Part shown: one piece after another, positions 1 through 48,472 of the stretch
How the letters are laid out: every line of letters starts with the position of its first letter
Position numbering within the stretch: position 1 is the first letter of the stretch
Assembly: GCA_035512495.1 (NCBI GenBank)
Contig: DATKDW010000057.1
Span: 1-48,472 of the forward strand
Source of the DNA: Acidimicrobiales bacterium
Lineage (GTDB): Bacteria; Actinomycetota; Acidimicrobiia; Acidimicrobiales; CADCSY01
Direction of reading: 5' to 3'
Length of the DNA: 48,472 nucleotides
Program-made: the position numbers and the translations under genes
The notes under the pieces: generated by a model
The model's database searches: none
Seen by the model: the letters and a program-made list of their open reading frames with translations, nothing else
What the model was told of the DNA's origin: nothing

Positions 1-452
<452 letters not shown>

Positions 453-620
453 ATCTCTCACAGCCTTCCCAGCCGTAGCCGGTCGTGCTGCTTCGATCGT
501 GGAGAGCCGGTTCGGGTCTGGCGAGACCGTCACCGACTGGCATCAAGATATGGATTGTTGTCCGTATCCAAATGCGGAATTGCTTTGAATGAACGTCGAC
601 ACGTCGAACCGAAGCTCGTC

Positions 621-636
621 GTGCGGACGCCCGCAC
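621..636 (-). other. Leader hairpin downstream of boxA
   Basis: GTGCGG and CCGCAC form a perfect 6-bp stem around a 4-nt loop. It sits just after boxA in the rRNA leader. It could belong to the nut-like antitermination signal or to the processing stem that pairs with sequence beyond 16S. The 3' partner lies outside the window, so this cannot be decided here. Confidence 0.4.
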
Positions 637-656
637 TCGCTTTTGAACCTTCCTCT

Positions 657-674
657 GTTCTGTTTTCAAGGAGC
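657..674 (-). promoter_or_regulatory. boxA-like rRNA antitermination site
   Basis: The minus strand reads GCTCCTTGAAAACAGAAC here, resembling the TGAAAAC-containing boxA of Gram-positive rRNA leaders, which binds NusB/NusE to make RNA polymerase resistant to termination. It lies about 205 nt upstream of 16S and downstream of both promoters, the correct order. Function is inferred from sequence and position only. Confidence 0.6.
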
Positions 675-801
675 GAGTCCTCGTCGGCACACCTCTCCCG
701 TGGGAGCGTTCGTACCTTGCGTCCCGGGCCTTGGAGCATCGGACGTGCCGACGCTGCTTGCTCCTCGCTTGATGCTCGGAGCGCTCCGGGGGCGGAGAGC
801 C

Positions 802-829
802 ATCATATCGACTCCGCCGTTGCTGTCAA
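802..829 (-). promoter_or_regulatory. rRNA promoter P2 (sigma70-type)
   Basis: On the minus strand a perfect -35 TTGACA (824-829) is followed after 16 nt by a near-consensus -10 TATGAT (802-807). The predicted start is near 795, about 340 nt upstream of mature 16S. The hexamers are the best sigma70 match I found in the window, as expected of a strong housekeeping rRNA promoter. The spacer end and the sequence after the -10 repeat those of P1. Confidence 0.85.
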
Positions 830-891
830 CTTCAGGGCCGATGCCCTTGCCCCTGCTCCTCGTTGCCGAGGCGCGTGCGGGGCGGAGCGCC

Positions 892-919
892 ACTCTACCG
901 ACTTCTCCTCGAGCTCCAA
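892..919 (-). promoter_or_regulatory. rRNA promoter P1 (tandem copy of P2)
   Basis: On the minus strand TTGGAG (914-919), a 16-nt spacer and TAGAGT (892-897) align without gaps to P2. They share the AAGTCG/GAGTCG spacer end and the GGCkCTCCGCCCC block just after the -10. The spacing and downstream block are conserved while the -35 is weaker. This suggests an ancestral duplication of the promoter unit. Whether both are active is inference. Confidence 0.6.
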
Positions 920-939
920 AGCGGGTTCCGCGCCCCTGG

Positions 940-2217
940 CTACGCCGTCGCGACGAGGAGGTGGTAGGTGCGCTTGCCCTTGCGCAGGAGCACCCAGCGG
1001 TCGTGGAGCAGCTCGGCGGTGGTGACCACGGCCTCCTCGCCGTCAACCCGGGCGCCGTTGACGTAGGCACCCGCCAGGTTGCGCCGGGCGTCACCCCGGG
1101 ACGACGCCAGGCCGGACTCGACGAAGAGGCTGACGATGTCGATGCCCTCGGCCAGGCGCCCCCGGTCGATCGAGGTGGCATCGAGCTCCTCGACGAGCAG
1201 CTCGAAGGCGCCGAGGGGAGCTTCGACGGGGTCGCCCCCGAAGAGGACGGCGCTCGCCGCCTCGGCAGCGGCGGCAGCCTCATCCCCGTGGACGAGCGCG
1301 GTGACCTCCCGGGCCAGGCGTCGCTGACCGGTCCGCTCCTGCGGTGCCCCCAGATGGGCGTCGGCCACCGCCTCGCACTCGTCGACGGGCAGCAGCGTCA
1401 GCTGGAGGAGGAAGCGGCGCACGTCGTCGTCGGGGACCTGCACCCAGTACTGGTAGAAGGCGTAGCGGCTGGTGCGCTCCGCACCCAGCCAGATGTTGCC
1501 GGCCTGGCTCTTGCCGAACTTCTGCCCGTCGGAGCGGACGAGCAGTGGCCAGGTCAGGCCGTGGACGTGGCCTCCGGAGCGACGCCGGACGAGGTCGATC
1601 CCGGCGGTGATGTTGCCCCACTGGTCCGACCCACCCACCTGCAGCTCGCACGATTCGTTGGCGTGGAGCCAGGCGTAGTCGTGGGCCTGGAGGAGCATGT
1701 AGGTGAACTCGGTGTAGGAGATGCCTTCCTCGCCCGCCAACCGGCTACGGACCGACTCCTTGGCGACCATCTGGTTGACCGTGACGTGCTTGCCGACGTC
1801 GCGGAGGAACTCGAGGAGCGTCAGATCGGCCGTCCAGGTGGCGTTGTCGACCATCACCGCCGCCGCCGGTCCGTCGAAGCTGATCATGGCCCCGAGCTGG
1901 GCCTTGATTCCGGCCAGGTTCCGGGCGAGCGTCTCGTCGTCGAGGAGGTTGCGCTCCTCGGACCGGCCGCTCGGGTCGCCGATCATCCCCGTGGCCCCCC
2001 CGGCGAGGACGATCGGGCGATGGCCGGCGAGCTGCAGGCGGCGGACCGCCAGCACGCCGACGAGGTTGCCGATGTGGAGGCTGTCGGCGGTGGGGTCGCA
2101 CCCCCAGTAGAAGCGCACCGGGCCCGCCTCGAACCGCGTGGCGAGCGCCTCGCGGTCGGTCGTGTCGTGGATCAGCCCGCGGGCGTCGAGGTCGGAGAGC
2201 ACGTCCATCGGCTTCAT
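940..2217 (-). CDS. tyrS: Tyrosyl-tRNA synthetase
   Basis: Class I aminoacyl-tRNA synthetase that charges tRNA-Tyr with tyrosine in the cytoplasm. The 425-residue product has the HIGH-type motif as HIGN (residues 48-51, within DPTADSLHIGN), the KMSKS-type loop as KFGKS (233-237), and a C-terminal S4 RNA-binding domain (GDARRNLAGAYVNG). Length is normal. The ATG at 2217 was chosen over an in-frame ATG at 2262 because GGAGGGG stands just upstream of it and the family begins at this point. The gene diverges from the penicillin-binding protein and lies upstream of the rRNA promoters on the same strand. No clear terminator separates it from them. Confidence 0.97.
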   Translation of the reverse strand: MKPMDVLSDLDARGLIHDTTDREALATRFEAGPVRFYWGCDPTADSLHIGNLVGVLAVRRLQLAGHRPIVLAGGATGMIGDPSGRSEERNLLDDETLARNLAGIKAQLGAMISFDGPAAAVMVDNATWTADLTLLEFLRDVGKHVTVNQMVAKESVRSRLAGEEGISYTEFTYMLLQAHDYAWLHANESCELQVGGSDQWGNITAGIDLVRRRSGGHVHGLTWPLLVRSDGQKFGKSQAGNIWLGAERTSRYAFYQYWVQVPDDDVRRFLLQLTLLPVDECEAVADAHLGAPQERTGQRRLAREVTALVHGDEAAAAAEAASAVLFGGDPVEAPLGAFELLVEELDATSIDRGRLAEGIDIVSLFVESGLASSRGDARRNLAGAYVNGARVDGEEAVVTTAELLHDRWVLLRKGKRTYHLLVATA

Positions 2218-2300
2218 CGTCGCCCCCTCCGGCCGACGGGTCCAACCTGATGCGCCCGCCATGCCACGTACTGGTCGCCGCTGGCGGCGACAATGGGCCC

Positions 2301-4682
2301 GTGCGCCGCCCCCCTCCCAGACTCCTCGCGACCCTGGTCGTGGTGGTCGCCCTCCTCTCCGGCGCTTGCTCCTACACCCCCGCCGAGCTCACCATCGCCG
2401 AGCCCCGGCTGGCGCAGTCGACCCGGATCCACGCCGCCGACGGCAGCCTCATCACCACCCTGCGGGCGGAGGAGAACCGCGAGAACATCCGCCTCACCGA
2501 GCTCCCCTCCCACGTCCCCGACGCCGTGCTGGCGGTGGAGGACGCCCGCTTCTGGCAGCACAACGGGGTCGATGTCCGGGCTGTGCTGCGGGCCGCAGCC
2601 GCCAACACCGCCGAGGGCCAGATCGTCGAAGGTGGCTCGACCATCACCCAGCAGTACGTCAAGAACACCATCCTCGACTCCACCCAGACCATCAACCGCA
2701 AGGTCGAGGAGGCGCTGCTGGCCATCCAGCTCGAGCGGAAGTACACCAAGGAGCGGATCCTCGAGCTCTACCTGAACACCATCTACTTCGGGAACGGCGC
2801 CTACGGGATCCAGGCCGCGGCCATGGAGTACTTCGGGGTCCCCGCCGCCGAGCTCGAGCTGGCCCAGAGCGCCACGCTCGCAGGCCTGATCCGGGCGCCC
2901 AGCGCCTTCGACCCGCACGACAACGCCGACGCCGCCGTGCGCCGGCGCGACAACGTGGTCCGTCGCATGCGCAGCCTCGACCTCATCTCCGAGTCCGAGG
3001 CGACCGCTGCCCTCGCCAGCCCCCTCGAGCTGGCCACCCGACGGGCGGAGGACCGCTACGACGCCCCCCACTTCGTCGAGCAGGTGAAGCGCTTCGTCCT
3101 GGACGACCCCCGGTTCGGGGAGACGCCGGGCGAGCGCCGCTCGCTGCTCTTCACCGGCGGCCTGCGCATCACCACCACGCTCGACCCGACGATGCAGGCC
3201 GCCGCCGAGGAGGCGGTGGGCCGGGTGCGTCCCCCCGAGCCCGGCCCCGAGGCGGCCCTCGTCTCGATCGAGGCCCCCACCGGCTTCGTCCGTGCCCTCG
3301 TCGGCGGTCGCGACTTCTTCGGCGGAGGCGAGCAGGCCAAGCTCGACCTCACCACGGGCGGCCCGGGTCGGCCCGCCGGCTCGTCCTTCAAGCCGCTGGT
3401 CCTCGCCGCCGCCCTGGAGGAGGGCATCGAGCTCGACACCGTCTACCGGTCGCCCAGCAGCATCGACATCCCGCTCACCAACGACGTGTGGCGGGTTCGG
3501 AACTACGAGGGCAGCGGAGGTGGCCGGTCGACGCTGCGCGAGTCGACGGTGCAGTCCTACAACACCGTCTACGCCCAGCTCATCCAGGAGGTGGGCCCCG
3601 CCGATGCCGTCGCCATGGCCGCCCGGCTCGGCGTGTCGTCCCCCCTCTCCGCCTACCCGTCAGCCGTGCTCGGCACCAATGACATCCACCCGATCGACAT
3701 GGCCGCCGCCTACGCCACCTTCGCCAACCGGGGGCTGCGGATCCCGCCGGCCTTCGTGACCAAGGTGGTCCGCAGCGACGGCACCGTGCTCTACCAGCAC
3801 CAGCACCGACAGACCCGGGTGATCGAGCAGTACATCGCCGACGAGGTGAACGACGTCCTGCAGGAGGTCGTCGAGCGGGGCACGGGGGTCAACGCCCGCA
3901 TCGGGCGACCGGTGGCGGGCAAGACCGGCACCGGCCAGGACCACACCGACGCCTGGTTCGTCGGCCACACGCCCGACCTCGCCACCGCCGTCTGGGTGGG
4001 CTTCCCCAACGGCCGCGTGCCCATGGTCCCCCCGGTGACGCCGATCCGGGTGACGGGTGGCTCGTGGCCGGCCCAGATCTGGCAGCTCTACACATCCGCT
4101 GCCCTTGCCGACGTGCCCATCACGCACTTCGCCGTGCCGAACCGCCCGCAGCCCGACCTCAGCGAGGAGACCGAAGCCGTCAACCCGGGCCGGGAGCTGC
4201 CCACGGTGCGCGACGTGGTGGGCATGCCCTTCGAGGACGCCGTGGCCGCCCTCACCCGTGCCGGCTTCGTGGTCCAGACCCGGGAGGTGCCGAACAATGA
4301 CTACCCGCCCGGCTACGTCGCCGCCCAGGTGCCGCGCGGGGGCGACCGAGCCGAGGGTGGCAGCACCGTCGTGATCGACGTGTCCAACGGCGAGGTCGCG
4401 GTCACGGTCCCCGACGTCTTCGGGCTCGAGGAGGCCGAGGCCATCCACCGCCTGCAGTGGCTCGGCTTCGAGATCGCCCTCACCCGTGAGCAAGAGCCGC
4501 CCTCACCCGGGAGCGAGGCACGCGCCGGCATGGTCTGGCGGCAGTCCCCCGCGGCAGGCACCACCTTCCCGCGGGGCTCCCGGGTCGCCATCTCGGTGAA
4601 CCCACCGCCACCGGACCCTCCGCCCGAGGAGGCCGAGGAAGCCGAGGAAGCCGAAGAGAATGAGGACGGCGAGGAGCCCTAG
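2301..4682 (+). CDS. Class A penicillin-binding protein with two PASTA domains
   Basis: Bifunctional peptidoglycan glycosyltransferase/transpeptidase at the outer face of the membrane, 793 residues. The glycosyltransferase domain shows catalytic Glu80 in AVEDARFWQHNG and the GGSTITQQYVKN motif. The transpeptidase domain has SSFK (361-364), SYN (419-421) and KTG (541-543). Two PASTA repeats follow (about 633-698 and 699-770), then an acidic Glu-rich tail. The N-terminus is a hydrophobic segment ending LLSGAC, which also fits the loose lipobox pattern. GTG at 2301 places this signal segment at the start; ATG at 2250 is a longer alternative that would overlap the tyrS leader. The gene stands alone between two minus-strand units. 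Confidence 0.95.
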   Translation: MRRPPPRLLATLVVVVALLSGACSYTPAELTIAEPRLAQSTRIHAADGSLITTLRAEENRENIRLTELPSHVPDAVLAVEDARFWQHNGVDVRAVLRAAAANTAEGQIVEGGSTITQQYVKNTILDSTQTINRKVEEALLAIQLERKYTKERILELYLNTIYFGNGAYGIQAAAMEYFGVPAAELELAQSATLAGLIRAPSAFDPHDNADAAVRRRDNVVRRMRSLDLISESEATAALASPLELATRRAEDRYDAPHFVEQVKRFVLDDPRFGETPGERRSLLFTGGLRITTTLDPTMQAAAEEAVGRVRPPEPGPEAALVSIEAPTGFVRALVGGRDFFGGGEQAKLDLTTGGPGRPAGSSFKPLVLAAALEEGIELDTVYRSPSSIDIPLTNDVWRVRNYEGSGGGRSTLRESTVQSYNTVYAQLIQEVGPADAVAMAARLGVSSPLSAYPSAVLGTNDIHPIDMAAAYATFANRGLRIPPAFVTKVVRSDGTVLYQHQHRQTRVIEQYIADEVNDVLQEVVERGTGVNARIGRPVAGKTGTGQDHTDAWFVGHTPDLATAVWVGFPNGRVPMVPPVTPIRVTGGSWPAQIWQLYTSAALADVPITHFAVPNRPQPDLSEETEAVNPGRELPTVRDVVGMPFEDAVAALTRAGFVVQTREVPNNDYPPGYVAAQVPRGGDRAEGGSTVVIDVSNGEVAVTVPDVFGLEEAEAIHRLQWLGFEIALTREQEPPSPGSEARAGMVWRQSPAAGTTFPRGSRVAISVNPPPPDPPPEEAEEAEEAEENEDGEEP

Positions 4683-4734
4683 CAACACCGTGCCGAGGAG
4701 GTCGGGCGCAACGCGGCGAGGGTCGCGCCGGGGG

Positions 4735-5118
4735 TCACGCCGAGAGGGCGGACCGGACCCCCCCGGGGGTCACCTTGGGGGTGTTGGCCCCGGGCTCCAC
4801 GCTCACGTAGGTGATGGTGGCGGTGAACACCCTCCGCTCGCCCACCGAGCCGGTGAAGCCCACGTCGAAGCTGCTCGACCCCCACCGCGCCACGGCGACG
4901 TCGATCACGATCTCGTCACCCACCGTTGCGGGGCCGTCCCACTCGAGGACGGCCCGCTTCAGCATGAAGTCCCACTGGTGGGCTGACGGATCGAGCTCGA
5001 TGGTCCGCAGCCAGGTCTCCACAGCATCGTCGCAGTAGGCGAGGTAGTGGGCGTTGAAGACCACCCGCTGCATGTCGACCTCGCCGTAGCGGACCAGGAT
5101 CCGATGGCGGTAGGTCAT
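4735..5118 (-). CDS. Acyl-CoA thioesterase, 4HBT hot-dog family
   Basis: A 127-residue single hot-dog domain protein. The N-terminus RYGEVDMQRVVFNAHYLAY is typical of YbgC/FadM-type thioesterases, with the catalytic Asp in GEVD and the following helix. The substrate is presumably an acyl-CoA or acyl-ACP thioester and cannot be predicted. ATG at 5118 overlaps the argH stop by four bases (ATGA), so it is coupled to argH as the last gene of the arginine operon. The link to arginine synthesis is unexplained; it may simply share the transcript. Family assignment is firm, physiological role is not. Confidence 0.88.
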   Translation of the reverse strand: MTYRHRILVRYGEVDMQRVVFNAHYLAYCDDAVETWLRTIELDPSAHQWDFMLKRAVLEWDGPATVGDEIVIDVAVARWGSSSFDVGFTGSVGERRVFTATITYVSVEPGANTPKVTPGGVRSALSA

Positions 5119-6500
5119 CGCAGCGCCGCCAGCTGCTCGCGCTCTGCCGTGAGGTGGTCCCGGAAGCGGCCGAGCTGGACGGCGACGGGCACAGGCCCGG
5201 CCCCACCGGGGGTGGTGCGCCGTGTGACGGCGACCCCGGGGACGAGGAGGGCGGCCGCCTCCGGGCCGAGCTCGGGGCTGGCAGCCACCAGGTCCGCGAA
5301 GGAACCCTCTCCGCCGAGCGAGCGGCGGACGAGGGCCCCGACGATGGCGTGGGCGTCGCGGAAGGGCGTCCCACCGGCCACCAGGTGCTCGGCCAGGTCG
5401 ACCGCGGCGGCGCCGGGGCTGTCGGCGGCAGCAGCCATGACGTCGGTGTGGAAGGTGGAGGAGGCCAGGAGGCCGGCCATGGCACCGAGGGCCAGCGCCA
5501 CCTGCTCGACGGCGTCGAAGAGGGGTTCCTTGTCCTCCTGGAGGTCGCGGTTGTAGGCCAGCGGAAGGCCCTTGAGGGTGGAGAGCACCCCCGTGAGGTG
5601 CCCGATCAGACGACCCGCCTTCCCCCGAGCCAGCTCGGCGATGTCGGGGTTCTTCTTCTGCGGGAGCATCGACGACCCGGTGGACCACGCGTCGTCGAGG
5701 CCGAGGAAGCCGAACTCGTCGCTCGACCAGAGCACGACCTCCTCACCGATGCGGGAGAGGTGCACACCGATGAGCGCGAGGTCGAACAGCGCCTCCGCCA
5801 CGAAGTCGCGGTCGCTCACGGCGTCGAGGCTGTTCTCGAAGCGGGAGGCGAAGCCGAGGTCGGCGGCGGTGCCGTCGGGGTCGAGCGCCAACGACGAGCC
5901 CGCCAGGGCGCCGGCGCCGAGGGGCGAGACATCGAGGCGGCGACGCGTGTCGAGCAGGCGGTCGAGGTCACGGCCGAGCGCCCAGGCGTGGGCCAGGAGG
6001 TGGTGGGCCAGCAGGACGGGCTGGGCCCGCTGCAGGTGGGTGTAGCCGGGGAGGTAGGCGTCACCCGCCTCCTCGGCCCGGTCGAGCAGCACCTGCTGGA
6101 GGCCGACGATGCGCTCGGCCACGACGACCAGCTCCCGCTTGCACCACAGCCGCAGGTCGGTGGCGACCTGGTCGTTGCGGCTCCGGCCCGTGTGGAGCTT
6201 TGCGCCCGCAGGACCGGCGATCTCGGTGACCCGACGTTCGACCGCGGTGTGGATGTCCTCGTCGCCGGCCCCGAAGGCGAACGACCCGTCGGCCAGCTCG
6301 GCCTCGACGGTGTCGAGGGCGGCGAGGACCGACGATGCCTCGTCGCCGTCGAGGATCCCGGCACGTACCAACCCCCGGACGTGGGCCCGGGAGCCGGCGA
6401 TGTCGTCGGCCGCCAGACGACGGTCGTAGTGGAGGCTCACCGTGTAGGCGAGGAGCTCCTCCGCCGGGCCACCGTCGAAGCGGCCGTGCCAGAGGGTCAT
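5115..6500 (-). CDS. argH: Argininosuccinate lyase
   Basis: Splits argininosuccinate into arginine and fumarate, the last step of arginine synthesis. The 461-residue product has the fumarase/aspartase superfamily signature GSSMLPQKKNP (275-285), whose loop serine is catalytic. It also has HTGRSRND (103-110) and YTHLQRAQP. Length is standard. ATG at 6500 overlaps the argG stop as ATGA. It belongs to the argCJBDFRGH operon, followed by the coupled thioesterase gene. Confidence 0.98.
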   Translation of the reverse strand: MTLWHGRFDGGPAEELLAYTVSLHYDRRLAADDIAGSRAHVRGLVRAGILDGDEASSVLAALDTVEAELADGSFAFGAGDEDIHTAVERRVTEIAGPAGAKLHTGRSRNDQVATDLRLWCKRELVVVAERIVGLQQVLLDRAEEAGDAYLPGYTHLQRAQPVLLAHHLLAHAWALGRDLDRLLDTRRRLDVSPLGAGALAGSSLALDPDGTAADLGFASRFENSLDAVSDRDFVAEALFDLALIGVHLSRIGEEVVLWSSDEFGFLGLDDAWSTGSSMLPQKKNPDIAELARGKAGRLIGHLTGVLSTLKGLPLAYNRDLQEDKEPLFDAVEQVALALGAMAGLLASSTFHTDVMAAAADSPGAAAVDLAEHLVAGGTPFRDAHAIVGALVRRSLGGEGSFADLVAASPELGPEAAALLVPGVAVTRRTTPGGAGPVPVAVQLGRFRDHLTAEREQLAALR

Positions 6501-7711
6501 GTGGTCGGTGGGACCGGGGCCGTGCCGACGCCCTGCCGGGCAGCCCAGGTCTTGACGCCGAGGCCCCAGAGGCGCACGAAGCCCTCAGCATCTTCATGGC
6601 GGAAGCTGTCGGCGGCCTCGTAGGTGGCGAGGTCGTAGTCGTACAGACCGACGGGGCTGCGGCGGCCGGCCACGATGCAGCGGCCCGGGACCTCGCAGCG
6701 CAGGCGCACCTCACCGGTGACGTGGCGCTGGCTCTCCTCGACGAAGGCGTCGAGGGCCTGCTTCAGGGGCGAGAACCACAGGCCGTCGTAGACCAGGTCC
6801 GCGTAACGGGGCTCCAGGCGGGCCTTCTCGTGGGCCAGGTCGCGCTCGAGGGTGAGGTCCTCGAGGTCGGCGTGTGCCATCAGCAGCGCCAGCGAGCCGG
6901 GGCACTCGTAGATCTCACGGCTCTTGATGCCGACCCGGCGGTTCTCCACCATGTCGATCCGACCCCAGCCGTAGGAGCCGACCACCCGGGTGACCTCGTC
7001 GATGAGATCGTGCAGCGCCAGCGAGCGGCCGTCGAGGCTGACCGGCACACCCTGCTCGAAGCCGATCACGAGGTCGCGTGCCTCGGTGGCGGTGGGCGTG
7101 GTGATGTCGTAGACCTCCTCCGGCGGTGACTCCCAGGGGTCCTCCAGGATCCCGCACTCGATGGTGCGGCCCCACAGGTTCTGGTCGATCGAGTACGGGC
7201 TCTTCTTGGTCACCGTGATCGGGATCTCGTGGCGCTGGGCGTACTCGATCGACTCCTCGCGGGTGAGGCCCCAGCCCCGCACCGGCGCCAGCACCTCGAG
7301 GTCGGGCGCCAGCGCGGCGGTGGACACCTCGAAGCGCACCTGGTCGTTGCCCTTGCCCGTGCAGCCGTGGGCGATGGCGTTGGCGCCATGCTCGCGGGCG
7401 GCCGCCACCATGTGCTTGACGATGATCGGCCGCGAGAGCGACGACACCAAGGGGTACTTGCCCTCGTACTTGGCGTTGGCCCGCAAGGCCGGCACGACGT
7501 ACTCCTCGGCGAACTCACGCCGACAGTCGACCACGATGGCCTCCACCGCCCCGGCAGCGAGCGCCCGCTGACGGATCTCCTCGAAGTCGCCACCCTGGCC
7601 GACGTCGGCAGCCACGGCGATCACCTCGGTGCCGAGCTCCTCCTGCATCCACTTCACGGCCACGGACGTGTCGAGGCCACCGCTGTAGGCCAGCACCGCT
7701 CGCTTCGCCAT
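6497..7711 (-). CDS. argG: Argininosuccinate synthase
   Basis: ATP-dependent ligation of citrulline and aspartate. The 404-residue product begins with the PP-loop AYSGGLDTS (8-16) and contains GCTGKGNDQVRFE and GRTIECGILEDPW, all diagnostic. ATG at 7711 has AGGAG seven bases upstream, one of the few clear Shine-Dalgarno sites inside the operon. It fits the 85-bp gap that separates argG from argR, where ribosomes must start afresh. The stop overlaps the argH start. Confidence 0.98.
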   Translation of the reverse strand: MAKRAVLAYSGGLDTSVAVKWMQEELGTEVIAVAADVGQGGDFEEIRQRALAAGAVEAIVVDCRREFAEEYVVPALRANAKYEGKYPLVSSLSRPIIVKHMVAAAREHGANAIAHGCTGKGNDQVRFEVSTAALAPDLEVLAPVRGWGLTREESIEYAQRHEIPITVTKKSPYSIDQNLWGRTIECGILEDPWESPPEEVYDITTPTATEARDLVIGFEQGVPVSLDGRSLALHDLIDEVTRVVGSYGWGRIDMVENRRVGIKSREIYECPGSLALLMAHADLEDLTLERDLAHEKARLEPRYADLVYDGLWFSPLKQALDAFVEESQRHVTGEVRLRCEVPGRCIVAGRRSPVGLYDYDLATYEAADSFRHEDAEGFVRLWGLGVKTWAARQGVGTAPVPPTT

Positions 7712-7796
7712 CGTTCGATCTCCTGTGCTCTGGGGGGTCGTCGGGGATGTGTCGGGAGTGTGTCGGGGTCGCCCGCTGCTCGATCGATCGAACGGG

Positions 7797-8279
7797 TCAG
7801 AGGCCGGCGAGGCCTCGGAGCCTGTCGGCCACTTCGGCGCCGGTGGCGTCCTCGGCGACGACGAGCAGCAACGTGTCGTCGCCGGCGACGGTGCCGAGCA
7901 GCTCCGGGAGGGCCGAGCGGTCGAGGGCCGAGCCCACCACGTGGGCCGAGCCCGGCGGGGTGCGCAGCACCACCAGGTTGCCAGACGAGCCGACCTCGAC
8001 CACCCAGTCGGAGAACACCCGGCGGAGGTGGTCCTCCGGGGCGATCTGGTCCTTCGGGAGCTCGGGGATGGCGTAGACCGTCTCGCCACCCGGCACCCGG
8101 ACCTTCACGGCTCCCAGCTCGTCGAGGTCGCGCGAGACCGTGGCCTGTGTGGCCACCACGCCGTCGCCCGCCAGCAGCTCGACGAGCTGGGACTGGCTGG
8201 TGACGGCCCGGTTCTCGAGGAGCCGGGTGATGCGGTGCTGGCGCTGCGTCTTGCCGAGGGGTGCGGTCGGCTCGCTCAT
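7797..8279 (-). CDS. argR: Arginine repressor
   Basis: Arginine-responsive regulator of 160 residues. The N-terminal winged helix has the family pattern SQSQLVELL and [17 protein letters not shown], with recognition-helix Ser49-Arg50. The C-terminal oligomerisation and arginine-binding domain contains GDDTLLLV (133-140). It is embedded in the operon it presumably controls, coupled to argF by ATGA. The operator proposed upstream of argC (13407-13420) fits the 5-4-5 ArgR box layout, so autoregulation of the whole operon is likely. Confidence 0.97.
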
Positions 8280-9175
8280 CGCTCACCCCCGGCGAGGAGG
8301 TGGGCGAGGAGCCCTCGTGCCGCGTGCATCCGGTTCTCGGCCTGGCGCCACACCATGCTCCTGCCTCCTTCGAGGACCTCGGCCGACACCTCTTCGCCGC
8401 GGTGGGCGGGAAGGCAGTGCAAGAAGATGCCGGTCGGCGAGGCCGCGGCCATGAGGCGGTCGTCGACGGTGAAGCCCTCGAAGGCGCGCCGGCGGGTAGC
8501 GGCCTCCGCCTCCTGGCCCATCGATGCCCAGACGTCGGTGTAGACCACGTCGGCGCCCTCGACGGCGTCCTCCGGGCGCTCGGCCACCACCACCGACCCG
8601 CCGAGGGAGCGCACGCGGTCGAGGTCGACCTCAGGGCACTGGTACCCGCTCGGGCAGCCCAAGCGGACCTCGGCGCCCACCATGGCGCTGGCGATGGCCA
8701 GCGAGCGGGCCACGTTGTTCCCGTCGCCGACGTAGGCGATCACCCGGCCGGCGAGGTCACCGAAGTGCTGGCGGATGGTGAGCAGGTCGGCGAGGGCCTG
8801 CATGGGGTGGGCGAGGTCGGAGAGGAGGTTCACGACCGGCACCGGGCTCACCGCGGCCATGCGCTCGAGCTTGGCGTGCTCGAAGACGCGCGCCGCGATC
8901 ACCGCGTGGTGGCCGGCGAGGACCCGGGCGATGTCCTCCGCGGTCTCCCGCACGTCGAGGCCGACCTCCTCGTCCCGCAGCGAGACGGGGTGCCCGCCGA
9001 GCTGCACGACCGCCATCTCGGTGGCGCTCCGGGTCCGGAGCGACGGCTTCTCGAACAACAGCACCGCCCCCCTTCCCTCGAGCACGCGGGGGGGAGCGGC
9101 GTGTTCGGCCAGGTCGAGCACGGAGGTGATCTCGTCGGGGGTCAGGTCGTCGACCTCGAGCAGGTGCCTGGTCAT
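8276..9175 (-). CDS. argF: Ornithine carbamoyltransferase
   Basis: Converts ornithine and carbamoyl phosphate to citrulline. The 299-residue product has the carbamoyl-phosphate loop SLRTR (45-49), HPMQ (123-126) and the ornithine-binding signature HCLPAHRG (253-260). HCLP separates it from aspartate carbamoyltransferase. Length is normal. ATG at 9175 overlaps the argD stop, and its own stop overlaps argR. Carbamoyl phosphate would come from the carAB enzyme, whose large subunit gene lies at the right end of this window. Confidence 0.97.
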
Positions 9176-10356
9176 GCGAGGACCTCGGTCAAGATGGTCA
9201 CGGCCTGGTCGATCTCGTCGTCGGTGACGATGAGGGGCGGCGCCAGGCGCAGGGCGGTGGGGGTGACGGCGTTGACGATGAGGCCACGTTCGAGGGCGGC
9301 GGCCGCCACGGCCGGGGCCTCGCCAGCCTCGAGCTCGGCGGCGATGAGGAGCCCCATCCCCCGCACCGCCGTCACGCCGGGGATGGCGGCCAGCGCGTCG
9401 GTCAAGCGGGCACCCTGCCGGCGGGCGAGGCCCGGGGCGTCGATCGATTCCATGGTGGCGAGCACGGCCCTGGCCGCGGCGGTTGCGAGCGGCCCGCCCC
9501 CGTAGGTGGTTGCGTGGTCACCGGGCCGGAAGGCCGCGGCGACCTCGGCGCGGGCCCAGCAGGCGCTGATGGGCACGCCGTTGCCCAAGGCCTTGGCGAT
9601 GGTCACCACGTCGGGCCGGACGTCGAAGTGCTGGAAGCCGAACCACTCCCCCGTGCGCGCCAGGCCCGTCTGCACCTCGTCGACCATGAAGAGGATGCCG
9701 CGCTCGTCGCAGAGCCGGCGGACCCCGGCGAAGTACTCGGTGTCGGCCGGCTGCACGCCGCCCTCTCCCTGCACCGACTCGAGGAGCACGGCGGCCACGG
9801 TGGGGTCGAGCGAGGCCTCGAGGGCGTCGAGGTCGTGCCAGGCCACGTGCCGGAACCCCTCGGGCAGGGGCTGGAAGGCCTCGTGCTTGGCGGGCTGTCC
9901 GGTGGCGTGGAGCGTCGCCAGGGTACGGCCGTGGAACGACCCGTAGGCGCTCACCACCACGTGACGCCCACGGCCGCCGTAGCGGCGCGCCAGCTTGATC
10001 GCGCACTCGTTGGCCTCCGCCCCCGAGTTGGCGAAGAAGATCTGGCCGCCCCCGCCCACGAGGCGGTCGAGGGTCCGGGCGACGTCGGGTGCCACCACGT
10101 TGGCGTACAGGTTGGAGACGTGGACCAGCGTCGCCGCCTGCTCGGCGACCGCCTGGGCCACCGCCGGGTGGGCGTGGCCGAGCGACACGACCGCCAGGCC
10201 GGACAAGAAGTCGAGGTACCGCCGACCTTCGGTGTCCCACAGCTCGGTGCCCCTCCCCCGGACGAAGGTCACCGCGGGAGGGCCGTAGGTGGGCATGAAG
10301 GGGCAGCGCTCGTCGTCCGAGGCGCTCATGGCGGCGGCGTGGGACTCGGCGTTCAC
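9172..10356 (-). CDS. argD: Acetylornithine aminotransferase
   Basis: PLP-dependent class III aminotransferase converting N-acetylglutamate semialdehyde to N-acetylornithine, 394 residues. The cofactor site is clear: FMVDEVQTG carries the PLP-contacting Asp226, and TIAKALGNG carries the Schiff-base Lys255. [14 protein letters not shown] is also diagnostic. I chose GTG at 10356 because it overlaps the argB stop as GTGA, like most junctions in this operon. ATG at 10329 would shorten it by nine residues and has no better ribosome site. Confidence 0.96.
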
Positions 10357-11210
10357 CGGCTCACCATGGTGCCGATGCCCGACCGGGTGAACACCTCGAG
10401 CAACAAGACGTGGGGCACCCGGCCGTCGAGGATGTGAGCGTGGCCGACCCCGGCGCGCACGGCGCCAGCGCACGACGCCACCTTGGGGACCATGCCGGTG
10501 GTCACGGCACCGCTCTCGACCATGGCGTCGAGCTCGTCGACGGCGACGGTGGAGAGGAGGCTCGCCTGGTCGTCGACGTCGGCGCGGATGCCCTCGATGT
10601 CGGTCAGGTACACGAGCTTCTCGGCCTCCAGGGCGATGGCGATGGCGCCGGCGGCGGTGTCGGCGTTGATGTTGTAGGACTGGCCCTCGGCGTCGGCGCC
10701 GATGGTCGCCACCACCGGGACGAGGTCCTGTGAGAGGAGCCGCTGCACCACGGCCGGCGCCACCGACTCGATGTCGCCCACGAAGCCCAGCTCGGGCGAC
10801 CGGGGCCGTGCCCGGAGGAAGCCGGCGTCCTCGCCCGACAGGCCCACCGCCAGGGAGCCGTGCACGTTGATGGCCCGGACGATGTCGCGGTTGACCTTGC
10901 CGACGAGGACCATCCGGGCGATGTCGAGCGTCTCGGCGTCGGTGACGCGGTGGCCCCCGATGAAGGTGGTCTCCTTGCCCAGGCGCGACATGAGCTCGCC
11001 GATCTGGGGTCCGCCCCCGTGGACGACCACGACCCGCATGCCCACCGAGTGCAGGAGGGCGACGTCCTCCGCGAACAGGGACAGGTCGTGGCCCATGGCG
11101 TTGCCGCCGAACTTCACCACGATGGTCTTGCCGTAGAAGCGGCGGATGTAGGGCAGGGCCTCGGCCAGCACCGCCGCCTTGTCCCCCACGCTGATCTCCA
11201 CCGCGCTCAT
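10353..11210 (-). CDS. argB: Acetylglutamate kinase
   Basis: Amino-acid kinase that phosphorylates N-acetylglutamate, 285 residues. Visible motifs are VVKFGGNAMG (31-40), the glycine-rich HGGGPQ (64-69), and YNINADTAAGAIA in the nucleotide-binding lobe. Feedback inhibition by arginine is common in the long-chain family but cannot be judged here. The ATG at 11210 shares one base with the argJ stop (TAATG), and AGGAG-like sequence lies in the argJ 3' end. It is the third gene of the arginine operon. Confidence 0.97.
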   Translation of the reverse strand: MSAVEISVGDKAAVLAEALPYIRRFYGKTIVVKFGGNAMGHDLSLFAEDVALLHSVGMRVVVVHGGGPQIGELMSRLGKETTFIGGHRVTDAETLDIARMVLVGKVNRDIVRAINVHGSLAVGLSGEDAGFLRARPRSPELGFVGDIESVAPAVVQRLLSQDLVPVVATIGADAEGQSYNINADTAAGAIAIALEAEKLVYLTDIEGIRADVDDQASLLSTVAVDELDAMVESGAVTTGMVPKVASCAGAVRAGVGHAHILDGRVPHVLLLEVFTRSGIGTMVSR

Positions 11211-12373
11211 TAGGAGGTCCCCATGTTCTCGTCGACGTAGGCGTGGGTGAGGTCGTTGGTGAGGATGCGTCCCCGACCCTCGCCGAGGCCGAGGTCGACG
11301 ACGATGGTGATCTCCCGCTCGGCCATCACGGCGGCGAGGGCGTTGGCGTCGTGGGCAGCGGCGACGCCCCGGCGGCAGCTGGTGACACCGCCGTACGACA
11401 CAGACGCCCGGTCGGGGTCGAACTCGACGCCGGCCGAGCCGACCTCGCTGAGGATGCGCCCCCAATAGGGGTCCTCGCCGTACCAGGAGCACTTGCAGAG
11501 CTGGCTCTCGGCCACCCGGCGGGCGGCGCGACTGGCCTCCTCGTCGGACGCGGCCCCGACGACCTCGATGGTGACCACCTTCGTCGCCCCTTCGGCGTCC
11601 CCCGCCATCTGCGCGGCGAGCGAGGTGCAGGCCTCGGCCACGGCGGCGGCGAGGGCGTCGGGGTCGACCGGGCCGGCGGCCCCGCCGGCGAGGAGGATCA
11701 CGGTGTCGTTGGTCGAGGTGCACCCGTCGATCGACAGCGCGTTGAAGGACCGGTCGACCGCCGCACGCAGCAGCTCGACCAAGCCCTCCTCGGGGGCGGC
11801 GGCGTCGGTGGTCAGCACCGCGAGCATCGTGGCCATGTCCGGGGCGAGCATCGCCGCGCCCTTGGCCATGCCCCCGACGGTGAAGCCCCCGCCGTCGACG
11901 ACGACCTCCTTGCGGACGGTGTCGGTGGTGAGGATGGCGGCGGCGGCGTCAACCCCGCCCTCGGCGCGCAGCGAGCGGGCCACCACGGGGATGCCGGCGA
12001 GCAGCGGCTCCATGGGCAGGGGGATGCCGATCAGGCCGGTGGAGCACACCAGGACGTTGTGAGCCCGGCAGCCCAGCTCGTCGGCCACGAGGGCGCAGGT
12101 CCGCTCGGCGTCCTCCCGCCCGGGCTCGCCGGTCGCCGCATTGGCGTTGCCACTGTTGAGCACCACGGCGCAGGCCTGTCCGCCGCCAACCTCGAGGTGG
12201 GCCCGGCTGACCTGCACCGGTGCCGCCGTCGCCCGGTTGGCGGTGAAGACCGCTGCCGCCGGGACCGGGTGGCCGTCGGCGGTGGCGACCAGAGCGAGGT
12301 CAAGGTCACCGCTGGCCTTGATCCCACAGGCGACGCCGGCGGCCACGAAGCCCGATGGTGCAGTCACACTCAC
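11210..12373 (-). CDS. argJ: Bifunctional glutamate N-acetyltransferase/ornithine acetyltransferase
   Basis: Transfers the acetyl group from acetylornithine to glutamate, giving the cyclic form of arginine synthesis. The presence of argJ explains the absence of argA and argE from the cluster. The 387-residue precursor has the self-cleavage motif KGAAMLAPDMATML, with cleavage expected between Ala181 and Thr182 to leave Thr182 as the nucleophile. GTG at 12373 overlaps the argC stop (GTGA). Confidence 0.97.
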   Translation of the reverse strand: MSVTAPSGFVAAGVACGIKASGDLDLALVATADGHPVPAAAVFTANRATAAPVQVSRAHLEVGGGQACAVVLNSGNANAATGEPGREDAERTCALVADELGCRAHNVLVCSTGLIGIPLPMEPLLAGIPVVARSLRAEGGVDAAAAILTTDTVRKEVVVDGGGFTVGGMAKGAAMLAPDMATMLAVLTTDAAAPEEGLVELLRAAVDRSFNALSIDGCTSTNDTVILLAGGAAGPVDPDALAAAVAEACTSLAAQMAGDAEGATKVVTIEVVGAASDEEASRAARRVAESQLCKCSWYGEDPYWGRILSEVGSAGVEFDPDRASVSYGGVTSCRRGVAAAHDANALAAVMAEREITIVVDLGLGEGRGRILTNDLTHAYVDENMGTS

Positions 12374-13386
12374 GACACGAACCCGCTCAGGGGCAGACCG
12401 GTGGCCTCAGGCAGGCCGAGGGACAGGTTGGCGCACTGCACCGCCTGGCCCGACGCCCCCTTGACCAGGTTGTCGAGGGCACAGAGGACCACCACCCAGC
12501 CGGTGCGGGCGTCGTGGCGGGCACTGAGGTGGGCGCAGTTCGAGCCGGTGGTGGCCTTGGTGGAGGGAGGAGCCTCGTCGACCACGACGAAGGGCTCGCC
12601 CGCATAGGCGTCAGCCAAGGTGGCGAGGAGCTCCTCGGTGGAGGTGGTCCCGCTGGGTCGGGCGTAGCAGGTGGCGAGGATGCCTCGGCTCATCGGGGCG
12701 AGGTGGGGGGTGAAGAGCACCGAGGCGCCGGTGGCCTGTTCGATCTCGGGGGTGTGGCGGTGGTCGAGGAGGCCGTAGGCGCGGAAGTCCTCGTTGGCGG
12801 CACCGAAGGTGAAGCGGGGGTTCGGGGCCCGACCGCCGCCAGAGACACCGGTGGCGGCGTCGACGATCACCCCGGTGGTCTCGATGGCACCCGCCCGCAC
12901 CAACGGCGTCAGGGCGAGGGCGGCCGCCGTCGGGTAGCAGCCGGGGACGGCGATGGCGGTGGCGCCCACCACGTCATCCCGAAAGAGCTCAGGGAGGCCG
13001 TAGGCGAAATCGGCGAGGTGACCGGGCGCGCGGTGGGCTTCGCCGTACCACGTCGGGTAGAGGGACGCGTCCCGGAGGCGGAAGTCGGCGGCGAGGTCGA
13101 CGACTGCGCCCGCCCGCTTGCGCAGGTCGGGCACCAGCGCCTGGCTGGCCCCGTGGGGCAGGGCGAGGAACACCAGGTCGAGCCCCTCGGCCCTTGCCTC
13201 GTCGTACGGCTCGAAGACCAGATCGCCCGCCAGCGCTGCCAGGTGGGGGTACAGCGTCGCCACCCGGGTGCCCGCCTGGGTCTCCCCGGTGGCCCAGGCG
13301 ACGTCGAGGTCGGGGTGCGCCAGGCAGAGCCGGAGCAGCTCCACCCCGGCATAGCCCGAGGCCCCGATGATCCCGATCCGTTGCAC
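12370..13386 (-). CDS. argC: N-acetyl-gamma-glutamyl-phosphate reductase
   Basis: NADPH-dependent reduction of acetylglutamyl phosphate, 338 residues. The Rossmann start IGIIGASGYAGVELLRL and catalytic Cys150 in VPGCYPTAAALAL are clear. It is the first gene of the arginine operon. The GTG start at 13386 follows a TATGGT hexamer by only six bases and has no Shine-Dalgarno sequence, so the mRNA is probably leaderless. An ArgR-like operator overlaps that promoter. The upstream SRPBCC gene ends 40 bp away. Confidence 0.97.
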   Translation of the reverse strand: MQRIGIIGASGYAGVELLRLCLAHPDLDVAWATGETQAGTRVATLYPHLAALAGDLVFEPYDEARAEGLDLVFLALPHGASQALVPDLRKRAGAVVDLAADFRLRDASLYPTWYGEAHRAPGHLADFAYGLPELFRDDVVGATAIAVPGCYPTAAALALTPLVRAGAIETTGVIVDAATGVSGGGRAPNPRFTFGAANEDFRAYGLLDHRHTPEIEQATGASVLFTPHLAPMSRGILATCYARPSGTTSTEELLATLADAYAGEPFVVVDEAPPSTKATTGSNCAHLSARHDARTGWVVVLCALDNLVKGASGQAVQCANLSLGLPEATGLPLSGFVS

Positions 13387-13392
13387 CGCGCC

Positions 13393-13421
13393 ACCATACG
13401 CATCAGTGCATGACTATGCAA
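13393..13421 (-). promoter_or_regulatory. argC promoter with overlapping ArgR operator
   Basis: The minus strand has TTGCAT (13416-13421), a 17-nt spacer and TATGGT (13393-13398), placing transcription start at or next to the GTG at 13386. Inside it lies TGCAT-GACT-ATGCA (13407-13420), a perfect inverted repeat in the 5-4-5 layout of ArgR boxes (TGAAT-N4-ATTCA in E. coli). Binding there would cover the -35 and spacer and block RNA polymerase. The repressor gene is in the same operon. Promoter match is moderate; the operator match is good. Confidence 0.7.
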
Positions 13422-13426
13422 CCGAT

Positions 13427-13888
13427 CTACTGCAGGGCCCGTCTCCGGAACTGGCGGACACCGACACCGACGATCCGGTCGTGGCCCCAGACCATGGCGG
13501 GGCGCGCCACCCGGCCGAGGGCCACCAGGGTCGGCCGCTGGAGGCGCAAGGACCAGACGAGGCGGGCCTCGGTGCCCGCGTCGCCCGTGGGCGACGCGCA
13601 CGCGGTCAGCTCCAGGCGGGCCGAGCCGGCGAGGTCACCGCTCACGGTCGTCGCCACCAGGCGCCCCGGTTCGACCTTGTCGAGGTGCAGGCGGATGTCG
13701 AGCCGGTACGGCAGAGGTGGTCGTACCGAGAAGGCGGCGGTGGCGCCGGTGTGCAGACCCCCGGCATCGAAGTCGTCCAGCCACGAGAACCACCGTGGGT
13801 ACTCCTCCGTGCGGGCGAGGACGGACCACAGCTCGTCCGGACCGACGTCGAAGCGCCACCGCCGGTCGAAGGTGAACGGCGCCGCCAG
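13427..13888 (-). CDS. SRPBCC-family protein, apparent CTG start
   Basis: A 153-residue helix-grip (START/polyketide cyclase-like) protein. FTFDRRWRFDVGPDELWSVL and EEYPRWFSWLDDF match the SRPBCC N-terminus, and VEPGRLVATTVSGDL the central strands. The fold binds hydrophobic ligands, but the ligand is unknown. The frame opens right after the pheT stop and contains no ATG, GTG or TTG before the conserved N-terminus. The only plausible initiator is CTG at 13888, three bases after that stop. Internal ATG and GTG codons would delete half the domain. It closes the pheST operon. Confidence 0.75.
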   Translation of the reverse strand: MAAPFTFDRRWRFDVGPDELWSVLARTEEYPRWFSWLDDFDAGGLHTGATAAFSVRPPLPYRLDIRLHLDKVEPGRLVATTVSGDLAGSARLELTACASPTGDAGTEARLVWSLRLQRPTLVALGRVARPAMVWGHDRIVGVGVRQFRRRALQ

Positions 13889-13891
13889 GGC

Positions 13892-16240
13892 TCAGGCCCT
13901 GAGGGTGGCGGGGTGCGCGTCCTCGACGGCCTCGATCAGACGACCGCGGACGGCGGCGACGTCGTCGTCGGTGAGGGTGTGGTCCGGCGCCTGGAACCGA
14001 ACGGTGTAGGCGAGGCTCCGCCGGCCGTCGGGCACCTGCGCGCCCCGGTAGACGTCGAAGAGCCACACCCCGGCCACCAGGTCGCCACCGGCGGCACGCA
14101 GGGTCGACTCGATGTCGGTCGCCGGCACCGCGTCGTCGACCTCGAAGGCCAGGTCGATGTCGCTCGAGGGGTAGCGGCTCACCGGCCGGAACGAGGCGGA
14201 ACCGTGGGGGGCGGCGAGCAGCGCCTCCAGGTCGACCTCGAGCCAGGCGACCCGCTCGTCGATCCCGCTCGCCTCGAGCACGCCCGGGTCGATCTCACCG
14301 AGGGCGCCGACGGCGGTGCCGCCGACGACGACTCGGGCGGTGCGGGTGGGGTGCAGACCCGGGGCCGTGGCCGTCTCGATGCAGGCGCCCTCGAGGAGCA
14401 GGCCCTCGATGAGGAGCGACCAGATCCCGACCGCCTCGGTGGCGTCGCAGCCCGCCAGGGCAACGGCGACCATCTCACGCTCCACCGGGAGGTCCTGGCC
14501 CACGGGAGGGCGCCGGAACACGTTGCCGACCTCGAAGAGGTGGACGCCACGCTGCCGCCGACCGGCGTTGTAGGCCACCGACGTGAGGAGGCCCGGCAGC
14601 AGCGACGGGCGAAGCAGGCCCTCGTCGGCCACCAGCGGGTTGGCGACGACGACCGCGTCGTCGACGTCGAGGCCGCAGCGCCGGATGGCGTCCGCCGACA
14701 AGAAGGTGGTGCTCCAGGCCTCCGACGCACCGGCGCCGGCGAGGATCTGACGGACGAGGCGACGGTCGTGCTGGTGGGCCGTCAGGGCGCCGGTGAGGGT
14801 CGAGGTGGGAACGGTCTTCGGCACCGCGCTGTAGCCGTGGAGCCGGGCGACCTCCTCGATCACGTCGATCTCGGTGGCGCTGTCGGGCCGCCACGACGGG
14901 ATGGTGACGTCGTGGTCGTCGCCGGCGGTCTCGGCGGTGAAGCCGATCGGGCCGAGCAGGTCGCGGATCCGGGTGGCGCTCAGGTCGGTGCCGAGGATGG
15001 CGTTGACCCGGTCGGTGCGCACCCGGACCGGCGTCCGGTCCGGCACCTGCCCGGCGACGTCGACCGGCGGCCCCGCCGCCACTGCCCCCGACGCGGCCAG
15101 CAGCTCGCAGAACCGGGCGGTGGCCAGGGCCGGCACCTCCCAGTCGCAGCCCTTCTCGAAGCGGGCCGACGCCTCCGTGCGCAGCTTGAGGCGACGGGAG
15201 GTCCGGGAGACCGCCATCGGGTCGAACCAGGCCGCCTCCAGCAGCACCTCGGTGGTGGCGGCGTCGATCTCCGAGGAGGCGCCGCCCATGATCCCGGCGA
15301 TGCCGACCGGTACGTCATCGGCGTCGCAGATGAGGAGGTCGTCCGGGCCGAGGCGTCGCTCGGCGTCGTCGAGGGTCACGAGCACCTCGCCCTCCCGTGC
15401 CCGACGGACCCGCAGGCCACGGCCAGGAAGCCGCGCCAGGTCGTAGGGGTGGGTGGGCTGACCGAGCTCGAGCATCACGTAATTGGAGGCGTCGACCACG
15501 TTGTTGATGGGTCGCATGCCGGCGAGCGTGAGCCGGTTTGCCAACCAGGCCGGGGACGGACCCACGGAGATCCCGGCCACGACCTGGGCGACGAAGCGCC
15601 CGCAGAGCTCGGGTGCCTCGACCTCGACGGTGGCCGTGCCGGCGGCGGCGGCCTCGGCGGGCTTGGGCGTGGGGATGGAGAACGGGAGGCCCAGGCGGGC
15701 GGCGAGGTCGCGGGCCACACCCGCGACCGACATGGCGTCGGGCCGGTTGGCGTTGACCTCGAGGTCGACGACCACGTCGACGGTGATCCCCATGGCGTCC
15801 GCGAAGGGAGTGCCCACCTCCAGGCCCTCGGGGAGGACGAGGATGCCGTCGGTTCCGCCGGGCAGGCCCAGCTCGTCGGCAGCGCAGATCATCCCGTGGG
15901 ACTCGACGCCCTTCATCTTGCGGGCGCTGATGGCAAAGTCGCCGGGCAAGACCGAGCCCACCGTGGCGAGGGGCACGAGGTCGCCCTCCTCGAAGTTCCA
16001 GGCGCCGCAGACGATCTGGACGGGCTCGCCGCCGGCATCGACGACGACCCGGCGGATCTTGTCGGCCTTCGGGATGGCGCCGATCTCGAGGACCCGGGCC
16101 ACCACGACGCCGTCGAGGCCCTCGCCCACGCGCTCGACCGACTCGACGGCGAGGCCGAGGTCGTTGAGCGTGGCGACGATCTCGTCGAGGGGCTGGTCGA
16201 TGGGCGCGAAGTCGCGGAGCCAGGAGAGGGGGAGGCGCAT
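13892..16240 (-). CDS. pheT: Phenylalanyl-tRNA synthetase beta subunit
   Basis: Non-catalytic editing and tRNA-binding subunit of the alpha2-beta2 enzyme, 782 residues. The domains in order are a tRNA-binding EMAP-like domain (about 40-150, with GDFAISARKMKGVESHGM), the B3/B4 editing domain, B5, a synthetase-like core, and a C-terminal FDX-ACB anticodon-binding domain ending in TDDDVAAVRGRLIEAVE. Length is typical. The ATG directly follows the pheS stop (TAG then ATG), so the two subunits are coupled. Confidence 0.98.
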   Translation of the reverse strand: MRLPLSWLRDFAPIDQPLDEIVATLNDLGLAVESVERVGEGLDGVVVARVLEIGAIPKADKIRRVVVDAGGEPVQIVCGAWNFEEGDLVPLATVGSVLPGDFAISARKMKGVESHGMICAADELGLPGGTDGILVLPEGLEVGTPFADAMGITVDVVVDLEVNANRPDAMSVAGVARDLAARLGLPFSIPTPKPAEAAAAGTATVEVEAPELCGRFVAQVVAGISVGPSPAWLANRLTLAGMRPINNVVDASNYVMLELGQPTHPYDLARLPGRGLRVRRAREGEVLVTLDDAERRLGPDDLLICDADDVPVGIAGIMGGASSEIDAATTEVLLEAAWFDPMAVSRTSRRLKLRTEASARFEKGCDWEVPALATARFCELLAASGAVAAGPPVDVAGQVPDRTPVRVRTDRVNAILGTDLSATRIRDLLGPIGFTAETAGDDHDVTIPSWRPDSATEIDVIEEVARLHGYSAVPKTVPTSTLTGALTAHQHDRRLVRQILAGAGASEAWSTTFLSADAIRRCGLDVDDAVVVANPLVADEGLLRPSLLPGLLTSVAYNAGRRQRGVHLFEVGNVFRRPPVGQDLPVEREMVAVALAGCDATEAVGIWSLLIEGLLLEGACIETATAPGLHPTRTARVVVGGTAVGALGEIDPGVLEASGIDERVAWLEVDLEALLAAPHGSASFRPVSRYPSSDIDLAFEVDDAVPATDIESTLRAAGGDLVAGVWLFDVYRGAQVPDGRRSLAYTVRFQAPDHTLTDDDVAAVRGRLIEAVEDAHPATLRA

Positions 16241-17272
16241 CTAGAACTGCTCCAGGAAGCGGATGTCGTTGGTGACGAGCTCGCGCATGTCATCGATGCC
16301 GTGTCGCTGGATCGTCATGCGGTCGATGCCGAAGCCGAAGGCGAAGCCCGACCACTCGTCGGGGTCGTAGCCCACCGCCCGGAAGACGTTGGGGTGGACC
16401 ATCCCGCACCCGCCGAGCTCGAGCCATCCCGTCCGACCGCACGACTTGCACCCCGTGCCGGTGCAGAAGACGCACGTGATGTCGAACTCGGCCGACGGCT
16501 CGGTGAAGGGGAAGTACGAAGGACGCAGCCGCGTGGTGATGCCCTCGCCGAAGTAGGCACCGGTGAAGGCGTCGAGGGTGCCGGCCAGGTCGCCGAAGGT
16601 GATCCCCCGGTCGACCACGAGGCCCTCGATCTGGTGGAAGTTCGGCAGGTGAGAGGCGTCGGCGGTGTCCTGGCGATAGCACCGCCCGGGCATCACCGAG
16701 TAGATCGGGGGCTCCATGGACTCCATCACCCGGATCTGGACCGGCGAGGTGTGGGTCCGCAGCAGGATCGTCTCCGGCTCGCCCAGCTCGAGGTAGAGCG
16801 TGTCGTACATGTTGCGGGCCGGGTGGCTGGGCGGGAAGTTGAGGGCGCCGAAGTTGTACCAGTCGGTCTCCACCTCGGGACCCTCCGCAACGGTGTAGCC
16901 CATGCCGACGAAGACGTCCTCGAGGCGGTCGCGCGCCTGGGTGACCAGGTGGAGGTGGCCACGGCGACGGGACGGCCGCACTTCGGTGAGGTCGAGCCGC
17001 TCGGCCTCGAGGCGTACGGCTCGCTCGAGAGCCTCGAGCTCGGCGCGACGCCCGGCCAGCACGGCCTCGACGGCCTGACGGACCTCGTTGAGGGTCCGAC
17101 CGGCCTCGCGTCGGCGTTCGGGCTCGAGCTCGCCCAGGCCGGCCTTGAGCGACGAGAGCCGGGAACGCTTGCCCAGCACCTCGGCCTCGACGGCCTGCAG
17201 CTCGGTCAGGGTCGTCGCGGCGGCGGCGCGCTCGCGTGCCTCGGTGGTGATGACGGTGATGTCGTCGGTCAC
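16241..17272 (-). CDS. pheS: Phenylalanyl-tRNA synthetase alpha subunit
   Basis: Catalytic class II subunit, 343 residues. An N-terminal coiled coil (about 1-90) precedes the catalytic domain with FNFPPSHPAR-type motif (GALNFPPSHPARNMYDT), TSPVQIRVM, CYRQDTADASHLPNFHQIEG and the class II motif 3 GFGIDRMTIQRHG. A Cys-rich stretch FCTGTGCKSCGRTGW could bind zinc. GTG at 17272 overlaps the stop of the histidine kinase gene (GTGA). No T-box leader is present upstream. Confidence 0.98.
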   Translation of the reverse strand: MTDDITVITTEARERAAAATTLTELQAVEAEVLGKRSRLSSLKAGLGELEPERRREAGRTLNEVRQAVEAVLAGRRAELEALERAVRLEAERLDLTEVRPSRRRGHLHLVTQARDRLEDVFVGMGYTVAEGPEVETDWYNFGALNFPPSHPARNMYDTLYLELGEPETILLRTHTSPVQIRVMESMEPPIYSVMPGRCYRQDTADASHLPNFHQIEGLVVDRGITFGDLAGTLDAFTGAYFGEGITTRLRPSYFPFTEPSAEFDITCVFCTGTGCKSCGRTGWLELGGCGMVHPNVFRAVGYDPDEWSGFAFGFGIDRMTIQRHGIDDMRELVTNDIRFLEQF

Positions 17273-18336
17273 GAGGGCTCCATCAGCTTTTCGAACGCGT
17301 CGGTGGGCAGGGTGAAGCGGAACACGCTCCCCTCCCCCACCGCCGACTCCGCGGTCAGGCGCCCCTCGTGGGCCTCCACGAGGCCTCGGCTGATCCAGAG
17401 CCCGAGCCCCGATCCCGTCGGGCGGCCGTGGTCGCGCCGGAAGAACTTCGTGAAGACATTCGGCAGATCTGCCTCGGGAATCCCCTCGCCCCGGTCGTGG
17501 ACCGCCACGACCACGTCAGCCTCCTCGACAGCGACCATGATGCGGATCTCGGTGGGGCTGGCGTACTTGGCGGCGTTCTCGACGAGGTTGGTCAGCACCT
17601 GTTCGACCTTGTCGGGATCGGCGTAGACGAGGGGGACCGCGGCGTCGATCTCGACCGCGCACGCCAGGTCCTCGTACTCGAGGCCGACCTTCTCGACAAC
17701 CGAGGTGGTGAGGGCGGCGAGGTCGACCATCTGGCGGCGCAGGGTGAGACGTCCGGTCTCGAGGCGGCTGATGTCGAGCAGCTCGGTCACGAGGCGGGTC
17801 ACCCGGTCGGCGTCGTGGTTGACCTGCCCCAGCATCATCAGCTTCTGCTCGTCACCGAGGCGGTCCCACCGGTTGAGCAGGAGCGACGTGTAGCCCTTGA
17901 CCGACGTGAGCGGCGATCGCAGCTCGTGGCTCACCGTGGAGATGATCTCGATCCCTGACGGTGCCCGCCGGCCGCGACGGGACCGCGCCCGGAGGACGAG
18001 CACGGCGCCGGTGAGCGCGCCGTCGGACGACCGCTCGTAGCGGCCCGCCACCGCGGCGGCCACGGTGGTCCCGTCGGGGCGGCGCAGGGTGACGTCGTGT
18101 TCCGGGATCCCGCGCACGGAGGTGAGGTGGGCCGATGGGTGCCACCCACTCGTCCAAACCGGCACCTCGGCGCTGGTGTCGGGCGCCAGGAGGTCGCCAC
18201 AGGGCGTGCCCACCAGCTCGTCGAGCGGTCGGCCGGTGAGGGTGGCGGCTGCCGGGTTGGCGGCGGTGACGACACGGTCGGCATCGACCAGCAGCGTCGC
18301 CACCGGCAGCGCGTCGATGGCGAGTGAGGCCGTCAT
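17269..18336 (-). CDS. Soluble PAS-domain sensor histidine kinase (orphan)
   Basis: A 355-residue kinase with a PAS-like N-terminus (about 5-115). The HisKA box VSHELRSPLTSVKGY carries phospho-acceptor His137. The HATPase domain has N-box NLVENAAKYA (N254), G1 DRGEGIP (281-287) and G2 GSGLGLWIS (308-316). No membrane segment is visible, so it should sense a cytoplasmic signal. No response regulator gene is in the window. ATG at 18336 has GGAGGT eight bases upstream and overlaps the methyltransferase stop (ATGA). It is coupled to pheS by GTGA, an unusual place for a kinase. Partner and signal are unknown. Confidence 0.93.
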   Translation of the reverse strand: MTASLAIDALPVATLLVDADRVVTAANPAAATLTGRPLDELVGTPCGDLLAPDTSAEVPVWTSGWHPSAHLTSVRGIPEHDVTLRRPDGTTVAAAVAGRYERSSDGALTGAVLVLRARSRRGRRAPSGIEIISTVSHELRSPLTSVKGYTSLLLNRWDRLGDEQKLMMLGQVNHDADRVTRLVTELLDISRLETGRLTLRRQMVDLAALTTSVVEKVGLEYEDLACAVEIDAAVPLVYADPDKVEQVLTNLVENAAKYASPTEIRIMVAVEEADVVVAVHDRGEGIPEADLPNVFTKFFRRDHGRPTGSGLGLWISRGLVEAHEGRLTAESAVGEGSVFRFTLPTDAFEKLMEPS

Positions 18337-19136
18337 CGGGTGCACCTCCGGCGCTGTCGGAGCGCTTCGAAGCAGACGATGGCGGCGGCCATGCCGACGT
18401 TGAGCGACTCGGCCCGCCCTGCCATCGGGATGGTGACGGCCTCGTCGAGCGAGGCGCTGAGACCTTCGGGGAGGCCGTGGGCCTCGTTGCCGAGCACGAG
18501 GGCCACCGGCGTCGTCAGGTCGGCCTCGTCGTAGGCCGTGCCCCCGCGAGCCACGGTCCCCACTCGGCGCAGACCGGCGGTCGCCAGGTGCCCGAGGACG
18601 GCGGCGGGCTCGCCGCCGTTGACGACGGGGACGTGGAACAGCGAACCGGCCGAGGCGCGCACCGTCTTCGGGTTGAACACGTCGACGGAGCCATCGCAGA
18701 ACACCACCGCCCCGGCACCGGCGGCCTCGGCGCTGCGAAGGACGGTGCCGGCGTTGCCGGGGTCGCGCACATCGACGCAGACGACCACGAGGGTGGCCTC
18801 GGAGACCGACGTGAGGGCCACGTCGCAGAACGGCGCCAGCGCCACCACCGGCTGCGGGGTGACGGTGCCGCCGACGCGCTCCAGCACGCCCGGCTCGAGG
18901 TGGTGGACCCGCGCGCCGGCGTCGAAGGCCCGCTGCACCACGTCGTCGACCCCTGTCGCCCCGGGCGCGACGAAGACCGCCTCGAGGGCGGCGCCGGCAT
19001 CGAGGGCCTCGCTCAGCAGCTTGGCTCCCTCGAGCACGAAGACCCGCTCCGAGGCGCGGACGCTCCGACGCCGGGTGAGACGCCGGAGCCGGTCGACCTT
19101 CTGGTGTCGGGTGCCGAGCGCACCCTGGGTCACCAC
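18333..19136 (-). CDS. TrmH/SpoU-family RNA 2'-O-methyltransferase
   Basis: SAM-dependent RNA ribose methyltransferase, 267 residues. An N-terminal substrate-binding domain (about 1-100) is followed by the SPOUT knot with motif 1 RDPGNAGTVLRSAEAAG, motif 2 LVLGNEAHGL and motif 3 IPMAGRAESLNVGMAAAI. RlmB-type 23S methylation is likely, given this position next to rplT in many actinobacteria, but the target cannot be read from sequence. Two consecutive GTG codons (19136, 19133) could start it, 13 bp after the rplT stop. Confidence 0.93.
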   Translation of the reverse strand: MVTQGALGTRHQKVDRLRRLTRRRSVRASERVFVLEGAKLLSEALDAGAALEAVFVAPGATGVDDVVQRAFDAGARVHHLEPGVLERVGGTVTPQPVVALAPFCDVALTSVSEATLVVVCVDVRDPGNAGTVLRSAEAAGAGAVVFCDGSVDVFNPKTVRASAGSLFHVPVVNGGEPAAVLGHLATAGLRRVGTVARGGTAYDEADLTTPVALVLGNEAHGLPEGLSASLDEAVTIPMAGRAESLNVGMAAAIVCFEALRQRRRCTR

Positions 19137-19149
19137 CCCCGGATGTCCG

Positions 19150-19518
19150 CTACGACGCCTGGCTGGCGCCGGCGTCCTCGGCCACCTTCACCAGCGCCGC
19201 GAAGGCGGTGGGGTCGGTGACCGCGAGGTCGGCGAGGACCTTGCGGTCGACCTCCACCTCGGCGAGGCGAAGGCCGTTGATGAAGCGGCTGTAGCTCATG
19301 CCGTGCTCGCGGGCAGCGGCGTTGATGCGCTGGATCCACAGCTTGCGGAAGTCGCCCTTGCGGGCCCGGCGGTCGCGGTAGGCGTAGCGCCCGGAGTGCA
19401 TGACCTGTTCGTTGGCGGCGCGGAACGAGCGGCTCTTGTTGCCGTAGTAGCCCTGCGCCTGCTCGAGGATCGCCTTGTGGTGCTTCTTCGCGTGGACGGC
19501 GCGCTTGACCCTGGCCAT
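19150..19518 (-). CDS. rplT: 50S ribosomal protein L20
   Basis: Ribosomal protein binding 23S rRNA early in 50S assembly, 122 residues. The basic N-terminus ([18 protein letters not shown]) and the globular block [18 protein letters not shown] are unmistakable. AGGAG precedes the ATG. It lies 48 bp after rpmI in the conserved infC-rpmI-rplT order. The C-terminus is a little longer than the E. coli protein, with an Ala/Ser end. Confidence 0.98.
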
Positions 19519-19566
19519 CGTTGGCTCCTTTCAGAGTGGGGTGTGCGGTCGGTGGGGTGGTGGGGC

Positions 19567-19761
19567 CTAGCGGCCGAGGAGCTGACGGACGGTTGCCGCG
19601 TCGTTCGGGGAGAGCTGGGTCTCGCGGTTGAGGCGCCGGGTGACCTTGGACGGCTTCTTCTCGAGGATGTGGTTCATCCCGGCGCGGCGGCGCATGATCT
19701 TGCCGCTGCCGGTGATCTTGAAGCGCTTCTTGGCGCCCCGGTGGGTCTTGGTCTTCGGCAT
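19567..19761 (-). CDS. rpmI: 50S ribosomal protein L35
   Basis: A 64-residue basic ribosomal protein. MPKTKTHRGAKKRFKITGSG and the C-terminal LSPNDAATVRQLLGR match the family. The ATG at 19761 lies two bases after the infC stop. The frame stays open upstream through the repetitive infC 3' end, but that part has no L35 similarity and reads as a shadow. Confidence 0.98.
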   Translation of the reverse strand: MPKTKTHRGAKKRFKITGSGKIMRRRAGMNHILEKKPSKVTRRLNRETQLSPNDAATVRQLLGR

Positions 19762-19763
19762 CG

Positions 19764-20498
<735 letters not shown>

Positions 20499-20715
20499 CG
20501 GGCATCACTCCTGTGGTGGTGGCCGGCGGCGCAGGGCGTCGGCGGCGGCGTCCGGAAGTGGAGGGCCCGCCACGCTGCGCACGACCCGGGGGCCATGTAC
20601 CACGAAGAGGTGCGACCCGCCGCACACGCCCGAGGGCGGTGGACGGGTGGGGCTGGACGCCCGAAACCTCCGAGCGGGCCCGCTTCCGATGGAACTGCGC
20701 CGTTAGGGTACCACC
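20499..20715 (-). other. Intergenic region between infC and the DUF1844 gene
   Basis: A 217-bp divergent intergenic stretch. It contains the infC Shine-Dalgarno (20508-20512), a GC palindrome GCGGGCCCGC around 20673-20682, and the DUF1844 -10 at 20704-20709. I did not find a convincing infC -35/-10 pair. No reading frame here has family resemblance. An out-of-frame ATG at 20507 sits too close to the Shine-Dalgarno to be a good start. Confidence 0.5.
20704..20709 (+). promoter_or_regulatory. Putative leaderless -10 element of DUF1844 gene
   Basis: TAGGGT is followed by ACCACC and then the ATG at 20716, so transcription would begin on the start codon. There is no Shine-Dalgarno sequence. The -35 is not recognisable. 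It follows the pattern seen at argC, hisG, def, rpoZ, mihF and the M23 gene. Confidence 0.5.
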
Positions 20716-21129
20716 ATGAGCTCGATCTGGACACCTGGCGGCGAGCGACCCGTGCCGAGGCCGGGTGACGCCCCGCAGCAACCCCCCGCGGCTGACCCGG
20801 CCGGGGCCCCGGGGGCGGCGCCGACCACCGACGAGGAGGCACAGGTGCGCGCCGAGATGGAGGCCATGGAGCGCGAGCTGGCCTCCACCCCCGCGGCGGT
20901 GGTCATCGCCAACCACGCGGTGGGCCTCTTCCAGCTGGCCGCCATCCACCTCAACCAGCGCCCACCCCAGCTCGACGACGGCCGCCTGGCCATCGACGCC
21001 CTCGCCGCCCTGCTCGACTCGGTGTCGGGCCGCCTCGGTGACGACGAGACCGCCCTGCGTCAGGGCCTCGACCAGCTGCGCATGGCCTTCGTGCAGCTCG
21101 CCGGGACGGAGGCGCCCGACGAGGGCTGA
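20716..21129 (+). CDS. DUF1844 domain protein
   Basis: A 137-residue protein. A Pro/Ala-rich disordered N-terminus (about 1-40) is followed by an Ala/Glu helix and the DUF1844 core. The core includes VGLFQLAAIHLNQ, DDGRLAIDALAALLDSV and GDDETALRQGLDQLRMAFV. The family is widespread beside infC-rpmI-rplT in actinobacteria, and its biochemical role is not established. Here it is divergent from infC, which supports a shared, unproven link to translation. Start is the first ATG after the putative -10. Confidence 0.88.
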   Translation: MSSIWTPGGERPVPRPGDAPQQPPAADPAGAPGAAPTTDEEAQVRAEMEAMERELASTPAAVVIANHAVGLFQLAAIHLNQRPPQLDDGRLAIDALAALLDSVSGRLGDDETALRQGLDQLRMAFVQLAGTEAPDEG

Positions 21130-21167
21130 CGGTTTCCCGGCCCCCGCGCAACGGGTAGCCGAAGGGC

Positions 21168-21680
21168 ATGGCCAAGCCCCAGCAAGCAGAGCTCCGTCGT
21201 AGCGGCTTCACCGCCTCCCTCGACCCCGACAGCGTCGCGTCCGAGCGGGAGGCCCGGGATCACCCCGGCACGAGCGCGGGTCCGGACGGACCGGTCCCCG
21301 AGGACAACCTCCCCGGTCACCACCCCGACGAGGAGCAGGACAAGCCCAGCGGCGACGACTTCGTGGCCAGGGCCAAGGAGCTCGCCGAGGAGGCGCAGCA
21401 GGCACCAGCGACGAAGGCGGGCGCCAAGAAGGCTGGGGCCAAGAAGGCCGTCCCCAAGAAGGCCGTCCCCAAGAAGGCCGTCGCCAAGAAGTCCACCCCG
21501 GCGTCGCCCACCACGACGAGCGCACCCACCGCTGCGCCCGTGTCGGCAGCCAGCCCGCCGGCGCCCCCGGCGACCGGCTTCCTCGTGCCTCGGACCACCT
21601 ACGGGAGGATCGTCGGCGTCGTCGCCGAGACCCCCATCCGCCTCGCCGGCCTCGTCATCACCCATCTCCGCCGCCGGTAG
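21168..21680 (+). CDS. Hypothetical protein with lysine-alanine repeats
   Basis: I do not recognise a family. The 170-residue product has an acidic, disordered first half (PEDNLPGHHPDEEQDKPSGD) and a helix FVARAKELAEEA. Five tandem repeats of the type AKKAG/PKKAV (about 85-110) resemble the tails of histone H1-like and HU-type proteins, and a Pro/Ser/Thr linker follows. The last 35 residues (GFLVPRTTYGRIVGVVAETP) may be a small folded or membrane-associated segment. The basic repeats suggest nucleic-acid or polyanion binding, which is inference. GAAGGG precedes the ATG. It lies 38 bp after the DUF1844 gene on the same strand. Confidence 0.7.
   Translation: MAKPQQAELRRSGFTASLDPDSVASEREARDHPGTSAGPDGPVPEDNLPGHHPDEEQDKPSGDDFVARAKELAEEAQQAPATKAGAKKAGAKKAVPKKAVPKKAVAKKSTPASPTTTSAPTAAPVSAASPPAPPATGFLVPRTTYGRIVGVVAETPIRLAGLVITHLRRR
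21421..21495 (+). repeat. 15-bp tandem repeat coding for KKA units
   Basis: Five consecutive units close to GCCAAGAAGGCCGTC repeat in frame within the hypothetical protein gene, differing at one to four positions. Such in-frame arrays can change copy number by slippage. The unit length of 15 encodes five residues. Confidence 0.8.
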
Positions 21681-21698
21681 GCCACCGGGTACCGCCAG

Positions 21699-22481
21699 CT
21701 AGAGGATCTGGGAGAGGAAGAGCTTGGTGCGCTCCTCGTCGGGGTCGTCGAAGAAGTGCTGGGGGGTGCCGACCTCGACGATCTCGCCGTCGGCCATGAA
21801 GACCACCCGGTCGGCGACCTCACGGGCGAATCCCATCTCGTGGGTCACCACGATCATGGTCATGCCCGAGCGGGCCAGCTCCTTCATGACGTCGAGGACC
21901 TCACTGATCATCTCCGGGTCGAGGGCCGAGGTCGGTTCGTCGAAGAGCATGACCTTGGGCTGCATGGCCAGCGCTCGGGCGATGGCCACCCGCTGCTGCT
22001 GGCCGCCGGAGAGCTGGCCGGGGTACTTGTCGGCCTGCTCGGGGATGCGAACCCGCTCGAGCATCTCCATGGCCACCTGGCGTGCCTTGGCCTTCGGCCA
22101 CCGTCGCACCTGACGGGGGGCCAGGATGACGTTGTCGATGACCTTCAGGTGCGGGAACAGGTTGAACTGCTGGAAGACCATGCCGACCTCGCGCCGGATC
22201 TCCGCGATGTTGCGGATGTCGTCGCCCATCTCCGTTCCGTCGACGACGATCCGGCCCCGGTCGTGCTCCTCGAGCCGGTTGATGCAGCGGATGAGGGTCG
22301 ACTTGCCCGATCCGGAGGGCCCGATGACCACCACCACCTCCTGGCGCGCCACCGAGAGGTCGATGGCGTTGAGGGCCTGGAAGTCGCCGAACCACTTCTC
22401 CACCCCTTCGCACAGGATCATCGGGGTATCGGGCGACCCTGCTGCCCCCGCCCCTGCATCGGTCTCGGTCACGTCGCTCAT
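21699..22481 (-). CDS. aapP: Polar amino-acid ABC transporter ATPase
   Basis: ATP-hydrolysing subunit of a general L-amino-acid importer, 260 residues. Walker A is GPSGSGKST (54-62), signature [15 protein letters not shown], Walker [15 protein letters not shown] and switch His in VVTHEMGFA. It is closest to the GlnQ/AapP/BztD type. ATG at 22481 overlaps the permease stop (ATGA). An acidic 20-residue N-terminal extension ([15 protein letters not shown]) precedes the domain. It ends the Aap operon, convergent with the lysine-repeat gene. Confidence 0.95.
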
Positions 22482-23737
22482 CGCTCCCCCACCCCGAACC
22501 GGCGCTCGAGGCGCTGGCTCTCCCTCGACATCGTGTACGAACCGACCCAGAACACGAACATGGCGAACACCAGCGTCTCGGTGAGGCGGCCCTGACCCCG
22601 GAAGTCGGCCTGCTGGGGGATGATGAACGCCACCCGCAGCACCTCGGGCAGCCCCACCACGAACACCAGGGACGTGTCCTTGAACAGGCTGATGAACTGA
22701 CCCACCAGCGCCGGGATCGACGCCCGTAGCGCCTGGGGCAGGACGATGAACGCGGTGATCCGGGTCGGCGAGAGCCCGAGCGCCTTCGCTGCCTCGGTCT
22801 GGCCTCGGGGGACCGACTGGAGGCCACCGCGGACGATCTCGGCCACGTAGGCCGACGTGAAGACGGTGAACACCGCGATGACGCGGACGATGTCGCCCGG
22901 GGCGAGGCCCTGCGGCACGAAGAACCCGAGCGTGAGCACCCCCATCAAGATGAGCGCGACCAGGGGGACCCCCCGGAACAGCTCGATGTAGGCGACGCTC
23001 AGGACCCTCGCCACCGGGAGGTTGGAGCGGCGGCCCAGGGCGAGGACGAGGCCCAGCGGGAAGCAGAGGCTGATGCCGGCGGCGGCCAAGAAGACGTTGA
23101 GCAGGAGGCCGCCCCACCCGCCCCAGGGCACTCCGCCGAAGCTCGAGAGCACGATCACCATCGCCACCGGCACGAGGGCGACGGCCACGAACCCGGCGGT
23201 ACGGCCCCGGCCGCGGAGGCGCCGCCCGAGGGCGCGGCACCCGAGGATGAGGGCGATGTCGATGACCACCAGGAGGAGGGGGCCGAGGCTGCGGGTCAGG
23301 GCGAGCAGTGCCACCACCAGGAGGGCGAGCGGCCACGTGCGCCCGGCCACCGAGCGCACGGTCCGGGCCCGGCTCCGGTGCGGCCCCGCCACCCCCTGGA
23401 GGAGGCCGGCCAGGAGCCCGGCCCCGGCGGCCCCGATCGACACCGCGGCCGAGGGTCGCCACAGCTGGGTGCGGTCGTAGCGCCCCACCATGAAGGTGGT
23501 GAGGTTGCGGCGGACGATCTCCCACTCCGCCGTCACCAGGACGAAGCGGAGGAAGCGATAGCCGAAGTAGGCCAGCAGGCTGCCGACCACGACGGTGATG
23601 ATCCCGTCGGCCGGTGTGCGGAAGAGGTTGGCCTTGACCCACTGGCGTGGCGGGAGGCGCAGCTCGGGCTGCGTGGGATCGGGCGCGGGGCCCGCGTCGA
23701 CACCGGCGGCCAGCGAGGGCACGGCCGGGTCGGTCAT
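22478..23737 (-). CDS. aapM: Amino-acid ABC transporter permease (AapM type)
   Basis: Membrane subunit of 419 residues with many hydrophobic segments. It carries the cytoplasmic EAA loop [22 protein letters not shown], split here as ...[16 protein letters not shown], that docks the ATPase. The long N-terminal part with extra membrane segments before the permease core is typical of AapM/BztC rather than the short HisM form. Its ATG overlaps the aapQ stop and its stop overlaps aapP. Substrate is inferred from the family. Confidence 0.92.
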
Positions 23738-24930
23738 CGCTCCACCAGGGTGAGCCGGCGGTTCACCAGGTTGGTGAGCATGGCGATCGACAGCGAGACC
23801 CCCAGGTAGATGACGATGAGCAGGGCGAAGGACTGCAGTGCCGGGCTCCCGTTGGCGATCAGGTCGCCGGTGATCTTGGTCAGCTCGAAGTACGAGATGG
23901 CCACGGCCAGCGACGAGTTCTTGGTGAGGTTCAGGTACTGGTTGGCCAGTGGCGGGACCGCGATCCGGAACGCCTGGGGCAGGACCACGAAGCGCAGGCG
24001 CTGACCGCTCGACAGCGCCACCGCCTTGGCCGCCTCGTCCTGGCCTCTGGGCACCGACTGGATGCTCCCCCGCACGATCTCAGCGATGTGGCTGGCGGTG
24101 TAGAGCACGAGCGAGACGAGCAGGGCGAAGTACTCCGGCCCCATCCGCATGCCACCGGCCACGAGGCGTCCGTCGGCCTCCGGGACGGTGATCCCGATGG
24201 GATGTCCCAGCGCCACGAAGGCGGCGCCGGCCGCGACCATGAACGCCACGAGGCCGAGGCCGACTCGATGGTGCGGTATCCCGGTGGCATCGAAGCGACG
24301 GGTGCGCCACCAGGCGGTGGCCGCCGCCGCGACCAAGCCCACCAGCGCCACGACCAGTGCCGGCCCGGCGCCGTCGGGCAGGGTCGGCCAGGTGATGCTG
24401 TTGCCCCGGTTGGACAGCACCAGCACCCCGGGGATCTCGATGGCCTCCACCGCCGGCGGCAGCTGCAGGACCACGACCAAGTAGGCGAAGATGATGATGA
24501 TCAGCAGCGGGATGTTGCGGATCGCCTCCACGTAGAGGCGGGCGCCGGTGCGCAGCAAGAAGTTGCCGGAGAGCCGGGCCACGCCGAGCGCGACCCCGAG
24601 GACGGTCGCCAGCACGATGCCGGCCACCGACACCCGCAGGGTGTTGCCCAGGCCGACCCAGATGGCGTCCATCCGGCTCTGGCCAGCGCGGAAGTCCGAG
24701 CCGGGGACCTGGAAGCCCGCCGACTGGTCGAGGTAGCTGAAGCCGGTGTCGATGCCGAGGCCGGCAAGGCCCGACCGCACGTTGTTGAGCAGCCAGGCGA
24801 GGATCGCCCCGACGACCGCGAGCACGACGACCTGAGCCACCACCCGCAGCACGCGGACATCGCGCCACGGCGGCGGGCGGGTGGCGTTGCGCTGGGCGTC
24901 AGCGGGGCTGCGCGGCGACGTGGTCGTCAT
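23734..24930 (-). CDS. aapQ: Amino-acid ABC transporter permease (AapQ type)
   Basis: Membrane subunit of 398 residues. The early segments [15 protein letters not shown] and [16 protein letters not shown] are characteristic of AapQ/BztB, and the EAA loop reads [20 protein letters not shown]. It pairs with AapM to form the heterodimeric channel. ATG at 24930 was preferred to one at 24963, which would place the start inside the upstream hairpin. The gene is separated from the binding-protein gene by 65 bp holding that hairpin. Confidence 0.92.
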
Positions 24931-24944
24931 GGCCGGTGGTGCAT

Positions 24945-24980
24945 CCCGCTGCCACCGGCCCAAAGGTCGGTGGCAGCGGG
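24945..24980 (-). other. Strong intercistronic hairpin between aapJ and aapQ
   Basis: CCCGCTGCCACCG (24945-24957) pairs perfectly with 24968-24980. With one G-U pair the stem extends to 16 bp around a CAAA loop. No T-run follows on the minus strand. It lies directly after the abundant-subunit gene, so it probably protects the aapJ mRNA 3' end or partly terminates transcription. That would give more binding protein than permease, a common arrangement in ABC importers. Confidence 0.75.
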
Positions 24981-24995
24981 CTCACCCGATCGCGC

Positions 24996-26114
24996 CTAGC
25001 GGTAGGGCGGGGCGTAGAGGATGCCCCCGTCGGTCCAGAGCGCGTTGATGCCGCGCTCGAGGCCGAGCGGCGTGAGGTGCTCCTCGAAGATCTCGGCGTA
25101 GTTGCCGACCTGGGAGATCACCTGGTAGGCGAAGTCGGCGGGGAGGCCGAGGCCGGGATCGGGCTCGGCACCGCCCTCCTCCTCGGGCTGGCCGAGGAAC
25201 CGTCGGATGTCGGGGTTGTCGCTGTCGAGGAAGTCGTCGACGTTGGCGGAGGTGATCCCGAACTCCTCGGCCTGGATGGTGGCGAAGATGGCCCAGTTCA
25301 CGGCGTCGAACCAGCCGGTGTCACCGTCGCTGACGGCGGGGCCGAGGGGCTCCTTCGAGAACACGTCGTCGAAGATCACCAGTGCCTCGGGGCCGCCCTC
25401 GGACTCGGGGTAGGTGGACCGCAGCGACAGCAGCTGGGTGGCGTCGGAGGTCCAGCCGTCGCACCGGTCGGCGACGAAGGCCTCCTGCACCAGGTCGGTG
25501 TCGGCGAACGAGAGCGCCTCGGTGAGGGTGATGTCCCGGCGCTCGTACTCACCGGTGAGGTTGAGCTGGGTGGTGGTGCCCTCGACGAGGCAGATGGTCG
25601 TGTTGTCCATGTCCTCCATGGAGCCGAAGCCGCTGTCTTCCTTGACCATCATCGTCTGGCCGTCATAGAGCGTGGTGGCGGCGAACGAGGCGGCCTCGCT
25701 GCCGTCGCGGGTGGCGGTCCAGGTGGTGTTGCGGACCAGCACGTCGATCTCGCCGGACTGGAGGGCGGTGAAGCGGTCGGCGGTCTCGAGGGGCACCATG
25801 TCGACGGCCTCGGCGTCGCCGAGCACGGCGGCGGCGATGGCCCGGCAGAAGTCGGAGTCGAAGCCGGTGTACTCGCCGTCCTCACCCAGCACGGCGAAGC
25901 CGGGCAGGGCGTCGCGGGTGCCGCACTTGACCACGCCGGCGTCGAGCACGGCTTGGAGGCGGTCGCTGCTCTGGCTGAGCTCGACCTCGCGGGTCGTGTC
26001 GGTGCCGTCACCATCGGCGGTGCCGGCGTCGTCGCCGGCGCACGCAGCCGCCAGCAAGCTCAGCACCACTGCGGCACAAACGGCCTTCCACACTTGGGTC
26101 TGCTTCGTCTTCAC
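24996..26114 (-). CDS. aapJ: Amino-acid ABC transporter substrate-binding lipoprotein
   Basis: Extracellular receptor of 372 residues for the Aap importer. A signal segment ending LSLLAAAC gives a lipobox with Cys near residue 25, then an acidic linker. The mature domain matches AapJ/BztA: LDAGVVKCGTRDALPGFAV, GFDSDFCRAIAAAVLGD, VLVRNTTWTATRD. GTG at 26114 has AGGAG five bases upstream and gives a normal signal peptide. It is the first gene of the operon. A TAGGGT hexamer at 26198-26203 may be its -10. Confidence 0.95.
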   Translation of the reverse strand: MKTKQTQVWKAVCAAVVLSLLAAACAGDDAGTADGDGTDTTREVELSQSSDRLQAVLDAGVVKCGTRDALPGFAVLGEDGEYTGFDSDFCRAIAAAVLGDAEAVDMVPLETADRFTALQSGEIDVLVRNTTWTATRDGSEAASFAATTLYDGQTMMVKEDSGFGSMEDMDNTTICLVEGTTTQLNLTGEYERRDITLTEALSFADTDLVQEAFVADRCDGWTSDATQLLSLRSTYPESEGGPEALVIFDDVFSKEPLGPAVSDGDTGWFDAVNWAIFATIQAEEFGITSANVDDFLDSDNPDIRRFLGQPEEEGGAEPDPGLGLPADFAYQVISQVGNYAEIFEEHLTPLGLERGINALWTDGGILYAPPYR

Positions 26115-26197
26115 ACGCACTCCTCTGCTCGGCGGCTCCCGGCCCACCACGCCGACGCGTCGAGGCGGCGAACGGTGGGGACCGCGACGTGACGCTG

Positions 26198-26203
26198 ACC
26201 CTA
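26198..26203 (-). promoter_or_regulatory. Possible -10 of the aap operon
   Basis: TAGGGT on the minus strand, preceded by GCGGG, would give a leader of about 75 nt before the aapJ GTG. It overlaps the TAG stop of the upstream cold-shock-domain gene. The same hexamer serves as a putative -10 at hisG and the DUF1844 gene. The -35 region is not recognisable, so this is weak. Confidence 0.35.
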
Positions 26204-26437
26204 CCCGCGGCCATCGGCCGAGGCGATGACCTCCATCTCGATCGCCGTCGCCTCCCAGCGCCCGAGGCGCCCGGCGACGACGTGGAAGGACACCGCCACG
26301 GCCTCCTCGATGGTGCGCGACCCATCGGCGATGGCGGTGCAGTGGAAGAACAGGTCGCGGCCGTCGTCGGTGCGCACCGTGCCGTAGCCGCGATGCTCGT
26401 CGAACGTCGAGACCACCCCGTGGCGCCGCTCCCCCAC
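26201..26437 (-). CDS. Cold-shock-domain protein
   Basis: A 78-residue single-domain nucleic-acid-binding protein. GVVSTFDEHRGYGTVRTDDG contains RNP1-like RGYGTV, and DLFFHCTAI matches RNP2. The aromatic pattern is reduced compared with CspA (one Tyr in place of a Phe cluster), so it is a diverged member. GTG at 26437 follows the hisG stop by nine bases, with AGGGG upstream. It may act as an RNA chaperone; the role beside hisG is unknown. Confidence 0.82.
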   Translation of the reverse strand: MGERRHGVVSTFDEHRGYGTVRTDDGRDLFFHCTAIADGSRTIEEAVAVSFHVVAGRLGRWEATAIEMEVIASADGRG

Positions 26438-26446
26438 CCGCTGCCC

Positions 26447-27322
26447 CTAGTGGATGATCTTGGAGAGCGGAAGCTCGATGATGTCGGTCGCCCCTGCGTC
26501 CTTGAGCGCCGGGATCAAGGTGTTGATCTGGGACTTGGAGACCACGGTCTCGACCGCGTAGCCACCGTCACCGAAGAGCTTGGACACCGTGGGGACCTTC
26601 ATGGCGGGCACGATGTCGATCACCCGGTCGAGGTCGGCCTCGCCCACGTTGAGCTTCACCAGCACCTTGCCCCGCGCCTCGAGCGACCCCTGGAGCAACG
26701 TGTGCAGCTGCTGCATGGCGTGGCGCTTCTCGGGGTCGGCGAACGCCGCCGGGTTGGCGATCAGCTCCGTGTAGCTCGACAGGATCGTGTCGACGATGCG
26801 CAGGCGGGCGGCGCGCAGGGCACGCCCCGTCTCGGTGCCGTCGACGATGCAGTCGACGATGTCGGGGACCTTGGCCTCGGTGGCGCCGTAGGAGAGGATC
26901 ACCTGGGCGTCGATGCCCTTCGCCTCGAAGTAGCGGCGGGTCAGCTCGGGGTACTCCGACGACACCCGCACCCCCTTCGGGAGGTCTTCGATGACCCGGA
27001 CGTCGGACTCCTCGGGGACGGCCACGACGATGTTGAACGGCTTGGCCGTGGCCTTCGAGTAGTTGAGGGTGCCGAGGGTCTCGACCTCGCTCGCCGTCTC
27101 CTCGATCCAGTCGCGCCCCGTGATGCCGACGTCGAAGAGCCCGTCGGCGACGTAGCGCGGGATCTCCTGCGGGCGCAGGATCCGGACCTCGGTGACGCGG
27201 GGGTCGGCGATGGTCGCCTTGTAGGCGACTTCGGAGCTGCGGTTCACGGCCAGGTCGGCCGACTCGAACAGCTCGAGGGTGGCCTTCTCGAGGGAACCCT
27301 TGGGGAGGACCAGCTTCAGCAC
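26447..27322 (-). CDS. hisG: ATP phosphoribosyltransferase (long form)
   Basis: First step of histidine synthesis, joining ATP and PRPP. The 291-residue product has LVLPKGSLEKATLELFE, the DVGITGRDW motif and the PRPP loop DCIVDGTETGRAL. A C-terminal HisG_C (ACT-like) regulatory domain from about 215 confers histidine feedback in long-form enzymes, so HisZ is not needed. GTG at 27322 lies eight bases after a TAGGGT and has no Shine-Dalgarno sequence, suggesting a short or absent leader. The usual actinobacterial neighbour hisE is not present here. Confidence 0.97.
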   Translation of the reverse strand: MLKLVLPKGSLEKATLELFESADLAVNRSSEVAYKATIADPRVTEVRILRPQEIPRYVADGLFDVGITGRDWIEETASEVETLGTLNYSKATAKPFNIVVAVPEESDVRVIEDLPKGVRVSSEYPELTRRYFEAKGIDAQVILSYGATEAKVPDIVDCIVDGTETGRALRAARLRIVDTILSSYTELIANPAAFADPEKRHAMQQLHTLLQGSLEARGKVLVKLNVGEADLDRVIDIVPAMKVPTVSKLFGDGGYAVETVVSKSQINTLIPALKDAGATDIIELPLSKIIH

Positions 27323-27330
27323 GGGTGACG

Positions 27331-27336
27331 ACCCTA
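27331..27336 (-). promoter_or_regulatory. Putative -10 element of hisG
   Basis: TAGGGT on the minus strand stands eight bases before the GTG of hisG, which has no ribosome-binding site. Transcription would start at or a few bases before the start codon. The palindromic repeat at 27365-27415 lies just upstream, where a -35 region would begin to end. Confidence 0.45.
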
Positions 27337-27364
27337 CCGGTGGACCGCCGATCGGACCGAACCG

Positions 27365-27415
27365 GTTCTGGCACCAGATCCGCGCCGGGCGACGGCGCGG
27401 TGCTGGTGCCAGAAC
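27365..27415. repeat. 51-nt intergenic palindromic repeat, copy A
   Basis: Perfect 13-bp inverted arms GTTCTGGCACCAG (27365-27377) and its complement (27403-27415) flank a 25-nt centre. The centre contains a further 8-bp stem CCGCGCCG/CGGCGCGG around a 5-nt loop. It lies seven bases after the ribH stop and upstream of hisG. A second copy at 44053-44103 has identical arms, identical spacing and a similar centre in reverse orientation. There is no T-run on either side. It may terminate rib transcription, but the shared sequence argues for a repeat family. Confidence 0.9.
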
Positions 27416-27422
27416 GGTCTGG

Positions 27423-27911
27423 TCAACCGCCCTTGGGGAGCTGGCGCAGCAGATCGACCATCTCGATTGCTGCCTCCGCCGACTCGTACCCCTTGTTGCC
27501 GGCCTTGGTCCCGGCCCGCTCGATCGCCTGCTCGATGGTGTCGACGGTGAGGACCCCGAAGATCACCGGCACGCCGGTGTCGAGCTGGGCCCTGGCGACC
27601 CCGGCGGCGCACTGCCCGGCCACCTGCTCGTAGTGGCCGGTGGCGCCCCGGATGACGGCGCCGAGGGTGATGACGGCGTCGTGGTCACCTGACTCGGCCA
27701 GGCGCTTCGCCACCAGGGGCAACTCGAAGGCACCGGGCGCCCACGCCTCGGTGATCGAGGCGGCGTCGACGCCGTGGCGCAGGAGGCCGTCCCGCGCCCC
27801 CGCGAGGAGCCGCTCGGTGATGAGGTCGTTGAACCGCCCACAGGCGATGGCGATGCGCATGCCGTCACCCCGCAGGCGACCGACGTAGTTGGTGTGGTCA
27901 GCGGACGTCAT
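27423..27911 (-). CDS. ribH: 6,7-dimethyl-8-ribityllumazine synthase
   Basis: Penultimate step of riboflavin synthesis, condensing the RibA/RibD pyrimidine with the RibB four-carbon unit. The 162-residue product has [24 protein letters not shown] and [12 protein letters not shown] (84-95) with the conserved His. ATG at 27911 has GGAGGG upstream and overlaps the ribBA end by 14 bases. The later in-frame ATG would remove the first strand. It is the last gene of the rib operon before the palindromic repeat. Confidence 0.97.
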
Positions 27912-29136
27912 CGAGGCCCTCCAGCAGGTGACCCATCCGCTCCTTCTTGGTGCGGAGGTAGGTGATGTTCTCGGGGTTGGGGACGGTCTCCAGCGGCACC
28001 CGGTCGACGATCTCGAGGCCATAGCCGGCGATGCCGTCGCCCTTGGCCGGGTTGTTGGTCATGAGGCGCATGGTGGTGATGCCGAGGTCGACGAGGATCT
28101 GGGCGCCGATGCCGTACTCGCGGCTGTCGACGTGGAGGCCGAGGTCGGTGTTGGCGTCGACGGTGTCGCGGCCCTCGTCCTGCAGGACGTAGGCCTTGAG
28201 CTTGTGGCTGATGCCGATCCCGCGCCCCTCGTGGCCGCGGAGGTAGACCACGACGCCCAGGCCCTCGTCGTCGATCTTCTGCATCGCCGCCTGGAGCTGG
28301 ACCCCGCAGTCGCAGCGCAACGACCCGAAGACGTCACCCGTGAGGCACTCGCTGTGGACGCGGACCAGGACGTCCTCCTGGCCCTGGACCGCGCCCTTCA
28401 CGAAGGCGAGGTGGGTCTCCCCGTCGAGCACCGAGTCGTAGGCGTAGCAGGTGAAGTCGCCCCAGTCGGTGGGGATCCGCGCCTCGGAGACCCGCCTGAT
28501 CAGCTTCTCGCCCTGCCGGCGGTACCGGATGAGGTCGGCGATGGTGATCATCAACAGGCCGTGCTCGTCGCAGAAGTGCTCGAGCTCGGGCATGCGTGAC
28601 ATGGTGCCGTCCTCGTTGACGATCTCGCAGAGCACGCCAGCCGGGAAGAGCCCGGCCATCCGGGCGAGGTCGACGGCCGCCTCGGTGTGGCCGGCGCGCT
28701 TGAGGACGCCGCCCTCGCGGTAGCGCAGCGGGAAGATGTGCCCGGGCCGGGCCAGGTCCTTCGGCGTGGTGGCAGGGTCGATGAGGGCGGCGATGGTGGC
28801 GGCGCGGTCGGCGGCGGAGATGCCCGTGGTGGTCTCGTGGCGGTGGTCGACCGAGACGGTGAAGGCCGTGCGGTGGATCTCGGTGTTGTCGGCCACCATG
28901 AGCGGCAGGTCGAGGTCGTCGCAGCGGGCGCCGGTCAGCGGCATGCAGATCACGCCGGAGGTGTGACGGACGAAGAAGGCGATCTTCTCGGGCGTTGCGA
29001 ACTCCGCCGCCATGATGAGGTCGCCCTCGTTCTCGCGGTCCTCGTCGTCGACCACCACCACGATCTCGCCCCGGCCGATGGCCGCGATGGCGTCCTCGAT
29101 GTTGGCGAGGCGGTCGCTCGGCGCGGCGCCGGTCAC
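27898..29136 (-). CDS. ribBA: Bifunctional DHBP synthase/GTP cyclohydrolase II
   Basis: A fusion of two riboflavin enzymes, 412 residues. The N-terminal RibB half has [11 protein letters not shown] (30-40) and [13 protein letters not shown], making the four-carbon phosphate. The C-terminal RibA half has the zinc-site stretch [18 protein letters not shown] and [12 protein letters not shown], opening GTP. Both sets of motifs look intact. GTG at 29136 overlaps the ribE stop (GTGA). Confidence 0.97.
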
Positions 29137-29723
29137 GAGAGGTGTCCAGCGAGGAGCTTCTCGGCGTACTTGGCCATGACGTCGACCTCCAGGTTGACCC
29201 GGTCGCCCGGGCCCTTGTGGCCGAGGGTGGTGACCTCGGCGGTGTGCGGGATGACGGCGACGGTGAAGCCGCCGTCGTCGACGTCGACGACGGTGAGGCT
29301 CACCCCGTCGACGGTGATGCTGCCCTTGGCGACCACGTAGCGCGCCAGCGCCGGCGGCAGAGAGACCTCGAGGTCGGGCACCGGGCGGACGACCTCGCCG
29401 ACCGCGTCGACGTGGCCTTGCACCAGGTGACCGCCCAGGCGGTCCATCAGGCGCACCGGGCGCTCCAGGTTCACCGGATCGCCTGGCGCCAGAGACCCGA
29501 GGTCGGTGCGGGCCAGGGTCTCGTCGCTCACGTCGGCCTCCCACCACCCTTCATCGCCGTCACCGCCAGGAGCCTCGAAGGCGACCACGGTCAGGCAGCA
29601 GCCGTTGACGGCGGTCGAGTCACCGATGTGGACGCCGTCGAGCACGGCGCGGGCGGCGATGCGGATGCGACCGCCATCGCACCGGACCACGCGTCCCAGC
29701 TCCTCCACGATGCCTGTGAACAT
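29133..29723 (-). CDS. ribE: Riboflavin synthase alpha subunit
   Basis: Dismutates two lumazines to riboflavin. The 196-residue product is an internal duplication of the lumazine-binding barrel. [10 protein letters not shown] and VNGCCLTV mark the first repeat, [11 protein letters not shown] the second. The final helix carries the trimerisation segment. ATG at 29723 shares one base with the ribD stop (TGATG). Confidence 0.96.
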
Positions 29724-30745
29724 CAGGCGGGCACCTCCTCGGGGCGACGGACGTCGCCGAGGTCGGACGTGGCCGGCACCAGGTCGAGGCGGACGTCGGC
29801 GCCGAGCTGGGTCACCGCCGCCACCCGGCCCTCCCAGACGTCGGCCATGGTGGCGGCGCCGGCACCCGCGAGGGCGCTGCGCCCGTCGTCGCCACCGAAG
29901 AGCTTCGGGGCGAGGTACACGACGTAGCGGTCGACGACGCCGGCCCGGTGGAACGCCCCGGCCACGCCTGCGCCGCCCTCGACCAGGACCCGCAGCACGC
30001 CCCGGCGGCCGAGCTCGTCGAGCACCGCGCCGGGCTCGCCGCTCAGCTCGAGGGCGGGGTGGACCCGCGCGCCCTCCGGCGCCTGCCCGAGGACCACCCG
30101 CAGGGGGTCGGGGCCCTCCACGTGGCGGACGGTGAGGCTGGGGTCGTCGGCGCGCACCGTCCCCGCTCCGACGACCACGGCGTCGGCCTCGGCGCGGAGG
30201 GCGTGGGCGTCGGTGCGGGCCTCGGGACCGGTGATCCACTGCGAGGTCCCGTCGGGGGCGGCGGTGCGCCCGTCGACCGACGACGCCCACTTGAGCACGA
30301 CCCACGGCCGGCCCGTCCGCCGGTGCTTGAGGTACGGCGCCAGCTGGCGGGTGACCTCGTCGCCTTCCACGCCGACCTCGACCTCGATGCCGGCGGCTCG
30401 CAACCGGTCGATGCCCCGCCCCGCGACGCGCTCGTCGGCGTCGACCACGCCCACGACCACCCGGCGGACACCCGCGGCGACCAGTGCGTCGGCGCACGGT
30501 GGGGTGCGCCCGTGGTGCGAGCAGGGCTCGAGCGTCACCCATGCGGTGGCGCCACGGGCAGCGGGCCCGGCGGAGACGAGGGCGGCGGCCTCGGCGTGGA
30601 GGCCCCCGGGCGGGGCGGTGGCGCCCTCGTGGACGCGCCCGTCGGGCGTGGCGAGCACGCAACCGACCCACGGGTTGGGGGCGGTGGTGCGGCGCACGGC
30701 GTGCGCGAGGGCCATCGCCCGCCGCATCGCCTGCTTGTCGTCCAC
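29723..30745 (-). CDS. ribD: Bifunctional riboflavin deaminase/reductase
   Basis: Deaminates and reduces the pyrimidine intermediate, 340 residues. The N-terminal deaminase has zinc ligands His50 (in HAEAAAL), Cys75 (EPCSHHGRTPPC) and Cys84. The C-terminal reductase starts near LKWASSVDGRTAAPDGTSQWITG. Between them a short linker is normal. GTG at 30745 has AGGAGG four bases upstream. That site may be hidden by the riboswitch platform. Confidence 0.96.
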   Translation of the reverse strand: MDDKQAMRRAMALAHAVRRTTAPNPWVGCVLATPDGRVHEGATAPPGGLHAEAAALVSAGPAARGATAWVTLEPCSHHGRTPPCADALVAAGVRRVVVGVVDADERVAGRGIDRLRAAGIEVEVGVEGDEVTRQLAPYLKHRRTGRPWVVLKWASSVDGRTAAPDGTSQWITGPEARTDAHALRAEADAVVVGAGTVRADDPSLTVRHVEGPDPLRVVLGQAPEGARVHPALELSGEPGAVLDELGRRGVLRVLVEGGAGVAGAFHRAGVVDRYVVYLAPKLFGGDDGRSALAGAGAATMADVWEGRVAAVTQLGADVRLDLVPATSDLGDVRRPEEVPA

Positions 30746-30747
30746 GT

Positions 30748-30791
30748 GCCCTCCTCGATCGGCGGGCGCGCGGCGAGAACGCAGCGCGCCC
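30748..30791 (-). promoter_or_regulatory. Riboswitch expression platform
   Basis: After the aptamer, GGGCGCGC (30784-30791) can pair with GCGCGCCC (30764-30771). Its first GGG is the last part of the P1 3' strand, so P1 and this stem exclude each other. When P1 forms, GCCC (30764-30767) becomes free to pair with GGGC (30748-30751) at the ribD Shine-Dalgarno. No T-run is present. I infer translational control. Confidence 0.55.
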
Positions 30792-30911
30792 TCGCTCCCA
30801 TCCGGACTGTCACCGTCGGCCCCGGAGTTCCACCGGATCGGCCCCCGCCCGGGAGCGGGGGTTCGCGGGCTCTCACCGCCGGTCTGGGCTTCCACCATTC
30901 CCCGCGAGGGG
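30788..30911 (-). promoter_or_regulatory. FMN riboswitch (RFN element)
   Basis: The minus strand carries the conserved RFN blocks GACCGGCGGTGAGAGCCCGC, CCGGTGGAACTCCGG and GCCGACGGTGACAGTCCGGA. P1 closes as CCCTCGC (30904-30910) with GCGAGGG (30789-30795). Helix P3 is a variable GC hairpin, CCCCCGCTCCCGGGCGGGGG. It lies 43 nt upstream of the ribD start. FMN binding represses rib genes in this class. See the platform entry for the downstream mechanism. Confidence 0.96.
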
Positions 30912-30915
30912 CGTG

Positions 30916-30942
30916 TTGTGTGACCTATGGCTTGTGTGACCT
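30916..30942. repeat. 11-bp direct repeat upstream of the FMN riboswitch
   Basis: TTGTGTGACCT occurs at 30916-30926 and again at 30932-30942, separated by five bases (16-bp period). It lies between the putative rib promoter and the aptamer. Two identical half-sites spaced about 1.5 helical turns apart could bind a regulator as DNA, or could be an RNA element in the leader. Confidence 0.7.
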
Positions 30943-30967
30943 GAACGTGTCGTTCTTCAGGAAGACG

Positions 30968-30973
30968 ACTCTA
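30968..30973 (-). promoter_or_regulatory. Putative -10 of the rib operon
   Basis: TAGAGT on the minus strand lies 57 bp upstream of the riboswitch P1, and is the same hexamer as in rRNA promoter P1. The start would be near 30961. The expected -35 (GGCGGA) is poor, so an activator may be needed or another promoter used. Confidence 0.45.
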
Positions 30974-31062
30974 CCGCACCGACCGGTCGTTCCGCCACCG
31001 AGCGTTTCGGATTCGACCGCGCGTCGCGGGGCCCGTCGCCCGCTCAATCTCCGTTCAGCGGA

Positions 31063-31079
31063 CTCAGCCTGCGGCTGAG
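31063..31079. terminator. Small hairpin after moaB
   Basis: CTCAGCC and GGCTGAG form a perfect 7-bp stem with a 3-nt loop, 13 bases past the moaB stop. On the minus strand no T-run follows. On the plus strand a pyrimidine-rich GTTTCTTCCTCC follows. It probably marks the end of the def-fmt-rsmB-spoIID-moaB unit. Confidence 0.45.
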
Positions 31080-31091
31080 GTTTCTTCCTCC

Positions 31092-31592
31092 TCAGTGGAG
31101 GCGGTCGCCGGCCTGGAGGCGCAGGGCGTGGGGGACGACGTCGAGGACGGCGGCCAGGCACTCGACCGCGCCGCCGGTGGAACCGGGGGTGTTGAGCACG
31201 AGGACCCGTCCCACGGTGCCCGCCACGCCGCGGGAGAGGCGGCCCAGGGGGTTCACCAGGCGCATCGCCTCGGCCATGCCCGGCGCCTCTCGATCGAGGA
31301 CCGCCCGCGTGCCCTCCGGGGTGAGGTCGCGGGGCCCGAACCCGGTGCCGCCGGTGGTGACGACCAGGCCCGCCCAGCCGCCGCACAGCTCGCGCAGGGC
31401 GGCGGCGACCTCTTCGACACCGTCGGACACGACGCGCTGCTCGACGACCTCGAAGCCGGCGTCGAACAGCGCCGTCGCCAGGGCGACACCGGAGCGGTCC
31501 TCGCGGGTCCCGGCCACCACGCCGTCGGACACGGTGAGGACCTTGGCCTCCAGACCCTCTCCGGGTCGGCGCGCGTCGTCGACGTCGGTCAC
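31092..31592 (-). CDS. moaB: MoaB/Mog-family molybdopterin protein
   Basis: A 166-residue protein of the molybdopterin adenylyltransferase family, which activates molybdopterin for metal insertion. The core AKVLTVSDGVVAGTREDRSG and the binding loop TTGGTGFGPRDLTPEGT are diagnostic. No other molybdenum cofactor gene is nearby. GTG at 31592 lies 23 bp after the SpoIID-domain gene and has only a weak ribosome site. MoaB and Mog cannot be separated by eye. Confidence 0.88.
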   Translation of the reverse strand: MTDVDDARRPGEGLEAKVLTVSDGVVAGTREDRSGVALATALFDAGFEVVEQRVVSDGVEEVAAALRELCGGWAGLVVTTGGTGFGPRDLTPEGTRAVLDREAPGMAEAMRLVNPLGRLSRGVAGTVGRVLVLNTPGSTGGAVECLAAVLDVVPHALRLQAGDRLH

Positions 31593-31615
31593 CCGCCCGA
31601 CCGTAGTGCCGGCGC

Positions 31616-33331
31616 TCAGGCCGTCGGGTCGCTCGGGGGGTGGTCCCGCTCGGTGCGGGTGAGGGTGCGGAGGCCCGCGCCACCGGCGGCGAGGATCAGG
31701 GCGAGGAGGATGGCGATGGCCCAGCCGGGCACGTCCCGATCAGTGCCGAGGTCACGGCCGGCAGTTTCCAGGGTGATCCCGGTCGTCGGCGCCCTGCGCT
31801 GGACCCGAACCCGCTCGGGCGGATCGAGCGCCACGTCGGCGACGTCGTCCGGTGACGCCTGGAACAGCTCGCCGTCCGGTGCCGGGGGCGGCGGCGGCGC
31901 CTCGTCGGCCTGCTCGACGCGGACCGTGAAGAGGTTCGAGAGCAGCCCGAGCGACGAGGTGAAGCGGCGGCCGGTGACCGTGCGGACCCCGGCGTCGCCG
32001 TCGAGCTCGATCTCGAGCGCCCGGCCTGACGGACCTGCCTCAGCAACCCGCACCGACCGGAGGCTCCCCGGGTAGCCGAGGCGGGCGGCCACGTCCGCGG
32101 TACCGACGGTGACCTGCCAGGGTCGAGGATCCCGGGTGAGGTAGGGCGCGGCGCGCAGGTAGGAGACGTTGCTGACGCTCGTGCCGAAGCCCTCCTGTGG
32201 GGTCCCGGTGTGACCGCCGGCGTTGGCGGAGTAGAAGCTCAGCGCCAGCCGGTCGGCATCCATCAGCACCACCCCCCGGGTGGCGACGACCGCTCGGTCC
32301 ATGGCGGCGTACTCGGCCTCTTGGCCCAGGTACACCTGGCAGCGCTGCGTGTCGCAGATCTGGCCCGAGACGGCCATGGCCCGCAGCGCGTAGGTGCGCG
32401 CCGCGATGGCCTGGGCCTCCAGCCCCGACGCCGGCCAGCTCGGGTCCCGGACCTCGCCCATGCCTCGGAGGTAGTCCTCGACGTCGACGTGGTTCACCAG
32501 GCGGAGACCGCCACCGGCGTTCGTCGCCTCGATGACGCCCCGGTAGTGCGCCCCCCGGTCGGGCACCCCGACCTCTCCCTCGGTGGGGACGGCCCAGAGC
32601 GGCTCCGGCGAGCTCGGGCCCGTCGACGGGTTGGGTTCGCCGTCCGGGGGCGCCTCGTCGTCGGCAGACGGGTCGGACTCGTCGGGCGCCGCCGTCGTGG
32701 TGGTGACGCCGGACAGCGGCGAGGTGGTGGTCGTGGTGGAGGTCGACGACGTCGAGCTGGTCGGGAGGCTCGGCAGCGGGGAGGTGGTGGTGGGCGACTG
32801 CGCGGGGAAGGCGGCGACGCGCTCCTCGCGCGCCCCGCCGGTGGACGCCGGCTGGACGACGCCGGCGCGCTCGGCCCGGTAGGTGCCGTCGAAGGAGAGC
32901 ACGGCCGTCTCACCAGGCGCCATGCGGAGGGGGAACCCGGCGTGCTGGGCGCCCATGAGCGGGCTGCGCACCTCGCCGCCCCCCGGGAAGGTGACCTCGG
33001 CCCGACCGTCGTCGCGTGCCACGACCACCACCCGCACCGGGCCGCTTGCGCTGCCGAGCTGGGTGCCCGGGTAGAACTGTCCGAGGATCTGGCCGGTGGA
33101 GGCGCCGTCGGTGCCCATCCAGAAGGCGCCGTCCTGGGCCATGCCCACCCCGTGGCCCCACCCGCGGCCGTCGATCACGACCACCTCGAACGAGGCCCGG
33201 GCCGGCACCACCGAGACGGCGACCGCCGCGGTGACGGCGAGCAGCGACGCGACGAGGACGGACACGGCACGGCGCGCGGCACCATGGTGACGTACGTCCG
33301 GCGCGCCCGACGCCCCCGGTGCCATCGTCAC
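31616..33331 (-). CDS. Secreted SpoIID/LytB-domain protein
   Basis: A 571-residue envelope protein. It has a signal segment (about 20-45), then the conserved GRGWGHGVGMAQDGA motif (about 55-70). A Ser/Thr/Pro/Glu-rich linker (about 165-230) precedes the SpoIID domain, with DVEDYLRGMGEV, LEAQAIAARTYAL and YSANAGGHTGTPQEGFG. A C-terminal membrane helix (GWAIAILLALILAAGGAGL) ends in a basic/acidic tail. SpoIID-type proteins are lytic transglycosylases of peptidoglycan, but activity is not shown for this subtype and sporulation is not implied. GTG at 33331 overlaps the rsmB stop; ATG at 33325 is an alternative. Confidence 0.9.
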   Translation of the reverse strand: MTMAPGASGAPDVRHHGAARRAVSVLVASLLAVTAAVAVSVVPARASFEVVVIDGRGWGHGVGMAQDGAFWMGTDGASTGQILGQFYPGTQLGSASGPVRVVVVARDDGRAEVTFPGGGEVRSPLMGAQHAGFPLRMAPGETAVLSFDGTYRAERAGVVQPASTGGAREERVAAFPAQSPTTTSPLPSLPTSSTSSTSTTTTTSPLSGVTTTTAAPDESDPSADDEAPPDGEPNPSTGPSSPEPLWAVPTEGEVGVPDRGAHYRGVIEATNAGGGLRLVNHVDVEDYLRGMGEVRDPSWPASGLEAQAIAARTYALRAMAVSGQICDTQRCQVYLGQEAEYAAMDRAVVATRGVVLMDADRLALSFYSANAGGHTGTPQEGFGTSVSNVSYLRAAPYLTRDPRPWQVTVGTADVAARLGYPGSLRSVRVAEAGPSGRALEIELDGDAGVRTVTGRRFTSSLGLLSNLFTVRVEQADEAPPPPPAPDGELFQASPDDVADVALDPPERVRVQRRAPTTGITLETAGRDLGTDRDVPGWAIAILLALILAAGGAGLRTLTRTERDHPPSDPTA

Positions 33332-34455
33332 CCGGCCTCCGGTCGACGCAGCCGCAGGAGGCCCATCCCGTCGGTGCCGGCAGCCTGGGGCAGCAGCAGC
33401 GCACCACGCCCGTGCGGACGCCAGGGCTCACCCGGGGCCGGCAGCGCTTCTAGGACAGGGTGGCGCTCGCCCAGCCAGGCATCGACCTCGACCGTCTCGG
33501 AGGCGGTGAGGGTGCACACGCTGTAGGTGAGGGTCCCGCCCGGTGCGACCAGCGCGACCGCGGCGTCGAGCAGCTCCCGCTGCAGCGCCGCCAGGCGGAT
33601 CACCTCTTCGGGGCCCACCCGCCAGCGGGCATCGGGGCGACGGCGCAGGACGCCCAGGCCCGAACACGGCGCGTCGACGAGCACGTGGTCGAAGGCGCCG
33701 GGACGCCACGGCGCCCGCCGGCCGTCGGCGACTGCCACGTGGACCGTCTCGGCACCCGTTGCCTCGGCGTTGCCCGCGACCATGGCGACCCGGGCGGGGT
33801 TGATGTCGCTGGCCAGCACGACGGCCCCGGTGCCGGCCATGAACGTGGCCTTGCCCCCGGGAGCGGCGCAGATGTCGGCCACCCGCTCCCCCGCGGCCGC
33901 GCCCACGCTCGCCGCCACCCACTGCGACGCCAGGTCCTGGGTGTAGCCGTCGGGGCGCTCGGAGACCTCGGGCGCCTCGTTCATCTGCTCCAGAGCGGCC
34001 ACCGCGTCGTCGTGGCCCAGGTCGTCGGTGAGGCGGTCGAGCACCCAGTCGGGGTAGCTCAGGCGCACCGCCTCGCTCGGCCACTCGACCGGTGCTGTCG
34101 AGACCCGCCGCAGCACGGCGTTGACCAGGCCCCTCGACCGGCGTGGTGCGACCTCGACCGTGGCCGACACCGCTGCGTGGGCGGGCGTGCCGAGCATCTG
34201 GAGCTGATAGGCGCCGAGGCGGAGCGCGGCCCGGGTTGGCGGGTCGAGTTGGCGCATCACGAAGCGGTCCACCAGGTGGTCGCACGCCCGGCGCATGCGG
34301 GTGGTGCCGTAGACGAGCTCGGTGGCGAAGCCGCGGTCGCGCATCGTCAGCCCGCTGTCCGCCAGCATCGACGGGAGCAGCAGGTTGGCGTAGGCGCCGT
34401 CCTCGATGGCGATGAGGGCGTCCGCCGCCAGGCGCCGGGCGTCGGGTTCCGTCAC
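33328..34455 (-). CDS. rsmB: 16S rRNA m5C967 methyltransferase, compact form
   Basis: SAM-dependent cytosine-5 methyltransferase. The 375-residue product has an N-terminal NusB-like domain (about 1-125). The catalytic domain has SAM motif DICAAPGGK (194-202), PCSG with Cys264 and SVCTL with Cys314, the two catalytic cysteines. It is shorter than the usual 430-450. The region between EQMNEAPEVSER and DGYTQDLASQ lacks the roughly 60-residue linker of E. coli RsmB. GTG at 34455 shares one base with the fmt stop (TAGTG). Confidence 0.92.
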   Translation of the reverse strand: MTEPDARRLAADALIAIEDGAYANLLLPSMLADSGLTMRDRGFATELVYGTTRMRRACDHLVDRFVMRQLDPPTRAALRLGAYQLQMLGTPAHAAVSATVEVAPRRSRGLVNAVLRRVSTAPVEWPSEAVRLSYPDWVLDRLTDDLGHDDAVAALEQMNEAPEVSERPDGYTQDLASQWVAASVGAAAGERVADICAAPGGKATFMAGTGAVVLASDINPARVAMVAGNAEATGAETVHVAVADGRRAPWRPGAFDHVLVDAPCSGLGVLRRRPDARWRVGPEEVIRLAALQRELLDAAVALVAPGGTLTYSVCTLTASETVEVDAWLGERHPVLEALPAPGEPWRPHGRGALLLPQAAGTDGMGLLRLRRPEAG

Positions 34456-35333
34456 TACTGGCCGAGACGGTCGTCGGGGCCTGGGCGGGCGCCGTTGCGC
34501 CAGGCGTCGGCGGCCTGGGCGCCCTTGCCCTCGGGCTGGACCTCGACCAGCTCGAGCCACCCGTCGCCGGAGCCGACGGCGACGCCGTCGATCCCGCCGG
34601 GCTCGAGGGAGCGCGCCCCTTCGCCCGGGCGGGCGGCCAGCACCTTGAGGCGCTTGCCCCGGAACGTCGTCCAGGCCCGACCGAGGCGGGTGAGGGCGTG
34701 GATCTCGGCGGCCGGACGGGACCAGTCGATCCGCAGCTCGGCCGGGTCGATCTTGGCCGCGTAGGTGGCGACGCCCTGCTGGGGTTCAAGCTCGCCGAGA
34801 CCGGCGGTGAGGTGGGCCACCAGGAGGTCGGTGCCCACGGCCACCAGGCGGTTGCGCAGGGACTCCACCGACTCCATCGGGTCGATCGCCACCACCTCAC
34901 AGGCGTACACCGGCCCGGTGTCGAGCCCCTCCTCGAGCGCCATGAGGCACACGCCGGTCTCCCCGTCGCCGGCGAGCACCGCCCGCTCCACCGGGGCGGC
35001 GCCCCGCCAGCGGGGCAGCAGCGAGAAGTGGAGGTTCACCATCGGGAGCCGGTCGAGGACGTGAGGCTTGACGAGGCGCCCGTAGGCGACCACCACCCCG
35101 AGGTCGGCGCCCGCCTCGACGACGTCGTCGACCCGGTCGGTCACTGGGATGCCGAGCTCGACGGCGGCGGACTTGACCGGGCTCGGCACCAGGGCGCCGC
35201 CCCGGCCTCGCTTGCGGTCGGGCTGGGACACGACGAGGGCGACGTCGAAGCCGGCTGCGACGAGGGCGCGCAGCGGCGGGACGGCGGCCTCGGGACTGCC
35301 GAGGAAGACGAGCCGCTCGGGGCGGGGACCCAC
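34455..35333 (-). CDS. fmt: Methionyl-tRNA formyltransferase
   Basis: Formylates initiator Met-tRNA. The 292-residue product has the catalytic set Asn100, His102 and Asp138 within VNLHFSLLPRWRGAAPVERA and GLDTGPVY. A C-terminal oligonucleotide-binding domain begins near TRLGRAWTTFRGKRLKV. GTG at 35333 follows the def stop with no gap. Formylation (fmt) and deformylation (def) form one unit, as in many bacteria. The formyl donor is 10-formyl-tetrahydrofolate. Confidence 0.97.
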   Translation of the reverse strand: MGPRPERLVFLGSPEAAVPPLRALVAAGFDVALVVSQPDRKRGRGGALVPSPVKSAAVELGIPVTDRVDDVVEAGADLGVVVAYGRLVKPHVLDRLPMVNLHFSLLPRWRGAAPVERAVLAGDGETGVCLMALEEGLDTGPVYACEVVAIDPMESVESLRNRLVAVGTDLLVAHLTAGLGELEPQQGVATYAAKIDPAELRIDWSRPAAEIHALTRLGRAWTTFRGKRLKVLAARPGEGARSLEPGGIDGVAVGSGDGWLELVEVQPEGKGAQAADAWRNGARPGPDDRLGQ

Positions 35334-35897
35334 CTAGGAGAGGCCGGGCAGGCGCAGGCCCCGCTGGGTGCGGTCGGCGTCAGCCTCGTCGAAGCCGGTG
35401 GAGGCTCGGAGCTGCTGGTCGCGCAGCGCCCGCTTGGCCTCCTTGCGCTGGTCGTCGTCGAGGCGCTCGAGGAGGAGGATCCCGTCGAGGTGGTCCAGCT
35501 CGTGCTGGAAGATCCGGGCCAGGTACTCGTCGGCCTCGATCGACAGCTCGTTGCCGTCGAGGTCGTAGCCGGTGAGGTGGACCTCCTTCGGGCGCACGAT
35601 CTCCCATGACAGCCCGGGGACGGAGAGGCACCCCTCCTCATAGGTCCACTCACCCCGGCTCTCGCTGATCGTGGGGTTCACGATGACCTTCGGGCCTTGC
35701 TCGTCCTGGGCGTCGTAGACGAAGATCCGCTTCTGGACGCCCACCTGGGGGGCGGCCAGCCCGACGCCGGGAGCCTCGTACATCGTCACGATCATGTCGT
35801 CGGCCAGGCGTGCCAGACGGCCGTCGATGTCGGTGACCTCGGCGGCGCGCTGCTGCAGCACCGGGTCGCCGACGAGGCGGATCTGGTAGGGAGCCAT
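35334..35897 (-). CDS. def: Peptide deformylase
   Basis: Metalloenzyme removing the N-formyl group from nascent proteins, 187 residues. The three motifs are intact: GVGLAAPQVG (44-53), EEGCLSVPG with metal ligand Cys90, and QHELDHLDG with His132, Glu133 and His136. A charged C-terminal extension (about 150-187) exceeds the E. coli length. ATG at 35897 lies eight bases after TAGCCT with no Shine-Dalgarno sequence. It heads the def-fmt-rsmB-spoIID-moaB unit. Confidence 0.97.
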   Translation of the reverse strand: MAPYQIRLVGDPVLQQRAAEVTDIDGRLARLADDMIVTMYEAPGVGLAAPQVGVQKRIFVYDAQDEQGPKVIVNPTISESRGEWTYEEGCLSVPGLSWEIVRPKEVHLTGYDLDGNELSIEADEYLARIFQHELDHLDGILLLERLDDDQRKEAKRALRDQQLRASTGFDEADADRTQRGLRLPGLS

Positions 35898-35905
35898 GGA
35901 CGGCA

Positions 35906-35911
35906 AGGCTA
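35906..35911 (-). promoter_or_regulatory. Putative leaderless -10 element of def
   Basis: TAGCCT on the minus strand stands eight bases before the def ATG. No ribosome-binding site is present between them. The pattern matches rpoZ, mihF, hisG and the M23 gene. No clear -35 was seen. Confidence 0.45.
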
Positions 35912-35981
35912 GCGTCGGCCACTGCGCGATCCGCACGCCCGGATCACCGCGCGCCTGCCGTCCGACCAGGAGCGACCGCCC

Positions 35982-36599
35982 GTGGGGCACTACTTCGACG
36001 CCGACCCCGCCGTCGCCTCGCAGCGCCGCACCGTGTCCCTGACGCTGCCCGACCTCACGCTCCAGCTGGCCACCGATCGGGGGGTGTTCGCGCGCGATGC
36101 CGTCGACCCCGGGACCAAGCTGCTGCTGCTGGAGGCCCCACCTCCGCCGCCAACCGGCGACCTCCTCGACCTGGGGTGCGGCTACGGCCCCATCGCCGTG
36201 ACGCTCGCCCGCCGCTCACCGGGCAGCACCGTCTGGGCGCTCGACATCAACCGGCGGGCCCTCGCCCTCACCGCCGCCAACGCCGAGGCAGCGGGCGCCA
36301 CCAACGTGCGCGTCGCCGAGCCCGACGACGTGCCCGAGGACCTTGCGCTCGACCTCATCTGGTCGAACCCGCCGGTCCGCATCGGCAAGGCCGACATGCA
36401 GGCGATCCTGACCCGGTGGCTCCGACGCCTCTCCCCCGCTGGTCGCGCCGTGCTGGTCGTGCACAAGCACCTGGGCGCCGACTCCCTCACCCGCTGGCTC
36501 GAGTCCTCCGGCTGGCCGACCTCGCGCCTGGCCTCGCGCATGGGCTACCGCCTCCTGCAGGTCGATCCACACGCCGGCGCGGCGGGAGCGGGGACGTGA
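35982..36599 (+). CDS. RsmC-like class I methyltransferase
   Basis: A 205-residue SAM-dependent methyltransferase of the small MTS type. HYFDADPAVASQRRTV is the typical N-terminus. DLLDLGCGYG (60-69) binds SAM and SNPPVRIGK (128-136) is the catalytic NPPY-like motif of N-methyltransferases acting on guanine or adenine in RNA. RsmC acts on 16S G1207, but it has a duplicated domain that this protein lacks. AGGAG lies nine bases before GTG 35982. It is coupled to the next gene by GTGA. Confidence 0.87.
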   Translation: MGHYFDADPAVASQRRTVSLTLPDLTLQLATDRGVFARDAVDPGTKLLLLEAPPPPPTGDLLDLGCGYGPIAVTLARRSPGSTVWALDINRRALALTAANAEAAGATNVRVAEPDDVPEDLALDLIWSNPPVRIGKADMQAILTRWLRRLSPAGRAVLVVHKHLGADSLTRWLESSGWPTSRLASRMGYRLLQVDPHAGAAGAGT

Positions 36600-37132
36600 A
36601 GAACCTCGGCGACACCGACCTCAAGCGCCTCCACCGCGAGTGGCGCCGACGCACCAGCGGGCGACTCGCCCTCCTGCTCGACAGCGTGCAGACCCCATTC
36701 AACGTGGGCACCATCACCCGCACCGCGGCCGCCGAGCGGGTCGACCACCTCTTCCTCGCCGGGTCCACGCCCGCACCGTCGCACCTCAAGGCCCGCAAGA
36801 CCTCCCTCGGCACCGAGCGCTACCTCACCTGGACGCACTTCGAACAGGTGGCCGGCGCCATCGATGCGGCCAAGGATGCCGGCTACCGACTGGTGGGCAT
36901 CGAGCTCGCCGACGGTGCCGTCCCCCTCCACGAGGTCGAGATGGGCGACGACGTCTGCCTCGCCCTCGGCCACGAGGACAAGGGCCTCTCCTCCTTGACG
37001 CTGGCGGCCTGCGACGCGGTGGCGTTCATCCCCCAGCTCGGCCGGGTCGGCTCGCTCAACGTCTCCCAGGCCGCCGGCATCGCCATCTACGAGGCCCGCC
37101 GCCGCTCCTGGAGTGCGGCTCACGGGTCCTGA
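36596..37132 (+). CDS. TrmH-family RNA ribose methyltransferase (small)
   Basis: A 178-residue SPOUT methyltransferase lacking the N-terminal RNA-binding domain of the larger paralogue at 18333-19136. PFNVGTITRTAAAERV is motif 1, CLALGHEDKGLS motif 2 and IPQLGRVGSLNVSQAAGIAIYE motif 3, split here at the SLNVSQ core. It resembles TrmH-like tRNA Gm methyltransferases; the target is not known. GTG at 36596 overlaps the preceding stop (GTGA), and the two RNA methyltransferases form a plus-strand pair between minus-strand operons. Confidence 0.9.
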   Translation: MKNLGDTDLKRLHREWRRRTSGRLALLLDSVQTPFNVGTITRTAAAERVDHLFLAGSTPAPSHLKARKTSLGTERYLTWTHFEQVAGAIDAAKDAGYRLVGIELADGAVPLHEVEMGDDVCLALGHEDKGLSSLTLAACDAVAFIPQLGRVGSLNVSQAAGIAIYEARRRSWSAAHGS

Positions 37133-37216
37133 CCCCGAGCGGGGCCTTCCCACCCTCCGCAAGCTCCGGGCGGGCCCCTCCCCTCGGCGCCACCCGCTCG
37201 CAGGCTGTCATGCAGA

Positions 37217-37231
37217 CTCGGCTTCGCCGAG
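37217..37231. terminator. Hairpin between convergent methyltransferase and priA genes
   Basis: CTCGGC-TTC-GCCGAG is a perfect 6-bp stem in the 105-bp gap between the convergent plus-strand methyltransferase gene and priA. No T-run follows on either strand. It may act as a bidirectional terminator or as a 3'-end stabiliser. Confidence 0.4.
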
Positions 37232-37237
37232 GCGATT

Positions 37238-38962
37238 TCACAGGCGGTGGGGGTCCACGGCGACCCGCAGGCGACCCGGTGGCCGGGGGACGGCGGCGAG
37301 GGCGTCGCACAGGAGGCCGTGGTCGGGGGCGCGCACCAACCAGGTGCCGTCGACCGGGCCGAGCACCTCGACGCCGAGCGCGCCCTTCGCCCGGAGGTCG
37401 GCGGCGTAGCGCTCGGCGCTCGCTCCCGACACCTGCGCCAGGGCGGTGACCGGGGGGAACTGCAGCGCCTCGCGGCGCTCGACCTCAGCGGCCGACACCC
37501 GCGCCGGGTCGGCCAGCAGCGCCGCCTGCACCACCTCGTGAGACGGCAGGCGGGTCTGGAGCACAAGCCGACCACCGCCCGACTTGCCCCCGAGGAGGCG
37601 GGCGGCCCGGGCGACCAGCGCCATGGCCTCCTCGGCCGCCCGGTGACGGGGCGCCAGAAGCTCGGCGTCGAGGTCGAGGAAGGCCACGGCGTCGGCCCCG
37701 GTCACGCGGTGGAGCACGGCCTCGGTCCCGACCAGCACCGTGGCGGCGTCGATGTCGGCGGTGGTGTCGGAATCACCGGTCACCTCCACCACGGGCACAC
37801 CGCCCAGGCGCTCGAGGTCCTCGCGGGCGCGCGTGACGCCGAGCCTGCGCACCTTCAGGCGCCCGCCGCCGCAGACGGCGCACACCGGCGGGCGAGACGT
37901 GGCGCACCGACCGCACACCAGGGTGGTCTCCTCCCCGGTCGACACCGCCGCTCCGCACGCCTCACAGCGCGCCAGCTCGGCACAGGCAGCACACGCCAGG
38001 AGGCGGTGGCGGCCCTTGCGGTTGAGGACGCAGACCACCCGACGCCCGGACCGCACCAGGTCGACCAGCGTCGACGAGTAGAGGTCGACCCGGAGCGGGT
38101 CCTCCCGCCGGCGGTCGACCACGTCGACCACCGGCCACCCGGCTCGCTCCGCCGGCCGTGACGGGACCACCAGGGCCATGGCGGCCTGGGCCTCGAGGGA
38201 GGGGCACGGTGAGGTGAGCACACAGCGAGCCCCGGCCCGACGCGCCCGCTCGACGGCCACGTCGCGCGCGTGCCACGTGGGGGCTGCCTCCTCTTGGTGG
38301 GCCTCGGCGTGTTCGTCGAGCACGATCACGCAAGCGAGGTCGACCGCCGGTCCCCACGCCGCGGCGCGGGCGCCCACCACCACCCGGGCCCCGGCGGCGG
38401 CCGAGGCCCACTCCCTCGGCAGCAGCGCGGTGGAGAGCCCGGCGCGCCGCAGCCGCTGGGCGAGGCCGCTGGCGTCGGCCGACCCGGCGGCCACCACGAG
38501 CGTCGTCCCGATGGCGGCGGCGGCCACCACGAGGGGCAGGACGTCGGCCGACGGAGGCAGGCGGACCACCGACTGCCCGGCGGCCAGCGCCCGGTCGGCC
38601 AGCGGGTCGCGCACCGTCGCCGCCGGGGGCTCCGCTGCGTCGGTCCGGGGCAGGCCACGGACCGCGCCCGGCGGCGACGCGGTGCGCAGCAGGTGGGCGG
38701 GCCGCCCGGCCCAGCGCCACGCCGCCCACCGGGCCAGCTCGATCAGGTCAGGGGCGGGACCCCAGCCCGTCACCTTGGCGAGGGGCAGCAGTGTGACGCC
38801 CGCCGGCGGCGACACGTGGTCCTCGACCACCCAGCCGCCGACGCGGCGGCCGTGGAGCACCACTCGGACCATGGTGCCGACCCGGACCGCATCGCCGAGC
38901 GCTTCGGGGACGAGGTAGTCGAACGTCTTGTCGACAGCGGGGCTGTCGGGCAACACGCGCAC
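37238..38962 (-). CDS. priA: Primosomal protein PriA-like, helicase motifs degraded
   Basis: Replication-restart protein homologue of 574 residues. The N-terminal DNA-binding domain (VRVLPDSPAVDKTFDYLVPE) and the zinc-binding cysteine cluster (CAACAELARCEACG, CGRCATSRPPVCAVCGGG) are intact. No Walker A GxTGSGKT is found: the corresponding region reads VVAAAAIGTTLVVAAGS. The DEEH box is altered to DEHAEAH. Actinobacterial PriA proteins are commonly annotated as probably inactive helicases, which fits. GTG at 38962 lies 23 bp after metK; GTG at 38956 is also possible. Confidence 0.9.
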   Translation of the reverse strand: MRVLPDSPAVDKTFDYLVPEALGDAVRVGTMVRVVLHGRRVGGWVVEDHVSPPAGVTLLPLAKVTGWGPAPDLIELARWAAWRWAGRPAHLLRTASPPGAVRGLPRTDAAEPPAATVRDPLADRALAAGQSVVRLPPSADVLPLVVAAAAIGTTLVVAAGSADASGLAQRLRRAGLSTALLPREWASAAAGARVVVGARAAAWGPAVDLACVIVLDEHAEAHQEEAAPTWHARDVAVERARRAGARCVLTSPCPSLEAQAAMALVVPSRPAERAGWPVVDVVDRRREDPLRVDLYSSTLVDLVRSGRRVVCVLNRKGRHRLLACAACAELARCEACGAAVSTGEETTLVCGRCATSRPPVCAVCGGGRLKVRRLGVTRAREDLERLGGVPVVEVTGDSDTTADIDAATVLVGTEAVLHRVTGADAVAFLDLDAELLAPRHRAAEEAMALVARAARLLGGKSGGGRLVLQTRLPSHEVVQAALLADPARVSAAEVERREALQFPPVTALAQVSGASAERYAADLRAKGALGVEVLGPVDGTWLVRAPDHGLLCDALAAVPRPPGRLRVAVDPHRL

Positions 38963-38985
38963 GACGCGCTGCCCGGCGGCGCCCG

Positions 38986-40181
<1,196 letters not shown>

Positions 40182-40185
<4 letters not shown>

Positions 40186-41390
40186 GTTGTCTCCTGATTG
40201 GGGGCGGTGCGGGAGGCCAGGGCCGCGTCGATGACGGCGCGGGCGACCGCCCGCTTGTCGGCCAGGGGCACATCTTTGTCGATCCCGGAGGCGGTGATGA
40301 TCGTCACCGCGTTGGTGTCGTGCTCGAAGCCCACCCCGACAGCCGACACGTCGTTGGCCACGATGAGGTCGAGGCTCTTGCGGACCAGCTTGGCGCGGGC
40401 GTTGGCGCTGACGTCGTCGGTCTCGGCGGCGAAGCCGATGAGGGTCTGGCCGGGGGGCTTGGCGCGCCCCAGCCCGGCGAGGATGTCGGGCGTGGGCTCG
40501 AGCACGACCTCTGGTGTGCCGTCGGCCTTCTTCAGCTTGGCCTCGGCCGCGACCTTGGGGCGGAAGTCGGCGACGGCGGCGGCCATCACGATGATGTCGG
40601 CGGTGGCCGACCGGGCGAGGACCGCCTCCTCCATCTCGGCGGCGCTGTCGACGCGGACCACCTCGACCCCCGGGGCGACAGGCCGGTCGACGGTGGTGAC
40701 GATGGTGACCTCGGCCCCGCGTCCGGCGGCTTCGTCGGCCACGGCGTGGCCCTGCTTGCCCGACGACCGGTTGCCGAGGAAGCGCACCGGGTCGATCGCC
40801 TCGCGGGTGCCGCCGGCGGTCACCAGCACGCGCAGGCCGGCCAGGTCGGCTCCCCGAGCGAGCACCGCCTCGCAGGCGGCGACGATGTCGGCGGGCTCGG
40901 GCAGGCGTCCCATGCCGACGTCACCACCGGCGAGGTGCCCGGCCACCGGCTCGACCACGTGGACCCCCCTGCCCCGCAGGGTGGCAAGGTTGGCCTGGAC
41001 GGCGGGCTGCTCCCACATCTCGGTGTGCATCGCCGGGCACACCACGACCGGCGCCCGGGTGGCGAGCAGCGTGGCGACGAGCAGGTCGTCGGAGAGCCCC
41101 ATGGCGTAGGCGGCGATCACCCTGGCGGTGGCCGGGGCCACGACCACGAGGTCGGCACCCTGTCCGAGGGAGGTGTGGGGGCTGGGCTCGGGGCTGTCCC
41201 ACAACGACGTGCGGGCCGGCTCCGACGCCAGGGCAGAGAACGTGGTGGTGGTGACGAAGTGCTGGGCGTCGGGGGTGAGCACCGGGCTCACGTGGGCGCC
41301 GGCGTCGACGAGCCGGCGGCACACCTCGATCGCCTTGTAGGCGGCGATGCCGCCTGAAACCCCGAGGACGATGCGACGACCGGCCAGCAT
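40182..41390 (-). CDS. coaBC: Bifunctional phosphopantothenoylcysteine decarboxylase/synthetase
   Basis: Two steps of coenzyme A synthesis in one protein of 402 residues. The N-terminal CoaC half binds [17 protein letters not shown], active-site His in SPHTSLG, and PAMHTEMW. The C-terminal CoaB half has [29 protein letters not shown] and FAAETDD. The ATG at 41390 lies 29 bp after rpoZ. The FMN need ties it loosely to the rib operon. Confidence 0.96.
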
Positions 41391-41419
41391 GGGCGTTCCC
41401 GGGGCGTTTGCGCCGGGCG

Positions 41420-41740
41420 TCAGGCCTCGTCGGGCGACTCGGCCGCGGCCAGGGCGTCGGCCTCGGCCTGGGCCTCGGCGGCGAGGGCGGCCTCGTCGAT
41501 GCGCTCGTAGGTGATCTTGTCGGCGGCGATCTCCTCGAAGGCGATCGAGAGCGGCTTGCGGGAGGTGGAGCTGACCTGGGGCGGCACGATCGCGCCGAGG
41601 CCCTCGCCGAGGTGACCGAAGTAGGAGTTGACCTGGCGGGCCCGGCGCGAGCCGAGGGTCACCAGGGTGAACTTGGAGTCGACCCGCTCGAGCAGGTCCT
41701 CGATGGGCGGGGTGATCATTGAGTCCTGCGGCCACGACAT
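41420..41740 (-). CDS. rpoZ: RNA polymerase omega subunit
   Basis: Small RNA polymerase subunit aiding beta-prime folding, 106 residues. ITPPIEDLLERVDSKFTLV and RRARQVNSYFGHLGEG match actinobacterial omega, and SSTSRKPLSIAFEEIAADKI the C-terminal part. ATG at 41740 is eight bases after TAGCGT. The ATG at 41719 is a shorter alternative. The usual gmk-rpoZ-coaBC-metK order is kept. Confidence 0.94.
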   Translation of the reverse strand: MSWPQDSMITPPIEDLLERVDSKFTLVTLGSRRARQVNSYFGHLGEGLGAIVPPQVSSTSRKPLSIAFEEIAADKITYERIDEAALAAEAQAEADALAAAESPDEA

Positions 41741-41748
41741 GGGTGCCA

Positions 41749-41754
41749 ACGCTA
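41749..41754 (-). promoter_or_regulatory. Putative leaderless -10 element of rpoZ
   Basis: TAGCGT on the minus strand is eight bases before the rpoZ ATG, in the 67-bp gap after gmk. No Shine-Dalgarno sequence is present. It would let rpoZ-coaBC-metK-priA be transcribed apart from mihF-gmk. Confidence 0.45.
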
Positions 41755-41807
41755 CCAGCGCACGCCCCCGGGACCCGCACCGGGCTGACCGGCGGCGGGG
41801 TTCAGGG

Positions 41808-42347
41808 CTAGCCGGTGGCCCGCCGGGCGGCGAGGGCAGCGGCGGCATCGGCGACGGCGCGGTCCAGGTCGTCGTTGACGACGACGTGGTCGGCGATGGC
41901 GAGGCCGCGCTCCTCCTCGCTGTCGCCCTTGGCGAGGCGCCGGGCGATGCTCTCGTCGTCGTCGCCCCGGTCCCGCATCCGCCGCTCCTGCTCGGCTCGG
42001 GACGGCGGCCGGATGAAGAGCACGAAGGCGTCGGGGAACGTCTCCTTCACGATCTGTGCGCCCTGGAGGTCGATCTCGAGCACGACGTCGCTGCCCCGGG
42101 GCGGGTCTGGACGGGGGGTGCCCTTGAGGTCGCCGTAGACCTCGAACCACTCGAGGAAGCCGTCGGCCTCGGCGTGGGCGATGAACGTCTCGTGGTCGAC
42201 CCAGACGTACGCGTCCTCGGCCTCCTCCGGCCGGCGGGGCCGCGTCGTCCACGACCGGCTGAGCCACAGGCGCGGGTCGTCGGCCACCAGGCGGGAGACG
42301 ATCGACCCCTTCCCGGCTCCCGACGGTCCGGCCACGACGACGATCAA
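41808..42347 (-). CDS. gmk: Guanylate kinase
   Basis: Phosphorylates GMP to GDP, 179 residues as annotated. P-loop GPSGAGKGS, SWTTRPRRPEEAEDAYVWVD (GMP-binding) and VVLEIDLQGAQIVKETFPDA are intact. No ATG or GTG lies in a suitable place. TTG at 42347 gives a start right at the first strand. CTG at 42359 would add TRPL and overlap the mihF stop as CTGA, similar to the ATGA/GTGA junctions elsewhere. The exact start is unresolved. Confidence 0.93.
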   Translation of the reverse strand: MIVVVAGPSGAGKGSIVSRLVADDPRLWLSRSWTTRPRRPEEAEDAYVWVDHETFIAHAEADGFLEWFEVYGDLKGTPRPDPPRGSDVVLEIDLQGAQIVKETFPDAFVLFIRPPSRAEQERRMRDRGDDDESIARRLAKGDSEEERGLAIADHVVVNDDLDRAVADAAAALAARRATG

Positions 42348-42355
42348 GGGCCGGG

Positions 42356-42676
42356 TCAGACCGGGGGGTACTTGCTGAGGAGCTCGTCGCGCTGGTTGTG
42401 GCCCAGGCCCCGCAGGCGCCTCGTCTCCGAGATGCCGATCTCCTCCATCAGGCGCCGCGCCTTGATCTTGCCCAGGCCGGGCAGCGACTCCAGCACCGAG
42501 AGGACCTTCATCTTGCCGACCATCTCGTCGACGTCGGCCATCGCCAGCAGCTCGGGGAGCGAGGTGGAGCCCATCTTGAGCTTCTCCTTCAGCTCAGCCC
42601 GCAGGCGCCTGGCCACAGCCGCCTTCTCGAGGGCGGCCTGGCGCTGTTCGGGGGAGAGGCTGGGGGGCATCGGCAT
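42356..42676 (-). CDS. mihF: Actinobacterial integration host factor (mIHF)
   Basis: Nucleoid-associated DNA-binding protein specific to actinobacteria, 106 residues. Its helix-two-turn-helix domain is visible as LESLPGLGKIKARRLMEEIG and ISETRRLRGLGHNQRDELL. A basic helix AALEKAAVARRLRAELKEKL precedes it. The position upstream of gmk is the normal one and supports the identification. ATG at 42676 fits the TATGGT promoter eight bases before it; ATG at 42670 is two residues shorter. Confidence 0.94.
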   Translation of the reverse strand: MPMPPSLSPEQRQAALEKAAVARRLRAELKEKLKMGSTSLPELLAMADVDEMVGKMKVLSVLESLPGLGKIKARRLMEEIGISETRRLRGLGHNQRDELLSKYPPV

Positions 42677-42684
42677 GGCGGTGG

Positions 42685-42690
42685 ACCATA
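42685..42690 (-). promoter_or_regulatory. Putative leaderless -10 element of mihF
   Basis: TATGGT on the minus strand is followed by eight bases and the ATG at 42676, with no ribosome site. The same hexamer serves argC. It lies in an 85-bp divergent region whose other side holds the M23 gene promoter. Confidence 0.5.
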
Positions 42691-42747
42691 GCGCAGCCTC
42701 AATGTCCGATCGCTCCCCGCCGACACCTCCAGTGATGTCCTCACGTG

Positions 42748-42753
42748 TACCGT
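42748..42753 (+). promoter_or_regulatory. Putative leaderless -10 element of the M23/SLH gene
   Basis: TACCGT is followed by TGCCAGCC and the ATG at 42762. No Shine-Dalgarno sequence is present. The arrangement mirrors the mihF promoter on the other strand. Confidence 0.45.
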
Positions 42754-42761
42754 TGCCAGCC

Positions 42762-44027
42762 ATGGCCCGCATTGCCCCCTCCTCGGCGCGCGCCCTCGCG
42801 GGTCTCACCCTCGCCCTGGCGCTGGGCCTGGCCCTGATGGCGGTCCCCGTGGCGCCGGCTGCTGCGGAAACGACGATCGACTCGGTGGTCGACATCACCT
42901 ACCCGGCAGAGCCCGGGACCTCCTTCACCGACGACTACGACGACCCGCGGGGCGGCGGCCGGACCCACTGCGCCACCGACATCATCGGCCCCAAGCACTC
43001 CGAGATCTACGCCGCGGTGGGGGGCACGGTCACGTTCATGCCGATGGAGAAGCCCTCGTACGGCTACATGATCCGCATCGCCGGCGACGACGGGCGCAAG
43101 TACAGCTACGTGCACCTCAACGACGACACGCCCGGCACCACCGACGCCAGCGCCGGGCCCGAGCACGCCTACGCCCCCGGCCTCGAGGAGGGATCCGTGG
43201 TGACCCGCGGCCAGCACATCGGCTGGATGGGCGACTCCGGCAACGCCAAGGGGGGCCCCGACCACCTCCACTTCGAGATCCACGACCCCGCCGTCGAGCA
43301 CGCGCCCTGCGAGGTCGGCGGCATCAACCGCATGAACCCCTTCGGCTCCCTCGAGTCGGCGGTCGAGCGCGGCGACTACGCCACGGCGTCCGCCTCCGGG
43401 ACCAGCACCGCCAGGGGGATCGAGCAGGCCTGCCCGCCCGACCGCGTAGAGGCCGCCCGCTACCCCGACGTGGCCGGCACCCACCAGGACGCCGTCGACT
43501 GCGTGAGCTGGTGGGAGATCGCCCAGGGCCGCACCGACGGGACCTACGCCCCCGTGGACCCGATCAGCCGGGCCCAGCTGGCCTCGTTCGCGGTGCGCCT
43601 GGCCGAGGCGGTCGGGTCTCCCCTACCACCGGCGACCCACGACCACTTCGACGACGACGACGGCTCGGTGCACGAGGACGCCATCAACCGGGTGGCCGAC
43701 GCCGGGATCATGGGCAGCGCCGACCGCAGCTTCTCCCCCGACCTGGCCGTCACCCGCGGCTCGATGGCCACGGTCGTGGCCGGTACCCACCGAGTCCTCG
43801 CCGGCGCCGAGCTCCCGAGCAGCGACGTCTCGTTCAGCGACGTCCCCTCCACCCACCCGCACCACGCCAACATCGGTCGCGTCAACGGCGCGGGCATCGC
43901 CGTCGGCTACGGCGACGGCACCTTTGGCCCCGACGTCGCGGTGACGCGCGAGCAGATGGCGACCTTCCTCGCCCGCCTCCTCGACCTCGCAGTCGAGGAT
44001 GGCTGGGCCTCTGTGCCTGCCAGCTGA
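42762..44027 (+). CDS. Secreted M23 peptidase-like protein with SLH repeats
   Basis: A 421-residue exported protein. A signal peptide (about 1-36, cleavage near APAAAE) is followed by an M23/LysM-type peptidase domain with zinc ligands His69 and Asp73 in GRTHCATD and His170 in HLHFE (His168 also conserved). A domain of three SLH-like repeats (about 230-421, with YPDVAG, FSDVPSTHPHHANI and YGDGTFGPD...VTREQMATFLARL) follows. SLH domains bind cell-wall polymers. It would be a wall-attached peptidoglycan or peptide hydrolase. It interrupts the usual pyrF-mihF neighbourhood on the opposite strand. Confidence 0.9.
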   Translation: MARIAPSSARALAGLTLALALGLALMAVPVAPAAAETTIDSVVDITYPAEPGTSFTDDYDDPRGGGRTHCATDIIGPKHSEIYAAVGGTVTFMPMEKPSYGYMIRIAGDDGRKYSYVHLNDDTPGTTDASAGPEHAYAPGLEEGSVVTRGQHIGWMGDSGNAKGGPDHLHFEIHDPAVEHAPCEVGGINRMNPFGSLESAVERGDYATASASGTSTARGIEQACPPDRVEAARYPDVAGTHQDAVDCVSWWEIAQGRTDGTYAPVDPISRAQLASFAVRLAEAVGSPLPPATHDHFDDDDGSVHEDAINRVADAGIMGSADRSFSPDLAVTRGSMATVVAGTHRVLAGAELPSSDVSFSDVPSTHPHHANIGRVNGAGIAVGYGDGTFGPDVAVTREQMATFLARLLDLAVEDGWASVPAS

Positions 44028-44052
44028 CCCCACCCACGGGTCTCGAGGAGCT

Positions 44053-44103
44053 GTTCTGGCACCAGGAACGCGCCGGAACCCAGCGCGGATCTGGTGCCAG
44101 AAC
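44053..44103. repeat. 51-nt intergenic palindromic repeat, copy B
   Basis: The same 13-bp arms as copy A (GTTCTGGCACCAG at 44053-44065 and its complement at 44091-44103) flank a 25-nt centre with an inner CGCGC/GCGCG stem. The plus-strand centre resembles the minus-strand centre of copy A, sharing CGCGCCG and GCGCGGAT. It lies three bases past the pyrF stop and 25 bases past the M23 stop, between convergent genes. Confidence 0.9.
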
Positions 44104-44106
44104 GGA

Positions 44107-44877
44107 TCAGGTCGTCTTGGCCGGCGGCGACAGGCTGGCGACGAGGTCGTCAGCGGCCTGCTCCGGATCGGCGGCGCCGGTCACGGTGCGCCCGATCACC
44201 AGCAGGTCGGCGCCGTCGGCGAGCGCGGCATCGGGGGTGGCGGTGCGGGCCTGGTCGTGGGTGTCGGCGCCCGCCGGGCGGGTGCCGGGCACCACCTTGA
44301 CGAGGCGTGGTGCGAGCTCTCGCACGAGCGGGAGGTCGGGCGCCGCGCAGATGAGCCCCCCGCACCCGGCCTCGAGGGCGGCCGCCACGCGCTTGGGGAG
44401 GATGTGCTCGGGGGCATCGCCATCGCTGGTGAGCACCGTCACCGCCAGGGCGGTGGGAGGCTCGAGATCGGCCCGGAGCGCGGCGTCGATGAACCCGTCG
44501 ACGCCGGCCCGAAGCATGACCGGGCCCCCCATGGCGTGGATCGTGAGGTACTTGACCCCGAAGGCGCCGATCACCGCTGCCGACTTGTTGACGGTGGTGG
44601 GGATGTCGTGGAGCTTGAGGTCGGCGAAGACGTCGTAGCCGGCATCCTGGAGAGCGCCGATGGCGGTGGGTCCGGCCGCGGTGTAGAGCTCGAGGCCCAC
44701 CTTGGCCACGCCGAACCAGGGCTTGAGCATCCGCGCCATGCGCATGGCGGCCACGAGGTCGTCGACATCGAGCGCCAGCGCCAGCTTGGCCTGCAGCTCC
44801 GGCGGCGCCCCCTCCTCGTCGTCCTCGAGGTCGTCCTCGTCCTCGGTCGTGGTCTCGGTCGTGGCCTCGTCGCTCAC
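44107..44877 (-). CDS. pyrF: Orotidine 5'-phosphate decarboxylase
   Basis: Last step of UMP synthesis. The 256-residue product has the catalytic Asp86-x-Lys88-x-x-Asp91 set in FADLKLHDIPTTVNK and the phosphate-binding end ADLLVIGRTVTGA. It is preceded by an unusual acidic extension of about 24 residues (TTEDEDDLEDDEEG). GTG at 44877 overlaps the pyrD stop (GTGA). If the real start were later, the acidic block would be lost, but no other start lies near the conserved ALALDVDD. Confidence 0.95.
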   Translation of the reverse strand: MSDEATTETTTEDEDDLEDDEEGAPPELQAKLALALDVDDLVAAMRMARMLKPWFGVAKVGLELYTAAGPTAIGALQDAGYDVFADLKLHDIPTTVNKSAAVIGAFGVKYLTIHAMGGPVMLRAGVDGFIDAALRADLEPPTALAVTVLTSDGDAPEHILPKRVAAALEAGCGGLICAAPDLPLVRELAPRLVKVVPGTRPAGADTHDQARTATPDAALADGADLLVIGRTVTGAADPEQAADDLVASLSPPAKTT

Positions 44878-45862
44878 CGTTGGCTCCTCCCCGGGGCGTG
44901 CACGGCCCCTATCACCTCGTCGATCGCCGTCACACCCTGTCTCGTCGCCCACCGTCCGAGCTCGTCCAGCACCCTCGCCGGCGCCCTCGGGTCGGCGAAG
45001 GTGGCGGTGCCCACCTGGACCGCAGAGGCCCCCGCGAGCAGGAGCTCGGCGGCGTCGGTACCGCTCACCACCCCACCCACCCCCACGATCGGGAGCTCGG
45101 GCAGCACGGCGTGGACATCGTGCACCGCCCGGACCGCGACCGGGTGGATGGCGGCGCCGGAGAGACCGCCCCCACCCGCCCCCAGGCGGTAGGTCCGGGC
45201 CTCGACGTCGATGGCCATGCCCGCAACCGTGTTGATGAGGGTGACCGCCTCGGCCCCGCCCCGATGCGCCGCCCTGGCCACCTCCACGAGGTCGGTGACG
45301 TTGGCGGTGAGCTTCGCCCAGCGGGGCCGACCGCACGCGGCCGTGGCTGCCATGGCCTCCTCGGTCTGGGCGGCCGACTGCGCGAACAGGTGTCGGCCGC
45401 CGTCGAGGTTGGGGCACGAGAGGTTCACCTCGACGGCGACCACCTGCGGCGGCGCACCGGCGAGGAGGGCGGCGGCGGCGGCATAGTCGTCGATGCTGCG
45501 CCCCCAGATGCTCGCCACCACGCGGGCACCACCGGCGACCAGGTCGGGCAGCTCGTCGGCCAGCCAGGCGGCCACCCCGGGGCCCTGGAGCCCCACGCTG
45601 TTGATCATCCCCGCGGTGGTCTCGTGCACCCGGGGGGCGGGGTTGCCCGCCCACGGATCGGCCGAGAGCGACTTCACCACTACCGCGCCGAGCGCCCCGA
45701 GGTCGAGGTACCGCCCGAGCTCGGCGCCATGGCCGGCGGTGCCCGACGCGGTCATCACCGGGTTGGGGAGGGTGACCGAGCCCACCCGGGTCGTGAGGTC
45801 GACGCCACGACGCCTCCGGCCGAACGGCAGCAGCCGGCCGAGGCTCCCCGGCCGGCGCACCG

Positions 45863-45866
<4 letters not shown>
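44874..45866 (-). CDS. pyrD: Dihydroorotate dehydrogenase, class 1B-like
   Basis: Oxidises dihydroorotate to orotate, 330 residues. [22 protein letters not shown] with Lys65, [19 protein letters not shown]-type and [11 protein letters not shown] with Cys151 fit the soluble class 1B form, in which Cys is the base. Class 1B normally works with the iron-sulphur subunit PyrK, but carB and pyrD overlap directly (GTGA) and no pyrK is here. GTG at 45866 is chosen for that overlap; GTG at 45860 is possible. Confidence 0.93.

Positions 45867-48472
<2,606 letters not shown>

Follow-up and report, generated by a model that had tools for sequence, protein, structure and literature searches.

Here we show that the rRNA leader of an Acidimicrobiales bacterium carries two promoter-like units, P1 and P2, each followed by the same short block at a fixed distance from the -10 hexamer. 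The place of the block is conserved among the leaders of relatives, the combination of -10 and block is rare elsewhere in the genome, and leaders with two such units are rare. The data suggest, with moderately more credence than doubt on our part, that P1 and P2 are tandem promoters of the housekeeping sigma factor with a lineage-fixed initiation region in which transcription would start at a G placed ninth after the -10, P2 being shared with relatives and P1 additional.

The window, as we call the whole stretch of 48,472 nucleotides analysed here, coincides at its first base with the start of contig C57 in a draft genome of 2.8 Mb and opens with the 5' part of a 16S rRNA gene (positions 1-451, minus strand; Rfam RF00177, 428.8 bits) that is truncated by the contig end. 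The rRNA leader, about 490 bases on the minus strand, lies between this gene and tyrS, an open reading frame directly upstream that encodes a tyrosyl-tRNA synthetase (940..2262, minus strand; PF00579, 1.7e-76). The closest relatives of tyrS are mostly from Acidimicrobiales, as judged by record title. Of the 80 tyrS loci kept, 59 have a 16S gene starting within 1.5 kb downstream and four have it further on; for eight others the contig stops less than 700 bases downstream, and at the remaining nine, one of which ends 29 bases after tyrS, no 16S gene was visible. Nearer to the 16S gene, the leader contains by sequence match the minus-strand elements TCCTTGAAAAC (662..672) and GAGTGCGGGCG (628..638), which we presume to be boxA-like and boxC-like. 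The former was matched with at most two differences in 105 of 107 leaders and the latter, as CAGTGCGGGCG, in 87 of 107, the window and duplicates being counted in both cases. Comparison with other rrn copies in the genome, a check proposed in the initial annotation of this DNA, was attempted by a DNA search that returned the window's own copy only; an Rfam search of the whole genome missed even the window's own 16S gene and is hence uninformative on rrn copy number, and a second copy may be absent from the draft assembly.

Elsewhere in the window there is an FMN riboswitch (30786-30913, minus strand; 82.7 bits). ARAGORN also called an 89-base tRNA-Glu (ctc) at 41922-42010 on the plus strand, where neither Rfam, run on the window, nor the genome tRNA search placed a tRNA on the contig; the call is probably false.

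Both promoter units lie on the minus strand. P1 consists of a -35 hexamer TTGGAG (914..919), a 16-bp spacer (898-913), a -10 hexamer TAGAGT (892..897) and the block GGCGCTCCGCCCC (879..891), with a presumed start at the G at 883, the ninth base after the -10. The corresponding parts of P2 are TTGACA (824..829), a 16-bp spacer (808-823), TATGAT (802..807) and the block GGCTCTCCGCCCC (789..801), with a presumed start at the G at 793. The hexamers, spacers and block letters originally described are all present, the approximate distance of 90 bp between the promoters is exactly 90 bp, and each -10 is followed by GGCkCTCCGCCCC; the range first assigned to the feature ended at 802 and so omitted the P2 block (801-789).

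A simple consensus scan of positions 1-3200 found P2 alone, with 11 of 12 matches where 0.2 sites were expected, and P1, whose -35 has three of six matches, fell below it. A model of relatives' promoters, built with the window excluded from 108 leaders that still include duplicates, gave 24.2 bits for P2 and 21.1 bits for P1. Among 2160 shuffled relatives' leaders, 99% scored below 10.6 bits and 99.9% below 17.1, the maximum being 21.8; both units thus exceed the 99.9% quantile, in a test that includes the block since the model does. The -35 and spacer of P1 contribute 1.4 of its 21.1 bits, and a 16-bp spacer is the rarest length seen among relatives (6 of 89 distinct leaders). With hexamers spaced within the 16-18 bp of housekeeping-sigma promoters, and with two units upstream of the 16S gene and pointing towards it, P1 and P2 are likely to be tandem housekeeping-sigma rRNA promoters, an assignment that the sequence and the relatives both back; that both of them fire is a prediction.

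The block was examined in relatives by picking promoters on their hexamers and the spacing between these, so that the block itself had no part in the choice. In the tyrS-linked leaders (67 relatives and the window), placed in Acidimicrobiales by record titles of which some name other groups, positions 8, 9 and 10 after the -10 were C in 64, G in 62 and C in 66 of 68; pyrimidines continue after this CGC to position 13, and positions 14-16 vary freely (0.03-0.16 bits). A second set, reached through the 16S gene and drawn mostly from different families, had CGC at position 8 in 26 of 36 leaders. Our preferred counts come from a distinct set of 95 leaders, obtained by dropping 17 of 112 as duplicates. 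In its 89 scorable Acidimicrobiales-type leaders (six scoring below 15 were left out), CGC stood at position 8 in 73, the next-commonest offsets having 6, and the ninth base after the -10 was G in 79. The same score limit removed 5/67, 1/37, 0/5 and 5/54 leaders from four earlier sets and 2/31 from the class-family set.

The fixed offset is less regular outside this group. Leaders of other Actinomycetota classes had CGC at position 8 in 2 of 49 cases, or 2 of 45 without duplicates. In 29 leaders from other families of the same class it stood at position 8 in seven, at 9 in five, at 10 in three and at 11 or 12 in two, and was absent within positions 6-12 in twelve; an order set of four leaders, scored together with the class set, had it at 8 in two. 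The leaders with CGC at 9 or 10 (L221, L222, L226, L227, L229-L231 and L116) have G at position 6 in seven cases and A in one, and the start position in such families may differ.

Within the genome, the pattern TANNNTNNNNNNYCGCCYC, which combines -10 and block, has three matches in 2.8 Mb, two of them being P1 and P2, and the third has no TTG at any spacing of 15-19 bp; a reversed control pattern gave five matches. Since TANNNTNNNNNNYCGCCYC was composed after inspecting the relatives and the window, a chance estimate of about 1e-7 for two matches in the leader is likewise after the fact. In front of this genome's tRNA genes (34 distinct ones), CGC occurred at offset 8 in 3 of 28 TANNNT sites, in a search that obtained loci for only 30 of 45 tRNA matches. 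The constancy of place in relatives (73 of the 89 distinct leaders), set against these tRNA-upstream sites, argues that the block is a functional start-region element, as had been proposed, and the comparison identifies it as real and lineage-wide.

How P1 and P2 came to resemble each other is a separate question. They had been called near-identical, a description that suits the block (12 of 13 bases) and fails for the whole promoter, which agrees at 26 of 41 bases from the -35 through the block end (-35, 3/6; spacer, 8/16; -10, 3/6). The likeness of the block is explained by selection, which would have kept it the same in both promoters; a duplication of the promoter unit, also suggested initially, is unneeded for it, as single promoters have the block too. 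For the unit as a whole the flanks, which agree in register beyond chance, argue weakly to moderately for such a duplication. P1 would then have arisen from P2, or the reverse, with selection keeping the block while the rest drifted, and we put this only slightly below an even chance.

The 41 bases upstream of the two promoters agree at 19 positions and the 39 bases downstream at 17. The best 41-bp window in the P1/P2 register, starting at 908 and 907, agrees at 28 of 41 and is the leader's best self-match; random leaders built on dinucleotides reached at least 26/41 in 45 of 1000 and 34 of 1000 cases in two runs, and at least 28/41 in 0 of 1000 in one run, the maximum in the other being 29. 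With the hexamers and block set aside, the two units share 44 of 96 bases in register where 29 are expected, a value reached by 8 of 20000 within-segment shuffles and by none of 816 other registers. Comparisons with relatives' promoters were confined to units with full flanks, available in 77 of 95 leaders and in six of the eight tandem leaders. None of the 77 comparisons reached 44 with P1 (maximum 39) or with P2 (maximum 42), whereas 30 of 2926 cross-species promoter pairs did, and the six other tandem leaders stayed at 24-35 of 96. Gapped local alignment of the flanks was weak, 885 of 2000 shuffles upstream and 140 of 2000 downstream being equally good, and a near-identical pair is absent from all same-family leaders read. 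A duplication step is mentioned for the multiple rrn promoters of mycobacteria (PMC10218544). If it happened here, the duplication would be old; it is plausible, unproved, concerns origin only and is compatible with tandem promoters as the best explanation. The stretches CAACGAGGAGCA after P1 (854-865, minus strand) and CAAGCGAGGAGCA after P2 (759-771, minus strand) stand in nearly the same register, possibly as a trace of a duplicated leader stretch.

Conservation of the second promoter in relatives, on which the initial annotation had made its reading depend, turned out to be unequal for the two units. Eleven same-family genomes were searched and five yielded a leader. A P2 counterpart was present in all five, 340-363 bases before the 16S anchor, and a P1 counterpart exceeded the threshold in one, L092, where it lies at 450 and shares the hexamer TTGGAG; in L093 the counterpart is weak. 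From these counts P2 appears as the usual rRNA promoter of the relatives and P1 as an addition, of a kind seen in a minority of leaders: in the distinct set of 95, a single unit was seen in 81 leaders, two units in eight and none in six. The single unit of most leaders, the one above-threshold counterpart in the family, the small share of the -35 and spacer in the P1 score and the failure of the consensus scan to find P1 would also fit a leader in which P2 alone is in use and P1 is a chance match just after tyrS. We regard this as unlikely, since the P1 score exceeds the 99.9% quantile of the shuffles and P1 is among just three genome matches to the -10 and block pattern.

In the same-family loci L091 and L092 the place of tyrS before the rRNA leader is taken by a gene for a sigma-70-type factor with regions 2, 3 and 4 (224-1072, plus strand, and 559-1554, minus strand, respectively); the P2-type promoter and its block are retained in both.

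The block might instead act at the RNA level, with the pre-rRNA 5' end folding on itself or pairing with the downstream boxC-like GUGCGGGCG. P2 does contain CTCCG-CCCC-CGGAG, CGCYY could pair with GGGCG, and the distance from -10 to block shifts in other families of the class. Stems formed with the block were nevertheless no longer than those obtained after shuffling the sequence downstream (means of 3.40 and 3.50, respectively; 116 units), and pairing with a leader's own boxC was no better than with the boxC of other species (4.57 against 4.59; 166 of 200 permutations as good), in 87 leaders that include duplicates; we consider this reading quite improbable. A hairpin, or a dyad in the DNA, at the start region was likewise rejected, stems of at least 5 with the block occurring in 12 of 116 units with no excess over shuffles, as was pairing of the 5' end with boxC, for which the 87 leaders gave no covariation. 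The perfect inverted repeat CTCCG-CCCC-CGGAG of the window spans 784-797 on the minus strand and includes part of the P2 block. Still less probable is that the block is a general trait of housekeeping promoters in a GC-rich lineage: tRNA promoters are similarly C-rich after the -10, yet the few tRNA-upstream -10 candidates with CGC at offset 8, against most of the rRNA leaders, rule against it as a general feature, and the -10 and block pattern matches no further promoter-like place in the genome.

For tandem promoters with a lineage-fixed initiation region we propose the following course of events. The region would comprise a stretch with pyrimidines at its end, the G at position 9 after the -10 and a pyrimidine tract, here CCCC, and RNA polymerase would most likely start at this G (883 in P1, 793 in P2) to give a transcript with 5' GCCCC. 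Reading from position 6 onwards, one meets the first purine at position 9 in 66 of the 89 distinct leaders and at position 6 itself in 17, which makes the G at position 9 the likeliest start in Acidimicrobiales-type leaders. Because the CGC offset shifts in other families of the class, the block may alternatively be a transcribed or downstream element rather than the start itself. Initiation from G would depend on GTP, and CarD, for which the genome has a gene, probably contributes to the stability of the open complex; as a best guess we favour such a start, dependent on GTP and assisted by CarD. Publications on related systems describe the rate at M. tuberculosis rrnAP3 as depending most on the initiating GTP (PMC10602862) and the effect of CarD as being affected by the G+C content of the discriminator (PMC10232725). 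We further suggest, tentatively and with more doubt than confidence, that a rRNA-specific element YYCGCYYY, with CGC at the fixed offset 8 and shifted in other families of the class, marks Acidimicrobiales-type rRNA promoters, fixes where transcription begins and, through the initial GCCCC, renders rRNA synthesis responsive to GTP and CTP, in a genome where a search for RbpA found none and whose promoters depart from the C-7 rule of E. coli.

It had been suggested that the block may be a discriminator used for growth control. The genome encodes a RelA/SpoT protein (one match over the cut-off) and has two DksA/TraR zinc-finger matches, one of which was read as a 111-aa protein. Caution on growth control is advisable because ppGpp-regulated genes of C. 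glutamicum were reported to show no discriminator motif (PMC6892785). RbpA (PF13397) was not found in the draft genome, which is 96% complete.

Most of what is known about the control of rRNA promoters was learned in E. coli, B. subtilis and mycobacteria. The loci L121 and L122, which we take to be mycobacterial, have GGCAGGGTTGCCC after the -10, with GCCC one base further on, in contrast to YYCGCYYY at a fixed offset here. In mycobacteria, rrnA has tandem promoters with a conserved CL1 motif downstream of the PCL1 -10, and rrnB lies behind tyrS (PMC10218544). The window resembles rrnA P1/PCL1 in having tandem promoters before one rRNA operon and a conserved motif just downstream of a -10, and rrnB in its upstream tyrS; a downstream boxA is a further likeness (PMC10218544). 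The motif itself differs, and CL1 belongs to PCL1 of rrnA and not to the tyrS-linked rrnB. Of the PCL1/CL1 activators, CarD was found in the draft and RbpA was not. The present case is a variant of the mycobacterial-type layout in another class, with its own motif.

The likeness to E. coli rrn P1 is looser. It extends to the distance of nine bases between -10 and start, which is a prediction here from the conserved G only, and to a GC-rich discriminator (7/8 in P1, 6/8 in P2). In E. coli rrnB P1 a start at this distance is associated with scrunching and with open complexes of low stability (PMC7822876, PMC9304144), and E. coli conserves the template G-7, equivalent to a nontemplate C two bases past the -10 (PMC7822876). 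P1 and P2 both have G at that second base, and C stands there in only 11 of the 89 distinct relatives' leaders; the presumed start is G rather than A, and the 24 bases above the -35 hold only 5 (P1) and 8 (P2) A/T, unlike an A+T-rich UP element. Because the second base is not C and the upstream DNA is not A+T-rich, we do not class P1 and P2 with E. coli rrn P1. The predicted initiating GTP would be shared with rRNA promoters of Firmicutes, whose use of it has been described (PMC9304144).

Among the matches listed in the open-access literature there was no description of such promoters for the Acidimicrobiales group. In this group, known mostly from metagenomes, a constant element at rRNA promoters offers a sequence-only handle on how rRNA output is tied to growth; it also predicts concretely with which nucleotide transcription should start.
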